From Streptomyces sp. SCUT-3 (GTDB taxonomy: Bacteria > Actinomycetota > Actinomycetes > Streptomycetales > Streptomycetaceae): a DNA stretch of 64,000 bases. Below the pieces are notes generated by a model. That model ran no database searches, was not told the DNA's origin, and saw only the letters and a program-made list of their open reading frames with translations. Position 1 is the stretch's first letter. The number at the start of each line of letters is the position of its first letter. Location of the stretch: contig NZ_CP046907.1 in NCBI RefSeq assembly GCF_014083985.1, forward strand, positions 2,956,001-3,020,000, in the 5' to 3' direction. A program made the position numbers and the translations under genes. This document shows positions 1 to 64,000 of the stretch, one piece after another.

Positions 1-75
1 GTGGCACCCAAGGCGCGGGAGGAACTGAGCGCGCGCCTGGCCGTGAAGAACAACAACAGCCGGGTCGGCCTGTGA
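1..75 (+). CDS. 3' end of an unidentified protein, cut by the window edge
   Basis: Only 24 codons are visible, ending in NNNSRVGL and a TGA stop. A GTG stands at base 1 but the gene may well begin upstream of the window. The stop overlaps the ATG of the next gene (TGATG), so this reading frame is very probably the preceding member of the operon that runs to the acetyltransferase gene. Too little is visible to name a family. Confidence 0.5.
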   Translation: MAPKAREELSARLAVKNNNSRVGL

Positions 76-314
76 TGCGCGTCATCGGCCGGTACGTCGG
101 CGTCCTCCTCGGAGACGTGATCACGATCGGCGGAAACCCGCACGCCGTGACGAACGTGCGGCGGGTCGCGGGCGGGCGAAAGGTCCTGGAGTTCGCCGAC
201 GGCAACGTCTACGTCCTGGGCCCTTCGCTTCCCATCCAGGTCATGCGGACGTCGCGGACGCCGGTGCGGCTCGTGGCCGGACGAGACGGACTCGCCCGCG
301 TGGCCCTGTCCTGA
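75..314 (+). CDS. small hypothetical protein, 79 aa
   Basis: Not recognised. A 79-residue product rich in beta-branched residues with a pattern of short beta strands (VGVLLGDVITIGG, KVLEFADGNVYVLG), suggesting a small all-beta, SH3-like fold; that is inference from composition only. The ATG overlaps the stop of the preceding frame in a TGATG arrangement, which favours it over the GTG one codon upstream. It lies 27 bases before the zinc-knuckle gene and is probably cotranscribed with the radical SAM gene. No signal peptide or membrane segment is visible. It could be a leader-binding or scaffold protein for the peptide encoded downstream, but nothing in the sequence proves it. Confidence 0.6.
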   Translation: MRVIGRYVGVLLGDVITIGGNPHAVTNVRRVAGGRKVLEFADGNVYVLGPSLPIQVMRTSRTPVRLVAGRDGLARVALS

Positions 315-341
315 TCCTTCTTCTGCACGGAGGTTCCCTGC

Positions 342-545
342 GTGGCAACTGCACCATCCGCTCTGACCCAGTGCCCTCTCCCTCCTCGCAACGAGAGCTG
401 CGGGGACTGCGGCGGCAGCGGTGTCGACTCGTCCGGCAAGAGCTGCGGCACCTGCAACGGGCTCGGCGAGATCTACTGCCGCGTCGCCGACCGCCAGGGC
501 GTACGCGTGCCGTCGCGCTTCTCGATCCGGAAGGAATACCACTGA
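342..545 (+). CDS. small Cys/Gly zinc-knuckle protein (DnaJ-type CxxCxGxG repeats), 67 aa
   Basis: A 67-residue protein holding two copies of a CxxCxGxG-like motif, CGDCGGSG and CGTCNGLG, the pattern that binds zinc in the central domain of DnaJ; two copies are enough for one zinc site. The rest of DnaJ (J domain, C-terminal domain) is absent. The GTG start is preceded by a strong GGAGGT at 329-334 with 7-base spacing. The TGA stop overlaps the ATG of the radical SAM gene (TGATG), so the two are translationally coupled. A plausible role is binding the precursor peptide or chaperoning the enzyme or its iron-sulphur clusters; this is inferred from position only. Confidence 0.75.
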   Translation: MATAPSALTQCPLPPRNESCGDCGGSGVDSSGKSCGTCNGLGEIYCRVADRQGVRVPSRFSIRKEYH

Positions 546-1669
546 TGGCCCACGCTCTGATCGCCTCCCCGTTCCTTGACGGGCATCTGCTCCTCAAGCC
601 TGGTGCCAGGGCTGGGGCTCGCATCCCCGCCGACCACTACGAGGGCCTGCGGCAGGCCGCTGCCGACGGTGAGGTCCTGCCCACCTGGGCGGTGCAGACC
701 GCATCCGACGTGTGGGGCATCGACCTGAACGGCCGGCCCGCGCAGGGCACGGTGCTGGTGCGCGAGCCGTCCCCGTACGGCTACTGCCGGGCCTCGTGGG
801 AGATCAACCTCGGTTGCAACTTCGGCTGCAAGCACTGCTACCTCGGCGAGCGCCCCTTCTCCGGCCTCGACTGGGAGGACAAGGTGCGGCTGCTGGACAT
901 CATGCGCGAGGCTGGCGTCCTCTGGCTCCAGATCACGGGCGGTGAGCCCACCATGGATCCGGACTTCCAGGGTGCCTACCGGTACGCCTGGCAGGCCGGG
1001 ATGATGCTCACCATCTCCACGAACGGCTCGCTGCTCTGGCGGCCGGACCTCCTCAAGCTCTTCCGGGACTCTCCGCCGTACCGCCTGGTGGTCAGCATGT
1101 ACGGGGCGAGCGAGGAGTCCTTCGACGCGCTCACCCAGCGCCGTGGTGCGTGGAAGGCGTTCCGGCGCGGTATGGACGCCGCACGCGAGGCGGGCTTGCC
1201 CCTGCGTATCAACGTCGTGGTGACGGAGGACAACGCCTCCGAGGCGGACGAGATGGCTGCCCTCGCCAATGAGTGGAACGTCGAGAACCACGCCTACACG
1301 AACATGACGCCCACGATCTATGGCGGCGGCGAACCGCTCCTTGCTCAGTCCGCCGCGCATCTGCGGCAGCGCAAGGCGTTCGCCGGCTGCAACGCGGGAC
1401 ACACCTTCTTCCACGCCGACCCGCACGCCAAGGTGTCGATCTGCAAGGTCGGCCGAGACGACCAGATCGACCTCATGGCCGAAGGCATCGACGGCCTCAC
1501 CCGGCTCGGCGCCATCGCCGACCACCTCATGCTTCGCACCGGAGGGTGCGAGGGCTGCGCCCTGTCCGGCACCTGCCGGGTCTGCCGCCCCCTGGCCAAG
1601 CACTACCAGGAGGCGAAGGCGCCGCTGCACAGCTACTGCCGGCACGGAGACAAGGAGAACGCCTCATGA
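545..1669 (+). CDS. radical SAM / SPASM-type peptide-modifying enzyme, 374 aa
   Basis: Residues 91-98 read CNFGCKHC, the CX3CX2C motif that binds the S-adenosylmethionine [4Fe-4S] cluster, followed by an ITGGEPT stretch (the GGE motif contacting SAM). The C-terminal part carries a Cys-rich region (AGCN, SICKVG, CEGCALSGTCRVC, final SYC) typical of SPASM/twitch auxiliary-cluster domains found in RiPP maturases and anaerobic sulfatase maturases. The first 80 residues have no obvious winged-helix peptide-recognition element. The ATG overlaps the zinc-knuckle stop, and its own stop overlaps the ATG of the 54-aa peptide (ATGA). The family assignment is firm. The substrate is inferred to be the adjacent peptide. 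Confidence 0.88.
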   Translation: MAHALIASPFLDGHLLLKPGARAGARIPADHYEGLRQAAADGEVLPTWAVQTASDVWGIDLNGRPAQGTVLVREPSPYGYCRASWEINLGCNFGCKHCYLGERPFSGLDWEDKVRLLDIMREAGVLWLQITGGEPTMDPDFQGAYRYAWQAGMMLTISTNGSLLWRPDLLKLFRDSPPYRLVVSMYGASEESFDALTQRRGAWKAFRRGMDAAREAGLPLRINVVVTEDNASEADEMAALANEWNVENHAYTNMTPTIYGGGEPLLAQSAAHLRQRKAFAGCNAGHTFFHADPHAKVSICKVGRDDQIDLMAEGIDGLTRLGAIADHLMLRTGGCEGCALSGTCRVCRPLAKHYQEAKAPLHSYCRHGDKENAS

Positions 1670-1830
1670 CCCCGCCCGTACCGGTGACCATCCTCCCCAG
1701 CCCGCCGGCCTCGGCGCGCCGCGCGGCCCCGCCCGTCGCCGCTTCGGCGGTCACCGCCGTCCTGGACCTGGACGTGGTCGTGGAGAGCGCGGAATGCTCC
1801 TGCGATGCCGGTGACGACAACCCCCACTAA
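1666..1830 (+). CDS. candidate RiPP precursor peptide, 54 aa, C-terminal CSCDAGDDNPH
   Basis: A short frame whose ATG overlaps the radical SAM stop (ATGA) and is preceded by AAGGAG at 1652-1657 with 8-base spacing, so its translation is well supported. Residues 1-32 are rich in Pro, Ala and Val; residues 33-43 read LDLDVVVESAE, which resembles the FxLD/FNLD leader boxes of lanthipeptide-type precursors; the last 11 residues are CSCDAGDDNPH. Cysteines occur only in this tail (C44, C46). There is no dehydratase or cyclase gene nearby, so thioether or C-C crosslinks made by the radical SAM enzyme are more likely than lanthionines. Role is inferred from position and layout; no known RiPP class is recognised with certainty. 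Confidence 0.65.
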   Translation: MTPPVPVTILPSPPASARRAAPPVAASAVTAVLDLDVVVESAECSCDAGDDNPH

Positions 1831-1918
1831 CCGACAGAATCCGATCGGTTCCGCTCAGGCCCTGGCGTATTCGCGTCGGGGCCTGAGGCCTGGCCGACCG
1901 ACCGTTAAGGTGCCGCTC

Positions 1919-2788
1919 ATGTTTTTCCGCTGGGACTGGCTCCGGCCCGTATTGACCGCGCCGATCGTGCCGACTCTCGGCCCCGTCCACCCCCACGTCC
2001 TCACCGTGGATCTCTTCGAGGACACGCTGCGGGCGGCCGTCGCTGATTGTTCCTTCCTGCACTACGACAAGGATCGGCGTTGGAGCAGTGAGAAGGACGA
2101 GACGGTTCTTTGTGGCGACGTGGTCCACCAGTCCGATCACACCCTCATCCCCACGCTGACCCGACGCGGACGTGGCACCGTCAAGGTCTTCGCCTACGGG
2201 CACCGTGACAGCGTCGTGGACGATGCGGCCGAACTGTCTGCGAAGCTCGCCGTCGTGCATGACGTGGTCAACGCGAGGGTCGTGCGCCCGCTCGGTCCTG
2301 AAACCGGATTCCCGCGCGGCACCCGCATCCAGCTTCAGGACTTCACCGCCCGCCCCTGCCCCGATCCTGGCGGCCCGGTCCGGCCCGTCACCGACTGGCC
2401 GGACGCTGTGCAAGAGACCTTTGCCCCGTTCGCCTCGGTCATGGCCGCCGATGGCCTGGCCTTCCTTCATGGGCGGATGCAGGCCGGCCGGTGCGGCCCG
2501 GTCCTCGCTGCCGCCGTGGACGGTCGCATCGTGGGCGCGATCGGCCCGATGGAAGTGCGCCCCGACGCGGTCGGCTGCCCCCAGCTCATGCCCCAGTACT
2601 TCGCCGTCCTGCCCGAGGCGCGGGGGCAGGGCCTCGGGCGTGTTCTGTGGCGGGCTGCGATGCACTGGGGTCAGTCCCATGGAGCCGCTTACCAGCTCCT
2701 GCAGACCGAGGTCGGTGGTCCCTCCGACAGGCTGTGCCGGTCCGAAGGGCTGACCTCCCTCGGCTTCAGCCACACCACACGGCCGTAG
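1919..2788 (+). CDS. GNAT-family N-acetyltransferase with long N-terminal extension, 289 aa
   Basis: The last third contains a GNAT fold: a VAAIVGAIGP-like strand region, then YFAVLPEARGQGLGRVLW, in which RGQGLG is the Q/RxxGxG/A acetyl-CoA pyrophosphate-binding loop (about residues 233-240). The first 150 residues are not recognised. An ATG with TAAGG 8 bases upstream is chosen; the frame is open further upstream, overlapping the peptide gene, but that extension has no ribosome site and would read MPVTTTPTNRQ. The gene follows the putative peptide gene by 88 bases in the same direction, so it may acetylate the mature peptide, either as a tailoring step or as self-protection. It could also be an unrelated acetyltransferase. 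Confidence 0.75.
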   Translation: MFFRWDWLRPVLTAPIVPTLGPVHPHVLTVDLFEDTLRAAVADCSFLHYDKDRRWSSEKDETVLCGDVVHQSDHTLIPTLTRRGRGTVKVFAYGHRDSVVDDAAELSAKLAVVHDVVNARVVRPLGPETGFPRGTRIQLQDFTARPCPDPGGPVRPVTDWPDAVQETFAPFASVMAADGLAFLHGRMQAGRCGPVLAAAVDGRIVGAIGPMEVRPDAVGCPQLMPQYFAVLPEARGQGLGRVLWRAAMHWGQSHGAAYQLLQTEVGGPSDRLCRSEGLTSLGFSHTTRP

Positions 2789-2829
2789 TGGGATCGCGGC
2801 CTGACCCAGGACAACGAAAGACCGGACTG

Positions 2830-2991
2830 AACCGCCGTGAGCACGGCGGCGACCTGTCGGCGGCCGCCGGTGCGGGTACGGGCGAGGGGGACGGGGCCGA
2901 CGGTGTCCTCGATCCCGAGGCCGGGATGCGCCTGAAGTCGGAGGAGTTCGCCGCCAACGGCAACCGCGTCTACCTGCCGCTGGCCGACTGA
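2830..2991 (+). pseudogene. possible 3' remnant of a truncated gene
   Basis: Between the acetyltransferase stop and the following hairpin, one frame reads into DPEAGMRLKSEEF and ends NRVYLPLAD before TGA, a composition typical of a genuine protein C terminus, but no start codon with a ribosome site precedes it. It is followed directly by a strong terminator-like hairpin. I read it as the tail of a gene whose front was removed when the upstream operon arrived; the family is unknown. It could also be chance. Confidence 0.35.
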
Positions 2992-2997
2992 GCGCAC

Positions 2998-3044
2998 GGA
3001 CCGGGGAGCGGCCGGCCGTAGCCGGTGCCGGCCGCCCCCGGTCC
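2998..3044. terminator. long hairpin between convergent units
   Basis: A 19-base arm at 2998-3016 pairs with 3027-3044 over 18 bases with a single bulged base, loop of 10 bases. It sits just after the gene remnant and 10 bases before the stop of the convergent lysozyme gene, so it can terminate from both sides. No U-run, as usual in Streptomyces. Confidence 0.7.
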
Positions 3045-3054
3045 GCCGTGCGGG

Positions 3055-4230
3055 TCAGCCGCCGATCAGGGTCTGCCAGGTGAGGGGGCCGACGATGCCG
3101 TCGGCGGTCAGGCCGTGGCTGCTCTGGAACGAGGTGACCGCGGAGGTCGTCGCGGGGCCGAAGCTCCCGTCCACGGTGAGGGAGTAGCCGTGGGCCTTCA
3201 GCTGGACCTGGGCGGCCTTGACCGCGCTGCCGGTGGAGCCGCTCTTCACGGTGCTGATCAGCTTCGCCCAGGTGGCCGGGCCGACGATGCCGTCGGCGGT
3301 CAGGCCGTTGGCGGACTGGAAGGCGGTGACCTGCGACACCGTCGCCGGGCCGTAGCTGCCGTCCGCGGTGGTGGAGTACCCGCGGGAGGTGAGCAGGTGC
3401 TGCGCCGCGGTGACGTCCGCGCCGGTGCTGCCGGACTTGATCACCGGCCAGGACGGGGTCGGGGCGGAGCCGCCCAGGTTGGCCATGGCGCGCAGTTCGG
3501 TGAGCGTGCCGCGGAAGACGTTGCGGTCGACGTTGCCGGTTATCCCCGGGACGGAACCGGTGTCGGTGTACTGCCAGAACGACCAGCTCCGGCCCGCGCC
3601 GGGCACGGCCGCCGGCTCGGTCGAGCCGCTTCCGTAGCGGGGCTGCCACAGCGGGGTGGTCGAGAAGATGCTGCCGTCGCCGGCCAGGCAGTCGTCGACG
3701 AAGTACTTGGAGGTGTAGACGATCGGAGTGACCCCGAAGGCCGACTTCACCTTGCTGATGAAGGTGCTGATCTGGGAGGTCGTCGCGTAGGTCGGGCAGG
3801 CCCCGCTGTTGTGCTCCAGGTCCACCACCGGCGGCAGTTGGCCCGCCGCCTTGCCGGTGTAGCCCTGGCCGCGCAGGGTGTTGACGAAGTGGTCGGCCTG
3901 CGCGGAGCCGGTGCCCTCGGAGTAGAAGTGGTAGCCCGAGTTCATCAGCCCGGCCGCGGACGCGGCGGCGAAGTCCTGTGCGAAGTAGGGGTCGACCCAG
4001 CTGGTGCCCTGGGTGGCCTTGTGGAAGACGAACGACTCCCCGGAGGCGGCGACGCTGCTCCAGTTGATCGCCGAACCGTGGTTGTGGCGGCTGGTGTCGA
4101 TGCCGCGGACGCTGTAGGTGCTCGGGTCGGCCGCGGCCGCCGGCGCCGTGCCTGCGAGGCCGGACGCGACGACCGCCGCGGTGAGTACTGCGGCGGAGCG
4201 TGCGGACAGGCGCCTGAGGGGGGTGGGCAT
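3055..4230 (-). CDS. secreted GH25 lysozyme with two C-terminal peptidoglycan-binding domains
   Basis: A 391-aa product. Residues 1-35 are a Sec/Tat-like signal peptide (RRLSARSAAVLTAAVVASG ending APAAAAD). Residues 40-235 form a glycoside hydrolase family 25 domain: GIDTSRHN supplies the first catalytic Asp and VVDLEHNSG the Asp-x-Glu. Two PG_binding_1 repeats follow (about 255-315 and 325-391), each containing DGIVGPxTW. It should cleave the MurNAc-GlcNAc bond of peptidoglycan outside the cell, in wall remodelling or attack on other bacteria. The ATG at 4230 is preceded by GGAGGAAG. A longer in-frame start exists upstream but would spoil the signal peptide. Monocistronic. Confidence 0.9.
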   Translation of the reverse strand: MPTPLRRLSARSAAVLTAAVVASGLAGTAPAAAADPSTYSVRGIDTSRHNHGSAINWSSVAASGESFVFHKATQGTSWVDPYFAQDFAAASAAGLMNSGYHFYSEGTGSAQADHFVNTLRGQGYTGKAAGQLPPVVDLEHNSGACPTYATTSQISTFISKVKSAFGVTPIVYTSKYFVDDCLAGDGSIFSTTPLWQPRYGSGSTEPAAVPGAGRSWSFWQYTDTGSVPGITGNVDRNVFRGTLTELRAMANLGGSAPTPSWPVIKSGSTGADVTAAQHLLTSRGYSTTADGSYGPATVSQVTAFQSANGLTADGIVGPATWAKLISTVKSGSTGSAVKAAQVQLKAHGYSLTVDGSFGPATTSAVTSFQSSHGLTADGIVGPLTWQTLIGG

Positions 4231-4588
4231 GGGCTTCCTCCGGTCGGGCCCCGCCCCCTCCGCTGATGTCGTTCCTTCTTCGCAAGGGAGTTGACGAGGC
4301 GTCGGGTGCTGTCGGCAGGGGATGTGCGCCGACTGCCGCGACGATGATTCCGGAACCGCGACCCGGGCGGTAGAGAGAACGGCCTCTTTTTCTACGCGCA
4401 TTGAACGGAGCCCGCACCGCCTGCCGGACTTCTGGCGACATGGCCGGCGAACCGGCGAACCGGCGGCCGGCAGCCGGCCGCCGACAGCCGGTGAAGCGGC
4501 AGGCCGAAGGACCGGCGGTCGGCCGGGACGCGGCAGGCCGAGGGGCGGCAGGTTGAAACGCGGCGGGCCGAGGGGCGGCCCGCCGCGT
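4231..4588. other. intergenic stretch with GC-rich short repeats
   Basis: 358 bases upstream of the lysozyme gene and downstream of the phosphatase gene. The lysozyme-proximal half presumably holds its promoter. From about 4440 to 4560 it is a patchwork of imperfect GGCCG/ACCGGCG repeats, ending in the terminator hairpin listed separately. No gene is seen. Confidence 0.5.
4559..4587 (-). terminator. perfect 11-bp hairpin after the phosphatase gene
   Basis: CGCGGCGGGCC at 4559-4569 and GGCCCGCCGCG at 4577-4587 form a perfect stem with a 7-base loop, one base beyond the stop codon of the minus-strand phosphatase gene. Confidence 0.75.
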
Positions 4589-5662
4589 CTACCCGAGGTC
4601 CGCCCCGCCGTCGGACAGGGGGAGCCGGGCGACGAGCAGCCGTCCGTCCATGGTCACGCCGCCGTCCATGGCGACGGCCAGGCCGTCGGCGTAGACGTAG
4701 GGGCCCTCCACCGTGGGCGCCCGGCCGTCCTCCCCGTCCGCGGGCACCTCGCCCCCGGCGTCGCCCACCAGGTAGGGGATGGGGCTGTGGCCGTGGACGA
4801 CCCGCTCGCCGCCGTAGGTCTTGAGCATCTCGCGCACCGCCACGGGGCCGTCCTCGCCGCGGAAGGCGAACCGCTTGGTGAACCTGCGGAACAGCTCCCA
4901 GCACTCGTCGGCGTCGGAGCGCTGGAGGACCCCGGTGACCGCGTCGTTGACCGCGTCGAGGCTGGTGCCGTAGTCGAGGTAGGCGGTGGTGTCGGAGTGC
5001 AGCAGCAGGTGGCCGTCCTCGACGGTGGCGGCGTCCAGCCGCGACATCCACGCGACGTGGTGGTCGCGCAGCCGCTCCATGTCGCCGGGCTGGCCGCCGT
5101 TGAGCCGCCAGGCCGCGAGGAACGAGGCGGTGCCTGCCCCGGAGTCGACCGGCGTGTCGCCGAAGCGCCTGGCGCCGAGCAGGAGCAGTTCGTGATTGCC
5201 CATCAGCGCCTTGGCGTAGCCCCCGGAGGCCGCGGCCTCCGCGGACAGCTGCATGACCAGGTCGATGACGCCGACGCCGTCGGGGCCGCGGTCGGTGAAG
5301 TCGCCGAGGAACCACAGGCGGGCGTTGCCGGCGCACCAGTGGCCCTCGTCGTCGACCAGGTTCTGCTCCCGCAGCGCCCGGAGCAGTTCGTCGAGGTAGC
5401 CGTGCACGTCCCCGACGACGTACAGCGGGCCCGGGGCGGGGGGCGTCTCGGCGCCGCGCTCGACGGAGGGCGCCTCCTCCTGCCCGGGCCGGCCGTCCGC
5501 CGCGTCCTCCGGCGGCAGCGACACCACCGGCAGGTCGCGCTCGGTCGGTGTCCAGTCCTCCGGCACCAGGCGCGTGTCGCGCTGGGTCGGTGTGTACGAC
5601 GCCGCCGGCCGCCAGGCCGCAGCGCTTCCCGTCACGGGTCCTTGACCGGCCCCCTGAGTCAT
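4589..5662 (-). CDS. calcineurin-like metallophosphoesterase, 357 aa
   Basis: Contains the ordered metal-binding motifs of the calcineurin-like phosphoesterase superfamily: GDVHG (about residue 84), GDFTDRG, GNHE and a later VHGHSP, as in bacterial PPP-type Ser/Thr phosphatases and diadenosine tetraphosphatases. A Pro/Glu-rich N-terminal tail of about 75 residues precedes the domain. The start ATG at 5662 (MTQGAGQG) has GGAGGGG upstream; the frame extends further without a ribosome site. No membrane segment, so cytoplasmic. It stands alone, ending in a hairpin. Exact substrate cannot be told from sequence. Confidence 0.85.
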   Translation of the reverse strand: MTQGAGQGPVTGSAAAWRPAASYTPTQRDTRLVPEDWTPTERDLPVVSLPPEDAADGRPGQEEAPSVERGAETPPAPGPLYVVGDVHGYLDELLRALREQNLVDDEGHWCAGNARLWFLGDFTDRGPDGVGVIDLVMQLSAEAAASGGYAKALMGNHELLLLGARRFGDTPVDSGAGTASFLAAWRLNGGQPGDMERLRDHHVAWMSRLDAATVEDGHLLLHSDTTAYLDYGTSLDAVNDAVTGVLQRSDADECWELFRRFTKRFAFRGEDGPVAVREMLKTYGGERVVHGHSPIPYLVGDAGGEVPADGEDGRAPTVEGPYVYADGLAVAMDGGVTMDGRLLVARLPLSDGGADLG

Positions 5663-5903
5663 CGACCCCTCCACCATCGCGCGCCGCAGGCTCGTCGGCA
5701 CCGGGGGACCGAGGTGAGCGCTTCCGCCCCGGACCAGTGCCACATGTTCCGCACTGTTCACTGGCCGGTGAAGGGGTCCTCCGGTGTCGTTCGCCCATCA
5801 TAGGAACGACGGTCTTCGCTTGTGAGGCACCCTCGCGACCCTCGTGCGGCACGCCTCGGGCAAATCACACGATAGTCCCCGGCCCGGCGGCGCCGGCCGG
5901 GCC

Positions 5904-7016
5904 TCAGCCGCGTCCGGAGGAGCGGGGAGGGCTCACCGTGGTGCGCGGCGGGCGGCGCTGCGAGGAGGTGCGCACGATCAGGTCGGTGGGCATCACCTGC
6001 TGGACCGGCTGCGCGGACGGCACGCCCTCGATGGCGTCGATGAGCAGTTGGACGACCGAGGTGCCGATCCGGGCGGGTTTGAGCGACAGGGTGGTGACCG
6101 GGGGTTCGGTGGCCGCGTACACGTTGCTCTCGCTGCAGCACACCAATAACAGGTCCTCGGGGACGCGCAGGCCGTAGCGGCGGGCGGCGGCCAGCAGGTC
6201 GGTGCCGTTGGGGTCGAACAGGCCGTAGACCGCGTCGGGCCGGTCGGGGCGGGCGAGCAGCCGGTCGGCGGCGACCGCGCCGGCGCACGGGTCGTGCGCC
6301 GGGTAGGCCTCGTAGACCGGTTCCTGGCCGACCCGCTCGCACCAGCCGAGGTAGGCGGTGGTGGACAGGCGGGTGTAGGTGTCGGTGCTGGTGCCGGTCA
6401 GGAGCCCGATGCGGCGGGCCCCGGCCTCGGAGAGGTGGTCCAGGATGCCCAGCACCGCGGCCTCGTGGTCGTTGTCCACCCAGGCGTGCACGGGGCAGTC
6501 GCCCTGGGGGCGGCCGTCGCTGACGACCGGGATGCCCTGGCGGCTCAGCTCCGCCACCACGGGGTCGTGGTCGGAGGGGTCGACGACCACGGTGCCGTCG
6601 AGTGCGACGTTGCTCCACACGTCGTGCCGCGAGGTGGCGGGGAGGATCACCAGCGCGTAGCCGCGGGCGAGGGCCGCGGAGGTCGCGGCCCTCGCCATCT
6701 CCGCGAAGTAGGGGAACTCGGTGAAGGTGAAGGGTTCGTCCCCGTAGGTGGTCACGGTCAGGCCGATCAGCCCGGAGCGTCCCGTGCGCAGCGTGCGCGC
6801 CGCGGCGGACGGCCGGTAGCCCAGCCGGTCGGCGACCTCGCGGACGTGGCGGCGGGTGGTGTCCGGCAGGCGTCCCTTGCCGTTGAGGGCGTCGGAGACG
6901 GTGGTGATCGAGACGCCGGCCGCCGCGGCCACGTCCCGGATCCCCGCCCGCTCCAGCCGACGGCCGCCGCCCCGTCCCGCGGGGCGGCTCGCATGGTGCT
7001 TCCCAGCTGCTGTCAT
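5904..7016 (-). CDS. LacI-family transcriptional regulator, 370 aa
   Basis: The N-terminal helix-turn-helix is classic LacI (IRDVAAAAGVSITTVSDALNGKGRL, with the hinge helix region SAAARTLRTGRSGLIG), followed by a periplasmic-binding-protein-like sensor domain to the C terminus. A basic Gly/Arg-rich tail of about 35 residues precedes the HTH. The chosen ATG at 7016 has no Shine-Dalgarno; a TACTAT hexamer lies about 9 bases upstream, so a leaderless transcript is possible. It is divergent from the aminotransferase gene. Ligand not predictable, probably a sugar or nucleoside. Confidence 0.88.
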   Translation of the reverse strand: MTAAGKHHASRPAGRGGGRRLERAGIRDVAAAAGVSITTVSDALNGKGRLPDTTRRHVREVADRLGYRPSAAARTLRTGRSGLIGLTVTTYGDEPFTFTEFPYFAEMARAATSAALARGYALVILPATSRHDVWSNVALDGTVVVDPSDHDPVVAELSRQGIPVVSDGRPQGDCPVHAWVDNDHEAAVLGILDHLSEAGARRIGLLTGTSTDTYTRLSTTAYLGWCERVGQEPVYEAYPAHDPCAGAVAADRLLARPDRPDAVYGLFDPNGTDLLAAARRYGLRVPEDLLLVCCSESNVYAATEPPVTTLSLKPARIGTSVVQLLIDAIEGVPSAQPVQQVMPTDLIVRTSSQRRPPRTTVSPPRSSGRG

Positions 7017-7355
7017 GGCGAGCCGATAGTAGGGGGACACGGGGGTGCCGCGGCCGCTCCCGCCCGCCCGGGGCACCGATACGTTTCTGCGCTCCCCGAG
7101 CCCCTCCCCGGCCTCCGGCACGCCGTTGAACTGCGGTTTCCGGTGGACCGGGGCGCATCCGCCGGAAGTGGCCGAGCTTCCGGAACAGGGACGTAAGGGC
7201 ACGTTACGGACTCACTCGTACGAGGGACGCGCACCACGGTGCTCACCACCGGCGCGGGCGGTCGTGCACAGCGCCTCCCGCTCCGCACGCCCTGCCTCGT
7301 AAGGTGTGGAACAGCCGATAGCACCTGCCGAACGGCCGGTCGAGGAGGACCTGAA
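7017..7355. promoter_or_regulatory. divergent promoter region between lacI-type gene and hisC-like gene
   Basis: 339 bases that must hold both divergent promoters. Two inverted repeats stand out: CCGGAAG (7162-7168) with CTTCCGG (7177-7183), spacer 8, and CGTAA (7192-7196) with TTACG (7204-7208), spacer 7. Either could be an operator for the LacI-type protein, although LacI operators usually have an even, central CG palindrome. No small gene is evident. Confidence 0.35.
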
Positions 7356-8441
7356 GTGAGTGAGACGAGCCCCAGGCTGCGAGCCGCGCTGGACAGCGTG
7401 CCCACCTACAAGCCGGGGCGTCCGGCCGCGAGCGCGGGCACGGGCGGGCCCACGTGCAAGCTGTCTTCCAACGAGAACCCCTACCCGCCGCTGCCCGGCG
7501 TCCTGGACGAGGCCGTGGCGGCGGCCCGCTCCTTCAACCGCTACCCGGACATGGCCTGCTCCGGGCTGACCGCCGAACTGGCGGACCGCTTCGGCGTGCC
7601 GGCCGAGCACGTCGCCACCGGCACCGGCTCGGTGGGCGTCGCCCAGCAGCTGCTCCAGGCCACCTCGGGCCCGGGCGACGAGGTCGTGTACGCGTGGCGC
7701 TCCTTCGAGGCCTACCCGATCATCACGCGGATCTCCGGGGCCACCCCGGTGGAGGTGCCGCTGACCCCCGGCGAGGTCCACGACCTGGACGCCATGGCGG
7801 AGGCGGTCACCGACCGGACCCGGCTGGTCTTCGTCTGCAACCCGAACAACCCCACCGGCACCGCGGTGCGCCGCGAGGAGCTGGAGCGCTTCCTCGACCG
7901 GGTGCCCTCCGACGTCCTGGTGGTGCTGGACGAGGCCTACCGGGAGTTCGTCCGCGACCCGCAGGTGCCCGACGGTGTCGAGCTGTACCGGGACCGCCCC
8001 AACGTCGCGGTGCTGCGCACCTTCTCCAAGGCGTACGGGCTGGCCGGCCTGCGGGTCGGCTTCGCGATCGCCCACGAGCCGGTCGCCGCGGCGCTGCGCA
8101 AGACCGCGGTGCCGTTCGGCGTGAGCCAGATGGCCCAGGACGCGGCGGTCGCCTCGCTGCGCGCGGAGGAGGCGCTGATGGTCCGGGTGGAACAGCTGGT
8201 GGGCGAGCGCACCCGGGTGCGCGAGGCGCTGCTCGGCCAGGGCTGGACGGTCGAGGACACCCAGGCCAACTTCGTGTGGCTGCGGCTGGGGGAGAAGACC
8301 TCCGACTTCGCGGCCGCGTGCGAGCGGGCCGGCGTGGTGGTCCGTCCGTTCCCCGGCGAGGGGGTGCGGGTCACGATCGGCGAGACCGAGGGCAACGACA
8401 TCTTCCTGCGCACCGCCGAGGAGTTCCGCAAGGCGCTCTGA
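7356..8441 (+). CDS. hisC: histidinol-phosphate/aromatic aminotransferase-like PLP enzyme, 361 aa
   Basis: A class I/II fold-type I aminotransferase: SSNENPYPP near the N terminus, NPNNPTGT (contacts PLP), DEAYREF, and [13 protein letters not shown], where the Lys forms the Schiff base. Length and motifs match HisC-type enzymes that transaminate imidazole-acetol phosphate or aromatic keto acids. It is not in a his operon here, so it may be the second, aromatic-acting copy known in streptomycetes. The GTG start has GAGGAGG upstream (7341-7347). A strong hairpin follows the stop, separating it from cydA. Confidence 0.85.
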
Positions 8442-8450
8442 GAGCCGCCT

Positions 8451-8485
8451 CACACCCCCCTGCCTGCAGAAACGCGGGGGGTGTG
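8451..8485 (+). terminator. 10-bp hairpin after the aminotransferase gene
   Basis: CACACCCCCC (8451-8460) and GGGGGGTGTG (8476-8485) form a perfect stem with a 15-base loop, just after the stop and just upstream of the cydA -10 box. Confidence 0.8.
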
Positions 8486-8488
8486 GGC

Positions 8489-8494
8489 GATAAT
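8489..8494 (+). promoter_or_regulatory. probable -10 box of the cyd operon
   Basis: GATAAT, five of six matches to TATAAT. Initiation 6-8 bases downstream would fall at or next to the Rex-type operator, which suits repression. No good -35 is visible because the region upstream is the terminator hairpin. Confidence 0.45.
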
Positions 8495-8504
8495 GACTTG
8501 TGAA

Positions 8505-8520
8505 TGTGAACGCATTCACG
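8505..8520. promoter_or_regulatory. Rex operator (ROP) upstream of cydA
   Basis: TGTGAACGCATTCACG matches the Streptomyces Rex operator TGTGAACGCGTTCACA at 14 of 16 positions. Rex is a NADH/NAD+ sensing repressor known to control cydABCD in S. coelicolor. The site lies 11 bases past the -10 box and 71 bases before the cydA start, so bound Rex would block transcription when NADH is low. A further TTGTGAATG half site overlaps its left edge. Confidence 0.85.
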
Positions 8521-8591
8521 AGACGCGTGGACGCCTGCCCGCCCGCGACGGCCCGACGGCCCACGCGCGCGGCGAGGTAAGGAGACTCGAC

Positions 8592-10169
8592 GTGGACATC
8601 GCTCTGGCGCCGGAGACACTGGCGCGGTGGCAGTTCGGCATCACCACCGTCTACCACTTCCTCTTCGTCCCCCTCACGATCAGTCTCGCCGCCCTTGTGG
8701 CCGGTCTGGAGACCGCCTGGGTGCGCACGGGCAAGGTGAAGTACTTCCACGCCACCAAGTTCTGGGGCAAGCTCTTCCTGATCAACATCGCGATGGGCGT
8801 CGTCACCGGCATCGTGCAGGAGTTCCAGTTCGGCATGAACTGGTCCGACTACTCCCGCTTCGTCGGCGACGTCTTCGGAGCCCCCCTCGCGATGGAGGCG
8901 CTGATCGCCTTCTTCTTCGAGTCCACCTTCATCGGCCTGTGGATCTTCGGCTGGGACAAGCTGCCCAAGAAGCTGCACGCCGCCTGCATGTGGATGGTGG
9001 CGCTGGGCACGGTGCTCTCCGCCTACTTCATCCTCGCCGCCAACTCCTGGATGCAGCACCCGGTCGGCTACCGCATCAACGAGGCCAACGGCCGCGCCGA
9101 GCTCACCGACATCGCCGCCGTGCTCTTCCAGAACACCACTCTCGTCGTGGTCTTCCACACCCTCACCGCGGCCTTCCTCACCGGCGCCGCCTTCATGGTC
9201 GGCATCTCCGCCTTCCACCTGCTGCGCGCCCGCCGCACCCCTGCCGCGGAGCGCGACGGCCGCAAGATCGCCGCGATGCGCACCTCGCTGCGCCTGGGCC
9301 TGGTCGTCGCCACCGTCTTCGGCCTCGGCACCGCGCTCAGCGGCGACTCGCTCAGCAAGGTGATGTTCGAGCAGCAGCCGATGAAGATGGCCGCCGCCGA
9401 GGCGCTGTGGGAGACCGAGAGCCCCGCCCCGTTCTCCGTCTTCGCCTACGGCGACGTCGACAAGGGCCACAACACCGTGGCCATCGAGATACCCGGCCTG
9501 CTCTCCTACCTCGCCAACGGCGACCTGGACTCCGAGGTGCCCGGCATCAACGACACCGAGGCGCAACTGAAGGAGCAGTTCGGGGACACCGCGGCCGACT
9601 ACAAGCCGATCATCCCCGTCACCTACTGGGGCTTCCGCTGGATGATCGGGTTCGGCATGGCCTCCTTCGCGGTCGCCGTCGCCGGCCTGTGGCTCACCCG
9701 CAAGCGGTTCTGGGTCGCGCCGGAGAAGCGGACCGGCTCCGAGGAGGTGCCCCGCCTGATGCTCACCCGGAACACCGAGCTGGGCGAGTTCCTCACCACC
9801 TGGGCCTGGCGCGCGGCCGTCCTCACCCTGGGCTTCCCCCTGATCGCCAACTCCTGGGGATGGATCTTCACCGAGATGGGCCGGCAGCCCTGGTCCGTGT
9901 ACGGCCTGTTCACCACCGCCGACTCCGTCTCCCCCGGCGTGACCCAGGCCGAGGTCCTCACCTCCCTGATCGTCTTCACCCTGCTCTACGGGATCCTCGC
10001 GGTCGTCGAGGTCCGGCTGCTGGTGAAGTACGCGCAGACCGTCCCGGTCCACGAGGAGCCCCCCGCCGTGGACCCGACCCTGCGCGGACCCGGAACCGGC
10101 GGCACCGGTGCCGGCGGCGGGGACGGGGCCGACACCGACGCCGACAAGCCCCTCGTCTTCGCGTACTGA
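8592..10169 (+). CDS. cydA: cytochrome bd quinol oxidase subunit I
   Basis: A 525-aa multi-pass membrane protein with the CydA hallmarks: His22 near the N terminus in TTVYHFLF (haem ligand), the MNWSDYSRFVGDVFGAPLAMEAL region, and GRQPW in EMGRQPWSVYG close to the quinol site. Subunit I binds haems b558, b595 and d and oxidises menaquinol, reducing O2 without pumping protons. The GTG start at 8592 follows AAGGAGA. The C-terminal tail is Gly/Asp-rich. First gene of cydA-cydB-cydDC, 22 bases before cydB, under the Rex operator. Confidence 0.96.
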   Translation: MDIALAPETLARWQFGITTVYHFLFVPLTISLAALVAGLETAWVRTGKVKYFHATKFWGKLFLINIAMGVVTGIVQEFQFGMNWSDYSRFVGDVFGAPLAMEALIAFFFESTFIGLWIFGWDKLPKKLHAACMWMVALGTVLSAYFILAANSWMQHPVGYRINEANGRAELTDIAAVLFQNTTLVVVFHTLTAAFLTGAAFMVGISAFHLLRARRTPAAERDGRKIAAMRTSLRLGLVVATVFGLGTALSGDSLSKVMFEQQPMKMAAAEALWETESPAPFSVFAYGDVDKGHNTVAIEIPGLLSYLANGDLDSEVPGINDTEAQLKEQFGDTAADYKPIIPVTYWGFRWMIGFGMASFAVAVAGLWLTRKRFWVAPEKRTGSEEVPRLMLTRNTELGEFLTTWAWRAAVLTLGFPLIANSWGWIFTEMGRQPWSVYGLFTTADSVSPGVTQAEVLTSLIVFTLLYGILAVVEVRLLVKYAQTVPVHEEPPAVDPTLRGPGTGGTGAGGGDGADTDADKPLVFAY

Positions 10170-10191
10170 GACGGCGCAAGGAGAGACAACG

Positions 10192-11199
10192 ATGGAACTC
10201 CACGACCTCTGGTTCGTCCTCATCGCCGTCCTGTGGACCGGCTACTTCTTCCTCGAGGGCTTCGACTTCGGCATCGGCATCCTCACCCGGGCCCTCGCCC
10301 GGGACGAGAAGGAACGCCGGGTCCTGATCAACACCATCGGCCCGGTCTGGGACGGCAACGAGGTGTGGCTGCTGACCGCGGGCGGCGCCACCTTCGCCGC
10401 CTTCCCCGAGTGGTACGCCACCCTGTTCAGCGGCTTCTACCTGCCGCTGCTGCTGATCCTGGTCTGCCTGATCGTGCGCGGCGTCGCCTTCGAGTACCGG
10501 GCCAAGCGCGACGGCGAGCGGTGGAAGCGCAACTGGGAGACGGCGATCTTCTGGACCTCCCTGCTGCCGGCCTTCCTGTGGGGCGTCGCCTTCGCCAACA
10601 TCGTGCGCGGAGTGCCGATCGACGCCGACAAGGAGTTCACCGGCGGCGTGCTCGACCTGCTCAACCCCTACGCCCTGCTGGGCGGCGTCGTCACCCTGAC
10701 CCTCTTCACCTTCCACGGCGCGCTGTTCGCGGCGCTGAAGACCCTGGGGGACATCCGGGAGCGCGCCCGCCGCGCGGCCGGCGTGCTCGGCCTGGTGACC
10801 GCGGCGGTGGCCGTGCTCTTCCTGGGCTGGACCCAGGTCCTCACCGGCTCCGGCACCAGCGCGGTGGCCGTCGCGGTGGCCGTCGCCGCCCTCCTGGGCG
10901 CCCTGGCCGCCAACCGGGCCGGCCGGGAGGGGTGGGCGTTCGCCCTGTCCGGCGCCACGGTGGCGGCGGCGGTCGCCAGCCTCTTCCTCGCCCTGTTCCC
11001 GGACGTCATGCCCTCCACCACCGACCCGGCCTGGAGCCTGACCGTCACCAACGCCTCCTCCAGCGCCTACACACTGGAGCTGATGTCCTGGGTGGCGCTG
11101 GTCTTCACCCCCCTCGTCGTCGGCTACCAGGCATGGACGTACTGGGTCTTCCGCAAGCGGATCGGCACCCAGCACATCCCCGAGCCCGTGCGCCACTGA
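10192..11199 (+). CDS. cydB: cytochrome bd quinol oxidase subunit II
   Basis: A 335-aa protein with about eight to nine membrane helices. The conserved N-terminal GYFFLEGFDFGIGIL and the GPVWDGNEVWLL segment are diagnostic for CydB, the partner of CydA needed for haem assembly. ATG start with AAGGAGAG upstream. It follows cydA by 22 bases, so the two are cotranscribed. A 28-bp perfect palindrome containing parS follows before cydDC. Confidence 0.96.
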   Translation: MELHDLWFVLIAVLWTGYFFLEGFDFGIGILTRALARDEKERRVLINTIGPVWDGNEVWLLTAGGATFAAFPEWYATLFSGFYLPLLLILVCLIVRGVAFEYRAKRDGERWKRNWETAIFWTSLLPAFLWGVAFANIVRGVPIDADKEFTGGVLDLLNPYALLGGVVTLTLFTFHGALFAALKTLGDIRERARRAAGVLGLVTAAVAVLFLGWTQVLTGSGTSAVAVAVAVAALLGALAANRAGREGWAFALSGATVAAAVASLFLALFPDVMPSTTDPAWSLTVTNASSSAYTLELMSWVALVFTPLVVGYQAWTYWVFRKRIGTQHIPEPVRH

Positions 11200-11253
11200 G
11201 GCACGGGGAACCGGGAAGCCGACCACCGACCCGTGGACGGAACCGACACGGAA

Positions 11254-11281
11254 GGGTCGTGTTTCACGTGAAACACGACCC
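11254..11281. promoter_or_regulatory. parS: parS centromere site (ParB binding) within a perfect palindrome
   Basis: The 14-base core GTTTCACGTGAAAC at 11261-11274 is identical to the Streptomyces parS consensus, and symmetry extends to a perfect 28-bp palindrome. ParB loads here to organise origin-proximal DNA for segregation during sporulation; parS sites of streptomycetes cluster around oriC. In RNA it would also form a 14-bp hairpin that could attenuate read-through from cydB into cydDC. Confidence 0.93.
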
Positions 11282-11296
11282 GGAAGGGCAGCCGCA

Positions 11297-14200
11297 GTGA
11301 AACCGGTCGACCCGCGCCTGCTGAGGTACGCCCGCAGTACACGGTGGTTCCTCGCCGCGGTCGTGGCGCTGGGACTGCTGGGCGCGGGCCTGGTGGTCGC
11401 CCAGGCGGTGCTGATCGCCGACGTCGTGGTCGGCGCCTTCCAGGGCGGGGAGGACGTCGGCGGCCTCGCCGTGCCGCTGGCGCTCCTGGCGCTTACCGCG
11501 GCCGGACGCGGCCTCGTCGGCCGGCTGACCGGCCTGGCGGCCGACCGGGCCTCGGCCGCCGTCAAGTCCGAACTGCGCGGACAACTGCTGGAGCAGACCG
11601 GCCGCCTCGGCCCGGGATGGCTGGCCGGCCGGCGCACCGGCGAGCTGACCGCGTTGGCGACCCGCGGCATCGACGCGCTCGACGACTACTTCGCCCGCTA
11701 CCTCCCGCAGCTCGGGCTCGCCGTGGTCGTACCGGCGGTGGTGCTCGCCCGGATCGTCACCTCCGACTGGGTCTCGGCCCTGACCATCGCCCTCACCCTG
11801 CCGCTCATCCCCCTGTTCATGGCCCTGATCGGCTGGTACACCGAGGAGCGGACGGCCCGGCAGTGGCGGCTGCTGTCCCGGCTGTCCGGCCACTTCCTCG
11901 ACGTCGTCGCCGGACTGCCCACCCTGAAGGTCTTCGGCCGGGCCAAGGCCCAGGCCGAGGCCGTCCGCCGGATCACCGACGACTACCGGCGCGCCACGAT
12001 GCGCACCCTGCGCATCGCCTTCCTCTCGTCCTTCGCCCTCGAACTGCTCAGCACCCTCTCGGTCGCGCTGGTCGCCGTCTCCATCGGCTTCCGGCTCGTC
12101 GAGGGCACCCTCGACCTCCGCACCGGCCTGCTGGTGCTCGTCCTCGCCCCCGAGGCGTACCTGCCGCTGCGCCAGGTCGGCGCCCAGTTCCACGCGGCCG
12201 CGGAGGGCGTGGCGGCGGCCGAGGAGGTCTTCTCCGTCCTGGAGGCCCCCGCGCCCCCGGCCGGCCGCGCCCCCGCACCCGACCTGCGCACCACCGCCGT
12301 CGAGGTCGACTCCCTGGTGGTCCGCCACCCGGGCCGCACCCAGGAATCCCTCCCCCGCACCTCCCTGACACTGCGCCCCGGGGAGACCGTCGCCCTCGTC
12401 GGCCCCAGCGGGGCCGGCAAGTCCACCCTGCTCTCCGCCCTCCTCGGCTTCACCGCCCCCGCCTCCGGCCGCATCCTCGCCGGGGGCGAGGACCTGGCCG
12501 ACATCGACCCCGAGCAGTGGCGCGCGCAGATCGCCTGGGTGCCCCAGCACCCCCACCTGTTCGCCGACACCGTCGCCGCCAACGTCCGCCTCGCCCGGCC
12601 CGGCGCCACCGACGAGCAGGTGCGCGACGCCCTGCGCGACGCCGGAGCACTGCCGTTCGTCGACGAACTCCCCGACGGCGCGGACACCGTCCTCGGCGAG
12701 GGAGGCGCCGGGCTGTCCGCCGGACAGCGCCAGCGCATCGCGCTCGCCCGCGCCTTCCTCGCCGACCGGCCCCTGCTCCTGCTGGACGAACCCACGGCAA
12801 ACCTGGACGGCGCGACGGAACAGGCCGTGGTCGAGGCGGTGGCCCGCCTCGCGGCCGGCCGCACCGTCCTGCTGGTCGTCCACCGCCCAGCGCTCCTCGC
12901 CGTCGCCGACCGCACCGTCACCCTCGCCCCGGCGGCGGCCGGCGGAACGGCGGCCCCGGCGGAGCCGCCGGCCGGGAGCGCCCCCGCACCCGCCGCTTCC
13001 GCGGCCCCGTCCCCCGCCGTCCCCGCCCCCGCCGTCCCCGGGCCCGCGGCCCCGGGTCTCGCCGGGCCGCCCCGCGCGGCCGGCGACCGGCCGCTGCTCC
13101 GGCTGCGCCGGACCGCCCGCCCGCTGCGCGGCCGGTTCGCCCTCGGCGCGGCCCTGGGCAGCCTCGCGCTGCTCAGCGCCGTGGGACTGATGGCGACCTC
13201 GGGCTGGCTGATCTCCCGGGCCTCGCAGCAGCCGCCCATCCTCTACCTGATGGTCGCCGTCACCGCGACCCGCGCCTTCGGCATCGGCCGCTCCGTCTTC
13301 CGCTACGCCGAGCGGCTCGTCACCCACGACGCGGTCCTGCGGGCCCTGGCGGGGCTGCGCGCCGACGTCTACCGCCGCCTGGAACGCCTGGCCCCCGCCG
13401 GCCTGCGCCGCACCCGCAGCGGCGACCTGCTCTCCCGCCTCGTCGCCGACGTCGACCAGTTGCAGGACTACTTCCTGCGCTCCCGGCTCCCGGCCGTCGT
13501 CGCCGTGGCCGTCTCGGCCGTCTCCTGCCTGCTGACCGGCCTGCTCCTGCCCGAGGCCGGAGCCCTCCTGGCCCTCGGGCTGCTCGTCGCGGGCGTCGCG
13601 GTGCCCGCGGTCACGGACGCCTTCTCCCGCCGGGCCGAGCAGCGGCTGGCGCCCGCCCGGGGCGAGCTGGCCACCCGGATCGTCGACCTGCTCTCCGGCA
13701 CGGCCGAACTGACCGTCGCCGGAGCGCTGGCCGGCCGCCGCGACGCCGCGCTGCGCGCGGACGCCGACCTGCGCCGGATCGCGCAGCGCTCCGCCTCCTC
13801 CACCGCACTGGGCACCGGACTGCACGACCTGACCGCGGGCCTCACCGTCACCGCCTGCGCCCTGGCAGGCGTGCAGGCGGTGCACACCGGGCGGCTCGAC
13901 GGCCTCCTCCTGGCCGTCGTCGTCCTCACCCCGCTGGCCGCCTTCGAGTCGGTCGCCGGAATGCCCCTCGCCGCCCAGCACCGCCGGCGCAGCCTGCGGG
14001 CCGCGCAGCGCATCGCCGACGTGCTGGACGCGCCCGAGCCGGTGCGCGAGCCTGCCGAGCCGGCCGCCGCGCCGCCGTCCCCCTTCCCGGTGCGGCTGCG
14101 CGGCATCACCGCCCGGCACCCCGGGCAGTCCCGCCCGGCCCTGGCCGGGATCGACCTCGACCTCGCGCCGGGCCGGCGCGTCGCGGTCGTCGGGGCCTCC

Positions 14201-14836
14201 GGATCGGGCAAGACCACCCTCGCCCACGTGCTGCTGCGCTTCCTCGACCCGGAGGCCGGCAGCTTCACCCTGGCCGGCCGGGACGCCACCGCCCTGGCCG
14301 GCGACGACGTGCGCCGCAGCATCGGACTGTGCGCCCAGGACGCGCACCTCTTCGACAGCACACTGCGCGAGAACCTGCGCCTCGCCCGCCCCGGCGCCAC
14401 CGACGACGACCTGCGGCAGGTGCTCGGGCGGGCCCGTCTGCTGGACTGGGTCGACAGCCTGCCGGACGGCCTGGACACCCTCGTCGGGGAGCACGGGGCC
14501 AGGCTCTCCGGGGGCCAGCGGCAGCGCCTCGCGCTCGCCCGCGCCCTGCTCGCCGACTTCCCCGTCCTGGTGCTCGACGAACCGGCCGAGCACCTGGACC
14601 TGGCGACGGCCGACGCCCTGACCGCCGACCTGCTGGCCGCGACCGAGGGACGCAGCACCCTGATGATCACCCACCGCCTCGCCGGTCTCGAGGGCCGGGT
14701 CGACGAGGTCGTCGTCCTCGACGGGGGAGAGGTCGTCCAGCGCGGCGGCTGGGACGAACTGGCCGCGGCCGACGGCCCACTGCGCCGCATGCGCGAGCGC
14801 GAGCGGGCGGCCGACCTCCTCCCCGGGCCGCGCTGA
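11297..14836 (+). CDS. cydDC: fused CydD-CydC ABC exporter for cytochrome bd assembly
   Basis: A 1179-aa fusion of two half-transporters, as is common in actinomycetes. The first half (CydD-like) has six membrane helices then an ATPase with GPSGAGKST (about residues 367-375), LSAGQRQR and LLLLDEPTA. An Ala/Pro-rich linker of about 60 residues follows, then a second membrane domain and ATPase with GASGSGKTT (about 964), LSGGQRQR and VLVLDEP. CydDC exports glutathione/cysteine-type thiols (or binds haem) and is required to mature cytochrome bd. GTG start at 11297 lacks a strong ribosome site, the parS palindrome lying just upstream. Ends where the pure G/C tract begins. Confidence 0.93.
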   Translation: MKPVDPRLLRYARSTRWFLAAVVALGLLGAGLVVAQAVLIADVVVGAFQGGEDVGGLAVPLALLALTAAGRGLVGRLTGLAADRASAAVKSELRGQLLEQTGRLGPGWLAGRRTGELTALATRGIDALDDYFARYLPQLGLAVVVPAVVLARIVTSDWVSALTIALTLPLIPLFMALIGWYTEERTARQWRLLSRLSGHFLDVVAGLPTLKVFGRAKAQAEAVRRITDDYRRATMRTLRIAFLSSFALELLSTLSVALVAVSIGFRLVEGTLDLRTGLLVLVLAPEAYLPLRQVGAQFHAAAEGVAAAEEVFSVLEAPAPPAGRAPAPDLRTTAVEVDSLVVRHPGRTQESLPRTSLTLRPGETVALVGPSGAGKSTLLSALLGFTAPASGRILAGGEDLADIDPEQWRAQIAWVPQHPHLFADTVAANVRLARPGATDEQVRDALRDAGALPFVDELPDGADTVLGEGGAGLSAGQRQRIALARAFLADRPLLLLDEPTANLDGATEQAVVEAVARLAAGRTVLLVVHRPALLAVADRTVTLAPAAAGGTAAPAEPPAGSAPAPAASAAPSPAVPAPAVPGPAAPGLAGPPRAAGDRPLLRLRRTARPLRGRFALGAALGSLALLSAVGLMATSGWLISRASQQPPILYLMVAVTATRAFGIGRSVFRYAERLVTHDAVLRALAGLRADVYRRLERLAPAGLRRTRSGDLLSRLVADVDQLQDYFLRSRLPAVVAVAVSAVSCLLTGLLLPEAGALLALGLLVAGVAVPAVTDAFSRRAEQRLAPARGELATRIVDLLSGTAELTVAGALAGRRDAALRADADLRRIAQRSASSTALGTGLHDLTAGLTVTACALAGVQAVHTGRLDGLLLAVVVLTPLAAFESVAGMPLAAQHRRRSLRAAQRIADVLDAPEPVREPAEPAAAPPSPFPVRLRGITARHPGQSRPALAGIDLDLAPGRRVAVVGASGSGKTTLAHVLLRFLDPEAGSFTLAGRDATALAGDDVRRSIGLCAQDAHLFDSTLRENLRLARPGATDDDLRQVLGRARLLDWVDSLPDGLDTLVGEHGARLSGGQRQRLALARALLADFPVLVLDEPAEHLDLATADALTADLLAATEGRSTLMITHRLAGLEGRVDEVVVLDGGEVVQRGGWDELAAADGPLRRMRERERAADLLPGPR

Positions 14837-14843
14837 CCGCGCT

Positions 14844-15027
14844 GGGCCGCCCGCGCCGCCCGCGCCGCGCCGCCCGCGCCGCCCGCGCCGCGCCGCCCGC
14901 GCCGCGCCGCCCGCGCCGCGCCGCCCGCGCCGCCCGCGCCGCGCCGCCCGCGCCGCGCCGCCCGCGCCGCGCCGCCCGCGCCGCGCCGCCCGCGCCGCGC
15001 CGCCCGCGCCGCCCGCGCCGCGGCGGC
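14844..15027. repeat. 184-base tract of pure G/C built from 9- and 14-base units
   Basis: No A or T occurs in 184 consecutive bases. The tract is a mosaic of GCCGCCCGC (9) and GCCGCGCCGCCCGC (14), i.e. the 9-mer with or without an extra GCCGC. It fills the space between the convergent cydDC and HAD genes, so it may act as a transcription barrier or terminator region. Length is likely to vary between strains by slippage and may be prone to assembly error. Confidence 0.9.
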
Positions 15028-15885
15028 TCAGCCCGCGAGCCCCGCCAGGATCCGCTCGATGACGACGGCCACGCCGTCCTGCTCGTTGGCCGCGGTGTGG
15101 TGCACGGTCGCCGCCAGGACCTCCGGGTGCGCGTTGGCGACGGCGTACGCGGTGCCGGCCCAGCCGAGCATCGGCAGGTCGTTGGGCATGTCGCCGAAGG
15201 CGACGACCTCCTCCTGCCGCACGCCGCGCTGCCGGCACCAGCGGGCCAGGGTGCTGGCCTTGCTGACCCCCTGCCCGCTGACCTCCAGCAGCGCGGACGG
15301 GGAGGAGCGGGTGAACTCGGCGTGCTCGCCCGCCGCGGCCCGGGCCGCGGCCAGGAACTCGTCCGGGTCGATCGCCGGGTGCTTGGCCAGCAGCTTCAGC
15401 ACCGGTGCGGCCTCGTCCACGGCGAGCAGTTCCTCGACCGGCGCGACCACCGCGTCCGGGCCGGGGTCCAGCGGCGGGTAGCCCGGCTCGTGGTGGAACC
15501 CCCCGAGGCGCTCCACGGCGAACGAGGACCCGGGCACGGCCTCCCGCAGCGCCGCCACGACGGCCAACGCGCGCGCCTCCGGCAGCGGGTACGCCTGCAG
15601 GACCGTGTCGTTGTGCAGGTCGTACACGGCGGCGCCGTTGGCGCAGATGGCGACGCCGTGCCGCGCCGTGTGCCCGCTGACCACGTGCATCCAGCGGGTG
15701 GGCCGGCCGGTCACGAAGAGCACGTCGATGCCGGCCTCCTCCGCCGCCGCGAGGGCGGCGACGGTGCGCGGGGAGACCGTCTTGTCGTCACGCAGGAGCG
15801 TGCCGTCCAGGTCGGTGGCGATCACCCGTGTCGTGCGGCTGCCCGACAGGGCGCCCGGGGGCAGGGGGCGGATGGCTGAGGTCAC
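15028..15885 (-). CDS. Cof-type HAD-superfamily phosphatase, 285 aa
   Basis: Motif I is ATDLDGTLL (nucleophile Asp and acid/base Asp), motif II FVTGR, a Lys in SKASTL (motif III) and motif IV FGDMPNDLPML, which together with the large C2B-type cap between about residues 90 and 200 define Cof/YbiV-type sugar-phosphate phosphatases. The chosen GTG at 15885 (VTSAIRPL) follows GAGG; an ATG six codons upstream is possible. Cytoplasmic, substrate likely a sugar phosphate or flavin/PLP intermediate. Closely similar in plan to the HAD gene beside serS. Confidence 0.88.
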   Translation of the reverse strand: MTSAIRPLPPGALSGSRTTRVIATDLDGTLLRDDKTVSPRTVAALAAAEEAGIDVLFVTGRPTRWMHVVSGHTARHGVAICANGAAVYDLHNDTVLQAYPLPEARALAVVAALREAVPGSSFAVERLGGFHHEPGYPPLDPGPDAVVAPVEELLAVDEAAPVLKLLAKHPAIDPDEFLAAARAAAGEHAEFTRSSPSALLEVSGQGVSKASTLARWCRQRGVRQEEVVAFGDMPNDLPMLGWAGTAYAVANAHPEVLAATVHHTAANEQDGVAVVIERILAGLAG

Positions 15886-16079
15886 CCGCCCATCCTCGCG
15901 CATATGACAGACGCACGGGGGCGCACGCGTCCGGTGCGACGCACACGACACCCCTCCCCGGCCACCGGCCGCCGCTGCCGCCCCCGGTGACGCCGACCGC
16001 GCCTTCGATGCCTTCGATCGGATGCCGACGAGCCGGACACGGCCGCCGCACAGCCGGGCCATGCCGTCGACGTCGGACG

Positions 16080-16973
16080 TCAGCCGAGCCGGGCGACGGC
16101 CTCCGTGGCGATCCGCTCGAAGACCGCCTGGTCGGCGGCGAAGTCGGAGTCCGGGATCGGCCAGTGGACCACGATCTCGGTGAAGCCGAGCTCGCGGTGC
16201 CGCCCGGCGAAGTCGACGAACGCCTCCAGGGACTCCAGCGGCCGTCCGCGGTCCGGGGTGAAGCCGGTCAGCAGGATCTTGTCCAGCCCGGCCACATCCC
16301 GGCCGGTCTCCGCGCACGCCTTGCCGAGTTCCTCGACCTGGCCGCGCAGCGCTTCCACCGACTGCTCCGGGGTCCCCGCCGCGTACAGCTTCGGATCGCC
16401 GGTGGTCACCCACGCCTGCCCGTACCGGGCGGCCAGCCTCAGCCCGCGCGGGCCGGTCGCCGCCACCGCGAACGGCAGCCTCGGCCGCTGCACGCAGCCG
16501 GGGACGTTCCGGGCCTCGTCGGCCGAGTAGAAGGTGCCTCGCTGCGAGACCGCGTCCTCGGTGAGCAGCCGGTCGAGCAGCGGCACGAACTCGGCGAACC
16601 GGTCCGCCCGCTCCTTCGGCGTCCACGCCTCCTGCCCCAGCGCGGTGGCGTCGAAGCCGCTGCCGCCCGCGCCGATGCCGAGGACGGTCCGGCCGCCCGA
16701 GATGTCGTCGAGCGAGATCAGCTCCTTGGCCAGCGTCACGGGGTGCCTGAAGTTCGGCGACGTGACGAGGGTGCCCAGGCGCAGCCGCTCGGTCGCCGTG
16801 GCGGCGGCGGTGAGGGTGGGCAGGGCGCCGAACCAGGGGCCGTCGCGGAAGGACCGCCAGGACAGGTGGTCGTAGGTGTACGCGGCGTGGAAGCCCAGTT
16901 CCTCGGCGCGCCGCCAGGTCTTCTGTCCCTCGCTCCACCGGTGGATGGGGAGGATCACCGTACTCAGACGCAT
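16080..16973 (-). CDS. LLM-class F420/flavin-dependent oxidoreductase with a replaced 5' end, 297 aa
   Basis: A bacterial luciferase-like (LLM) TIM-barrel protein: MRLSTVILPIHRW, EELGFHAAYTYDHL, LTLTAAATATERLRLGTLVT, GIGAGGSGFDATALG and a C-terminal LGFTEIVVHWP. Such proteins use F420 or FMN; the substrate cannot be told. Bases 16759-16916 are identical to 20512-20669, a partial second copy beyond the islet. The first 57 coding bases here differ from the corresponding part of that copy, so this gene seems to be a hybrid: old body, new 5' end and promoter brought by the islet. It is intact and probably functional. Divergent from the DUF262 gene. Confidence 0.88.
   Translation of the reverse strand: MRLSTVILPIHRWSEGQKTWRRAEELGFHAAYTYDHLSWRSFRDGPWFGALPTLTAAATATERLRLGTLVTSPNFRHPVTLAKELISLDDISGGRTVLGIGAGGSGFDATALGQEAWTPKERADRFAEFVPLLDRLLTEDAVSQRGTFYSADEARNVPGCVQRPRLPFAVAATGPRGLRLAARYGQAWVTTGDPKLYAAGTPEQSVEALRGQVEELGKACAETGRDVAGLDKILLTGFTPDRGRPLESLEAFVDFAGRHRELGFTEIVVHWPIPDSDFAADQAVFERIATEAVARLG
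16759..16916. repeat. 158-bp direct repeat, left copy (inside LLM gene)
   Basis: Identical without gaps to 20512-20669 (offset 3753). Identity stops sharply at both ends: on the left CGACGTG versus TGACGTG, on the right GCCAGGTC versus GCCACTTC. It marks the insertion or recombination junction of the islet. Confidence 0.93.
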
Positions 16974-17114
16974 GCTACCGACCCTACGCTCACGCACCGG
17001 CGGGTGAGGGTGCACGCAACCGCGGCGGCGTGATCTGCGCGAGTGCTGTGGGGCGAAGCGGAGGAGGTCGGCAAACTCCTCCCGCCTGCGCCACTGGTCC
17101 CTAGGATGGCCCGC

Positions 17115-18284
17115 ATGGCTATGAACGGCACGCAGACGACTCCAGACGTGGTGGAGGACGTGTTCGACGGACACGCCACGGGTATCGAGGTCGAGGACTC
17201 TGGCGAGGACACCACCCAGATTCAGCGTCCGTGGAACCCTGACCAGATTCGGGTTAACACCAGTCAGTTCTCCCTGCGTAACATCCTCGACCAGATCGAC
17301 GAGGGTTCCATCGAGCTTGCTCCGGACTTCCAGCGGCTGCAGGTCTGGCGGACGGACCAAAAGTCCCTGTTGGTCGAGTCATTGCTGCTCCAGATCCCGC
17401 TGCCCGCGTTCTACTTCGCGGAGGACGCGGACGGATCTTTCCGCGTTGTCGACGGCCTTCAGCGACTGTCTACGCTGCACGCGTTCGTCCGAGGTGGAGA
17501 CAACGGTTTCGCCCTTGGGAAGCTGGAACACCTGAACGACCTGAAGGACCTGCGCTTCAGTGATCTCCCTGTACCGTCCCAGCGACGAATCAACAACACC
17601 CAGCTGATCGTCAACGTGATTGACCCGACGACACCGCGCGGCGTCACGTACGAGATCTTCAAGCGCATCAACACTGGTGGAACTCCGCTCAACGCCCAAG
17701 AGATCCGGCACTGCATGAGTAGCCCGCGTAGCAGGGGCATCTTGCACCGGATGACTCATACGGATGCTTTTGCCAAGGCCACTGGGGGCCGCCTCACCGA
17801 TCACATTCGGATGAACGATCGGGAGATGGCCCTGCGGTTCGCCGCGTTCTGGCTGAAGGGGGTCTTGGCCTACCAGGAGCGGCCCTTCATGGAGCAGTTC
17901 CTGATGGACGCCACCGAGATGCTGGATGATCCGAAGCAGGTCCCAGACGAGCAGGTGACTGAGCTGGAGACTGCCTTCGAGAGGGCGATGACTCACGCGT
18001 ACCTCGTCTTCGGCGAGCACGCTTTCCGCAAGTGGCCGGAGGGCGACGATTACCGTCGCCCGATCAACCGCGCCATGTTCGAGAGCTGGTCCATGGCCTT
18101 GGCCGACCCCGACTGCACGACTGCCGACCTGCGTACGCGTCGAACAGCCATTGTGAAGGCGGCCCGTGAGCGGATGACCACCGACGTCACGTACCTCAAC
18201 GCCATCACCTCGTCCACCGCTGACCGGTTTAGGGTGGACTACCGCTTCAAGGCCGCCGTGGCGGACGCGGGAGCCGGCCGGTGA
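17115..18284 (+). CDS. DUF262 (ParB/Srx-like) protein, 389 aa, first gene of the islet
   Basis: The core around residues 45-190 matches DUF262: FSLRNILDQIDEGSIELAPDFQR, the diagnostic DGxQRLxTL as DGLQRLSTL, then FKRINTGGTPLNAQEIRHC. DUF262 has a ParB-like NTP-binding fold and occurs in GmrSD-type restriction enzymes and other phage-defence proteins; here the DUF1524 nuclease half is absent, so it needs a partner. The ATG at 17115 with AGGA 8 bases upstream is chosen; ATG codons at 17106 and 17121 are alternatives. Its stop overlaps the GTG of the ATPase gene (GTGA), so the products are coupled. Confidence 0.85.
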   Translation: MAMNGTQTTPDVVEDVFDGHATGIEVEDSGEDTTQIQRPWNPDQIRVNTSQFSLRNILDQIDEGSIELAPDFQRLQVWRTDQKSLLVESLLLQIPLPAFYFAEDADGSFRVVDGLQRLSTLHAFVRGGDNGFALGKLEHLNDLKDLRFSDLPVPSQRRINNTQLIVNVIDPTTPRGVTYEIFKRINTGGTPLNAQEIRHCMSSPRSRGILHRMTHTDAFAKATGGRLTDHIRMNDREMALRFAAFWLKGVLAYQERPFMEQFLMDATEMLDDPKQVPDEQVTELETAFERAMTHAYLVFGEHAFRKWPEGDDYRRPINRAMFESWSMALADPDCTTADLRTRRTAIVKAARERMTTDVTYLNAITSSTADRFRVDYRFKAAVADAGAGR

Positions 18285-19402
18285 TCACTTCCCTGGAGAT
18301 TCGGGGCTTCAAGCGGTTTGAATCGGCGTCGTTTGACCTGCGTCCTTTCACGGTCCTGACCGGAGTTAACGGTGGCGGCAAGAGCACCCTGGTCCAGTCC
18401 CTGCTGCTGGCGAGGTTGGCAAGCACGTCGGGTGCAGCGGCAGGTGCCACGATCAGGCTGAACGGCCCGCTCGGGCTGGCTCTCGGCGAGGCCCGGGACG
18501 TGCTGAACTGGACGACCGACGCGCGTGAGATCAGCATTCGACTGGGCGGCCCGAACGGTGAGTCATGGGCGTATGGCTTTGGGCTGCCTGACGCCGAGCA
18601 GGCACTGCACCTCGATGTGCGGCGGCTCCCAGTGGCCCATGTGCCGGGTATCGGGTCCGCTGTCACAGACCCCGCTTTCACCTACCTGTGCGCTGAGCGT
18701 CTGGGCCCCCGCGACACGCTGTCGGTGTCCGCCGAGGAGCCCGACCGGATCGGAGTCGGAGTGCGGGGTGAGTTCACGGCGCAGGTGCTGGCACTGCGCG
18801 AGTCCCGCGCGGTAAGTACTCGGAGGACGGTCCGAGGTGCATTGCACCACCCAGATTCCGCAGGACCGCAGTTGAGAGTCCAGGCCGAATCGTGGGCCTC
18901 CGAGATCATCCGTCCTCTCCAGATCACTGCACGGGTCGCCGTGGGAATCATGGCTACGACGATCCGTTTCGGAGAGGCGGGGCTGAGCGGCGAGGAGATT
19001 CGCCCGGTCAACACCGGGTTCGGCATCTCCTACGCCTTGCCGGTCATCGTCGCGGGACTCCTCACAGAGCCGGGCGATCTGCTGATCGTGGAGAACCCCG
19101 AGGCGCATCTGCATCCGGCGGGACAGTCTCGGCTGGGCCGGTTCCTCGCACGGGTGGCCGGCAGTGGAGTGCAGGTCGTAGTGGAGACGCACAGCGATCA
19201 CGTCCTCAACGGAGCTCGACTCGCCGTCGCGCAGGATCACTCGCTCTCGGCGGCGGACATGATCACCCACTACTTCGACCACGACCAGACCCTGTCCATC
19301 GACATCAATGACAAGGGTGAACTCAGCTATTGGCCCAATGGTTTCTTCGACCAGATCGAGACCGACCTCGGGAGGCTGGCTCGTGCCCAACGCGGCAGGT
19401 AG
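18281..19402 (+). CDS. AAA-family ATPase with SMC/RecF-like fold and DUF3696-like tail, 373 aa
   Basis: Begins ITSLEIRGFKRFESASFDLRPF, the usual opening of OLD/RecF-type ATPases, with Walker A GVNGGGKST at about residues 28-36, a compact coil-free insert, Walker B DLLIVENPEAHLHP and the H-loop region VETHSDHVLNG. The end, FFDQIETDLGRL, is the DUF3696 signature. DUF262 plus DUF3696 ATPase pairs are recurrent in bacterial defence islands. GTG start overlaps the DUF262 stop; the end overlaps the next gene by 20 bases. Likely the sensor or motor of a three-part complex; biochemical role inferred. Confidence 0.85.
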   Translation: MITSLEIRGFKRFESASFDLRPFTVLTGVNGGGKSTLVQSLLLARLASTSGAAAGATIRLNGPLGLALGEARDVLNWTTDAREISIRLGGPNGESWAYGFGLPDAEQALHLDVRRLPVAHVPGIGSAVTDPAFTYLCAERLGPRDTLSVSAEEPDRIGVGVRGEFTAQVLALRESRAVSTRRTVRGALHHPDSAGPQLRVQAESWASEIIRPLQITARVAVGIMATTIRFGEAGLSGEEIRPVNTGFGISYALPVIVAGLLTEPGDLLIVENPEAHLHPAGQSRLGRFLARVAGSGVQVVVETHSDHVLNGARLAVAQDHSLSAADMITHYFDHDQTLSIDINDKGELSYWPNGFFDQIETDLGRLARAQRGR

Positions 19403-20423
19403 GAACGGAAGGGAAAACGAGCAGGACTTATTGAGCGCCTCCGCTGCCCTCGATGTCGACGACGACTACCGCGTCGTAGTCGCGGAGGAGTGCTTTAACT
19501 GGAGGGAGCTGACGGACTCCGGCCTGCGAGATGCCCTCGACGTCCTTGTGGAAGTCCTCCAACCGTTTGCTGACGGCCGCAAAGCTGCCTTCATGGAGCC
19601 CGCGTATGACGTCGAGTGCCGCCCCTCGGTCACGCTGATCGACGCCCTGTACTCCGCGGACGGAGGTCTACCACGTGACAAGCGGGCTCTGCTGCAGCAA
19701 CTGGTAAGTAAATGTCGGTGCGTAATACCGGACGAGGCGGATCTGCCCCAGCCGGCCCGGGTAGCCGAGGGCTCCTGGCAGGAACCTTCCTGGGGTACAG
19801 CCCACGCCCTGGCACGGGCAGCGATGGGCCGCGCCATGTCCTGTCTCCTGGTGCCTTACGCCACAGAACCCGACTGGCCGTCTGGATGGGTCACCGTCAC
19901 GCGAACGACGGAGGTTGGCCAGGACGAGGTGAAGTTGCACGTTTTACGACGCCCCGACGACGTACCGATCTTCTGGCGAGGTGTCCTCACCCACGAGAAC
20001 GTGCCGGCCGAGTGCTTCTTCACCTTCACAGAGGACGCGTTCCCCCGGCTGTTGTTCGCCGACTCTCTGCGTCTGCACCACTTCAAGGGCGCCTACGCCG
20101 AAGTCCTGCCATGGCTCGTGAAGTTGTTGGGAGCGATCGACGACCACTTCGCCCGGACGCTGGCTGAATGCGCCGGCGACCAGAAACAGGTTGTCCGGAG
20201 GTTCAGTGCTCTGGGCCTGGACATCTCACCCGAGAGCCCAAATACGAAGAGGAACGCGAAGGCGTGGGAGCAGCGCAACGTCGGATACGGCGACGGCACC
20301 TACCGATGCGAGTGGCACGGCAAGCGGCTCTGGGATCGCGACAGGGTCCACTTCTCATTGCCGATCGCCGAGCACGGCGACCGGATCCTCGTTGGGATCT
20401 TCGTGGAGCATCTGGAGACCTGA
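19383..20423 (+). CDS. unknown 346-aa protein, third gene of the islet
   Basis: I do not recognise the family. The GTG at 19383 follows GGGAGG and overlaps the ATPase gene by 20 bases, so it is coupled to it. The protein is soluble, with no signal or membrane segments. The C terminus (CEWHGKRLWDRDRVHFSL, then RILVGIFVEHLET) looks like a small beta-rich module with conserved His/Arg/Asp, and a middle part reads FFTFTEDAFPRLLFADSLRLHHFKG. As the third member of a DUF262/ATPase operon it is the likely effector. Codon 16 is TTA (19428-19430), so translation may depend on the bldA tRNA. Confidence 0.8.
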   Translation: MPNAAGRNGRENEQDLLSASAALDVDDDYRVVVAEECFNWRELTDSGLRDALDVLVEVLQPFADGRKAAFMEPAYDVECRPSVTLIDALYSADGGLPRDKRALLQQLVSKCRCVIPDEADLPQPARVAEGSWQEPSWGTAHALARAAMGRAMSCLLVPYATEPDWPSGWVTVTRTTEVGQDEVKLHVLRRPDDVPIFWRGVLTHENVPAECFFTFTEDAFPRLLFADSLRLHHFKGAYAEVLPWLVKLLGAIDDHFARTLAECAGDQKQVVRRFSALGLDISPESPNTKRNAKAWEQRNVGYGDGTYRCEWHGKRLWDRDRVHFSLPIAEHGDRILVGIFVEHLET

Positions 20424-20480
20424 GCGAATGAGACCGAAGGGCATGGCCGTGGATGTTCCTCTCACACATCAACAACCAGG

Positions 20481-20735
20481 TCAGCCCGTGATGTATGAAC
20501 GAGGCTTGACTGACGTGACGAGGGTGCCCAGGCGCAGCCGCTCGGTCGCCGTGGCGGCGGCGGTGAGGGTGGGCAGGGCGCCGAACCAGGGGCCGTCGCG
20601 GAAGGACCGCCAGGACAGGTGGTCGTAGGTGTACGCGGCGTGGAAGCCCAGTTCCTCGGCGCGCCGCCACTTCGCGCGGCCCCCCTCGTGCCAGCGGTCG
20701 ACGGGGAGTATCACGGTGCTCAGACGCAGACTCAT
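20481..20735 (-). pseudogene. displaced 5' fragment of the LLM oxidoreductase gene
   Basis: Starts MSLRLSTVILPVDRWHEGG and continues through the region identical to the intact gene (EELGFHAAYTYDHL to ERLRLGTLVT), then runs into unrelated sequence and stops. Only about 75 of 297 residues are LLM-like. It is most simply the original 5' end of the gene whose body lies at 16080-16758, now separated by the islet. Its own promoter would lie in 20736-20963. It cannot encode a working enzyme. Confidence 0.9.
20512..20669. repeat. 158-bp direct repeat, right copy
   Basis: Identical to 16759-16916, same orientation. Marks the right boundary of the islet and forms most of the displaced LLM fragment. 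Confidence 0.93.
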
Positions 20736-20963
20736 GGTCCGACTCTACGTTCGTCCCCCCGCGGGATCCGGCCGTGCGGCAGACGTGCTCGCCCCGCCGT
20801 CCCGGCCCGGGACCGTCGCCCCGGGCCCCGCCCCGGGGCGCCGACCCCGGGTGCCGCCTCCACCGCCGGGCGGGGTCCCGTAGGGGCGGGTCAGCCGTCA
20901 GGACGACCGAGGTCCGCCTGCAAGGGTGACGTGCGGCGTGGCGGGCGCCCCTACGGTCGTTCC

Positions 20964-21983
20964 GTGACAGTCATCGCAACCGAAAGCCTCACCATGCGGT
21001 ACCCACGGGTGACCGCACTGGACCGGCTCACCCTCGACGTCGCACCCGGAGTGGTGGGCTTGGTCGGGGCCAACGGAGCCGGCAAGTCGACGCTGATCAA
21101 GATCCTGCTGGGCCTGCTACCCGCCACGGAGGGCCGGGCGAGCGTCCTGGGCCTGGACGTGGCCACCGAGGGCCCCGGGATCCGCGAGCGCGTCGGCTAC
21201 ATGCCCGAGCACGACTGCCTGCCGCCGGACGTGACGGCCACCGAGTTCGTCGTCCACATGGCGCGCATGTCGGGGCTGCCGCCCGCCGCGGCGCGCGAGC
21301 GGGCGGCGGACACCCTGCGCCACGTCGGCCTCTACGAGGAGCGCTACCGGCCCGTCGGCGGCTATTCGACCGGGATGAAGCAGCGGGTCAAGCTCGCCCA
21401 GGCACTGGTCCACGACCCGCAGCTGGTGCTGCTGGACGAGCCGACCAACGGGCTGGACCCGGTGGGCCGCGACGAGATGCTGGGCCTGATCCGGCGGGTG
21501 TGGACCGACTTCGGGATCTCGGTCCTGGTCACCTCCCACCTGCTGGGCGAGCTGGAACGCACCTGCGACCACGTCGTGGTCGTCGACGGCGGCCGGCTGC
21601 TGCGCTCCTCCTCCACCGCCGACTTCACCCGCACCACGGCCTCCCTCGCCGTCGAGGTGACCGACAGCGACCGGCACCCCGACGGCGCCGCGGCCCTGCT
21701 CCGGGCCCTGGACGGGGCCGGTGCCCGGGCACGCGCCGAGGGCCGGCTGCTCCTCGTCGACATGCCGGACGAGCGGGTCTGCGACACCGTCCGCGACGCG
21801 GTCGCCGGCCTCGGCCTGGGGCTGGTGCGCATGGAGCAGCGGCGGCACGGCATAGCGGAGGTCTTCCGCCCCGGCGACGCGGACACCCCCGCCGCCACCG
21901 CAGACCCTGCCGGTACCGGCCCCGCCGCCCCGGCCGGTCCCGACGTCTCCCGGAAGGAGGGCGACGGCGATGCCGCAGCCTGA
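20964..21983 (+). CDS. ABC transporter ATPase (ABC-2 export type), 339 aa
   Basis: Walker A GANGAGKST (about residues 35-43), signature YSTGMKQR, Walker B LVLLDEPTNGLDP, and a SHLLGELE H-loop region; a C-terminal extension of about 100 residues is Ala/Pro-rich. First gene of a plus-strand cassette ATPase-permease-ATPase-permease. The GTG at 20964 lacks a Shine-Dalgarno; TACGGT at 20952-20957 could be a -10 for a leaderless mRNA. The last 14 bases overlap the permease gene. Substrate unknown; the signature and pairing fit drug or lipid export. Confidence 0.88.
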   Translation: MTVIATESLTMRYPRVTALDRLTLDVAPGVVGLVGANGAGKSTLIKILLGLLPATEGRASVLGLDVATEGPGIRERVGYMPEHDCLPPDVTATEFVVHMARMSGLPPAAARERAADTLRHVGLYEERYRPVGGYSTGMKQRVKLAQALVHDPQLVLLDEPTNGLDPVGRDEMLGLIRRVWTDFGISVLVTSHLLGELERTCDHVVVVDGGRLLRSSSTADFTRTTASLAVEVTDSDRHPDGAAALLRALDGAGARARAEGRLLLVDMPDERVCDTVRDAVAGLGLGLVRMEQRRHGIAEVFRPGDADTPAATADPAGTGPAAPAGPDVSRKEGDGDAAA

Positions 21984-22908
21984 GACCACCGCGCCCGCCG
22001 CGCCCGCCGCGGCGCCCCCGCCCGGCTCCGCGCCGGACGTCATCCACAACATCGGCTACCGCCACTACGACGGCCCGCGCCTGGGCCGGGCCTACGTCCG
22101 CCGCTCCCTGTTCGCGCAGAGCCTGCGCGGCGCCTACGGGCTGGGGCGTTCGGCCAGGTCCAAGGTGCTGCCGATGATCCTGGTCGGGGTGATGTGCGCG
22201 CCCGCGCTCGTCGTCGTGGCCGTGGCCGTCGCCACGAAGATGAACAAGCTCCCGCTGGAGTACACCGGCTACGCGATCTACCTGCAGGCCGTGATCGGAC
22301 TGTACGTGGCCTCCCAGGCGCCGCAGGCCGTCTCCACCGACCTGCGGTTCAGGACCGTCACCCTGTACTTCTCCCGCCCGATCGAGCGGTTCGACTACGT
22401 GGCGGCCAAGTACGCGGCGCTCTCCGCCGCAGTGTTCCTCCTGAACGCGGTGCCGCTGCTGATCCTCTACGTCGGCGCGCTGCTGGCGAAGATGCCCATC
22501 GGCGCCCAGACCCTCGGCCTCGCCAAGGGCCTGGTCGGCACGGCGCTGATGTCCCTGCTCCTGTCCGGGCTCGGCCTGGTCGTGGCCGCCGCGACGCCGC
22601 GCCGCGGCTTCGGGGTCGCCGGGATCATCGCCCTGTTCACCTTCTCCTACGCGGCGGTCGGCACGGTGCAGTCCATCGCACTGATGCAGGACCGCACCCC
22701 GATCACCCCCTGGCTCGGCCTGCTCTCGCCGACCACGCTGCTCGACGGCGTGCAGGTCTGGCTGCTGGACGTGGCCTCCGCCCACGCCCAGGAGTTCGCG
22801 CCCACGGGCGCCGCGGTCGGTGCCGTCGGCGTCCTCCTCCTGCTGGGCACCGTCGCCGGCTGCTTCGGCCTCCTGATGCGCCGCTACCGAAAGGTCGGGC
22901 TGTCGTGA
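21970..22908 (+). CDS. ABC-2 type permease, 312 aa
   Basis: After a Pro/Ala-rich cytoplasmic N terminus, YRHYDGPRLGRAY and the following helices resemble ABC-2 permeases that pair with NatA/CcmA-like ATPases; about six membrane segments are visible. The ATG overlaps the previous ATPase gene by 14 bases and follows AAGGAGG. Its stop overlaps the GTG of the next ATPase gene, so all four cassette genes form one unit. Confidence 0.85.
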   Translation: MPQPETTAPAAPAAAPPPGSAPDVIHNIGYRHYDGPRLGRAYVRRSLFAQSLRGAYGLGRSARSKVLPMILVGVMCAPALVVVAVAVATKMNKLPLEYTGYAIYLQAVIGLYVASQAPQAVSTDLRFRTVTLYFSRPIERFDYVAAKYAALSAAVFLLNAVPLLILYVGALLAKMPIGAQTLGLAKGLVGTALMSLLLSGLGLVVAAATPRRGFGVAGIIALFTFSYAAVGTVQSIALMQDRTPITPWLGLLSPTTLLDGVQVWLLDVASAHAQEFAPTGAAVGAVGVLLLLGTVAGCFGLLMRRYRKVGLS

Positions 22909-23822
22909 CCACACTCTCCGTCGACCGCGCCTCCCGCTGGTTCGGGAACGTCGTCGCCGTCAACGACGTCACCATGACGATCGGCCCCGGCGTCACCGGC
23001 CTGCTCGGCCCCAACGGCGCGGGCAAGTCCACCCTGATCAACATGATGGGCGGCTTCCTGGCACCCTCCACCGGAGCGGTGACTCTGGACGGCGAACCGG
23101 TCTGGCAGAACGAGGGGGTCTACCGTCACATCGGGGTCGTCCCCGAGCGCGAGGCGATGTACGACTTCCTCACCGGGGGCGAGTTCGTCCTCGCCAACGC
23201 CGAACTGCACGGCCTCCCCGACCCCGGCGCGGCGGCCGCCCGCGCACTGGCCACGGTCGAGATGGAGTACGCGCAGGACCGCCGGATCAGCACCTACTCC
23301 AAAGGCATGCGCCAGCGCGTGAAGATGGCCTCCGCCCTGGTCCACGACCCCTCGGTGCTGCTGCTGGACGAACCGTTCAACGGCATGGACCCCCGTCAGC
23401 GCCTCCAGCTCATGGAGATGCTGCGGCGGATGGGTGAGGACGGCCGCACGGTGCTGTTCTCCTCGCACATCCTGGAGGAGGTCGAGCAGCTCGCCCACCA
23501 CATCGAGGTGGTCGTCGCGGGCCGTCACGCCGCGTCCGGGGACTTCCGCAAGATCCGCCGCATGATGACCGACCGCCCCCACCACTACCTGGTGCGCTCC
23601 AGCGACGACCGCCGCCTGGCCTCGGCGCTGATCGCCGACGGGTCGACGGCCGGCGTCGAACTGGACCCGGCGGAACGGGCGCTGCGCGTCCGGGCGGTCG
23701 ACTTCGCGCGCTTCACCGAGCTGCTGCCCCGGGTCGCGAAGGAGAACGGCATCCGGCTGCTGACCGTGTCGCCGTCCGACGAGTCCCTGGAGAGCGTCTT
23801 CTCCTACCTGGTATCGGCATAG
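22905..23822 (+). CDS. second ABC transporter ATPase of the cassette, 305 aa
   Basis: Walker A GPNGAGKST, signature YSKGMRQR, Walker B VLLLDEPFNGMDP and SSHILEEVE, followed by a substrate-domain-like tail of about 80 residues ending ESLESVFSYLVSA, typical of ABC-2 ATPases. GTG start overlaps the permease stop (GTGA). With the first ATPase it suggests a heterodimeric exporter with two permeases. Confidence 0.88.
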   Translation: MTTLSVDRASRWFGNVVAVNDVTMTIGPGVTGLLGPNGAGKSTLINMMGGFLAPSTGAVTLDGEPVWQNEGVYRHIGVVPEREAMYDFLTGGEFVLANAELHGLPDPGAAAARALATVEMEYAQDRRISTYSKGMRQRVKMASALVHDPSVLLLDEPFNGMDPRQRLQLMEMLRRMGEDGRTVLFSSHILEEVEQLAHHIEVVVAGRHAASGDFRKIRRMMTDRPHHYLVRSSDDRRLASALIADGSTAGVELDPAERALRVRAVDFARFTELLPRVAKENGIRLLTVSPSDESLESVFSYLVSA

Positions 23823-23842
23823 GGCCGCGGAGGAACACCGAG

Positions 23843-24568
23843 ATGCAGATCTACAACACCACCGTCGCCCGCCTCACCTACCGCGGGCTGCTGGGCCGCC
23901 GCCGGGCGCTGCTGCTGTTCGGCCTGCCCGGGCTGCTGCTCGTCGTCGCCGGGGCGGTGCGGCTCCTGGCCGGCCGCGACGAGGCGACCGCCGTCGGCAT
24001 GCTGGGCGGGTTCGCCCTGGCCACGGTCGTGCCCCTGGTCGGGGTGATCGTGGGCACGGGCGCCACGGGTCCCGAGATCGACGACGGCTCGATCGTCTAC
24101 CTGCTGGCCAAGCCGCTGAGCCGTCCGGGCATCGTGCTCACCAAACTGGCGGTCGCCGCCGGCACGACGATCGCCTTCGCGGCGGTGCCGACCTACCTGG
24201 CGGGCCTGCTCCTGGCCGGGAACGGCGGGCGGATCGCGGTCGCCTTCGGCGCGGCCGCGGCCGTCGCCTCCGTCGCCTACGCGGCACTGTTCCTGTTCCT
24301 GGGGATCGTCACCCGGCACGCGGTGGTGGTCGGCCTGGTCTACGCACTGGTGTGGGAGGGCGTGGTCGGCAGCTTCATCCCCGGCGCGAAGGCGCTGAGC
24401 GTGCAGCAGTGGGCGCTGGCGCTCGCCCAGGAGACGGCGGCCGCCGGGACGGTCACCTCCGAGGTGGGCCTGCCGCTGGCCTCGGCGCTACTGGCGGTCC
24501 TCACCGCCACGGCCACCTGGTTCGCCGTCCAGCGGCTGCGGTCGCTGACCCTGGCGGGCGAGGCGTAG
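23843..24568 (+). CDS. second ABC-2 type permease of the cassette, 241 aa
   Basis: Six hydrophobic segments; the motif DDGSIVYLLAKPLSRPGIVLTKL between helices 2 and 3 is the typical ABC-2 permease coupling loop. GGAGGA lies before the ATG. Last gene of the cassette, followed by an inverted repeat facing the convergent azoreductase gene. Confidence 0.85.
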   Translation: MQIYNTTVARLTYRGLLGRRRALLLFGLPGLLLVVAGAVRLLAGRDEATAVGMLGGFALATVVPLVGVIVGTGATGPEIDDGSIVYLLAKPLSRPGIVLTKLAVAAGTTIAFAAVPTYLAGLLLAGNGGRIAVAFGAAAAVASVAYAALFLFLGIVTRHAVVVGLVYALVWEGVVGSFIPGAKALSVQQWALALAQETAAAGTVTSEVGLPLASALLAVLTATATWFAVQRLRSLTLAGEA

Positions 24569-24586
24569 AGCGCCCCTCGGGGCCGC

Positions 24587-24632
24587 CCGGAGGCCGGCGG
24601 GCCCGGGGGCCGGCGGGTCCGAAGGCCTCCGG
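24587..24632. terminator. inverted repeat between convergent genes
   Basis: CCGGAGGCC (24587-24595) and GGCCTCCGG (24624-24632) form a 9-bp stem around a GC-rich interior that can fold further; it lies between the stops of the ABC cassette and the azoreductase gene. Confidence 0.5.
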
Positions 24633-24668
24633 CCCCGGGCGCGGCCCCGGCCCCGGTCCGGCTCCGGG

Positions 24669-25325
24669 TCAGCCCGCGAGGCGGGCCGCCAAGGCCCGGG
24701 CGCGGTGCTCGACCGCCGAGTGCGCCTCGAGGCGGTTGGCGTCGGCGGCTCCGCGCAGGTCCGCCATGGCCGGGTTGGAGTGGGCCAGGGTGAGTTCCAC
24801 CCGGACGATCTCGGTCTCCAGGCCCAGGCCGTCCCGGAGCACCCTGTGCAGGTACGGGGTGGCGAAGTCCCAGTCCGAGCGCGAGCTCGACGGCCCGTAG
24901 GCGCCGCCGGTCGCGAGGACGACGGTCGCCGGGCGGCCCCGCACGCTCTGCGGCTCGTTGCCGAAGGCGGTGGTGCGGCCGGGCACGATCACGTGGTCCA
25001 GCCAGGCCTTGAAGGTCGAGGGGACCGACCAGTTGTACATCGGCACGCTGAACAGGTAGGCGTCGGCCGAGACCAGCTCGGCGACCAGGGCGTCCTGCAC
25101 CGCCGCGGCGGCCCGCTGGGCGGCGTCGCGGCGCTCGACGGGTACGAAGCGGGAGGCTATGCCGTCGCTGTCCAGGTGGGGCACCGGTTCGGCGGCCACG
25201 TCCCGGTAGGTGACGGAGTTGCCCGGGTGTGCGGCGTCCCACGCCTTGCGGAAGGTGGCGGCGACCTCCCGGGAGACGGAGCCGCCGGGGGTGGCGGAGG
25301 AGTCGATGTGCAGAAGGCGGGCCAT
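24669..25325 (-). CDS. azoR: FMN-dependent NADH:quinone/azo reductase, 218 aa
   Basis: A flavodoxin-like fold of the AzoR family: LHIDSSATPGGSVS binds the FMN phosphate, VPMYNWSVPSTFKAWLDHV and VVLATGGAYGP are conserved flavin contacts. Such enzymes reduce quinones and azo dyes with NAD(P)H and protect against quinone stress. ATG at 25325 with GAGGA upstream. The upstream 220 bases include a 14-bp tandem repeat but no regulator gene. Confidence 0.9.
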   Translation of the reverse strand: MARLLHIDSSATPGGSVSREVAATFRKAWDAAHPGNSVTYRDVAAEPVPHLDSDGIASRFVPVERRDAAQRAAAAVQDALVAELVSADAYLFSVPMYNWSVPSTFKAWLDHVIVPGRTTAFGNEPQSVRGRPATVVLATGGAYGPSSSRSDWDFATPYLHRVLRDGLGLETEIVRVELTLAHSNPAMADLRGAADANRLEAHSAVEHRARALAARLAG

Positions 25326-25485
25326 GGCGGTTCTGTCCTCACGACGGCTGTGCATGGGCTGTGCATGGTTCAACGAACCGCCCATGGGTACTCGGTCTCC
25401 GCCCCGCAGGGCAAGAGCAGGTCCCGCTGCCGCAGGGGTTTGTGTCGCAGGAGGCGGAATCCGCCGCCCGACGGCCCCGGGCCCC

Positions 25486-25527
25486 GGACGGTCGGGCCCG
25501 GACGGTCGGGCCCGGACGGTCGGGCCC
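25486..25527. repeat. 14-bp tandem repeat, three perfect copies
   Basis: GGACGGTCGGGCCC three times, followed by related GC-rich sequence. It lies between the HAD gene stop and the azoreductase promoter region; each unit is partly self-complementary, so it may form alternative hairpins and act as terminator. Confidence 0.85.
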
Positions 25528-25549
25528 GGGGGGGGCCGGACCCGGGCGG

Positions 25550-26392
25550 TCAGACCCGGGCGGCGGGGAAGAGCTTCTCCAGGACGAGCGCGATCCCGTC
25601 CTCGTCGTTGGAGGCGGTCACCTCGTCGGCCACGGACTTCAGCTCCGGGTGGGCGTTGGCCATCGCCACGCCGTGCGCCGCCCAGCGGAACATCGGGACG
25701 TCGTTGGGCATGTCGCCGAACGCGATGGTGTCCCGGGAGGTCAGGCCCAGCCGCCGCGCGGCCAGCGACAGGCCGGTGGCCTTGGTCAGCCCGGCAGGCA
25801 GCAGTTCGACGATCCCGGCGCCCGCCATCGTGACGCCGACGAGGTCGCCCGCCACGCGCACGGCGGTGGCGGCCAGTTCGTCGTCGTCCAGCTCGGGGTG
25901 CTGGATGTAGAGCTTGTTCAGCGGGGCGCTCCACAGCTCGTCGTGGCCGGCCGCCCCCAGCACCGGCAGGCCCGGATGGAACCGGTACCCCGGGCCGACG
26001 ACGACCTCGCCGTCCAGACCGTCGCGGCTGGCGGCCAGCGCCAGCGGTCCCGCCTCCGCCTCGATCCTGGCCACTGCCGTAGCCGCCGTCCGGCGGTCCA
26101 GGGTGAGCGAGGTCAGCAGGCGGTGCTCGCCCGCGTGGTAGACCTGCGCGCCCTGTCCGCACACGGCGAGGCCGCGGTAGTCCAGCTCGTCGAGGACCTG
26201 CTTGGCCCACGGCACCGCGCGGCCGGTGACGACGATGTGCGCCGCGCCGGCCGCGGTGGCCGCGGCCAGCGCCGCACGCGACCGCTCCGAGACGGTGTCG
26301 TCGCCGGTCAGCAGCGTCCCGTCGAGGTCGGTGGCGACGAGACGGTACGGGAGGTCGGCGCCGTGGCGCGCCGGGCTCTGGCCGGGGATCAC
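25550..26392 (-). CDS. Cof-type HAD-superfamily phosphatase, 280 aa
   Basis: Motif [10 protein letters not shown], motif II VVTGR, motif III Lys in TKATGL, motif [13 protein letters not shown]; a cap domain lies between about residues 85 and 190. The GTG at 26392 overlaps the serS stop (GTGA), so it is cotranscribed and coupled with serS, an arrangement conserved in actinomycetes. Substrate probably a phosphorylated sugar or a damaged metabolite; possibly a repair role for seryl-adenylate or serine metabolism, which is speculation. Confidence 0.88.
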
Positions 26393-27666
26393 TTGGCGAC
26401 GGGCTCCAGCACCTCGCGGCCGCCGAGGTACGGGCGCAGGATCTCGGGCACCACCACCGAGCCGTCGGCCTGCTGGTGGTTCTCGAAGATCGCGACGATC
26501 GTGCGCGGCACGGCGCAGAGCGTGCCGTTGAGCGTGGCCAGCGGCCGGACGCCGTTCTCGTCGCGCATGCGCACCGACAGCCGCCGCGCCTGGAACTCGC
26601 GGCAGTTGGACGCCGAGGTCAGCTCGCGGTACTTGCCCTGGGTGGGGATCCACGCCTCGCAGTCGTACTTGCGGGTCGCGGACGCGCCGAGGTCGCCGGA
26701 GGCCACGTCGATGACGCGGAACGGCAGGCCGAGCGCGTTCAGCCACTGCTTCTCCCAGGCCAGCAGCCGCTCGTGCTCGGCGACCGAGTCCTCGGGCGCG
26801 ACGTACGAGAACATCTCGACCTTGTCGAACTGGTGGACGCGGAAGATGCCCCGGGTGTCCTTGCCGTAGGTGCCGGCCTCGCGGCGGAAGCAGGGCGAGA
26901 ACCCGGCGTAGCGGCGCGGCAGCGACTCCGCGTCGACGATCTCGTCCATGTGGTAGGCGGCGAGCGGGACCTCGGAGGTGCCGACCAGGTAGAAGTCGTC
27001 CTTCTCCAGGTGGTAGACGTTCTCCGCGGCCTGGCCCAGGAATCCGGTGCCCTCCATGGCGCGCGGCTTGACCAGCGCGGGGGTGAGCATCGGCACGAAG
27101 CCAGCCTCGGTGGCCTGTGCGATCGCCGCGTTCACCAGGGCGAGTTCGAGCAGTGCGCCGACGCCGGTCAGGTAGTAGAAGCGTGAGCCGGAGACCTTGG
27201 CGCCGCGCTCGGTGTCGATGGCGCCGAGGAGCTGGCCGATCTCGAGGTGGTCCTTGGGCTCGAATCCCTCGGCGGCGAAGTCCCTCGCCTCGCCGTGCGT
27301 CTCGAGGACGACGAAGTCCTCCTCGCCGCCGACGGGGACGTCGGGCTCGACGATGTTGGACAGCTGCAGCAGCAGGCGCTGTGCCTCGGCCGCCGCCTCG
27401 TCCTGCTCGGCGTCGGCGGCCTTGACCGCGGCCGACAGCTCACCCGCCTGCTTGAGCAGTTCGGCCTTCTCGTCCCCCTGGGCCTTGGGGATGCGCTTGC
27501 CGAGGGTCTTCTGCTCGGCGCGCAGCTGGTCGAAGCGGACGCCGGACGACCTGCGCCGCTCGTCGGCGGAGAGGAGCGCGTCGACGAGTTCGACGTCCTC
27601 TCCACGGGCGCGCTGGGACGCGCGGACACGGTCGGGGTCCTCACGGAGCAGGCGAAGGTCAATCAC
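26389..27666 (-). CDS. serS: seryl-tRNA synthetase
   Basis: A 425-aa class II synthetase. Residues 1-105 form the long antiparallel coiled coil (tRNA-binding arm) rich in Glu, Lys, Arg and Ala; class II motif 2 is in [19 protein letters not shown] and motif 3 in [19 protein letters not shown]. It charges the tRNA-Ser species, two of which are in this window. GTG start with no strong ribosome site; the promoter lies in the 437-base region shared with pheA's 3' side. Followed by a coupled HAD gene. Confidence 0.97.
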
Positions 27667-28103
27667 GGGTACAGGCTACCGGTGCGGCAGGCGGGCGCTC
27701 GACCCCCGGACGGGCGACTGCGGGCGGGTCCCGGCCGTCCGGCCGTGCGGTGCGGCGGTGCGGCGGAGCATTGCTGTCCCCGAGTTATCCACAGTTCTTC
27801 GGTGGAGGAGAAGCTTTTCCACAGGCGGTGTGGAAGGCGGGTCGCTGTCGGAATTGTTCATCCCGCTCCGGTTGCGGTGCGTGACGCATTTCCGATTCCG
27901 GAGGACTTCGCTCTCTCTTTCGAGGGTAATTCGCCACCTGAACGATTTGATCGAAGGATTTCCCTCGATCGGGGTGGTGTGCACCCCTGTGGGCTCCTTC
28001 GCCCCCTGTGGGGTGATTTGTCGACGATGAGGGTTTCCGGGGGCGGGTTGTCCCCAGCGGCCGCCGCACCCTGTGGATAAGTAGACCGTTTTCCACAGAC
28101 GGG
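27667..28103. promoter_or_regulatory. serS-pheA intergenic region with DnaA-box cluster
   Basis: 437 bases without a gene, clearly richer in A/T than its surroundings. Perfect DnaA boxes TTATCCACA occur at 27785-27793 (plus) and 28072-28080 (minus, as TGTGGATAA); TTTTCCACA occurs at 27815-27823 and 28089-28097; near matches include 28048-28056 and 27829-27837. Both perfect pairs are about 9-30 bases apart from a second box, suited to cooperative binding. The serS promoter must also lie here. DnaA-box clusters outside oriC are known in S. coelicolor and titrate DnaA. Confidence 0.8.
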
Positions 28104-29033
28104 TCAGGCGCGGCCGTCCAGGCATCGCGCCAGCCAGTCCGAGGCGTCGGTGAAGTCCTTGTCCGTGGTCCCCGGCCGCAGGGCCGGACGCACCCGGTCC
28201 GCCCTCGGGTACGAGCCCAGGAACCGCACGCCCGGGCAGATCCGCTTCAGACCGGTGAGCGCCTCGCCCACCCGGCGGTCGGCGATGTGGCCCTCGCAGT
28301 CCACCGAGAAGCAGTACCGGCCGATCCCCTCGCCGGTCGGCCGGGACTCGATGCGCACCAGGTTGACCCCGCGCACCGCGAACTCCTGGAGCAGCTCCAG
28401 CAGCGCACCCGGGTGGTCGTCGCCCAGCCACAGCACCACGGACGTCCGGTCCGCACCCGTCGGCGCCGACGGCCGCCCCGGCAGGCCGGCGAGCACGAAC
28501 CGGGTGGCGGCGTTCTGCGCGTCGTGGATGTCGGTCACCAGCGGCTGCAGCCCGTACATCGCGGCCGCGAACTCGCCCGCGAACGCCCCGTCGAACCGGC
28601 CCTCCTGCACCTGCCGCGCCCCGTCGGCGTTGGACGCCGCGGACTCCCAGCGCGCGTCCGGCAGGTTCGCCGACAGCCACCTGCGCACCTGCGGCTGGGC
28701 CACCGGGTGCCCGGTGACGGTCTTGACGTCGGCCAGCGTCGTGCCCGGACGCACCAGCAGGGCGAACGTGATCGGCAGCAGCACCTCGCGGTAGATCATC
28801 AGCGGGGCGCCGGTGGCCAGCTCGTCCAGGGTCGCGTTGACCCCGCCCTCGACCGAGTTCTCGATCGGCACGAACGCGCCGCCGGCCTCGCCGGCCCGCA
28901 CCGCGTCCAGCGCGGCCGGCACCGACACCATCGGGACCAGCTCCCTCGTCCCCGCCTCCGGCAGGGTGCGCAGCGCGGCCTCGGTGAACGTGCCCGCGGG
29001 CCCCAGATAGGTGTATCGGCCGGACGACATCAT
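28104..29033 (-). CDS. pheA: prephenate dehydratase with ACT domain
   Basis: 309 residues. The catalytic PDT domain (1-190) has YTYLGPAGTFTE, PIENSVEGGV and the TRF motif in NAATRFVLAG; the C-terminal ACT domain carries GALLELL and ESRPT, the pocket for feedback inhibition by phenylalanine. It decarboxylates and dehydrates prephenate to phenylpyruvate. ATG at 29033 is chosen; a GTG three codons upstream and an ATG just inside are alternatives. No Shine-Dalgarno is present, but TATCGT 7 bases upstream could be a -10 for a leaderless mRNA. Confidence 0.95.
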   Translation of the reverse strand: MMSSGRYTYLGPAGTFTEAALRTLPEAGTRELVPMVSVPAALDAVRAGEAGGAFVPIENSVEGGVNATLDELATGAPLMIYREVLLPITFALLVRPGTTLADVKTVTGHPVAQPQVRRWLSANLPDARWESAASNADGARQVQEGRFDGAFAGEFAAAMYGLQPLVTDIHDAQNAATRFVLAGLPGRPSAPTGADRTSVVLWLGDDHPGALLELLQEFAVRGVNLVRIESRPTGEGIGRYCFSVDCEGHIADRRVGEALTGLKRICPGVRFLGSYPRADRVRPALRPGTTDKDFTDASDWLARCLDGRA

Positions 29034-29154
29034 GAACGCCACGATAGCGACCGGCGCGGCGGTCCGCGCCGGTCGTCCGCACTGCGGGCCGACCGGCCGG
29101 CGGCCCGCGGCGCGCGGCGCGGACGACCGGGCGGCCGGGCGGCAGGGAGGGCGG

Positions 29155-30390
29155 TCAGGACTCCAGCAGCCGCTGCCCCACGTACTCCCCCCGCTTCGCG
29201 CCCCCGGGGACCGCGAACAGTGCGCTCGTCTCGTGCCGCAGGAACCGCGACAGCCCGTCGCCGCGGTCCAGCTTGCGCTGCACCGGGACGAAGCCGCGCC
29301 GGGGGTCCGCCTGCCAGGCGACGAACAGCAGCCCCGCGTCCGGCACCCCGTCCGCGTCGAACCCGTCGTGGTAGGAGAACGAGCGGCGCAGCATCGCCGC
29401 CCCGCCGTTCTCCGACGGCGCCGCGACCCGCACGTGCGCGTCCCCCGGGACCGCCAGCGACCCGTCGGGGTTCTGCTTGCCCAGGTCCACCGGGGTGGTC
29501 TCGGTGCCGCCGGACAGCGGGGCGCCGTCCGACTTGCGCCGTCCGATCACCCGGTCCTGCTGCTCGCCGCTCAGGTTGTCCCAGGCGTCCAGCAGCATCC
29601 GGATGCGGCGGACCACCGCGTAGCTGCCGCCCGCCATCCACTCCGGGTCGCCGCCGGCCGGCACGAAGACCCGCTCCTCGAAGTCCGCGTCCGACGGCTT
29701 GGGGTTGTTGGTGCCGTCGACCTGGCCCATCAGGTTGCGCATCGACATCGGCCGCGCGGTCGCCCCCGGCGCCCGGTTGAACCCGTTCATCTGCCAGCGC
29801 ACCCGGGCCGTGCCGTCCGCCGCGCGCTGCAGGGTCCGCAGGGCGTGGAAGGCCACCAGGGCGTCGTCGGCCCCGATCTGCACGAACAGGTCGCCGTCGC
29901 TGCGGTCGGCGTCCAGGGCGTCGGCGGAGAAGGACGGCAGCGGGGCCAGCGCGTCGGGGCGCCGGGACTTCAGCCCCGTGCGGTCGAAGAACGACGCGCC
30001 GAAGCCGAAGGTGACCGTCAGGGACGACGGCCCGGCGTCCGCCGCCACCAGGTCGTCCCCGTCGGGCGCCCCGCCCCGCGTCATCGCCTCCGCCGCGGCC
30101 GACCACCGGCGCATCAGGGCCGCGGCCTCCTTGCGCCGGGCGCCCGCCACCAGGTCGAACGCCACCAGGTGGGCGTGGGACTGCAGGGCGGTGGTGATGC
30201 CGGCCTGACGGGCGCCGTGGAAGGGCACGGACGCCGCGCCCAGAGAGGTGAGGGGCGCCGGGGCGTCGCCGGAGGCGAGGGCGTGCCCCGCCACGCCGCC
30301 CGCCGCACCCGCCACGAGGCCGGCGGCGCCGGCCCCCGCGGCCGTCCCCAGCAGCCGACGCCGGGAGATCGTGCTTTCGTGCTCGTGCAT
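29155..30390 (-). CDS. Tat-exported DyP-type haem peroxidase (EfeB-like), 411 aa
   Basis: The N terminus has a twin-arginine signal (SRRRLLGTAAGAGAAGLVAG). The mature part contains the GxxDG motif as GQVDGTNN, the C-terminal RHETSALFAVPGG with the haem-ligand region, and the FSYHDG stretch. DyP peroxidases oxidise dyes, haem or Mn with H2O2. The ATG overlaps the CopC-CopD stop (TGATG), so it is the last gene of the copper operon. In S. lividans a similar DyP with a copper oxidase has been linked to copper-dependent morphogenesis. Confidence 0.93.
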   Translation of the reverse strand: MHEHESTISRRRLLGTAAGAGAAGLVAGAAGGVAGHALASGDAPAPLTSLGAASVPFHGARQAGITTALQSHAHLVAFDLVAGARRKEAAALMRRWSAAAEAMTRGGAPDGDDLVAADAGPSSLTVTFGFGASFFDRTGLKSRRPDALAPLPSFSADALDADRSDGDLFVQIGADDALVAFHALRTLQRAADGTARVRWQMNGFNRAPGATARPMSMRNLMGQVDGTNNPKPSDADFEERVFVPAGGDPEWMAGGSYAVVRRIRMLLDAWDNLSGEQQDRVIGRRKSDGAPLSGGTETTPVDLGKQNPDGSLAVPGDAHVRVAAPSENGGAAMLRRSFSYHDGFDADGVPDAGLLFVAWQADPRRGFVPVQRKLDRGDGLSRFLRHETSALFAVPGGAKRGEYVGQRLLES

Positions 30391-32423
30391 CACTGGATCC
30401 GCAGCTTTCTCATCACGGTGACCTGGTCGATCTCGGAGGTCCGGAGGGTCACGTCCATCTCCCACTCCCCCGCGTAGGGCAACTGGACCCGGTCGGCGGT
30501 CCAGTACCCGAGCCCCACACGGCGCACGTCCGCCGTCAGCGGGCCCACGTCCTTCGACGGCAGGGTGAAGGAGATCTTCAGCTCCTCCACGTCCATCGGC
30601 CTCCCGTTCAGGTCCTTCAGGGAGACACCGAGCCGGTTGCCGCCGGCCCGGCCCGGGTCCAGGCCGACCAGCGCCGTCCCGGAACCCGTCGGCCCGCACA
30701 GGTCGTGGACGACGGTGGTCGTGACCGGGAAGTCGGCCAGCGCGGTGCTCGCGTCCGCGGCTGAGGCGGTGGACTCGGCCTCCGCACGGCCCGGCTGGGT
30801 GCCGGTCAGCAGCGTGGTGACGGCCAGCACGGCCGCCGCGACCGCGACCTCGGCGAGGACCGACCGGCGCAGCCCCGCGCGGTGCGGGTCCGAGTCCCGC
30901 TCCCGCCGGACCCGGGCCGCCGCCACGGCGGCCCGCTGCCGCGCCAGCTGCGCGGCCCGTACCGGGTCCTCGGTCCGTACCGGGTCCTCGGTCCGTACCC
31001 GGCCCGCGTCCCCGGCGTCCGTCCCGCTCCCGGCCGCGCCCGCTCCTGCGTCCGCGCCCGCTCCTGCGTCCGCGCCCGCTCCTGCGCTCGCGTTCGCGTC
31101 CTCGGGGCGGGCCGACTCCGGGGAGCCGACGGCCGCCGGCGGAGCGTCCGCAGCCGCACGCATGCGCGCGGTCCGGCCGCGCGACAGCCACGCCCCGACG
31201 AGCAGCAGCGCGACCAGGCCGATCTTCAGCGCCAGCAGCCTGCCGTACCCGGTGGTGGCGAACGCCTCCCACGAGCCCAGCTGCCGCCAGCTCTGGTAGG
31301 CCCCGGTCGCCACCAGCACCACCACGGCGGCGAACGCCAGCCGGGAGAACCGCGTCACGGCCCGCACGTCCACACCGTCGCCGGTGCTCCGGTACAGCCC
31401 GGTCAGCAGCGCCGCGACGCCGCCCAGCCAGACGGCCATCGCCACCAGGTGCAGCATGTCCACCGGCACCGACAGCCACGGCATGATGCCCACCGAGGCG
31501 TGCTCGACGGTGGCCCAGGTCCCTGCCAGGCCGAGGGCGAGGACCGCGCCGCCGATGCCGAGGCCGCGCGCGAGGTCCCTGCGCCCGGCCGGGTCCGTCC
31601 ACCGGGTGAACGGGCCGGTCAGCACGGCCAGGAACCCCCCGGCCACCGCCAGCAGCAGCAACCGGGCGGCGAGCGCCGTCCCCGGCCCGGTGGCCAGGGT
31701 CTCCCTGACCGTGCCGGGGGCGAACGCCGAGCCCAGCCCGCCGCCGGCGGTGTAGGGGCCGCGGAGCAGCAGCAGGGCGAGGGCGGACAGCAGCATCGCG
31801 GCCCACCCGCCCAGCAGCAGTCGCCGCACCGGCCGCACCGCGGCGCCGCGGTGCCAGCAGCCCACCAGCAGGGCCCCGGTGCCGACCAGCAGCGCGTACC
31901 CGCCGTAGGCGACGTACCGCGCGACGTCGTACAGGACGCCCACCGCGCCTTCCCCGGCCCGCTGCTCGGGCAGGGCGGCGGAGGTCTGCGAAGGGGCCCC
32001 GACGGAGAAGGTGAAGGCCCCGGAGACGGGGTGGCTGTCGCCGGAGACCGCCTTCCACGCCACGGTGAACGTGCCGTCCGGCAGCCCGGCGCGCAGCCGG
32101 ACGGAGGCGGTGCGGGCGTCGCCGCCGGTGTGGCGGGCACCGCCCTCGTCGACCCGTCGGCCGTCCGGGTCCAGGACCCGGACGGAGTCGGCGGACAGCA
32201 GGACGCTCTCGGAGAACCCGAGGGAGACCTGCCGGGGCGCGCCGGCCAGCACCGACTCCCGGGCGGGATCGGTGCTGACCAGCGCTGCGTGTGCCGAAGC
32301 CGGCGCGGCGCCGCCCAGCAGGAGGGCGACGGCCCCGGCCAGGACCGCGAGCAGGGCTGTGAGCCGGGTCGCGGGCCGGACCGTGAGCAGGGCCGCGACC
32401 CGCCTGCGTGCGGCTGCCGCCAT
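30390..32423 (-). CDS. CopC-CopD fusion copper protein with C-terminal extracellular domain, 677 aa
   Basis: After a signal peptide, AHAALVSTDP starts the CopC domain (His1 binds copper once the signal is removed), through about residue 145. Eight membrane helices of CopD follow (about 160-440) with conserved VPVDMLHLVAMAVWLGG. Then an Ala/Gly/Asp-rich linker with 18-bp tandem repeats and, after another membrane helix, a YtkA-like C-terminal domain. It imports or handles copper at the membrane. ATG at 32423 with GGAGA upstream, overlapping the previous gene. Confidence 0.92.
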   Translation of the reverse strand: MAAAARRRVAALLTVRPATRLTALLAVLAGAVALLLGGAAPASAHAALVSTDPARESVLAGAPRQVSLGFSESVLLSADSVRVLDPDGRRVDEGGARHTGGDARTASVRLRAGLPDGTFTVAWKAVSGDSHPVSGAFTFSVGAPSQTSAALPEQRAGEGAVGVLYDVARYVAYGGYALLVGTGALLVGCWHRGAAVRPVRRLLLGGWAAMLLSALALLLLRGPYTAGGGLGSAFAPGTVRETLATGPGTALAARLLLLAVAGGFLAVLTGPFTRWTDPAGRRDLARGLGIGGAVLALGLAGTWATVEHASVGIMPWLSVPVDMLHLVAMAVWLGGVAALLTGLYRSTGDGVDVRAVTRFSRLAFAAVVVLVATGAYQSWRQLGSWEAFATTGYGRLLALKIGLVALLLVGAWLSRGRTARMRAAADAPPAAVGSPESARPEDANASAGAGADAGAGADAGAGAAGSGTDAGDAGRVRTEDPVRTEDPVRAAQLARQRAAVAAARVRRERDSDPHRAGLRRSVLAEVAVAAAVLAVTTLLTGTQPGRAEAESTASAADASTALADFPVTTTVVHDLCGPTGSGTALVGLDPGRAGGNRLGVSLKDLNGRPMDVEELKISFTLPSKDVGPLTADVRRVGLGYWTADRVQLPYAGEWEMDVTLRTSEIDQVTVMRKLRIQ
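31036..31071. repeat. in-frame 18-bp tandem repeat in the CopD linker
   Basis: GCGCCCGCTCCTGCGTCC twice in perfect form, followed by a degenerate third copy, giving Gly/Ala/Asp repeats. A second 18-bp pair lies at 30958-30993 in the same linker. Confidence 0.85.
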
Positions 32424-32425
32424 CG

Positions 32426-33061
32426 TCACTTCTCCGAACTGTGCATCGAGTCCGAGCCGTGCATCGAGTCCGAGCCGTGCATCATGTTCGTCCCGTGCAT
32501 GGCGCCCCCGTCACCGGCCTTGCCGGAGTCCTCGGACCCGCCGGGCCGGTAGGTCATGGGCTTCACGTCGACCTCGAGCTCGATCGGGTCGGACTTGGCG
32601 AAGTGCAGCGTCAGCTCGACGGTGTCGCCCTCCTTCAGCTTCTTCTCCAGCTCCACGAACATGATGTGGTTGCCGCCGCGCTCCAGGACGAGCTTGCCGT
32701 TCGCGGGGACGTCGTACCCGTCGACCTGCTGCATCTTCGTGCCCTTGACGGTGTGCATCTGGGTCTCGCCGGTGAGGTTGCTGGTGACCTTCACCACGCG
32801 GTCCGCGACGGGGCCCGAGTTGTGGACGACCAGGTAGGCGGCGCCCATGGTGTCCTTGGCCGGGGCCGGTATGTAGGCGTCGGCGACCTTCAGCTGCGGG
32901 CGCGCCGCGGCGGTCCCGTCCGCCGCGCCGGCCTTCGCGGAGGCGGAGGCCGCGGGGGTCCCCTCCGCCTTGTCCCCGGTGTCGTCGGCTCCGCAGCCGG
33001 CCAGGACCGCGCTCAGCGCGAGGGCGGCGGCGGCGGTGGTGATGCGCAGGGCGGTGTTCAT
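32426..33061 (-). CDS. PCu(A)C-family copper chaperone lipoprotein, 211 aa
   Basis: A lipoprotein signal (SAVLAGCGADD, Cys lipobox) anchors it outside the membrane. The PCuAC domain has the HxxxxxxM-...-GGNHIMF copper motif. The tail MHGTNMMHGSDSMHGSDSMH is unusually Met/His-rich and may bind extra Cu(I). Such chaperones deliver copper to the CuA site of cytochrome oxidase with SCO. Its stop overlaps the next start and its start overlaps the SCO stop (ATGA). Confidence 0.93.
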   Translation of the reverse strand: MNTALRITTAAAALALSAVLAGCGADDTGDKAEGTPAASASAKAGAADGTAAARPQLKVADAYIPAPAKDTMGAAYLVVHNSGPVADRVVKVTSNLTGETQMHTVKGTKMQQVDGYDVPANGKLVLERGGNHIMFVELEKKLKEGDTVELTLHFAKSDPIELEVDVKPMTYRPGGSEDSGKAGDGGAMHGTNMMHGSDSMHGSDSMHSSEK

Positions 33062-33747
33062 GCCTCGGTTCCTTCGAGCAGCAGGGGAAGATCGTGGGTG
33101 AAGTCCTCCGGGGTGGTGCCGGAGGTGTAGATGACGTGGGCCTTGTCGTCCTTCGGCGAGTAGGCGAGGACCTGCGCACCGTGGTCGACGGTGACGGTGC
33201 CGTCCTTCTCCTTCTCGGGCGCGTCCACGGAGACGCCGACGGCCCGGGCGGCCTTCTGGATGTCGTCGAACGAGCCGGTCAGGCCGACGAAGGAGGAGTC
33301 GAAGGCGTCCAGCCAGGAGCGCAGCTCCTCGGGGGTGTCCCGCTCGGGGTCGGTGGTGACGAAGACGACCCGCAGCTCCTTCTGCTCCTTCGCGCTCAGC
33401 TTCTCCTTGGCGATCGCGATGTCGCCCATGGTGGTCGGGCACACGTCGGGGCAGTGGGTGTAGCCGAAGTAGAGCAGCGTCGGCCTGCCCGCCGTCTCCT
33501 TCAGCAGGTCGTACTTCTCGCCGTCGGTGTCGGTCAGGACGACGTCCGGCTTGTCGTAGGGGGCGCCGAGGGACGTCCCCTTGTACGGGGAGTCGGAGGC
33601 CGGCGTGGACACGACGACGGCCGGCTCCCCGGCGTCCTCCCCGGAGCCGCCGCACGCGGCGAGGGTGAGGGAGAGCGCGCCGGCGCAGACCAGCGCGGCG
33701 GCGAGCCGCAGCGGGGACCGGCGTGGTCCGGTGGTGGTGCTTGGCAT
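33058..33747 (-). CDS. SCO1/SenC-family copper chaperone for cytochrome oxidase, 229 aa
   Basis: Lipoprotein signal (LTLAACGGS). Thioredoxin-like fold with the copper-binding CPDVC (CxxxC) motif and the conserved His in VDHGAQVLAY. Inserts copper into CuA of cytochrome c oxidase and in streptomycetes is needed for morphogenesis at low copper. Part of the six-gene copper operon, coupled to the PCuAC gene. Confidence 0.94.
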   Translation of the reverse strand: MPSTTTGPRRSPLRLAAALVCAGALSLTLAACGGSGEDAGEPAVVVSTPASDSPYKGTSLGAPYDKPDVVLTDTDGEKYDLLKETAGRPTLLYFGYTHCPDVCPTTMGDIAIAKEKLSAKEQKELRVVFVTTDPERDTPEELRSWLDAFDSSFVGLTGSFDDIQKAARAVGVSVDAPEKEKDGTVTVDHGAQVLAYSPKDDKAHVIYTSGTTPEDFTHDLPLLLEGTEA

Positions 33748-33862
33748 GCGTGTTTCTTTCGGGCAGAGGGGTCCGGGGCACTGGGGCACCCGGATCGGGG
33801 GGTACCCGGCGGTCCGGGCCGGCCGGCCGCCCCGCGGGGGGCGTCCGGCCGGCTTCCGGCCG

Positions 33863-34663
33863 TCAGGAGGAGGGGGAGGAGCCCCGGCGGCGTCCGGCGA
33901 GGACCCCGAAGGCCACCCCGGCCGCGCCGACGAGGATGCCGACGGCACCCAGGGCGCGGGCCGTGTTGTCGGCGGCCGGTTCCTGCGCCGCCGTCCCGGA
34001 GCCGTCCCCGGAGTCCTCGTTCTTCCCGGGGGCGTCGGAGGCCTTCGAGCCGTCCGGGGCGTCCGGGGCGTCCGGGGCGTCCGCGGCGTCGTCCGTGCCG
34101 CCGTGGCCGTGGCCGTCCCCGGCATCGGTGAGGGCCAGGACGGGGGCCGGGCTCTCCGGCTCCTCGCCGCCCTCCTGCGGCACCTCGATCCAGCGGACGA
34201 CCTCGCCGTCCTCGTAGGTCTGCAGGGCCTTGAAGACCATCCGGTCGGTGTCCTCGGGGAGCGGACCGATCGAGACCGGGAACTCCTGGTAGGAGCCGGG
34301 CTCGATGGTCCCGCCGGACCAGGTGATCCTCGTGACGGCCTCGGTGAGCTTCTTCCCGTGGCTGTCGACCGGCTTGTCGAGCTCGCTGCGGACGACCTCC
34401 GTCTTCCAGCCGGGGACCGGCCTGGTCAGCACCGAGGCGAGCGGCCGGTCGGAGGGGAAGTGGACCTCGACCTTCGTGGTGCCGGCGTCGTCGCGCTCGT
34501 TGGGCACCTTGAAGACGACCGAGCTGTAGCCGCCCTTCGCGGCCTCGCCGGGCTGCACGGACACGTGCGCGTGGGCCGTGCCGACGAGCAGCGCCAGGCA
34601 GGAGGCGGTGAGGCCGCCCAAGACCGCCGTGCGGGGCAGGACGGAGCTGCGGTGCGCGTTCAT
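33863..34663 (-). CDS. YcnI (DUF1775) copper-binding membrane protein, 266 aa
   Basis: After the signal peptide, mature sequence begins at His of AHAHVSVQPGEA, so His1 can bind copper, as in the copper-binding YcnI family. The DUF1775 domain spans about 30-180 (YSSVVFKVPNE, VTRITWSGG). A Gly/Asp/His-rich linker with three 9-bp repeats (DAPDAPDAP) leads to a C-terminal membrane helix (GAVGILVGAAGVAFGVLAG). ATG at 34663. A 115-base gap separates it from the SCO gene, which may have its own promoter. Confidence 0.92.
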   Translation of the reverse strand: MNAHRSSVLPRTAVLGGLTASCLALLVGTAHAHVSVQPGEAAKGGYSSVVFKVPNERDDAGTTKVEVHFPSDRPLASVLTRPVPGWKTEVVRSELDKPVDSHGKKLTEAVTRITWSGGTIEPGSYQEFPVSIGPLPEDTDRMVFKALQTYEDGEVVRWIEVPQEGGEEPESPAPVLALTDAGDGHGHGGTDDAADAPDAPDAPDGSKASDAPGKNEDSGDGSGTAAQEPAADNTARALGAVGILVGAAGVAFGVLAGRRRGSSPSS

Positions 34664-34742
34664 CACGCGGGTACTCCAGGGGAACGCCCGAGGTCCGACG
34701 ACCGTCGGGCGGCAGGAATGTGGGGTGGCGCGGGGCGTGCGC

Positions 34743-35501
34743 TCAGGCCGCGAGCGCGCACGGCGCGGGCGGCCCGCGCCTGACCACACTGTTCTGCAGG
34801 AGTACCGCTTCGAGGGGGCGTTCGTCGTGCTCGTCCCGGCGGGCCCGGCGGTGCGGGGCGGTGTCGTCCCCGGTGCCGCGGAGCAGGGCGCGCAGCAGGG
34901 CCGTCGCGGTGCGCAGGACGCGCAGCGGGGAGGACGCCGCGGCGACCGCCTGCGCGCACAGCCGCAGCAGCCCCCACAGGGCCGCCTCGCCGCGGCGCAG
35001 CAGCCATCCCGCGACGGCGGCGGCCGCCAGGTGGCCGGCCAGCATGGACCACGAGTACGCCAGCTGCCCGTGGTGGGCGGCGGCGGTCACGGCCGTGTCC
35101 GCGTAGTCCGCGGGGTCCAGGCCGGCCCGCAGGACGATGTCGTGGGCGGTCCGTTCGCCGATCGGGCCCTGTTCGCCGCACATCAGCCGCGCCGCCAGGT
35201 CGGCCACCCCGGAGGGGGCCGGACGCGGGGAGCGTGCCGTTTCCAGGCCGTTGAAGAGCAGGTGCAGCCCGGCCTGGCCGGCCAGCAGGCCGACGGTGAT
35301 GGAGGCGAAGGCGCGCTCCCGCCCGGCCAGGGCCGCGGTCACCGCGAAGAGCGCCAGCCAGCCGGCGGCCAGCGAGCCGACCGGGACGGTGCTGCCGGAG
35401 GCCAGCGAGTGCCCGGCGGCGGCCAGCACCACGCAGACCGCGGTGAACACCGCGGCCCTCAGCAGTCGCAGATCCGCGCCGGCGCGCTGGAAGGCAGTCA
35501 T
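34743..35501 (-). CDS. conserved integral membrane protein of the copper operon, 252 aa
   Basis: Four to five hydrophobic segments, first LRAAVFTAVCVVLAAAGHSLA, with a His in several of them (AAGHS, AAAHHGQLAYS, AGHLAA), suggesting metal or haem contact. It is not a named family to me. It heads the gene order with YcnI, SCO, PCuAC, CopC-CopD and DyP, which suggests a role in copper or haem handling at the membrane. C terminus is basic and cytoplasmic. ATG at 35501. Confidence 0.8.
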   Translation of the reverse strand: MTAFQRAGADLRLLRAAVFTAVCVVLAAAGHSLASGSTVPVGSLAAGWLALFAVTAALAGRERAFASITVGLLAGQAGLHLLFNGLETARSPRPAPSGVADLAARLMCGEQGPIGERTAHDIVLRAGLDPADYADTAVTAAAHHGQLAYSWSMLAGHLAAAAVAGWLLRRGEAALWGLLRLCAQAVAAASSPLRVLRTATALLRALLRGTGDDTAPHRRARRDEHDERPLEAVLLQNSVVRRGPPAPCALAA

Positions 35502-35703
35502 GGCTCCGCCATCATCCCACCGCGTTCCGGGCCCTGTACGGCAGGGGGGTGCATTGCGGGTTTTTGCCCATCGTGTCCGCCGGGCGGCAGCGGCCGTCCG
35601 GCGGGTCGTCCGAAAGAGCGCACTCGGCCGCGGACCGTGATTGGCCCGTCCGCCGCGGAGGTAATACGTGCGGTATGTCGAACCGCAGCCAGGAGGCTGG
35701 AGC

Positions 35704-36159
35704 ATGAGCGTCCGGTGGTCCCTGCAGTTGCGGCGCGAGGCCGCGAGCGTGCCGTTCGCACGGAGGGTGCTCCTCGGCGCGATGGAGGCCGCGGGGGTCG
35801 ACCCGGACATCTCCCACGACCTGTCGGTCGCGCTCTCGGAGGCCTGCGCCAACGCGGTGGAGCACGCGGAGGGGGACCTGTCGGGCACGTACCGGGTCAC
35901 CGCGGAGATCGACGGCGACCGGTGCCGCATCGAGGTGACCGACTTCGGACCGGGTCTCCCGTCCCGGTGGCCGCCGCACCGGACGCGGGTCCCGGCGGCC
36001 GCGGCCGCGGCCGTTCCGGCCGAGTCCGGGCGCGGGATGTTCCTCATCGAGTCGCTGGTGGACAACGTCTGCTTCGACAGCCGCCCCGGGCGCGGTGTGG
36101 TGGTCAGCTTCGACAAGGCCCTCAAGTGGCGCGAGGGCTCACTCCTGCAGGCCTCCTGA
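35704..36159 (+). CDS. RsbW-like anti-sigma factor / HATPase, 151 aa
   Basis: A single GHKL ATPase domain: N box EACANAVEHA, G1 box DFGPGLP, G2 box GRGMFLIESLVD. Short stand-alone HATPases of this kind are Ser/Thr kinases that inhibit sigma factors or phosphorylate anti-anti-sigma proteins; Streptomyces has dozens. ATG at 35704 with AGGAGG upstream. Divergent from the copper operon and not next to a sigma gene, so its partner is unknown. Confidence 0.88.
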   Translation: MSVRWSLQLRREAASVPFARRVLLGAMEAAGVDPDISHDLSVALSEACANAVEHAEGDLSGTYRVTAEIDGDRCRIEVTDFGPGLPSRWPPHRTRVPAAAAAAVPAESGRGMFLIESLVDNVCFDSRPGRGVVVSFDKALKWREGSLLQAS

Positions 36160-36251
36160 ACCGCCTCCTGAACCCGCTTCCTGAACCGGTCCGGCGGGCC
36201 CCCCGGGATCCTCCGGGCCCTCCGGGCCGCACCGCCGTCCGATGCGGGGCC

Positions 36252-36307
36252 CCGCCCTGCCGGACCGTATCTCCCGGAAAGCCGGGGAGAACGGTCCGGC
36301 AGGGCGG
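36252..36307. terminator. 17-bp perfect hairpin between convergent genes
   Basis: Arms 36252-36268 and 36291-36307 pair perfectly, with a second partial hairpin in the loop. It lies between the HATPase stop and the aminopeptidase stop and can serve both. Confidence 0.8.
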
Positions 36308-36314
36308 CCCGGGG

Positions 36315-37832
36315 TCAGCCGCGGACGGCGGCCATCCACGCCTCGACCTCGTCGGACCGGCGCGGCAGGGCGGCCGAGAGGTTCCGGTTGCCCTCCTCGG
36401 TCACCAGGATGTCGTCCTCGATGCGCACGCCGGTGCCCCGGTACTCCTGGGGCACCGTCAGGTCGTCGGCCTGGAAGTACAGTCCGGGCTCGACGGTGAG
36501 CACCATGCCGGGCTCCAGGACGCCGTCGACGTAGGTCTCGGTGCGGGCGACCGCGCAGTCGTGCACGTCCAGCCCGAGCATGTGGCCGGTGCCGTGCAGG
36601 GTCCAGCGGCGCTGCAGGCCCAGCTCCAGGACCCGGTCGACCGGGCCGTCGAGCAGGCCCCACTCGACGAGCCGGGCGGCCAGCACCCGCTGCGCGGCGT
36701 CGTGGAAGTCGCGGTACTTGGCGCCGGGCCGCACCGCGGCGATGCCGGCCTCCTGGGCCTCGTACACCGCGTCGTAGATGCGGCGCTGGACGTCGCTGAA
36801 GGTGCCGCTGACGGGCAGGGTGCGGGTGACGTCGGCGGTGTAGAGGCTGTGGGTCTCCACGCCGGCGTCGAGCAGCAGCAGGTCGCCGGGGCGGACCGGC
36901 CCGTCGTTGCGGACCCAGTGCAGGGTGCAGGCGTGCGGCCCGGCGGCGGCGATGGTGCCGTAGCCGACGTCGTTCCCCTCGACCCGGGCACGCAGGAAGA
37001 AGGTGCCCTCGACGTAGCGCTCCGAGGTGGCCTCGGCCCGGTCCAGGACCTTCACCACGTCGTGGAAGCCGCGCACGGTGGAGTCGACGGCCTTCTGCAG
37101 TTCGCCGATCTCCCACTCGTCCTTGACCAGGCGCAGCTCGCTGAGGAAGACGCGCAGTTCCTCGTCGCGCGCCTCCGCCGCGGTGGGCTCGTCGTCGGAG
37201 ATCCGGGGCTCGAGGCGGGCCGGGTCGGTCCGGGCCAGGGCCTCCTCCACCGAGGCGTCGTGGCCGCGGACGACGCGGGTGGGCACGTCGGTGACGGCGG
37301 TGAGCTCCTCGGCGACCTTGCGCACGTCACGGCAGGGCAGGCCGAGGACCTGCTCGGCCTCGGTCAGGCTGTGCCGCCGGCCGACCCACAGCTCGCCGTG
37401 GCCGTTCAGCCAGAACTCGCCGTTCTCCCGGTCCGACCGGGGCAGCAGGTACGCGACGGCCTCGTGGCCGTCCCCGGTGGGGTTCATCACGAGCACGGCG
37501 TCCTGGGTCTGGTCCCCGGTGAGGTGCACGTACTCGGTCGAGGCCCGGAAGGGGTACTCGGTGTCGTTGGACCGGGTCTTGAGGTTCCCGGCCGGGACGA
37601 CCAGGCGCTCGCCGGGGAAGCGGGCGGAGAGGGCCGCGCGGCGGCGGGCGGCGGGCGCGGACGACTCGGCCGGCTCCAGGCCGTGCAGCTCGGTGTCCGC
37701 CCAGCCGGACTTCATCGACTCGGCGAGCTCGTCGGAGACGGCCGGGTACAACCCGTTCTTGCGCTGCTTGATCGGCTCCTCGGCGCTGTCGGCCCCCTCG
37801 GGTGCCTGCGGCGGGGTGCGGTCCTCGGTCAC
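36315..37832 (-). CDS. Xaa-Pro aminopeptidase (M24B, PepP-type), 505 aa
   Basis: The pita-bread fold carries all five metal ligands: LLLDAG, TADVTRT, GTGHMLGLDVHD (His), TVEPGLY (Glu) and GVRIEDDI (Glu). An N-terminal creatinase-like domain covers residues 40-230. It removes an N-terminal residue before proline with Mn or Co. GTG at 37832 follows GAGGAGG. Next to it on the same strand lies the PP2C gene. Confidence 0.93.
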   Translation of the reverse strand: MTEDRTPPQAPEGADSAEEPIKQRKNGLYPAVSDELAESMKSGWADTELHGLEPAESSAPAARRRAALSARFPGERLVVPAGNLKTRSNDTEYPFRASTEYVHLTGDQTQDAVLVMNPTGDGHEAVAYLLPRSDRENGEFWLNGHGELWVGRRHSLTEAEQVLGLPCRDVRKVAEELTAVTDVPTRVVRGHDASVEEALARTDPARLEPRISDDEPTAAEARDEELRVFLSELRLVKDEWEIGELQKAVDSTVRGFHDVVKVLDRAEATSERYVEGTFFLRARVEGNDVGYGTIAAAGPHACTLHWVRNDGPVRPGDLLLLDAGVETHSLYTADVTRTLPVSGTFSDVQRRIYDAVYEAQEAGIAAVRPGAKYRDFHDAAQRVLAARLVEWGLLDGPVDRVLELGLQRRWTLHGTGHMLGLDVHDCAVARTETYVDGVLEPGMVLTVEPGLYFQADDLTVPQEYRGTGVRIEDDILVTEEGNRNLSAALPRRSDEVEAWMAAVRG

Positions 37833-37994
37833 TTGTGCCTCCTCGCATCATGAAACCGCCGCCCATCGTATGTGTGGCTTGTCGGATTTCCGTAGGGGGC
37901 GATGTCGGACAGGACCTGCGGAGACGCGCCCGCGCACGGTCCGTCCCCGCGCACGGTCCGTTCCCGCGCCCGTCCGCACCCGGCCCGGCCCGGC

Positions 37995-39512
37995 TCAGTC
38001 GAAGCGGACCGCCAGCAGCACGACGTCCTCGGTGGTGTCCAGGGTGTCCAGGCCGTCCGGGAGCATGGTCCGCAGCACGTGGTCGCAGAGCTGCTCCGGG
38101 TCCTCGCGCGCGGCCCGGGACGCCCCGGCCGCGGCCTGGTACAGCCTGGCGGAGCCGCGGTCCGGGGAACCCCCGCCGCGGTGCAGCAGCCCGTCGGTGT
38201 ACAGCAGCAGGGTCTCCCCCGGGGCCGGCTCGACCTCCGCGCCGGGGGCCTCCCAGCAGCTGAGCATGCCCAGCGGCGCGGACAGGGAGGTCTCCACGTA
38301 CTCCGTGCGGTACTCGCCCACCAGTAGCGGCGGGCAACTGCCCGCCCCGGCCAGCGCGACCCTGCGCCGCTCCGGGTCGACGTGGGCGAACAGGGCTGTG
38401 GCGCAGCGGCCCGGCTCGGTCACCCGCAGCAGCAGCTCCAGGTCCGACAGGACCGCGACCGGGTCCTCCCCCTCCTGGACGGCGTAGGCGCGCAGGGCGG
38501 CCCGCAGCCGCCCCATCGCCCCGGCCGCGCCCGGCCCGGAACCGGTGACCCCTCCGACACTCACGCCGAGCGCCCCCTCGGGCAGCACCGTCGCGTCGTA
38601 CCAGTCCCCGCCGCCGCGCGGACCGCTGAGGTGCCGGACCGCCGTGCGGACGCCGCGGACCCGGGGCAGCCGGGAGGGCAGGAACTCCTCGCGCAGGGCG
38701 GCCGCGCCGCTGAGGCTCCGGCTGAGCTCCAGGTGGCGGGCGACGTGCTCGGCCGCCCGGTCGCAGTACAGCCCGGCGAGGTGGCGCATGCGGCCGTCGG
38801 GCTCGGCCGGCCCGTCGTACAGCCACACCAGCGCGCCGAGGTCCCCGGCGGACCGGGAGGTCAGCCGGCGGGAGTAGGCGGCCCCGGCGCCGAGGACGCG
38901 CGCGACCTCGTGCAGCCGGGGAGGCGTGGTCTCCTCGCCGGACAGGTCGGGGTGGAGCAGTTCCGCGGGTCGGACGGGGCCTCCGGCCGGCACCTCCCCT
39001 GCTACGGCCAGCAGGAGGCCGTGGGGGGAGGCGTCACGGGGGACCGTCTCGAAGGCGCCCAGGTCCGCGTGGGTCAGCCCCAGGCCGACGACGGTCTCCG
39101 GCCCCCGGCCGTCGGAGGGTTCCAGCACCATCAGCCCGCGTCCGGCGCCCACCAGCAAGGCGCCGGCCCGCAGCACCTCGCGCAGCGCGGCGTCCAGGGA
39201 GTCGGCGGCGGCCAGGAGTCCGGTGAGTTCGTGGAGCGTGGTCAGGTCCGAGAGCCACGTCGCCAGGCGGTCCTGGGCGGCGACGATCCGGCCCACGGCA
39301 CCGGTCGAGCCGGTGGCACCGGGCCCCCCGGGAGTACCTGGAGTACCGGCTCCACCGGTGGTATCGGCCACGTCGGCCACGTCGGCCACGTCGGCCGGGC
39401 CGCCGTGGCCAGCGGCGGACGGGGCCGTTTCCGTGGCGGGGCGGAGAGTGTGGGGTGGCGCGGCGGAGGGGGAACTGATTTCGGCCACTTTGGGGAGGCG
39501 GGCGGCGCTCAT
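37995..39512 (-). CDS. GAF-PP2C (SpoIIE-type) phosphatase with atypical metal-site residues, 505 aa
   Basis: An N-terminal low-complexity tail, a GAF-like sensor (about 95-260), then an SpoIIE-type PP2C domain from about 285 (GGDWYD, LLLYTDGLLHR, TTEDVVLLAVRF). Normally the second ligand Asp sits in a GDVxGHG motif; here it reads GGVTGSG, and SAGHPPP reads GAGSCPPL. Enzyme activity may therefore be reduced or lost. Family normally dephosphorylates anti-anti-sigma proteins, matching the RsbW-like genes nearby. ATG at 39512 without a clear ribosome site. Confidence 0.82.
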   Translation of the reverse strand: MSAARLPKVAEISSPSAAPPHTLRPATETAPSAAGHGGPADVADVADVADTTGGAGTPGTPGGPGATGSTGAVGRIVAAQDRLATWLSDLTTLHELTGLLAAADSLDAALREVLRAGALLVGAGRGLMVLEPSDGRGPETVVGLGLTHADLGAFETVPRDASPHGLLLAVAGEVPAGGPVRPAELLHPDLSGEETTPPRLHEVARVLGAGAAYSRRLTSRSAGDLGALVWLYDGPAEPDGRMRHLAGLYCDRAAEHVARHLELSRSLSGAAALREEFLPSRLPRVRGVRTAVRHLSGPRGGGDWYDATVLPEGALGVSVGGVTGSGPGAAGAMGRLRAALRAYAVQEGEDPVAVLSDLELLLRVTEPGRCATALFAHVDPERRRVALAGAGSCPPLLVGEYRTEYVETSLSAPLGMLSCWEAPGAEVEPAPGETLLLYTDGLLHRGGGSPDRGSARLYQAAAGASRAAREDPEQLCDHVLRTMLPDGLDTLDTTEDVVLLAVRFD

Positions 39513-40106
39513 GGGCGGTGGCTTTCGGAACGGTCCGTGAATCTGTGGATTGAGGGTCTTTGGGCGCCAGGAACAAAATTTGATTTTCCGTCAGTAGCAC
39601 CGCAAAACCCGTGTCGCGTTGCACCGCGACCGGTGGTCCAACTTCTACACGGACAGGTGAGGGGATGTCCAGGATTGCGCAGGTGGGGGCCCGGGTGTCG
39701 ATCTTTCCCCGAAGTGTCCGAAAACAGGCTCCCGGTGCTGCGGGGCGCGGTCGACTGGTTCCCGTCCGACAGTGCGTCACGTTCCCGTCGGCGAATGCGT
39801 ACGGGGAGGACTACGGGGCGGAGTCCCGGGCAGGACCCGTTCATGGGTCCGGCCCGGTCGGCGGAACCTGTCGGCCGGGCCGCGCGTCATACCCGGCGAC
39901 GGCAGCGCAATCCTGAAGAATCCCCTTGGCAGCGGGATTCGAAACGCGCAGTGGACCACCAAGAGCAATGCGCCACCTGTGCGCCACCCTCCGCCACGTT
40001 TCGCGCCCGGTGTTCGGCGTGATGCGCTGCCGAGTGCACGGTGTCCCGGCGATTGCCCGGTGTCATGGCAGATCCTCGAGCGTTCTACGGAAAGGAACGA
40101 GCGCTT
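39513..40106. other. 594-base intergenic region
   Basis: Divergent spacer between the PP2C gene and the primase-like gene. It is less GC-rich than coding DNA, for example an AT-rich patch near 39575-39600, and probably holds both promoters. Open frames exist but lack ribosome sites and codon bias; I see no gene. Confidence 0.5.
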
Positions 40107-40784
40107 ATGCGCGAGATCCTCGGAAGGCGACGCAGGACCAGGTCGGCGCTGCTCGACGCGGCGCTCACGTGTGCCGAACGCTGGCACTGGCCGGTGCTCC
40201 CCGGGGCGGGCATGCGGACCCGGCCGTCCTGCCTCGGACTCAGACGCGACCGCGACGGCTCCTGCGCCTGCCTGCTGCCGGAGTGCGTCGTGCCGGGCGC
40301 CCACCCGGAGGACCCGGGGCTGCTCGCCGCCACCAGCGACCCGCGGATGGTGCGCTGGTGGTGGACCAACCGCCCCGACGCGCCGATCGTCCTGGCCACC
40401 GGGACCTCGGTGTCGGCGGTCAGCCTGCCGGCGGTCTCCGGCCGGCGGGCGCTGCGCCTGTTCGACCTCCTGGGAGTGCGGGTGGGGCCGGTGACCGCCA
40501 CGACCACCAGGCTGACCCTGCTGGTCGCCCCGTACTCGATGGAGGAGCTCGGCGAGCTGCTGCACGAGCACGACTGGGTGCCCTCGTCCCTGCGCTACCA
40601 CGGCCGGGGCGGCTACGTGGTGCTGCCGCCGTCCGAGGTCGGGGCGGGACGGGTGCGCTGGGAGCGGCCGCCGCCGGAGGTCCCGGGGGGCGGGGCGCCG
40701 TGGCTGCCGACCGTCACCGCGGTCGTGGACGCGCTGGTCGAGGCGAGCCGCCTGGCTCCGGACGGGACCCGGCTCGCCTACTGA
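40107..40784 (+). CDS. bifunctional DNA primase/polymerase-like protein, 225 aa
   Basis: Resembles the prim-pol (AEP-like) N-terminal domain family of streptomycetes: LTCAERWHWPVLPGAG, CACLLPECVVPGAHP (Cys-containing), WWWTNRPDAPIVLATG and YHGRGGYVVLPPS. These proteins are chromosomal and of unknown function; the helicase domain found with prim-pol in phages and plasmids is absent. ATG at 40107 with AAGGAA upstream. Followed by a strong terminator. Confidence 0.82.
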   Translation: MREILGRRRRTRSALLDAALTCAERWHWPVLPGAGMRTRPSCLGLRRDRDGSCACLLPECVVPGAHPEDPGLLAATSDPRMVRWWWTNRPDAPIVLATGTSVSAVSLPAVSGRRALRLFDLLGVRVGPVTATTTRLTLLVAPYSMEELGELLHEHDWVPSSLRYHGRGGYVVLPPSEVGAGRVRWERPPPEVPGGGAPWLPTVTAVVDALVEASRLAPDGTRLAY

Positions 40785-40872
40785 GGGCGGTGCGGGTGCC
40801 CCGGGGGGGCGGCCCCGGACGCGGGAAGTGCGGTTCCGGGGGGGGGCGGAAGAAGCTTCCGGACATGGAAGG

Positions 40873-40912
40873 GCCCGGTCGCTGGCGACGGGGGATGCAC
40901 CAGCGACCGGGC
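40873..40912. terminator. perfect 13-bp hairpin
   Basis: GCCCGGTCGCTGG at 40873-40885 and CCAGCGACCGGGC at 40900-40912, loop 14 bases. It ends the primase-like gene and lies on the far side of the convergent SEC-C gene. Confidence 0.85.
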
Positions 40913-41031
40913 TGATTAAAACGGTAACAAGATTTGACGTCCGAGCAAATTCCACCGACAGGAGCAACCGGGGATTTGCCCCTTTCGCCGACCCCCTGTG
41001 ACCAAGGTCACTGCCCGGTGCGGCGGAACGC

Positions 41032-42003
41032 TCAGTTCAGAGTGATCTGGCGGTTCGCCAGTCCGCTGCGGGCCCGGCGCTCCTCCGACGTCAGCGGCGC
41101 GTCCGAGGCCAGGGCCTCCCCGAGCCGCTCGCCGAACGCGACGGCCGGCTTCTCCACCTCGTCCGCCTGCATCGCCGTCGGCAGGTCCCACACCGGCACC
41201 AGCAGACCGTGGGCGCGGAACGACCCGACCAGCCGGGTGCCCTCGCCGAGCGACGAGGCGCCGGCCGCGTGCAGCCGGGCCAGCGCGTCGAGCAGCCGCT
41301 CCTCCGGGTGCGGCATCACCCAGCGCAGGTGGTTCTTCTCCGGGGTGGCGCACCAGTACGCCGCCTCGACCCCGGTCAGGCGGGCCGTCGGCAGGGCCGC
41401 GGAGTTCGCCCGTTCCAGCGACGCGGCGACCTCGCCGGTGGCGTTCTCGGCGTCCTCCAGCCAGAACTCGAAACCGCTGTGCACGGTCGGGACGAACCCG
41501 GCCCCGGTGTCCAGCAGGTCCTGCAGGCGGACACCGCCCGCGACGGTCCGCCGCGCGTCCACCGGCGTTCCGGGCTCGGCGGTCAGCGCCCGCTGCAGGG
41601 TGTCGGCCAGGTCGCGGCTCACGTCGCCCGAGGCCGTGTCGTTCTGCAGGCCCAGCATCACCGCGCCGTTGTCCCGGCGCAGCGCGGGCCAGGCCATCGG
41701 CAGCACCGTCGCCAGGGTGACCGACGGCACGTCCTGCCCCGGGGGCTGCGCCAGGGTCAGGGTCGCGGTGGCGGCGGGAACCAGCTCGCGCATCGCCACC
41801 CAGTCGCACTCGCCCGGCAGCCCCTCGAACGGGCGCCGCACCAGCTCGGTCACCGAGTGCGCGGCCTCCCTGCCGTGGCAGGCCTTGTAGCGGCGGCCCG
41901 AGCCGCACGGGCAGGGCTCGCGGGCGCCCACCACGGGGATCTCGCCGTCGGTGACCTGTGCGGACGGCTTGGCTGCCGGAGACTTGAGGCGCTTCTTGGC
42001 CAT
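41032..42003 (-). CDS. SEC-C-motif protein (DUF5926-like), 323 aa
   Basis: A zinc-binding SEC-C motif near the N terminus, EPCPCGSGRRYKACHG (residues 29-44), as at the end of SecA. The rest is a conserved actinobacterial domain without assigned function. ATG at 42003 gives MAKKRLKSP, a basic start. No signal peptide. It may associate with ribosomes or Sec, by analogy only. Confidence 0.85.
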   Translation of the reverse strand: MAKKRLKSPAAKPSAQVTDGEIPVVGAREPCPCGSGRRYKACHGREAAHSVTELVRRPFEGLPGECDWVAMRELVPAATATLTLAQPPGQDVPSVTLATVLPMAWPALRRDNGAVMLGLQNDTASGDVSRDLADTLQRALTAEPGTPVDARRTVAGGVRLQDLLDTGAGFVPTVHSGFEFWLEDAENATGEVAASLERANSAALPTARLTGVEAAYWCATPEKNHLRWVMPHPEERLLDALARLHAAGASSLGEGTRLVGSFRAHGLLVPVWDLPTAMQADEVEKPAVAFGERLGEALASDAPLTSEERRARSGLANRQITLN

Positions 42004-42073
42004 GGCTGGGGCTTCTCCCGGGACGACTACGGTTCGGCCCGGAGCCTAGTACCGAAAGAGCCCCGGACGGGGC

Positions 42074-42619
42074 TCATGCCAGCTCCTCGAAGGGGTCTTC
42101 GAAACCGAGGTCGATCGGCGGCATCGGGAAACCCCCGGCCGACCGCGCGGGAAACCCCTCGCGGCGGGCGTGCCGCCCGCGCACCGCGAGCACCACCCAC
42201 ACCGTGACCGTCCCGTCACCGTCGCGCACGCCCCAGTCCAGGGCCAGTTGACCGACGATTCCCAGCCCGCGCCCACCGCGCGCGGTCAGCGACGGCCGGC
42301 TGGACGGCATCGGACGGGTCGGGCCGCCGCCGTCGGTCACCTCCAGGGTGAGCAGGCCGCCCTCATCCATCCGCCACGCCGCCCGCACGCAGCCGTCGAG
42401 CCCGCCGCACTCCTCCTGCGGCAGAGCACGGGCGTGCCGGTACGAGTTGCTCAAAAGCTCGGAGAGGATCAGGACGGCGTCGTCCACGACCGGGTCCGGA
42501 GCCCCCCACCCGAAGAGTTCCTTGCGCAGCCTGCGCCGCGCCTCACCGACACCCTCAGGACCATGGGACAGGGCCATGGCCGAGGACGCCGGCGCCTGCT
42601 GTGCCACCACCAACGCCAC
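42074..42619 (-). CDS. RsbW-like HATPase (anti-sigma kinase type), 181 aa
   Basis: GHKL boxes: LILSELLSNSYRHA (N box), VTDGGGP (G1), GGRGLGIVGQLA (G2). A C-terminal tail of about 40 residues follows. The GTG at 42619 has AAGGAGGT 7 bases upstream, which decides it over upstream codons in the open frame. Upstream 340 bases are non-coding. Confidence 0.85.
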   Translation of the reverse strand: MALVVAQQAPASSAMALSHGPEGVGEARRRLRKELFGWGAPDPVVDDAVLILSELLSNSYRHARALPQEECGGLDGCVRAAWRMDEGGLLTLEVTDGGGPTRPMPSSRPSLTARGGRGLGIVGQLALDWGVRDGDGTVTVWVVLAVRGRHARREGFPARSAGGFPMPPIDLGFEDPFEELA

Positions 42620-42963
42620 CCCCGAGACCTCCTTCACCCCACGCCACGGGATGGATGCCCCTTCGCAATGGGCCGGAAACAAGCCATCGGTGATCTCTTG
42701 ACGCAGACGAAACGGTCGAACACGGTCCGAACGCGCCGGTGCGCGCCCGGCGCCCGACCGGGACGGAAGGGGACGGAGCGGCGCAGGAGGGGCCGCGGGA
42801 GACCCGCGAGAGACCCGCGCGGCGGAGCCGAGGCGAGCCAGGACGGAGGGCCTGCGGGACGGAGAGCTTGCAGGACGACGGGTCTGCGGAACGACGGGAC
42901 TGCGGGACGGCAGCGGGAGCACCGCGGCGTCCCGGCCGGCGGGCGGTCCCGACCGGAATGCCC
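42620..42963. other. 344-base intergenic region
   Basis: Promoter side of the HATPase gene and 3' side of the phosphodiesterase gene. It contains AGGACGGA/CGGGAC-like imperfect repeats (42840-42910) but no gene I can support. Confidence 0.5.
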
Positions 42964-43806
42964 TCAGCGCCCCAGCTGGGAGAGGACCGGGCCGGGCCGG
43001 TTGGTGATGATCGCGTCCACGCCGAGCTCCACGCACAGCTCCACGTCGGCCGGGTCGTCCACCGTCCACACGTGCACCTCGTGCCCCGCCCTGCGCAACC
43101 GGGGCACGAAATCCGGGTGCGACCGCAGGATGCGGATGCTCGGGCCGGCGATCCCCGCCATCCCGTGCAGCCGCCCGTCGCGCAGCCGCGGCGAGACGTA
43201 CTGCATCAGCAGGACCGTCTCCAGGTCCGGCGCCGCCAGGCGGACGCGCCGCAGCGACCTGGGGGAGAAACTCATCACCCGCACCGGCGACGGCTCCCCC
43301 GCCCGGTTCCGGTCCATCCCGAACCGGCGCAGCAACTCGACCAGCCGCGCCTCCACCTGCCCCGCCCACCGGGTGGGGTGCTTGGTCTCCACCGCCAGCT
43401 CGACCCTGCGGTCCGTGTCCGCCACCAGTTCCAGCAGGCGCTCCAGGGTGAGCACCGAGGTCCGCGCCACCGGGTCCGTCAACCAGTCCGGTACCTCGTC
43501 CCCCTCGCTCAGGGCGCTCGCCTTCCAGGAGCCGAAGTCCAGCGAGGCCAACTGCGCCAGTTCCAGGCCCGCCACCGCGCCGCGGCCGTTGGAGGTGCGG
43601 TTCACCCGCCGGTCGTGCACGCACACCAAGTGGCCGTCGGCGGTCAGCCGCACGTCGCACTCGAGCGCGTCCGCACCGTCCTCCACCGCCTTGCGGTAGG
43701 CGGCCAGGGTGTGCTCGGCCACGTCCGCCGAGGCACCGCGGTGGGCCACGACCCGCACCCGGTCACGGGAGGGCCGTTCGTCCTGCACGGCGTACACGGA
43801 AGTCAC
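42964..43806 (-). CDS. glycerophosphodiester phosphodiesterase, 280 aa
   Basis: A GDPD TIM barrel: VVAHRGAS, the ECDVRLTADGHLVCVHD block with catalytic His and metal ligands, and the final DAIITNRPGPV. It hydrolyses glycerophosphodiesters to sn-glycerol 3-phosphate and an alcohol. GTG start at 43806; no signal peptide, so likely cytosolic. Divergent from the protease gene. Confidence 0.9.
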   Translation of the reverse strand: MTSVYAVQDERPSRDRVRVVAHRGASADVAEHTLAAYRKAVEDGADALECDVRLTADGHLVCVHDRRVNRTSNGRGAVAGLELAQLASLDFGSWKASALSEGDEVPDWLTDPVARTSVLTLERLLELVADTDRRVELAVETKHPTRWAGQVEARLVELLRRFGMDRNRAGEPSPVRVMSFSPRSLRRVRLAAPDLETVLLMQYVSPRLRDGRLHGMAGIAGPSIRILRSHPDFVPRLRRAGHEVHVWTVDDPADVELCVELGVDAIITNRPGPVLSQLGR

Positions 43807-44001
43807 GCCGACATCGTGCCACCACCGTGCCGCCGGACGGTGACATCAGCCCGAACCGCACGGAAAGAAGCCCACCGGCAGGGCACTTCCCGGAGAACGG
43901 CCGCAGCCGTCCCCGCCGGTGTTTACCGCGGTCCGACGCACGATGGGGAAAACTGGCATGCACAGGGTCGCCACAGCCACGCGCACACGAGGAGATCAGC
44001 A

Positions 44002-45492
44002 GTGAGCACCGAGAACGAGGACGGTTCCCGCGCTGCCGCCCCCGGCCGCGACGGACGGACCCCGCAGGCCGGACAGGAACCGGGCGTTCCCGGAGCCGAT
44101 CGGACCGCTCCGCTGCCCGCCGTGCCGCCCCCGCCGCCCCAGTCGCCCCCGCCGGTCCCGCCCGCGGCCCACGCGGCCGCGGGCCCCGCGCCGGGCAGCG
44201 ACCCCTACGGGCCGCAGTCCCAGCCGTCACCGTCCGCCCCGTCCGCCCCGCCGGCCTGGGGCACGCCGCAGGGCCACCCCTCCGGCCCCCACCCCGGCGC
44301 CGGCGCGCAGCCGCCCTACGGCCCCCCGCCCCACGCCCCCGGCGGCGACGGGAGCGGCGGCAGCGGCAAGCCCGGCAAGCGCCGGGGCGGCCTGGTTGCC
44401 GCCGTGCTCGCCGCCGCCCTCGTGGCCGGCGGCATCGGAGGCGCCATCGGCTTCGTCGCCGCAGAGCGCAGCGGAGACAACGGCTCCACCACCGTCTCCG
44501 CCTCCACCGGCGGGGAGGCGGCCAGCCGCGCCCCCGGCTCGGTGGCCGCCGTCGCGGCCGAGGCACTCAGAAGCGTCGTCACCATCGAGGCGTCCGGGGG
44601 CCAGGAGAGCGGCACCGGCACGGGCTTCGTCTACGACAAGCAGGGCCACATCGTCACCAACAACCACGTCGTGGCACCGGCCGCCGACGGCGGCGAACTC
44701 AGCGTCACCTTCTCCGACGGCAGGCAGTACAGGGCCGAGATCGTCGGCCGGGCCCAGGGGTACGACGTCGCCGTCATCAAACTGCGGGGCATCGGGAACG
44801 ACGAGCTGAAGCCACTGCCGCTCGGCAACTCCGACAAGGCCGCGGTCGGCGACGCCACCATCGCCATCGGAGCCCCGTTCGGCCTGTCCAGCACGGTCAC
44901 CACCGGCATCGTCAGCGCCAAGAACCGCCCGGTGGCGGCTGGCGGCGACGGCGACTCCCAGGCCTCCTACATGAGCGCCATCCAGACCGACGCCTCCATC
45001 AACCCCGGGAACTCCGGAGGGCCGCTGCTCGACGCCAAGGGCAACGTGATCGGCATCAACTCCGCCATCCAGTCCACCGGCGGCAGCGACCCCTACGGAG
45101 GTTCCTCCGGCGGCAGCATCGGCCTCGGCTTCGCCATCCCGATCAACCAGGCCGACCGCGTGGCCCAGGACCTGATCAAGACCGGCAAGCCGGTCTACGC
45201 CGTCATGGGCGTGCTGCGCAACGACAGCTTCAACGGCAAGGGCGCCCAGATCTCCCCCCAGCCCGTCCAGGGCGTCGACCCGGTCACCCCCGGCGGCCCG
45301 GCCGACAAGGCCGGACTCAAGCCCGGCGACGTGATCACCAAGCTCGACGACACCGTCATCGACAGCGGCCCCACCCTGGTCAGCCAGATCTGGACCTACA
45401 AGCCGGGCGACGAGGTCAAGGTCACCTACGAACGCAGCGGCCGGACCGCCACCACGACTCTGACTCTCGGCGAGCGGGTGGGGGACAACTGA
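44002..45492 (+). CDS. membrane-anchored HtrA/DegP-type serine protease with PDZ domain, 496 aa
   Basis: A Pro-rich cytoplasmic N terminus of about 130 residues, one membrane helix (GGLVAAVLAAALVAGGIGGAIGF, about 131-153), then a trypsin-like domain with the triad in NNHVV, YDVAVI and GNSGGPL, and a C-terminal PDZ domain (GLKPGDVITKLDD). It would face the outside and degrade misfolded proteins. GTG at 44002 with GAGGAGA upstream. The tRNA-Ser gene follows 48 bases later. Confidence 0.93.
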   Translation: MSTENEDGSRAAAPGRDGRTPQAGQEPGVPGADRTAPLPAVPPPPPQSPPPVPPAAHAAAGPAPGSDPYGPQSQPSPSAPSAPPAWGTPQGHPSGPHPGAGAQPPYGPPPHAPGGDGSGGSGKPGKRRGGLVAAVLAAALVAGGIGGAIGFVAAERSGDNGSTTVSASTGGEAASRAPGSVAAVAAEALRSVVTIEASGGQESGTGTGFVYDKQGHIVTNNHVVAPAADGGELSVTFSDGRQYRAEIVGRAQGYDVAVIKLRGIGNDELKPLPLGNSDKAAVGDATIAIGAPFGLSSTVTTGIVSAKNRPVAAGGDGDSQASYMSAIQTDASINPGNSGGPLLDAKGNVIGINSAIQSTGGSDPYGGSSGGSIGLGFAIPINQADRVAQDLIKTGKPVYAVMGVLRNDSFNGKGAQISPQPVQGVDPVTPGGPADKAGLKPGDVITKLDDTVIDSGPTLVSQIWTYKPGDEVKVTYERSGRTATTTLTLGERVGDN

Positions 45493-45540
45493 CCCCCCTC
45501 ACCCGTTAGGCTGTCCCCGCGCTGCTCCCGGGCGGCGCGG

Positions 45541-45627
45541 GGAGGGTTGCCCGAGCGGCCTAAGGGAACGGTCTTGAAAACCGTCGTGGCAGCGATGTCA
45601 CCGTGGGTTCAAATCCCACACCCTCCG
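45541..45627 (+). tRNA. tRNA-Ser, anticodon TGA
   Basis: 87 bases. Acceptor GGAGGGT pairs with ACCCTCC, then G discriminator; D loop, anticodon arm with TCTTGAA loop (TGA), long variable arm typical of tRNA-Ser, and T arm GTGGG TTCAAAT CCCAC. CCA is not encoded. Confidence 0.97.
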
Positions 45628-45652
45628 CCCAGGTGGAAGAAGTAGCAGGTCA

Positions 45653-45685
45653 GAAGGGGTTCCCGTCCACGACGGGCACCCCTTC
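45653..45685 (+). terminator. 15-bp hairpin after tRNA-Ser(TGA)
   Basis: Arms 45653-45667 and 45671-45685 pair with one mismatch and a 3-base loop, 25 bases after the tRNA. Confidence 0.75.
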
Positions 45686-45931
45686 GGCGTTCACCCCGTC
45701 TCACCTCGAACCACCGGTGTCCCGCCGCTGACCAGGGCTTGTGGACCCCCGTGGGCCAGGCACAGACCCTGCGGAGCCGCCGGAGTTGCCGTTTCCCTGC
45801 TCGACGAAGCCGTGGTCGACCAACTTGTCCGCCCAGGCTTCCTTGTCCGACTGCCGGACGGGCACCCTTGTGCGGTTCCGAGGGTGGGGGCGAAGATCAA
45901 CCGACTCGTGCAGCAGAGACTTGGGGGAACT
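45686..45931. other. intergenic stretch with possible gene remnant
   Basis: All three plus frames and one minus frame are open here. The minus frame reads VRQSDKEAWADKLVDHGFVEQ, which has plausible protein-like composition, but there is no convincing start or bias. I do not call a gene. Confidence 0.3.
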
Positions 45932-46771
45932 GTGAAGGCTAAACAGCGCACGGCATTCGGAATTCTGCCCGGTATGGCGCTGATGCTCATGCTCGGAGTG
46001 GTTCCGAGTGGGGTCCATAACGCCTACGCGGTGGAGAGGGACGGGGCGAAGACCGACTCCTTGGCGGAGAGTCCGCTGTCGATCCGCGAGGGGTACTGGC
46101 AGCTCGAAGCCGCACCGGGCGGCGCGTCGCCCAACATGGAGCCCGAGGGGTTCCCGCTGGAGCTGAACGGTGATGCGTGGATCTACAGCACGGAGGACAT
46201 CTTCGCGCCGGCCCCTCTGGTCGGCCAAGGCGACCTCCGGCTCGACGGCGACGGGGACTGGGCAGCCACTGCGGGGCCTCCCGTGACCGGGGACGGAAGC
46301 TTCACCGTGGCGGTCCGTGCCCGTCTGTACGAGGCCGGGGACAGGGACCAGACCGTTTTCTCCCTCCCGGGCACGTACGCCGACCGCTTCGCGGTCCGCT
46401 ACCACGCGGCCACCGGCAAGTGGGAGCTGGTTGTGGCCACCGAGGACAGGGAGTCCGCCCCGCGGGTCGTCGTCGCAGAGGAACAGCAACTGCCTGACGA
46501 CCAACAAGGGGCATCGGGCCAGCACTTGGCCGTGGTCTTCGACGCGCCGTCCCACGAGTTGCGCTTTTACGTAGAGGGACAGCTGAGCCAGACCTCGCGG
46601 GTCACGGACTCCACTTCCTGGCCGGCCACGGGCGGCCTCCAGATCGGTCGTTCGGCTGTTGACGGTGATTACTTCGCGGGAGCCGTTGACGAGGTGCGCG
46701 CCTACTCCGGTGTCGTGGACGACATGTCCATCGTGCGCATGGCGGGGTTGGGCGGAGACTCGAGCCTGTAG
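45932..46771 (+). CDS. secreted LamG/concanavalin-like domain protein, 279 aa
   Basis: A signal peptide (FGILPGMALMLMLGVVPSG to NAYA) is followed by one LamG-like jelly-roll: GDWAATAGPPVTGDGSFTVAVRARL, LAVVFDAPSHELRFYVEG, GGLQIGRSAVDGDYFAGAVDEVRAYSG. Streptomyces LamG proteins are usually much longer with several copies, so this may be a reduced version. GTG at 45932 with GGGGGA upstream. Binding target unknown, likely a sugar. Confidence 0.8.
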   Translation: MKAKQRTAFGILPGMALMLMLGVVPSGVHNAYAVERDGAKTDSLAESPLSIREGYWQLEAAPGGASPNMEPEGFPLELNGDAWIYSTEDIFAPAPLVGQGDLRLDGDGDWAATAGPPVTGDGSFTVAVRARLYEAGDRDQTVFSLPGTYADRFAVRYHAATGKWELVVATEDRESAPRVVVAEEQQLPDDQQGASGQHLAVVFDAPSHELRFYVEGQLSQTSRVTDSTSWPATGGLQIGRSAVDGDYFAGAVDEVRAYSGVVDDMSIVRMAGLGGDSSL

Positions 46772-46841
46772 GGGCTCGATCGCAGCGGGCCGGGGCCGGA
46801 AAGCACTGGCCGGTCCCCGGTGCCGGTGGGAGCATTCCGGC

Positions 46842-47228
46842 ATGGGTGGGAAGAAGGGGCGCAGTTCCGCGGCGGACGGCGGGGCCGGCCGGGGTGGGAA
46901 GGGCCGTCGCAACTGCTTCGCGGGGGGCCGGTTCTGGGACAGGGAGGGCCGGCCGTGGCGGCGGTCGACCGAGTGGCTGGACCCTGAGAGGGCGCACGCG
47001 CTGATCCGGGAGGGCGCGCTCTGGGCGGTCGAGTGGTGCGGTGGGTGTTTCGAGTGGCCGGACGAGACGGGCGAGACGGGCGAGCGTGTGCTGGAGGAGG
47101 AGATCCTTCCCCGGATGATCGACCGCGCCGAGGCCCGGCGGCTGATGCGCAGGCGCAGTGTTCCGACAGTGCAGGTGGCCGAGCGCTGGGTGGGCGCGGC
47201 GGGACAGGTGCTCGTTCTCTTCCACTAG
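46842..47228 (+). CDS. hypothetical protein, 128 aa
   Basis: Not recognised. Highly charged: a basic Gly-rich N terminus (GGKKGRSSAADGGAGRGGKGRR), then NCFAGGRFWDREGRPWRRSTEWLDPERA and a C-terminal mixed helix/strand region. Contains a pair of Cys (CGGCFEW). The ATG at 46842 has only a weak GGGAG far upstream. Codon use supports coding. Confidence 0.6.
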   Translation: MGGKKGRSSAADGGAGRGGKGRRNCFAGGRFWDREGRPWRRSTEWLDPERAHALIREGALWAVEWCGGCFEWPDETGETGERVLEEEILPRMIDRAEARRLMRRRSVPTVQVAERWVGAAGQVLVLFH

Positions 47229-47502
47229 AGCGGGCCCGCGCCGCGCACCGAGGACTGGTTCCGGTGAGTGCTAGGTTCACCCTTTCGCCGCGCCGCCCGG
47301 TGGACCGGGAAGGCTCTGCGGATGCCCTGTGAGGGGAGCGGGCGGGCTTTTTCCGGAAGGGAGAATGCAGGTGACGCCCCCTCAGGGAATCCAGTAACAC
47401 AATCTGACGAGTTCGGCATTCGCTGAGCCGGGCGGGGGAGACCGCAGTTGCGAGGTGGCGCGCCTTCCGCACAATGCGGCAATCGGACTTTTCACTTCAC
47501 AC

Positions 47503-48492
47503 ATGATCCGAAACCGCACTGCGACGGTCCTCCTGGCCGCGCTCCTCGCCGCTCTCTCCTGCATGTTCCTGACCTCCGCCCCCGCCTGGTCCCGGGTCGG
47601 CGCGCCTGCCGAACCTGCCGAGCCCACCGCGCCGACGGTGCGGAGCGGCCACGCCGCCCGGGCGAACCATGCCGCGCCCGCCGCACCTGCCGGGCCCGCC
47701 GCACCTGCCGGGCCCGCCGCACCGGCCGCGTCGGCGTCCCTGAAGGAGGGCGCGGACCTCACGGCCTCGGGAGCGCAGGTCTTCCAGGGACGCGCCTTCG
47801 ACACCTGCACCGCGCCACCGTTGTCCACCATGGCCGCGTGGCGGTCCTCCGGGTACGGAGCCGTCGGGGTCTACGTCGGCGGCAGGGCCAGGGCCTGCCA
47901 TCAGCAGCAACTCACCCGGGAGTGGGTGAGGGCGGTCTCCGACATGGGCTGGAGGATCATCCCCGTCTACGTCGGTTCGCAGTCGCCGTGCGTCACCCGG
48001 GAGTCCAAGCGCCCGTTCCCGATCGACATCGCCGACCCCGTCAGCCACGGAGCCGAGGAGGCCCGTGACGCGGTGATGCAGGCCAGGGCGCTCGGGATCG
48101 TCGAACGCAGCCCCGTCTACCTCGACATGGAGGCGTACGCGCCCCGCGGACCCCGTTGCTCCGAGCCGGTGGTCTCCTTCACCAGGGGATGGAGCCAGGA
48201 ACTGCGCAGGTACGGCTACTTCCCCGGCTTCTACAGCAGCGCCGCCTCCGGCATCACCGACATCGCCGAGGCCCGGCGCATCGGGATCCGCGACCTTCCC
48301 GAGGTGGTCTGGTACGCCCGCTGGAACGCCCGTCCCGCACTGGCGGCCGAGCCCGTCCTGGCAGCCGGCCATTGGACCCCCAACCGCCGCCTGCACCAGT
48401 ACGAGGGCAATGTGAAGGAGACCCACGGCGGCCGGAGCATGCTGATCGACCGCAACGTGATCGACGCACCCGTGGCAGTCGTCGAACGATGA
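47503..48492 (+). CDS. secreted DUF1906 (Rv2525c-like glycoside-hydrolase-fold) protein, 329 aa
   Basis: A signal peptide (ATVLLAALLAALSCMFLTSAPA), an Ala/Pro linker of about 60 residues with an 18-bp tandem repeat, then DUF1906: FDTCTAPPLSTMAAW, GYGAVGVYVGG, WRIIPVYVGSQ, SPVYLDMEAYA (catalytic-like Asp/Glu) and a final IDRNVID. This TIM-barrel family occurs in secreted actinobacterial proteins and is thought to act on the cell wall. ATG at 47503 is chosen as it starts the signal peptide; a GTG at 47455 is an alternative. Confidence 0.85.
   Translation: MIRNRTATVLLAALLAALSCMFLTSAPAWSRVGAPAEPAEPTAPTVRSGHAARANHAAPAAPAGPAAPAGPAAPAASASLKEGADLTASGAQVFQGRAFDTCTAPPLSTMAAWRSSGYGAVGVYVGGRARACHQQQLTREWVRAVSDMGWRIIPVYVGSQSPCVTRESKRPFPIDIADPVSHGAEEARDAVMQARALGIVERSPVYLDMEAYAPRGPRCSEPVVSFTRGWSQELRRYGYFPGFYSSAASGITDIAEARRIGIRDLPEVVWYARWNARPALAAEPVLAAGHWTPNRRLHQYEGNVKETHGGRSMLIDRNVIDAPVAVVER
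47680..47715. repeat. in-frame 18-bp tandem repeat in DUF1906 linker
   Basis: GCCGCACCTGCCGGGCCC twice, then a partial third copy, encoding AAPAGP repeats. Confidence 0.85.
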
Positions 48493-48882
48493 CGGCCGCA
48501 ACGATGACGGCCGCAACCGCGCCCCGGACGGCGCCCCGGACGGCGCCCCGGACGGCGGCCTGCAGGGAGGCCCGCGCGGAGGCGTGCACAGGGCCCGGCC
48601 GGGCCCTCCGCGCGGCAGCCCCCAGCCCGGTCCGCCCAGGCAGTGCCCGCCCCGGCAGAGCCCGCCGGCGCCCGGCCTGCCGCGGCCCTGTGCGCCGCGG
48701 CCGGGTGCCCCACAGCCGGGTGCCCCGTGGCCGGGTGCCCCGGGCCGCCGTGCGGGGAGGGAGTCCGGGTGCGTTCCTCCTCCTGGAGGCAGGGGCGGGC
48801 CGCCGCCTACAACTTCAGGGTGACTTCGCTTCGGCACCTGCGGCGGATCCGCGGGGGCGTTCCGCGCTCCTAGCGTGGGGTC
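48493..48882. other. 390-base intergenic region with 11-12-bp repeats
   Basis: Contains GCCCCGGACGGC three times in tandem (48521-48556), a duplicated ATGACGGCCGCAAC just before it, and three CCGGGTGCCCC-type copies around 48700-48750. The last 60 bases should hold the sigma-factor promoter. No gene seen. Confidence 0.55.
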
Positions 48883-49392
48883 ATGCAGAAGACCGCATCC
48901 GTCCCCGACACGTTCGACGGCTACGTCCGTGCGCGGAGGCCGGTCCTGCTGCGCACGGCGCGCTCCCTCGTCCCCCATCCGTACGACGCCGAGGACCTGT
49001 TGCAGACCGCGCTGGCCAAGACGTTCGTGGCCTGGGAGCGGCTCGAGGACCGGGGCGCGGCCGACGGCTACGTGCGGCGGGTGCTGGTGAACACGCGGAC
49101 CTCGCAGTGGCGCAGGCGCAAGGTCGACGAGTACACGACCGGCGAGGTGCCCGAGCCCCTGTACCCGGTCGCCTGCCCCGCAGAGGCGCAGGCCCTGCAC
49201 GACGCGCTGTGGAGGGCGGTACGCCGGCTTCCCGCCCGGCAGCGCGACATGCTCGTGCTCCGCTACTACGAGGACCTGAGCGAGGCGCAGACGGCGCAGG
49301 TCCTCGGGGTGTCCGTGGGGACGGTCAAGAGCAGCGTCTCGCGGGCGCTGGCCAGGTTGAGGGCCGACACGTCACTCAAGGAAGCCGCCTGA
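48883..49392 (+). CDS. SigE-family ECF RNA polymerase sigma factor, 169 aa
   Basis: Region 2 (YDAEDLLQTALAKTFVAWERL, -10 binding) and region 4 with helix-turn-helix (LPARQRDMLVLRYYEDLSEAQTAQVLGVSVGTVKSSVSRAL). Typical length for the family. No anti-sigma gene lies next to it, so its control is unknown. ATG at 48883. The fadD-type gene follows after 134 bases and may or may not belong to its regulon. Confidence 0.92.
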   Translation: MQKTASVPDTFDGYVRARRPVLLRTARSLVPHPYDAEDLLQTALAKTFVAWERLEDRGAADGYVRRVLVNTRTSQWRRRKVDEYTTGEVPEPLYPVACPAEAQALHDALWRAVRRLPARQRDMLVLRYYEDLSEAQTAQVLGVSVGTVKSSVSRALARLRADTSLKEAA

Positions 49393-49460
49393 TCACCCTT
49401 CGGAGGGAAACGGGAAAAGGAGACGTAGGACTCACCGAATACATGCCCCCTGGGTGGTGA

Positions 49461-49476
49461 CATACCGCACGGTATG
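49461..49476. promoter_or_regulatory. palindromic operator upstream of the acyl-CoA synthetase gene
   Basis: CATACCG, 2-base spacer CA, CGGTATG: a perfect 7-bp inverted repeat 51 bases before the GTG start. The symmetry and length fit a TetR-family operator. No such regulator gene lies nearby. Confidence 0.6.
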
Positions 49477-49526
49477 AAGTGAGAATCACCGTCAACACCC
49501 CTGAGGCAGTGTTCTGGAGGACAACG

Positions 49527-51167
<1,641 letters not shown>

Positions 51168-51388
51168 CAGCAGGAGGCCGGTGGGGGCCGGTGGGGCCGG
51201 CGGTCGGACGAGGGACAGCCCCTTCCCGTTCCCGTCCCCGGCCGCGGCAGGAACGGCAGCAGCAGCGGCGGCGGTACGGGTGACGGGCCCGTCCGCCGCC
51301 GCCGTGCGCACGCAGTCGGGCGGCGGCCGCAGGAACGGCCCGGCGGCCGCGGGAACGGTCCGGGCCCGGCCGGAGGACCGCGCCCCGC

Positions 51389-51407
51389 CCTGCCCCGCCG
51401 GGGCAGG
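51389..51407. terminator. short hairpin between convergent genes
   Basis: CCTGCCCC and GGGGCAGG with a 3-base loop, between the acyl-CoA synthetase and the PAS/receiver gene. The whole 270-base spacer is GC-rich and repetitive. Confidence 0.5.
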
Positions 51408-51439
51408 AACCCCGGGGCAGGAACCCCCAGGCGTTCCTG

Positions 51440-54400
51440 TCAGGAGGAGCCGATCTTCCCCAGCAGGTCGACGATCCGGCCCTGCGCGTCGGGGCCGGTC
51501 GAGCGTTCGGCGAGGAACAGCACCGTCTCGCCCGATCCGAGCCGGTGGAGGTCCGACCGGTCGATGCCCTCCGAGGTGTAGACGACCAGCGGAGTGCACG
51601 TCAGCCGCCCGTTGCCGCGCAGCCAGTCCACGATCCCGACCCGCCGCCGGCGCACCAGCAGCAGGTCCATGACCACGAGGTTCGGCTGTACCCGGCCGGC
51701 CAGGTTCACCGCGTCCGCCTCGGAGGGGGCGTGCGCCACCTGCATCCCGCGCCGCTCCAGCGACGCAGTGAACGCCGCCGCGATGTCCTGGTGCTCCTCC
51801 ACCAGCATTACCCGCGGGGGGTGCTGCTCGCTGTCGCGCGGGGCCAGGGCCTTCAGCAGCACGGCGGGGTCGGCGCCGTACGCGGTCTCCCGCGTCGCCT
51901 GGCCCAGCCCTGCGGTCACCAGGACCGGGACCCGGGCCTCGACCGCCGCCGTCCGCAGACTCTGCAGCGCGGTGCGGGTGATCGGACCGGTCAGCGGGTC
52001 CACGAACAGCGCGGCCGGCGGCTCGCCGCCGTGGTCGTCGACCTCTTCGCGGGAGCGGACCGTCACCGGGTCGTAGCCGCGGTCGACCAGCGCCTGCCGG
52101 GTCGCGGCCTCCGGCTCGGGCCACACCAGGAGGCGGCGCGGCCCGCCGAAGGAACCGTGGCCGAAGGCGTCGAAGTCGTCGGTCACCTCGACGGCCCCGT
52201 TCGGGCCGTCCAGGTGCTCGGGGCCCTCCGCGCCCTCGGCCGGGGCGCCTATCGCGAACGCCCGGCCCGATCCGGCCGACTCCGGCTCGGCGTCCACCAG
52301 GCCGCCGGGGTCGTCGTGCACACCGTGCCCGGGCACGGTGCCCGGCCGGGGCGGCTGCGGGGGCCGGGGCAGCCGTCCCGGCGGAGAGTTCCGGAAACCG
52401 CGCACGTCCTCGGCGGCCGGGCTTCCGGCCGCACTCGGCAGTGCGGGAGGGCCGGCGGGCTGTTCCCGCACCGGCTCCAGTCCGCGCGCCCGCTGGTCGT
52501 CCGCGGCCGGGGCGGCCAGCTTGCGGCGACGCCCCGACGGGTTCTGCGCCGCCGGGGCCTGCCCCGGCGGGACGGGGGACGGCGGTGCGGGAGCGGCGTG
52601 CCCCCGTCCCGCCGCCCGCTGCTCGACCTGCTGGGCGAACGGCACGCCCTGGCCCAGGGACCGTACGGCGGTCACCCGCTGCAGCTCCGCGGAACCGGGC
52701 AGGCCGGGCGCGGGGACCCGGCTCGGGGGGACGGGCTGTCCGGGGGCCTGCGGCCGGGCGACGGCGCCGGGAGCACCGGGGGCGGGAGCGACGGGGGCGG
52801 GCGGGCTCAGGGCGGGGCGCCCCCCGGGCACCGACTGTCCCGGGACGCCTCCGGACGGCACGGGCGGACCGACCGCGTAGGCCCGGCCCGCGGGCACCTG
52901 CTGCTCGGGCGCCTCCGGCGAGACCCTGCGGGCCCTCCTGCCGGTCGGCTGCGGCACGGAACCGGGCGCCGACGGGCCGGCGGAGGGCCCGGCCTCCAGG
53001 GCCAGCGGCCGTCGGCCGTCGGCCGTCCGCCCGTGCGCGGCGCCGTCGCCCTCCCCGGCCGGGCCGGTGAACTGCTGCCCGGACTCGTCGGAGTGCCGCA
53101 GCGCCCGGCGCCGCCCGGTGGGCCGGTCCTCCGCCGGGTCGGCCTGCCCGCCGGGCAGCGCAGGGAGCGCCGGGAGGTCCCGGCCGCCCTGCGCGGGCAC
53201 CGGGGCGCCTCCGGCCGGCAACGCCGGAAGGCGGTGGCTGCCTGCGCCGGCGCCGCCGGCGCCGCGGGACTGCCGCCCGGGACCGTCCGGCTGCGCCTGC
53301 CGTCCGTGCTGCGCCTGACGCGGCATCCGCACGTCCCGGGACCGGCCCGGGTCCTGCTCGGGGGCCGCACCGGCCCGACCGGGGCGCTGCCCGCCCCGCC
53401 CGCCCTGCCCGCTCCGCCCGCCCTGCTCGTCCTGGCCGCCCAGTCCGTCCTGGCCGGGCTCCGTGCCGCGGGCCGGCTCGGACGGCACCGGCATGAAGGG
53501 CGTGTCGGAGTCGCGCCGCCCCTTGCCCCGACCGCCGCCGGACCCCGGGCGCGCCGTGCCGCCCGCCGTGCCGCCGGCCTCCAGCGGAACCTCGAGGACG
53601 TACGCGCTCCCGCCTGTCTGACCCGGCACCTCGTGCGTCTGCAGCACGCCGCCGTGGCGCTCCACGATGCCGCGGGTGATGGGCAGGTGGACCGGGTTGC
53701 CGCCGCCGTGCGGGCCGCGCACCTCGATCCGCACGACCTCCCCTCGCTGCGCCGCGGCGACGACCACGGTCGAGTCGCCGCCGGACAGCGGCGCGGCGTT
53801 GCCGGTGGCGTCCACCCCCACGGTGTCCGCGATCAGGTGCGCCAGCGCCTGGGCCATCCGCCCGGCGTCCAGCTCCACCTCGAGGGCGGGGGCGTGCACG
53901 GCGTACTGGGCCCGGCCCGGGCCCACCAGCTCCACCGCCCCCTCGACGCCGGCCGCGACGACCTCGTCCAGGCCCACCGGCCGCAGGTCCAGCTTCTCGG
54001 CGCCGGAGTCGAGCCGCTGGTACGCCAGCACGTTGTCGATGAGCGTGGTGATGCGGCTGTAGCCGGCGGCCAGGTGGTGCAGGATCTGGTTGGCCTCGGG
54101 CCACAGCTGCCCCGCGGGGTCGGCCGCCAGGCCGGACAGGTCGCCGCGCAGCTCGTCCAGCGGGCCCCGCAGGGAGTCGTCCAGGACGGTCCGCAGCTGC
54201 TCGTGGCGGCGGCTCAGGGCGTCCAGCGCCGTCCGGTCGGTGAACGTCATCACCGCTCCGACCAGTTGGTCGCCGTCGCGCACCGGGGCCGTCGTCAGGT
54301 CCACCGGCACCGGCCGTCCGTCCTTGCGCCACAGCACCTGGCCGCGCACCCGGTGCTTGCGGCCGGAGGTGAGGGTGTCGCTGAGCGGGGCCTCCTCGGT

Positions 54401-55021
54401 GGGCAGCGGACTGCCGTCGGGCCTGGAGTGCTGGATCAGCGGGAGCAGCTGCTTGCCGCCGAGGTCGCTGGCCCGGAAGCCGAGGATCTGCGCGGCGGAC
54501 GGGTTGACCAGCACGACCCTGCCGTCGGCGTCCACGCCGACGATGCCCTCGGAGGCGGCACGCAGGATCATCTCCGTCTGGCGCTGCTGCCGCGCCAGTT
54601 CGGCCTCGGTGTCCATGGTGCCGGTCAGGTCCCGGACGACCAGCATGAGCAGCTCGTCGCCGGTGTAGCTGTAGTGGTCGGCGTACGGGGTGCGGCCGTC
54701 CTCGAGGTTGGCGCTGGTCACCTCGACCGGGAACTCGGTGCCGTCCGTGCGGCGGGCGAGCATCCGTGTCGGCTTGGTGCGGCCCTCCCGCTCCTCGTCG
54801 GGGCGGCGCATCGAGCCGGGGATGCGTTTGCTGTCGAAGGACGGCAGCAGGTCGAGGAGACCCCGGCCGACCAGGGCGGTCCCCGGCGTCTCGAAGGCCT
54901 CGAGCGCTATGGCGTTGGCGTTGACCACCGTGCCGTTGGCGTTCACCAGCAGCAATGCGTCCGGAAGGGCGTCGAGGATGGCAGCGAGGCGAGCAGCGCC
55001 TCGGGATGGCCTGCTGCTCAC
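51440..55021 (-). CDS. PAS-kinase-like-receiver protein with long Pro/Ala-rich linker, 1193 aa
   Basis: Two PAS domains (about 10-130 and 140-265: AILDALPDALLLVNANG; LRAASEGIVGVDADGRV), then a histidine-kinase-like region (about 275-490) that lacks the usual SHELRTPL: the equivalent stretch reads DDSLRGPLDELR, with no phospho-acceptor His. A G2-box-like GIVERHGG is present. About 400 residues of Pro/Gly/Ala/Arg linker follow, then a C-terminal receiver (about 1070-1190) with VMLVEEHQD and phospho-acceptor Asp in LVVMDLLL. Probably a regulatory scaffold. GTG at 55021 with GGGAGGA upstream. Confidence 0.82.
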   Translation of the reverse strand: MSSRPSRGAARLAAILDALPDALLLVNANGTVVNANAIALEAFETPGTALVGRGLLDLLPSFDSKRIPGSMRRPDEEREGRTKPTRMLARRTDGTEFPVEVTSANLEDGRTPYADHYSYTGDELLMLVVRDLTGTMDTEAELARQQRQTEMILRAASEGIVGVDADGRVVLVNPSAAQILGFRASDLGGKQLLPLIQHSRPDGSPLPTEEAPLSDTLTSGRKHRVRGQVLWRKDGRPVPVDLTTAPVRDGDQLVGAVMTFTDRTALDALSRRHEQLRTVLDDSLRGPLDELRGDLSGLAADPAGQLWPEANQILHHLAAGYSRITTLIDNVLAYQRLDSGAEKLDLRPVGLDEVVAAGVEGAVELVGPGRAQYAVHAPALEVELDAGRMAQALAHLIADTVGVDATGNAAPLSGGDSTVVVAAAQRGEVVRIEVRGPHGGGNPVHLPITRGIVERHGGVLQTHEVPGQTGGSAYVLEVPLEAGGTAGGTARPGSGGGRGKGRRDSDTPFMPVPSEPARGTEPGQDGLGGQDEQGGRSGQGGRGGQRPGRAGAAPEQDPGRSRDVRMPRQAQHGRQAQPDGPGRQSRGAGGAGAGSHRLPALPAGGAPVPAQGGRDLPALPALPGGQADPAEDRPTGRRRALRHSDESGQQFTGPAGEGDGAAHGRTADGRRPLALEAGPSAGPSAPGSVPQPTGRRARRVSPEAPEQQVPAGRAYAVGPPVPSGGVPGQSVPGGRPALSPPAPVAPAPGAPGAVARPQAPGQPVPPSRVPAPGLPGSAELQRVTAVRSLGQGVPFAQQVEQRAAGRGHAAPAPPSPVPPGQAPAAQNPSGRRRKLAAPAADDQRARGLEPVREQPAGPPALPSAAGSPAAEDVRGFRNSPPGRLPRPPQPPRPGTVPGHGVHDDPGGLVDAEPESAGSGRAFAIGAPAEGAEGPEHLDGPNGAVEVTDDFDAFGHGSFGGPRRLLVWPEPEAATRQALVDRGYDPVTVRSREEVDDHGGEPPAALFVDPLTGPITRTALQSLRTAAVEARVPVLVTAGLGQATRETAYGADPAVLLKALAPRDSEQHPPRVMLVEEHQDIAAAFTASLERRGMQVAHAPSEADAVNLAGRVQPNLVVMDLLLVRRRRVGIVDWLRGNGRLTCTPLVVYTSEGIDRSDLHRLGSGETVLFLAERSTGPDAQGRIVDLLGKIGSS

Positions 55022-55249
55022 GGCGGCGCGTCCTCCCTTGTTGCGTTTCCTGCCGGGCCGCCGGGCCTTCGGGCCGTCGGACCGGTGCGGCAGGTGGTGT
55101 TTCGCTAGTAGGGAGTGTACGGGCCCGGCTTCCGGGGGCGTCCAGGGACGACGGGGCGGCCCTGCGCGGCGCGGTGCGCCCGCGGGGGGCGTGCCGCCCG
55201 CCCGCCGGTGCGCGCCCGTCCGAGGGGGCGGGCGCGCACCGCGCTCCGG

Positions 55250-55666
55250 TCAGGCCCGGGGGAGGACCGGGCGCAGCGCCTCCCACCTGGAGATCTCGCA
55301 GCCGTCGGCCCGGCTGTAGGACGCGCTGACCCGCCTGCCGTTCCAGGTCCCGTGGACGGTCGCCCGGGCCGGGCCGCCGTGCACCATCGTGCAGGCCTGC
55401 CCCTCGGCGGCGGGCTCGAACGCGCCGCCGCGGCGGGTGGTCTCCAGCTCCTGCAGGCGGTCGCACGCGGCGGCCGCGTCCGGGTGCGTGCCGCCGTCCG
55501 GCTCGCAGCTCAGCTCCCAGGTGCCGTTCTCGGAGGCGCCGACCACGGAGACCACCAGCCGGCCGGACGCCGCCCGGGAGGCGGGGGCGGCCCCGACGGG
55601 AGCGGCTGCGGTCAGGGGGACCACCAGGGCGAGCAGTGCGGGGACGGCGAGGCGGAGGGGTTTCAC
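55250..55666 (-). CDS. Streptomyces subtilisin inhibitor (SSI-like), 138 aa
   Basis: Signal peptide (LRLAVPALLALVVPL to GAAPAS), then an SSI domain: GTWELSCEPDGGTHPDAAAACDRL, QACTMVHGGP and DGCEISRWEALRP. Four Cys give two disulfides. Reactive site by alignment with SSI is Met-Val in CTMVH. It inhibits secreted subtilisin-like proteases. GTG at 55666. Confidence 0.93.
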   Translation of the reverse strand: MKPLRLAVPALLALVVPLTAAAPVGAAPASRAASGRLVVSVVGASENGTWELSCEPDGGTHPDAAAACDRLQELETTRRGGAFEPAAEGQACTMVHGGPARATVHGTWNGRRVSASYSRADGCEISRWEALRPVLPRA

Positions 55667-55857
55667 CGGTACTCCAGGAGGTGCGGGGGCGGGAGGTGTG
55701 GAGAGGACTGGTCTACCTCCCCTCCTACCGCCCCCGGGGCCGGAGCTCCCCGGGTTCACTCCTTCGTGGGGCTGCCCGAGGATCGGTTTTTGCAGTGCCC
55801 GCCTCCGGCCTAGTACCGTAAGCTGCACTTGCACACGCGCCGGCAACGGCGCGTGCT

Positions 55858-55948
55858 GGAGGCTTCGCCTAGTCTGGTCTATGGCGCCGCACTGCTAATG
55901 CGGTTGGGGGCTTCAACCCCCTCCCGGGTTCAAATCCCGGAGCCTCCG
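55858..55948 (+). tRNA. tRNA-Ser, anticodon GCT
   Basis: 91 bases. GGAGGCT pairs with AGCCTCC, discriminator G; anticodon stem CCGCA/TGCGG with loop CTGCTAA; long variable arm; T loop TTCAAAT. Confidence 0.97.
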
Positions 55949-55954
55949 CTCGTA

Positions 55955-55986
55955 CGAAGACCCCGGTCGTCCGACCGGGGTCTTCG
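55955..55986 (+). terminator. 15-bp hairpin after tRNA-Ser(GCT)
   Basis: Perfect arms 55955-55969 and 55972-55986 followed by CGTTTT. Confidence 0.85.
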
Positions 55987-56213
55987 CGTTTTCCACGCGG
56001 AATCGGACGGGCCCGCGCGGACCCGTCCGGACCTGTTCGGACCCGTCCGGACCCCGCGGTCCGCCCGCCCGGCACGGTTGCTCCGCCCCCGGCGGAGGAC
56101 GGCCGGGCTGCCCTCCCGGAGGCCGCCGGAAACCCGATTTCGTCTCCCGTCACTGCTCATGTAATGTTGTTCCCGCAACGCCGACCGGGCGAGAAACCCG
56201 GGAGGGGAAGCAA

Positions 56214-56286
56214 GCGCCCGTAGCTCAACGGATAGAGCATCTGACTACGGATCAGAAGGTTAGGGGTTCGAATCCCTTCGGGCGCA
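56214..56286 (+). tRNA. tRNA-Arg, anticodon ACG
   Basis: 73 bases. GCGCCCG pairs with CGGGCGC, discriminator A; anticodon loop CTACGGA (ACG) with stem TCTGA/TCAGA; T loop TTCGAAT. Confidence 0.97.
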
Positions 56287-56296
56287 CAGCAGGTTG

Positions 56297-56328
56297 AAGC
56301 CCCCTGCCGGGTAACCGGGAGGGGGCTT
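56297..56328 (+). terminator. intrinsic terminator with T-run after tRNA-Arg
   Basis: AAGCCCCCT (56297-56305) pairs with AGGGGGCTT (56320-56328), followed by a run of T, a classical Rho-independent terminator. Confidence 0.88.
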
Positions 56329-56360
56329 TTTCGTGCCGTGCGGCAGTGGAGTGCGGCAAC

Positions 56361-56407
56361 GGCCCCGGTCGGAGGGGCGGTTCGGAACCGCCCCTCCGAC
56401 CGGGGCC
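56361..56407 (-). terminator. 23-bp perfect inverted repeat after the iron ABC ATPase gene
   Basis: Arms 56361-56383 and 56385-56407 are perfect complements around one base. It lies 14 bases past the minus-strand ATPase stop and also opposes the tRNA unit. Confidence 0.85.
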
Positions 56408-56421
56408 TGTCGTACGGGGCG

Positions 56422-57603
56422 TCAGGACGGTTCCGGGTGGAACGCCGCCTCGCCGGTGACGAGGATGCCAGTCTCGTCGCCGGGGCGCACCGCCACCGGC
56501 CCGGCGAGCCGGACCCCGACCGTTCCCTCGACGCCCTTGACGGCCACGGCGACCATGGCGTCGTGGCCGTAGAAGTGGACGCCGGCCACGGTGCCGCGCA
56601 CAGCGGTGGAGTCGGCGGGGGACAGCTTGAGCTGCTCCGGCCGGAGCACGACGGTGCCGCTGCGACCGTCCCCCGCGGCCTTCCCGGCTCCCGCGGCGCT
56701 CCCGCTTCCCGCGGCGCTCCCGCTTCCCGCGGCGCTCCCGCTTCCCGCGGCGCCCCCGTTCGCCGTCGCGCCCGTCGCGTCCGTTGCGCCCGCCGCACCC
56801 ACGGCCAGGGGGACGGGGCCGAGCGCGGTGGCCGCCGTCGTCTTCCCCGGGCCCTCTACGGTGCCGGGCAGCAGGACGGCGTCGCCGACGAACCCGGCGA
56901 CCCAGGCGTCCGCCGGGTGCCGGTACACCTCCTGCGGCGTGCCGTACTGGACGACCTTCCCGCTGCGCATCACGGCGACGCGGTCCGCGATCGACAGGGC
57001 CTCCTGCTGGTCGTGGGTGACGAGCAGCGCGGTGGCGCCGGTGGCGCGCAGGGCCGCGGCCACGTCGGCCCGCACGCCGTTGCGCAGCCCGCTGTCGAGG
57101 GCGTTGAACGGCTCGTCGAGCAGCACCAGTGCGGGCCGGGGGGCGAGGGCGCGGGCCAGGGCGACGCGCTGCTGCTGGCCGCCGGAGAGCTCGTGGGGCA
57201 TCCGGTCGCCGTACCCGCCCAGGCCGACGAGCTCCAGCATCTCCTCGGTGCGCACGCGCCGTTCGGCGCGGGCCGCCCCGGTGAGGCCGAAGGCGACGTT
57301 GCGCGCCACGCTCAGGTGCGGGAAGAGGGCCCCCTCCTGGGCCACGATGCCGACGCTGCGCCGCTCCGGCGGCACGTGGACGCCGGGGCCGGCGACGGTG
57401 CGGCCGCCGATCCCGACGGTGCCGGAGTCGGGCCGCAGGAACCCGGCGACGATGCGCAGCAGGGTCGTCTTGCCGCAGCCGGAGGGGCCGAGCACCGCGA
57501 CGAGTTCGCCGCCGGCCACCGTCAGGGAGAGGTCGTCCAGTACGGCGGCGCCGGGGCCCCGGCCGTAGGACTTGGTGACGTCGGCGATCCGCAGTTCGTT
57601 CAT
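56422..57603 (-). CDS. iron(III) ABC transporter ATPase (FbpC-like), 393 aa
   Basis: Walker A GPSGCGKTT, signature LSGGQQQR, Walker B LVLLDEPFNALD, H-loop VTHDQ, then a regulatory TOBE-like domain (VVLRPEQLKLSP). A Gly/Ser/Ala linker with three 18-bp repeats divides the two. ATG overlaps the permease stop (ATGA). Third gene of the substrate-binding protein, permease, ATPase operon. Confidence 0.92.
   Translation of the reverse strand: MNELRIADVTKSYGRGPGAAVLDDLSLTVAGGELVAVLGPSGCGKTTLLRIVAGFLRPDSGTVGIGGRTVAGPGVHVPPERRSVGIVAQEGALFPHLSVARNVAFGLTGAARAERRVRTEEMLELVGLGGYGDRMPHELSGGQQQRVALARALAPRPALVLLDEPFNALDSGLRNGVRADVAAALRATGATALLVTHDQQEALSIADRVAVMRSGKVVQYGTPQEVYRHPADAWVAGFVGDAVLLPGTVEGPGKTTAATALGPVPLAVGAAGATDATGATANGGAAGSGSAAGSGSAAGSGSAAGAGKAAGDGRSGTVVLRPEQLKLSPADSTAVRGTVAGVHFYGHDAMVAVAVKGVEGTVGVRLAGPVAVRPGDETGILVTGEAAFHPEPS
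56693..56746. repeat. in-frame 18-bp tandem repeat, three copies
   Basis: GCGGCGCTCCCGCTTCCC three times, encoding GSAAGS repeats in the linker of the iron ABC ATPase. Confidence 0.88.
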
Positions 57604-59207
57604 GGGCGGTGCCTTCCGAGGAGGTAGGCGGGTACGGAGGCGATCAGGATCAGCATCACGGCGTACGGGGCGGCGGCCGCGTACGCCGCGACGGTGGTCT
57701 CGTCCCACAGCCGGGCGGCGAGGGTGTCCATGCCGGTGGGGCGCAGCAGCAGAGTGGCGGGCAGCTCCTTCATGATCACCACGAAGGTCAGCGCGGCGCC
57801 GGTGGCGACGCCGGGCGCGGCCAGCGGCACGGTCACCTCGCGCAGCACCTGCAGCGGCGACCGGCCGAGCGAGCGGGCGACGTCCTCCAGGACGGGCGGG
57901 GCCTGGAGCACGGCTGAGCGCACCGCGCCCACCGCCAGCGGGAGGAAGAGGACCGTGTACGCGGCCAGCAGCAGCGGCAGCTGCTGGTAGAGGGGGTAGA
58001 CGTAGCGCACCGAGAAGAAGACCAGGGCGAGCGCGACGGTGATGCCGGGCACGGCGTGCCCGGCGTAGGCGGACTCCTCCAGCAGGCGGGCCGTGCGGCC
58101 CCGGTAGCGGGCGGCGATCACGCCGACGGGCAGGGCCAGCGCGGTGGTGATCGCGGCCCCGGCCGCGGCCACGGCCAGGGTGGACCACGAGGCGCTCAGC
58201 AGCCGCTCCAGGTCCCAGGTCGCGGAGTTCCCGACGGCCAGCCAGTACCCGAGCGTGGCCACGGGGAAGGCCACCGCGGCGGCGGCCACCGCGGCGCACC
58301 ACGCCAGCGCGGGCGCGCGCAGGCGGCCGAGCGGGAGACGGGGGGCGGGCCGGGACGCGCCGCGCCCGGTCCTGGCGTGCCCGGCACGGCCCCGGGTGCG
58401 GTTCTCCGCGGTGACCAGGAGCACGGTCATGACGACCAGCACGCAGCTGAGCACGGCGGCCGGGGTGCGGTCGAAGCTGGCCCGGTAGGAGGCGTGGATG
58501 GCGCGGGTGAAGGTGTCGTACCGCATGATCGACACGGCACCGAAGTCCGACAGGACGTAGAGGGCGACGAGCAGGCCGCCGCCCGCCGCGGCAGGCCGCA
58601 GCTGCGGCAGGGTGACGCGCAGGAAGGTGCGCAGCGAGCCGGCGCCCAGCGAGCGGGCGGCCTCCTCCTGCGCGGGGTCGATGCCGCGCAGCGCGGCGGC
58701 CGTGGGCAGGTAGACGTACGGGAAGCAGGCCAGGGTGAGGGCGAGCGCCGCGCCCGCGAACCCCGACAGTGCGGGTGCCGCGGAGACCCACGCGAAGGCC
58801 GCGACGTAGCTCGGCACGGCCAGCGGCAGGGTGGCGAGCACCCCCCAGGCCCGGGCCCCCGGCAGGGCGGTGCGCACGGTCAGCCAGGCGAGCGAGACGC
58901 CCAGCACGAGGGAGGCGGCCACGACCGCGGCGGCCAGCCCCAGGCTGCGGCCCAGGAGTTCGACGGTGCCCCGGTCGGCGACGATCTCCCAGGCGTACCC
59001 GGCGCCGCGTTCCAGGGCGCGGACGCCGAGGTATCCCAGCGGGAGCAGGACGAGCAGGGCGGCGACCACCGCGGGGACGAGGAGCACGGCGGGCGGCCTG
59101 CTGCCGACGGCACGCACCCGCCCGGCCGACGCTGACGCGCCGGCCGGGCGGGTGCCGGAACCGGTACGGGGGGCCGGCCGGGAGGCCGGCGGACCCGGGT
59201 TCTTCAT
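57600..59207 (-). CDS. iron(III) ABC transporter permease (FbpB-like, double domain), 535 aa
   Basis: About twelve membrane helices in two halves, each with an EAA loop (EEAARSLGAGSLRTFLRVTLP and EDVARSLGRSPLQVLREVTVPL) that docks the ATPase. It belongs with the FbpA-like binding protein upstream, 6 bases apart, and the ATPase downstream (overlap). ATG at 59207. Confidence 0.93.
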   Translation of the reverse strand: MKNPGPPASRPAPRTGSGTRPAGASASAGRVRAVGSRPPAVLLVPAVVAALLVLLPLGYLGVRALERGAGYAWEIVADRGTVELLGRSLGLAAAVVAASLVLGVSLAWLTVRTALPGARAWGVLATLPLAVPSYVAAFAWVSAAPALSGFAGAALALTLACFPYVYLPTAAALRGIDPAQEEAARSLGAGSLRTFLRVTLPQLRPAAAGGGLLVALYVLSDFGAVSIMRYDTFTRAIHASYRASFDRTPAAVLSCVLVVMTVLLVTAENRTRGRAGHARTGRGASRPAPRLPLGRLRAPALAWCAAVAAAAVAFPVATLGYWLAVGNSATWDLERLLSASWSTLAVAAAGAAITTALALPVGVIAARYRGRTARLLEESAYAGHAVPGITVALALVFFSVRYVYPLYQQLPLLLAAYTVLFLPLAVGAVRSAVLQAPPVLEDVARSLGRSPLQVLREVTVPLAAPGVATGAALTFVVIMKELPATLLLRPTGMDTLAARLWDETTVAAYAAAAPYAVMLILIASVPAYLLGRHRP

Positions 59208-59213
59208 CGGGGA

Positions 59214-60266
59214 TCAGACCATTCCGACGTCTTCGAGCATCTCCAGGGTCTCCTGGAGGGAGTCGAGGCGGCCGAGGTCGATGTCGGGGGCCTCGAGCGA
59301 GTCCAGCGGGGGCAGGTCCTCGACCGGGCTGCTGACGCCGGCGGCCAGCGGGTACTCCTTGGTCTCCTCGGCGAAGTAGGCCTGGGCCTCCTCGGACAGC
59401 AGGTAGTCGACGGCCTTCTTCGCGGCCTCGTCCTGCCCGCTGCTGCCCAGCACGCCGACGCCGGCGGCGTTGACCAGGGCGCCGGGGTCGCCGCCGGGCA
59501 GGAAGTGGATCCTGGCCGTGACCTTGTCCTCGCCCTCCTCGGCGGCCTTCTCGTACCAGTAGTAGTGGTTGATCAGGCCGAGGGAGACCTCGCCGGAGTC
59601 GACCGCGTCGAGCACGGCGGTGTTCTTGGCGTACTCCTTGGGCTGGTTGGCCTTGAAGTCCTTCAGCCAGGTACGGGTGGCGTCCTCCCCCTCGAGGACG
59701 CGCATGCCGGTGACGAACGCCTGGAAGGAGGCGTTGGTGGGGGCGTAGCCGACCTTGCCCTTCCACTCCGGTTCCGTCAGCTCGTGCACGCTGTCGGGGA
59801 CGTCGTCCGCGTCGACGTCGTCGGCGTTGTAGGCGATCACCCGGGCGCGTCCGGAGACGCCGACCCAGTCGCCCTCGCTCCCGCGGAACGCCTTGTCCAC
59901 CTTCTCCAGGGACTTCTCCGGCAGCTTCGCCAGCGCGCCCGCGTCGGACAGCGCGCCGAGTGCGCCCGCGTCCTGGGAGAAGAACAGCCCGGCCTTGGTC
60001 CGCTCGCCCTCCTCGAGGATCTGCGCGGCCAGTTCGGCGCTGTCGCCGTAGCGCACCTGCACGTCGACGCCCGTGGACTTCTCGAGCTTCTCGATCAGGG
60101 GGGCGATGAGCTTCTCGTTGCGGCCGGAGTAGACGACCAGCTCGTCCGCCGCCGCCTCCCCGCCGCCGGCGCCGTCCTGGCTGCCGCCGCCGCAGGCGGC
60201 CAGAGCGGGAAACAGTGCGGCGGCCGCGGCGAGCGCGGCGATTCGCCGTACGGGGGTGCGGGGCAT
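59214..60266 (-). CDS. iron(III) ABC transporter substrate-binding lipoprotein (FbpA-like), 350 aa
   Basis: Lipobox LAACGGG, then a bilobal binding protein: LVVYSGRNEKLIAPLIEKLEK, GLFFSQDAGALGAL, NHYYWYEKA with paired Tyr that bind Fe(III) in FbpA. ATG at 60266 with AAAGG upstream. First gene of the operon, under the iron box. Confidence 0.93.
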   Translation of the reverse strand: MPRTPVRRIAALAAAAALFPALAACGGGSQDGAGGGEAAADELVVYSGRNEKLIAPLIEKLEKSTGVDVQVRYGDSAELAAQILEEGERTKAGLFFSQDAGALGALSDAGALAKLPEKSLEKVDKAFRGSEGDWVGVSGRARVIAYNADDVDADDVPDSVHELTEPEWKGKVGYAPTNASFQAFVTGMRVLEGEDATRTWLKDFKANQPKEYAKNTAVLDAVDSGEVSLGLINHYYWYEKAAEEGEDKVTARIHFLPGGDPGALVNAAGVGVLGSSGQDEAAKKAVDYLLSEEAQAYFAEETKEYPLAAGVSSPVEDLPPLDSLEAPDIDLGRLDSLQETLEMLEDVGMV

Positions 60267-60351
60267 GCCGGTGCCTTTCTGAAGGCGCCCTGCCGCACCG
60301 GCGGGGTGTGCCGGAGAAGGCCAGGGGCGGGGTCGTTCCTCTGCCTTCTCA

Positions 60352-60380
60352 TGACTAAGGTAATGCTTACCTAAAGTCAA
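60352..60380 (-). promoter_or_regulatory. iron-regulated promoter with DmdR/IdeR iron box
   Basis: On the minus strand TTGACT (-35, 60375-60380), a 17-base spacer and TAGTCA (-10, 60352-60357). The 19-base palindrome at 60356-60374, TTAGGTAAGCATTACCTTA in this orientation, matches the DtxR/IdeR iron box at about 15 of 19 positions and fills the spacer. With iron, DmdR1 would block the promoter. Confidence 0.88.
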
Positions 60381-60509
60381 CCCAAAAGGACCGTATATCC
60401 GCCCTGGCCAGGTGTCATCTCCGTCACTCGCCATGCCGCGTCATGCCGTGTCGCGCCGCCAAGCCCGCCCCGCCCGCGCCGCACCGCCCGCGCCGGACCG
60501 GGGCTTCGC

Positions 60510-61394
60510 TCACTGCTGGGGCAGCGCGTCGCCCTGCACGGCCTGGACGTCCAGTTCGACCTTCACCGTGGTGCCGATCGCGGCGATCCCGGCCTGTACG
60601 ACCTGGTTGAAGTTCATCGCGAAGTCGGAGCGGTGCAGTTCGGTCGTGGCGCGGAAGGCCGCGCGCACCCCGCCCCACGGGTCGGGACCGGTCCCCAGGT
60701 AGGCCAGGTCCAGGGCCACCGGTCGGACGACTCCGTTCAGCGTCAGCTCGCCGTGCACCGTCCAGCGGTCGGGCCCGGCCGGGACCACCGACGAACTGCG
60801 GTAGAGGATCTGCGGGTTGCGTTCGACGTCCAGGAAGTCCGCGGAGCGCAGGTGGGCGTCGCGCACCGCGTTGCCGGTGTCGATGCTTGCCGCCTCGACG
60901 GCCGCCGAGACCGACGACTCCTCCGGCGTGCCGCCGATCTCGATCCGTCCGGCGAAGCGGGGGAAGCGGCCGTGCACGCTGGAGATCCCCAGGTGCTGGG
61001 CGACGGCGCCGACCGAGGAGTGCGCCGGGTCGATCGTCCACGTCCCGGGCGGCGGCAGCTGTGTGCCGCCGAGCCGGGAGAGCACCACCGTGCCGACGCG
61101 GGCCGTACCGGACGCCGGGACCACGGCGGTCGCGGCGGCCGGCGCGTAGCCGACGGCGGTCACGATCACCGTGTACGCGCCGGGGGGCAGCGGTGCGGTG
61201 CGCACCGTGCCGTCGGGGTCGGCCGGGGTGCGGGAGACCTGGGCGCCCGCCGCGTCGGTGACCGTGAGTACCGCGTGCTGCACCGCCCAGCCGTCCTTGG
61301 TCAGGATCCGGGCGGAGATCCCCGGCGCACTCCCGTTCCCGCCCCGGCCCGCGCCGCCCGTGCCGTTCCCGCCGCTCGTCGTCGCTGCTGTCAC
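60510..61394 (-). CDS. YceI-family protein with N-terminal carboxypeptidase-regulatory-like domain, 294 aa
   Basis: Residues 25-110 resemble a carboxypeptidase-regulatory-like (CarboxypepD_reg) beta-sandwich (ILTKDGWAVQHAVLTVTDAAG, TAPLPPGAYTVIVTAVGYAP). Residues 118-292 form a YceI lipocalin-like domain (WTIDPAHSSVGAVAQHLGISSVHGRF, FLDVERNPQILYRSS), a family binding isoprenoids. No signal peptide seen. GTG at 61394 is chosen with AGGAAG upstream. It lies beside an MFS exporter fused to the same kind of domain. Confidence 0.88.
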   Translation of the reverse strand: MTAATTSGGNGTGGAGRGGNGSAPGISARILTKDGWAVQHAVLTVTDAAGAQVSRTPADPDGTVRTAPLPPGAYTVIVTAVGYAPAAATAVVPASGTARVGTVVLSRLGGTQLPPPGTWTIDPAHSSVGAVAQHLGISSVHGRFPRFAGRIEIGGTPEESSVSAAVEAASIDTGNAVRDAHLRSADFLDVERNPQILYRSSSVVPAGPDRWTVHGELTLNGVVRPVALDLAYLGTGPDPWGGVRAAFRATTELHRSDFAMNFNQVVQAGIAAIGTTVKVELDVQAVQGDALPQQ

Positions 61395-61417
61395 CACGTG
61401 CTTCCTCTCGCACAACG

Positions 61418-61471
61418 GGAGTCCGGCGGGCGGCGGTGAACGCCCCGGCGCACCGCCGCCCGCCGGACTCC
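61418..61471 (-). terminator. 21-bp perfect hairpin after the MFS gene
   Basis: Arms 61418-61438 and 61451-61471 pair perfectly, loop 12 bases. It separates the MFS gene from the YceI gene. Confidence 0.88.
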
Positions 61472-61528
61472 TCGGCTCTTTCCCCGGCCCGGCCGTCCCG
61501 TCCTCGCGGAGGGCCGGGCCGGGGACGG

Positions 61529-64000
61529 TCACTCGGCGGGGTGGCCGAGCTCCACGTCGAACGCCTCCTCGCCGCCGCCGGTGACCGTCAGCGCGCCGGC
61601 GACCGGCGGGTACCCGGAAGCGGTCAGCGTGTACTCGCCGGCGTCGAGGTCGGCGAAGGCGTAGGCGCCGTCCTCTCCGGTGCGGGCGGAGCCGACCACG
61701 GTGCCCGTGGCGTCGATCAGCGTGACGCGGGCGTCGGCCAGGGGCCGTCCGTCGTGCGCGGCGCGGACCGTGCCCTGCACCTTGGCGCCGGGCAGCAGCT
61801 CGACCTCGACCCGCGTGGTCCCGGTGCCCTCTATGGCGACCGGCACGGCCGCCGGGCGGTGTCCCGCGGCGGTGACCGCGAGGGTGAAGGTGCCGGAGAC
61901 CAGCTCCCCGAAGAGGAACCCGCCGTCCGGGCCGGTCGTGCCGGTGGCCAGCACCTCGCCGCGCACGTCGGTCACCACGACCATGGCGCCCGCCACGGGT
62001 GCGCCCGCGCCCGTGCCCCCGGCCGCGCTGCGCACCGTGCCGGCCAGGCCGCCGGTGCCGGCGAGCAGGACGTCGTGGACGAGCGGTCCGTCGCCGACCA
62101 CGACGGTGGAGGCCTGCGGCTGGTGGCCGTCGGCGGCCGCGATCAGCACGTACGAGCCGGCGCCCGGCACGGGAAGCTCGTACGAGCCGTCGCCGTGGGC
62201 GGTGGCACGGCCGAGCTGGCGGCCGGTCAGCGAGATGAGGGTCAGGGTGGCCCGGGCGACGGGCGCGCCCTCACCGCTGCGGACGTGGCCGGTGATCCCG
62301 GTGCCGGAGCCGGGGGCACTGTCGCCGTCGCCGTCGGCGCTGTCCAGGGCCACCGGGGAGGCGGCCGTCAGCAGCTCGGCCGCGGCGCTGCCGTCCGGCC
62401 TCGCGGCGGACGGCACCGGCTCGGCGGCGGTGCGGGGCCCCGGGGTGCGGGACGGGGCGTGCCCGGCCGCGGTCACCACGGCCGCGGTCTCCGCGGTCCC
62501 CGCGGCCGCCGCCACGGGGGCGCCGGACGCGGCGTCCTTGCCCTCCGCGCCCTCCGCGGCCTGTTGCATGCTGCTGCTCGTCCTCAGCGGCACTTCCTTG
62601 ACGAAGAGCAGGAGGAGGAGGGCGACCAGGGCGGCCGGGGCGGCGACCAGGAAGATGTCGGCGATGCCGTCGCCGTAGGCGCTCTCGACGACCGTGCGCA
62701 CCGGGGCCGGCAGGGCGGACATGTCCGGGATGGTGCCGGAGCCGTCACCGCCCTTGATGCCCAGGGCGGCCAGTCCGTCCTTCATGTAGTCGGTCACCCG
62801 GTGGCCCAGGACTGCTCCGAGCGCGGAGACGCCGACCGCGCCGCCGAGGGTGCGGAAGAAGGCGACGGCGGAGCTGGCCGAGCCGAGGTCCTGGGGGGCC
62901 ACCTGGTTCTGGGTGGCCAGCACCAGGTTCTGCATCATCATGCCGACACCGATGCCGACGAGGCCCATGAAGAGGGCGACCTGCCAGTAGTCGGTGTCGT
63001 GGTGGATCGTGCCGAGCAGGCCGAGGCCCGCGGTGAGCAGCACGCCGCCGGAGATCAGCCACGCCTTCCAGCGGCCGGTGCGGGTGATGACCAGGCCGGA
63101 GACGGTGGAGGAGAGGAACAGCCCCGCGATCATCGGGATGGTCAGCACGCCCGACATGGTGGGCGACTCGTTCCGCGCCAGCTGGAAGTACTGGCTGAGG
63201 AAGACGGTCCCGCCGAACATGCCCAGGCCCACGAAGAGGCTGGCGGCCGAGGTCAGGCTGATGGTGCGGTTGCGGAACAGCCTCAGCGGGATGATCGGTT
63301 CGGCGGCCCTGGACTCGACCAGCACGAAGACCACGGCGAGGAGGACCGATCCGCCCACCATGGCGGCGGTCTGCCAGGAGAGCCAGTCGTACTTGTCGCC
63401 GGCCAGGGAGACCCAGATGAGCAGCAGGCTGACCGAGGCGGTGATGAAGAAGGCGCCGGCCCAGTCAATCTTCACGTCGCGCTTGAGGACCGGGAGCCTG
63501 AGGGTCTTCTGCAGCACGATCAGGGCTATGACGGCGAAGGGGGCGCCGACGTAGAAGCACCAGCGCCAGCCGAGCCAGTCGGTGTCGACGATCACGCCGC
63601 CGATGAGCGGGCCGCCCACGGTGGCCACGGCGAAGGTCGCGCCGAGGTAGCCGCTGTAGCGGCCGCGCTCGCGCGGGGAGATCATCGCCGCCATGATCAC
63701 CTGGGACAGCGCGGTCAGGCCGCCGGCCCCGATGCCCTGGACGACGCGGAAGGTGATGAGGGTGCCGATGTTCTGCGACAGGCCGGCCAGGAGGGAGCCC
63801 GTGACGAAGACGATCAGCGACGTCTGGACCAGGACCTTCTTGCTGGTGAGGTCGGCCAGCTTGCCCCACAGCGGGGTGGAGGCGGTCGTGGCCAGCAGGG
63901 CGGCGGTCACCACCCAGGTGTAGGCGCTCTGGCCGCCGCCCAGGTCGGAGATGATCCGGGGGAGGGCGTTGGAGACGATCGTGGAGGACAGGATCGCCAC
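61529..64000 (-). CDS. MFS drug exporter (DHA2 type) fused to carboxypeptidase-regulatory-like domains; 5' end outside the window
   Basis: The visible 823 residues begin inside the first membrane helix (SSTIVSNALPRI), so some 30-50 N-terminal residues lie beyond the edge; the GTG at the edge is probably not the start. About 14 helices (motif A LWGKLADLTSKK, motif C GGPLIGGVIVD) extend to about residue 470. After an Ala/Thr-rich linker, three carboxypeptidase-regulatory-like (Cna-B-like) repeats follow, about 570-650, 650-740 and 740-823 (ITGHVRSGEGAPVARATLTLIS; LAGTVRSAAGG; VQGTVRAAHDGRPLADARV). Export of drug-like compounds is likely; the tail's role is unknown. Confidence 0.9.
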   Translation of the reverse strand: MAILSSTIVSNALPRIISDLGGGQSAYTWVVTAALLATTASTPLWGKLADLTSKKVLVQTSLIVFVTGSLLAGLSQNIGTLITFRVVQGIGAGGLTALSQVIMAAMISPRERGRYSGYLGATFAVATVGGPLIGGVIVDTDWLGWRWCFYVGAPFAVIALIVLQKTLRLPVLKRDVKIDWAGAFFITASVSLLLIWVSLAGDKYDWLSWQTAAMVGGSVLLAVVFVLVESRAAEPIIPLRLFRNRTISLTSAASLFVGLGMFGGTVFLSQYFQLARNESPTMSGVLTIPMIAGLFLSSTVSGLVITRTGRWKAWLISGGVLLTAGLGLLGTIHHDTDYWQVALFMGLVGIGVGMMMQNLVLATQNQVAPQDLGSASSAVAFFRTLGGAVGVSALGAVLGHRVTDYMKDGLAALGIKGGDGSGTIPDMSALPAPVRTVVESAYGDGIADIFLVAAPAALVALLLLLFVKEVPLRTSSSMQQAAEGAEGKDAASGAPVAAAAGTAETAAVVTAAGHAPSRTPGPRTAAEPVPSAARPDGSAAAELLTAASPVALDSADGDGDSAPGSGTGITGHVRSGEGAPVARATLTLISLTGRQLGRATAHGDGSYELPVPGAGSYVLIAAADGHQPQASTVVVGDGPLVHDVLLAGTGGLAGTVRSAAGGTGAGAPVAGAMVVVTDVRGEVLATGTTGPDGGFLFGELVSGTFTLAVTAAGHRPAAVPVAIEGTGTTRVEVELLPGAKVQGTVRAAHDGRPLADARVTLIDATGTVVGSARTGEDGAYAFADLDAGEYTLTASGYPPVAGALTVTGGGEEAFDVELGHPAE

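What the first reader, a model, noticed from the sequence alone, without database searches (positions are those of the whole stretch)
75..2788. Candidate new RiPP-type cluster: zinc-knuckle protein, radical SAM enzyme, 54-aa peptide, GNAT
Seen: five coupled frames; the peptide's ATG overlaps the radical SAM stop and has its own ribosome site. The peptide's only two cysteines are in the last 11 residues (CSCDAGDDNPH) behind an LDLD motif like FxLD leader boxes. Known: radical SAM/SPASM enzymes often modify an adjacent short peptide. Inference: the enzyme crosslinks Cys with an acidic or Gly/Asn residue in the tail, and the acetyltransferase tailors or protects. I cannot place it in a named RiPP class.
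Basis: partly seen in the sequence, partly recalled or inferred. Interest (0 to 1): 0.85.

Follow-up and report, generated by a model that had tools for sequence, protein, structure and literature searches.

The report
Mobile radical-SAM modified-peptide cassette
A small gene cassette of soil bacteria, also carried by phages and plasmids, encodes a short peptide with an almost unchanging tail beside the radical enzyme that very probably modifies it and a second enzyme (acetyl- or phosphate-transferring) whose kind goes with the peptide's last letters; it looks like an undescribed family of ribosomal peptide products.

Summary
A short peptide with a recognisable tail directly follows the rSAM gene in 158 of 160 loci with a full-length homologue. 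Leader and spacer vary; the tail hardly does (pN/pS 0.01 against 0.37-0.66 in close relatives). The rSAM model has an RRE-like N-terminus; its best full-length matches are the RiPP maturases SkfB and SuiB. A RiPP-type pair is well supported; no product is shown.

Corrections and additions: 117 of 157 peptides have CxC, always as C-x3-[D/E]; 40 have one Cys. The zinc-knuckle gene is confined to near relatives. The GNAT is not coupled: a hairpin and a leaderless-type promoter precede it (37 of 39, against 4% of shuffles). Elsewhere an APH-like kinase replaces or joins the GNAT; the residue after the tail's Pro is then always Tyr, otherwise His, Phe or Asn (three Tyr exceptions), on few independent changes. 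The family occurs in a phage, plasmids and viral contigs; here it lies between two thiC 3' ends. My paper searches found no description; the library is partial.

The parts
75..314 (+). 79-aa frame of unknown function, accessory
   Evidence: hits in 7 of 90 loci at E<=1; no Pfam hit at E<=0.01
342..545 (+). 67-aa zinc-knuckle protein (DnaJ-type CxxCxGxG motifs), accessory of the near subfamily
   Evidence: (E 0.011, below the Pfam cutoff)
545..1669 (+). radical SAM/SPASM maturase with an N-terminal RRE-like domain (residues about 1-75)
   Evidence: (CX3CX2C and seven SPASM-type Cys invariant in 26 rows)
1666..1830 (+). 54-aa precursor peptide: N-terminal box (VPVTI), Pro/Ala-rich spacer, LDLD box, conserved tail
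1795..1827 (+). conserved tail CSCDAGDDNPH (proposed modified core); Cys46 at 1801-1803 and Asp50 at 1813-1815 form C-x3-D
1854..1887 (+). hairpin between peptide and GNAT (9-bp perfect stem), terminator-like or processing site
1906..1911 (+). TAAGGT, -10-type box 7 nt before the GNAT ATG (leaderless-type promoter)
1919..2788 (+). tandem-GNAT acetyltransferase, proposed to act on the peptide product (tailoring or protection)
2832..2991 (+). 160-bp exact copy of the 3' end of thiC, right border of the inserted stretch (left copy at G000 C1 2954201-2954360, outside the window)

Best explanation
This is a compact, mobile RiPP-type cassette of an undescribed family. Seen in the sequences: an rSAM/SPASM gene whose model begins with an RRE-like domain, followed at once by a peptide of about 38-74 aa with a variable leader and a strongly conserved tail, C-x-C-x3-[DE]-x-[NQ]-P-[HYNF] or G-C-x-[DNE]-D-N-P-[YF], and downstream an acetyltransferase and/or APH-like kinase, in nearly all GNAT loci behind a leaderless-type promoter. 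Inferred: the RRE binds the leader, and the rSAM oxidatively links the tail Cys (Cys46 here) to a carboxylate residue of the tail, most likely Asp50 of the C-x3-D motif (-2 Da). Inferred: the GNAT or kinase then acts on the modified tail, the kinase on the Tyr after Pro, either as a last tailoring step or, as the separate promoter suggests, as protection against the product. No exporter family is conserved beside it, so the product may act inside the cell or leave by general routes.
For: Peptide after the rSAM in 158 of 160 loci, in the window's family (70 of 394 genomes) and two further families (24 of 250 and 6 of 35). Tail pN/pS 0.01 against 0.37-0.66 in 25 distinct close sequences. RRE-like N-terminus, pLDDT blocks 89-97, and full-length matches to SkfB (Z 22.5, rmsd 5.5, 307 aligned) and SuiB (Z 21.6, rmsd 4.7, 311 aligned). 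117 of 117 CxC tails of the scored set are C-x3-[DE], with D and E exchanged as PapB accepts (PMC9413430, passages). Tyr after Pro in all 86 scored kinase loci; 33 of 85 of their tails hold no Ser or Thr. Leaderless-type promoter before the GNAT in 37 of 39, upstream shuffles 62 of 1560, peptide starts 0 of 101. No other clustered family of frames of 60 aa or more lies in over 13 of 100 loci besides rSAM, GNAT, kinase, regulators, NUDIX (23) and F4 (27).
Against: No chemistry was observed. 40 of 157 peptides have a single Cys in GCxDDNPY-type tails, where C-x3-[DE] does not hold, so one shared link is not obvious; L238 has CxC without it. The peptides were found with a tail pattern, which favours the columns then seen as constant. 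The Tyr-kinase link rests on 3-4 independent changes (none discordant; sign test p 0.125 and 0.25), and Tyr stands without a kinase found within 3 kb in L169, L228 and L229. In the single-Cys group the last 12 codons as a block are hardly more constrained than the rest (pN/pS 0.89). The auxiliary-cluster region of the rSAM model is weak (pLDDT under 60). A conserved tail could instead be a binding or degradation tag. Proteases were not searched for by name.
Confidence: 0.6

Rival explanations
1. The peptide is the scaffold of a small cofactor or signal, as in mycofactocin or PQQ: the rSAM alters the C-terminal residues (for example at N-P-[HYNF]), a short piece is cut out and the GNAT or kinase caps it. 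The Cys residues serve metal or cluster binding.
For: The conservation lies at the very C-terminus, with Pro in 92 of 92 dereplicated peptides (the search pattern demands it, and L238, found outside the pattern, has Val there); no exporter family conserved beside it; the mycofactocin rSAM model is among the closest of NCBIfam, 80.4 bits.
Against: Far below the mycofactocin cutoff (80.4 against 265 bits). No further gene family recurs that could use a cofactor, as far as clustering of unannotated frames shows. The phage carriage and patchy spread are unusual for a cofactor pathway (recalled, not tested).
Confidence: 0.15
2. Toxin and antidote: the rSAM-modified peptide is toxic to the cell, and the GNAT or kinase, transcribed on its own, inactivates it; the pair stabilises phages, plasmids and islands.
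For: Carriage by phage Success, phage-plasmid phiDSM40276, plasmids and 22 viral contigs, several of them near-identical; leaderless-type promoter of the GNAT and hairpin before it; exchange of acetyl- for phosphotransferase, as among aminoglycoside resistance enzymes (recalled); truncated copies such as L084 and L085.
Against: Toxicity is untested. In CxC loci with the kinase the promoter is not seen (1 of 33). Loci with neither enzyme exist (L119, L165).
Confidence: 0.2
3. The kinase of the relatives is a RiPP dehydratase part rather than a Tyr kinase: APH-family proteins serve dehydration and cyclisation of Ser/Thr in class V lanthipeptides, so it might phosphorylate Ser of the CSC motif.
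For: sprPT (PF01636) in the class V lanthipeptide cluster (PMC7794033, passages); 52 of 85 kinase tails hold Ser or Thr.
Against: 33 of 85 kinase tails hold none while Tyr is in all 85.
Confidence: 0.06
4. The peptide is a ligand or subunit of the neighbouring HTH-type regulator and the rSAM its modifier; no natural product.
For: 83 of 100 loci have a gene of one of five clustered regulator-like families within 4.5 kb upstream, 73 of them divergent; HTH nature of F2, F9 and F21 judged by eye.
Against: The families are unrelated in the clustering (F2 47, DUF5753 17, F9 12, F21 5, F26 3 loci) while the tail is constant.
Confidence: 0.08

Closest known systems
Ranthipeptides made by PapB (PapA/freyrasin)
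   Same: rSAM RiPP maturase with Cys-x3-Asp/Glu motif, Asp and Glu interchangeable (PMC9413430, passages)
   Different: One such motif at the C-terminus instead of six; a single-Cys branch without it; GNAT or APH-like kinase beside it; actinobacterial mobile elements
SuiB and SkfB maturases (streptide, sporulation killing factor)
   Same: Best full-length structural matches, aligned from residue 3, that is with the RRE-like part
   Different: 13-17% identity; the streptide Lys-Trp link (recalled) has no counterpart in these tails
Kinase-modified lasso peptides (paeninodin, PadeK)
   Same: A pathway kinase acts on the conserved C-terminal hydroxyl residue of a RiPP precursor (PMC9266682, passages)
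   Different: There Ser, here by inference Tyr; no lasso genes were noticed in the cassette; the kinase here is APH-like
Class V lanthipeptides with an APH-family protein (sprPT)
   Same: APH-family protein in a Streptomyces RiPP cluster (PMC7794033, passages)
   Different: There proposed for dehydration/cyclisation and without an rSAM in the gene table passages seen; here Tyr is the constant acceptor candidate
Mycofactocin system (MftA/MftC)
   Same: rSAM/SPASM and conserved precursor C-terminus (recalled)
   Different: Below the family cutoff; different tail; GNAT or kinase beside it

Membership tests
RiPP with rSAM maturase (general) | precursor gene next to a maturase, variable leader and conserved core | tested here: met
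   158 of 160 loci; pN/pS by segment
RiPP with rSAM maturase (general) | RiPP recognition element | tested here: met
   predicted three strands and helices at the N-terminus; alignments to SkfB and SuiB start at model residue 3; fold only, no binding test, no RRE family hit in Pfam
RiPP with rSAM maturase (general) | post-translational change of the core | not testable with these tools
   needs mass spectrometry
SPASM rSAM enzymes | CX3CX2C and auxiliary-cluster Cys | tested here: met
   invariant C91, C95, C98 and C282, C300, C335, C338, C344, C347, C365 in 26 rows
Ranthipeptide (PapB type) | Cys-x3-Asp/Glu in the core | tested here: inconclusive
   met in 117 of 117 CxC peptides of the scored set, absent in the 40 single-Cys ones and in L238
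Ranthipeptide (PapB type) | Cys thioether to a non-alpha carbon | not testable with these tools
   no chemistry
Mycofactocin | mycofactocin rSAM model (TIGR03962) above its cutoff | tested here: not met
   80.4 against 265 bits
Prokaryotic viperin | viperin model above its cutoff | tested here: not met
   NF038283 45.6 against 180 bits; PADLOC pVip 54.3 bits over residues 84-243
Sactipeptide StsB type | StsB model above its cutoff | tested here: not met
   61.1 against 625 bits
FxsB/FxSxx system | TIGR04269 match and FxSxx C-terminus (names recalled) | tested here: inconclusive
   the model is not among the 25 of 48 shown; the peptide does not end in FxSxx
APH-like kinase (accessory in relatives) | kinase residues K, E, HxDx4N, D | tested here: met
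   K53, E68, H160, N167, D179 invariant and D162 nearly so in 18 rows; PF01636 at E<=0.01 in 7 of 18

The most novel reading that the evidence does not exclude
A phage- and plasmid-borne toxin-antidote module whose toxin is a radical-SAM-crosslinked peptide and whose antidote is a separately transcribed enzyme that caps the peptide's last residues: an APH-fold kinase that phosphorylates the C-terminal Tyr, exchangeable for a tandem GNAT where the Tyr has become His, Phe or Asn.
Probability: 0.2. Interest if true: 0.88.

Novelty: new variant of a known kind. Interest (0 to 1): 0.74.

Why it matters
If true, it adds a family of ribosomal peptides found in about one in six sampled genomes of the window's family (70 of 394) and in two further actinobacterial families, with a core small enough to synthesise and a maturase that seems to carry its own leader-binding domain. 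The match between the last residue and the kinase makes it testable whether an APH-fold enzyme, known from antibiotic resistance and from lanthipeptide clusters, acts on a peptide Tyr. The phage carriage raises the question of what a virus gains from a modified peptide.

Tried and rejected
Viperin or other defence reading: the PADLOC and NCBIfam viperin scores cover the rSAM core, the NCBIfam one below its cutoff; the NUDIX frame beside the cassette matches PADLOC PDC-S07, E 1.9e-10, not followed up. Named NCBIfam rSAM families: none near its cutoff among the 25 shown of 48. PHROGs: no family for the two peptides tested. Solved relatives by sequence: rSAM only distant; F2 regulator and APH-like kinase none. 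The structural lists do not exclude other families. F2 as a peptide-sensing regulator was an idea from its sequence only and was not tested by fold.

Papers: searches gave listings and starts of abstracts. The tail strings DDNPH, GDDNPH, SAGDDNPH, CSCNAG, CSCDAG, CSCAAG, CGDDNPY, DDNPY, CSDDNPY, CNDDNPY, AGDDQPY, CSCSAG occurred in no paper on this subject, judged from the six titles listed. Passages were read of PMC9413430, PMC9266682 and PMC7794033. PMC7794033 reports Streptomyces RiPP candidates, some with rSAM genes, whose lists I could not see, so this family may be among them.

Dropped rows: one search left out 12 loci: 8 partial (L082, L084, L085, L086, L088, L089, L160, L223), 3 with stops inside (L071, L080, L153) and 1 short (L168). 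The tree also left out L087 (frameshifted, long branch). The scored 160 hold some genomes twice (for example L051/L204 and L042/L215, judged by equal contig lengths); 145 peptides are distinct, and rows over 90% alike with equal states were merged to 104 before the tree. First tree of 95 rows: 4 pairs concordant, 0 discordant, 1 without difference, p 0.125; larger tree 3, 0, 1, p 0.25. The 22 viral loci were not in these counts. A GNAT was counted only when it began within 1300 nt; L182 has a 36-residue GNAT-like fragment further on. The first peptide extractor mixed in wrong frames and was replaced. The pN/pS was biased by choosing rows on the tail and was redone. One stretch (protein 7) had wrong coordinates and is not used. 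The APH part used imprecise starts and was replaced. The consensus stem (from 39 of 57 distinct sequences listed) has 9 pairs, 3 of them with changes on both sides, weak on its own. The shuffles keep single-base content only. After the report check I added a Pfam scan of the frames between the thiC copies and a recount, named L238 and class V lanthipeptides, and lowered the main confidence from 0.62 to 0.60 for L238.
Full report
What is there. The rSAM frame ends in TGA at 1667-1669 and the peptide starts with ATG at 1666, behind AAGGAG at 1652-1657. A 137-aa frame runs in from outside the window, and a NUDIX gene (E 3e-20) and an HTH-like gene (below cutoffs) lie further out on the other strand.

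Is it a family? Yes. A protein search found the rSAM in 65 of 297 family genomes, some copies partial, and 59 loci in named genomes. A profile found it in 70 of 394 family genomes, 17 of 394 class genomes, 24 of 250 and 6 of 35 genomes of two further families, and 35 of 327 of one order, overlapping the former. After fetching flanks, 160 loci with a full-length rSAM were scored and 12 were left out. A tail-bearing peptide follows in 157 by pattern, plus L176 by eye (tail ...DDAPY). L044 reads on without a stop and L158 ends 158 nt behind the rSAM. With the starts I chose, 107 of 157 peptides overlap the rSAM stop by four bases.

Anatomy of the peptide. In 92 dereplicated peptides the columns before the Pro are the most constant: D in 84 and 85 of 92 at -3 and -2, N or Q in 90 of 92 at -1; the search pattern fixes the Pro and favours its neighbours. 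69 have CxC, all as C-x3-[DE]; 23 have one Cys. Over all 157: 117 CxC, all C-x3-[DE], and 40 with a single Cys. Outside the pattern L238 ends CSCTASSDQVYNN. A D-[LVIM]-D box lies about 10 residues before the tail in most (D 62 and 71 of 92 at -19 and -17). In 26 close loci chosen by rSAM identity and peptide length, not by tail (25 distinct sequences), pN/pS is 0.66, 0.37, 0.42 and then 0.01 in the last 12 codons. In a more distant CxC group, chosen by its QPY tail, it is 0.35 in the tail against 0.94-0.97; in the single-Cys group 0.89 against 0.98-1.03, where the 12 codons include residues before the Cys.

The enzyme. CX3CX2C and seven further Cys in SPASM spacing are invariant in 26 rows. 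The model (mean pLDDT 83.5) begins with three strands and helices, the RRE arrangement. Its best full-length matches are SkfB (Z 22.5, rmsd 5.5, 307 aligned) and SuiB (Z 21.6, rmsd 4.7, 311 aligned), while most other rows begin at residue 76-81. The C-terminal cluster region is of low confidence.

The third gene. In the window it is a tandem GNAT (model pLDDT 91.5; best match Z 13.4, mostly GNAT proteins). In many relatives an APH-like kinase stands there, with the kinase residues kept; three scored loci have both (L152, L155, L171). Among the 157 peptides the residue after Pro is Tyr in all 85 kinase loci and in one other (L169), and His (50), Phe (14) or Asn (7) in the other 71, none with a kinase; L176 adds a kinase locus with Tyr. 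Of 22 viral loci the 14 with a kinase end in Tyr at that place (in L238 after Val, in L234 after Ala-Pro); of the 8 with a GNAT five end in His, one in Phe (L230) and two near-identical ones in Tyr without a kinase found (L228, L229). L119 and L165, with neither enzyme, end in Phe. On the tree this is 3 to 4 independent concordant changes with none opposed, too few for significance. 33 of 85 kinase tails hold no Ser or Thr, so Tyr is the only shared hydroxyl acceptor there. I infer that the kinase acts on this Tyr. A kinase acting on a RiPP C-terminus is known for Ser in paeninodin (PMC9266682, passages), and an APH-family protein stands in a class V lanthipeptide cluster (PMC7794033, passages).

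Expression. Between peptide and third gene lies a hairpin with a perfect stem of 8 bp or more in 111 of 149 loci, against 53 of 745 shuffles. GNAT genes have TANNNT 6 or 7 nt before the ATG in 37 of 39 dereplicated loci, against 62 of 1560 shuffles; peptide starts 0 of 101; kinase genes 1 of 33 in CxC loci and 10 of 27 in single-Cys loci. That is the layout of leaderless transcripts in Streptomyces (recalled). So the GNAT is probably transcribed on its own, which fits protection better than plain tailoring, without proving it.

Mobility. Homologues are in Streptomyces phage Success (rSAM, 38-aa peptide ending GCGDDNPYN, kinase), in phage-plasmid phiDSM40276, in 8 records of the plasmid collection, two of them of one strain and one an 11.85-Mb record that is probably a chromosome, and in 22 IMG/VR contigs, several near-identical. 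In the window the cassette lies between two exact 160-bp copies of the thiC 3' end; in S. toyocaensis (L084) a truncated cassette lies between two thiC 3' ends that are 77% alike over 87 bp. This is what insertion at the end of thiC by an element bringing its own thiC tail would leave. The frames between the copies that I scanned gave no integrase.

Reading. A RiPP-type precursor and maturase pair is well supported. The C-x3-D link is the best guess for the CxC branch by analogy with PapB (PMC9413430, passages) and is open for the single-Cys branch. Tailoring, protection and toxin-antidote roles of the third gene remain to be separated. I found no description of the family in the paper searches named under Tried and rejected, but the library is partial.

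Noticed in passing
window 2832-2991 and G000 C1 2954201-2954360: 160-bp exact direct repeat of the thiC 3' end on both sides of a roughly 4.5-kb stretch; the frames scanned in it gave no integrase.
   Followed up: partly
L084 3250-6530: Streptomyces toyocaensis has the left part of the same cassette behind thiC, cut inside the rSAM gene and followed by a second thiC 3' end, 77% alike over 87 bp.
   Followed up: partly
L161 8998-11112: Phage Success carries rSAM, peptide and kinase as gp3-gp1 at one end of its genome; annotated only as oxidoreductase, hypothetical protein, kinase.
   Followed up: partly
L119 and L165, downstream of the rSAM: Loci with tails ending NDNPF or EDNPF have neither GNAT nor kinase but other small proteins; one that looks like that of L119 by eye follows the kinase in phiDSM40276 (L162 4281-4724).
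   Followed up: no
L031-L130, upstream of the rSAM: Regulator-like genes of different families (one with DUF5753, beside DUF397 or DUF6879 genes in some loci) occupy the same, mostly divergent place.
   Followed up: partly
G000 C1 about 2954508-2955083 (L090 8508-9083): The NUDIX gene on the other strand within the thiC-bordered stretch matches PADLOC candidate defence family PDC-S07 (E 1.9e-10).
   Followed up: no
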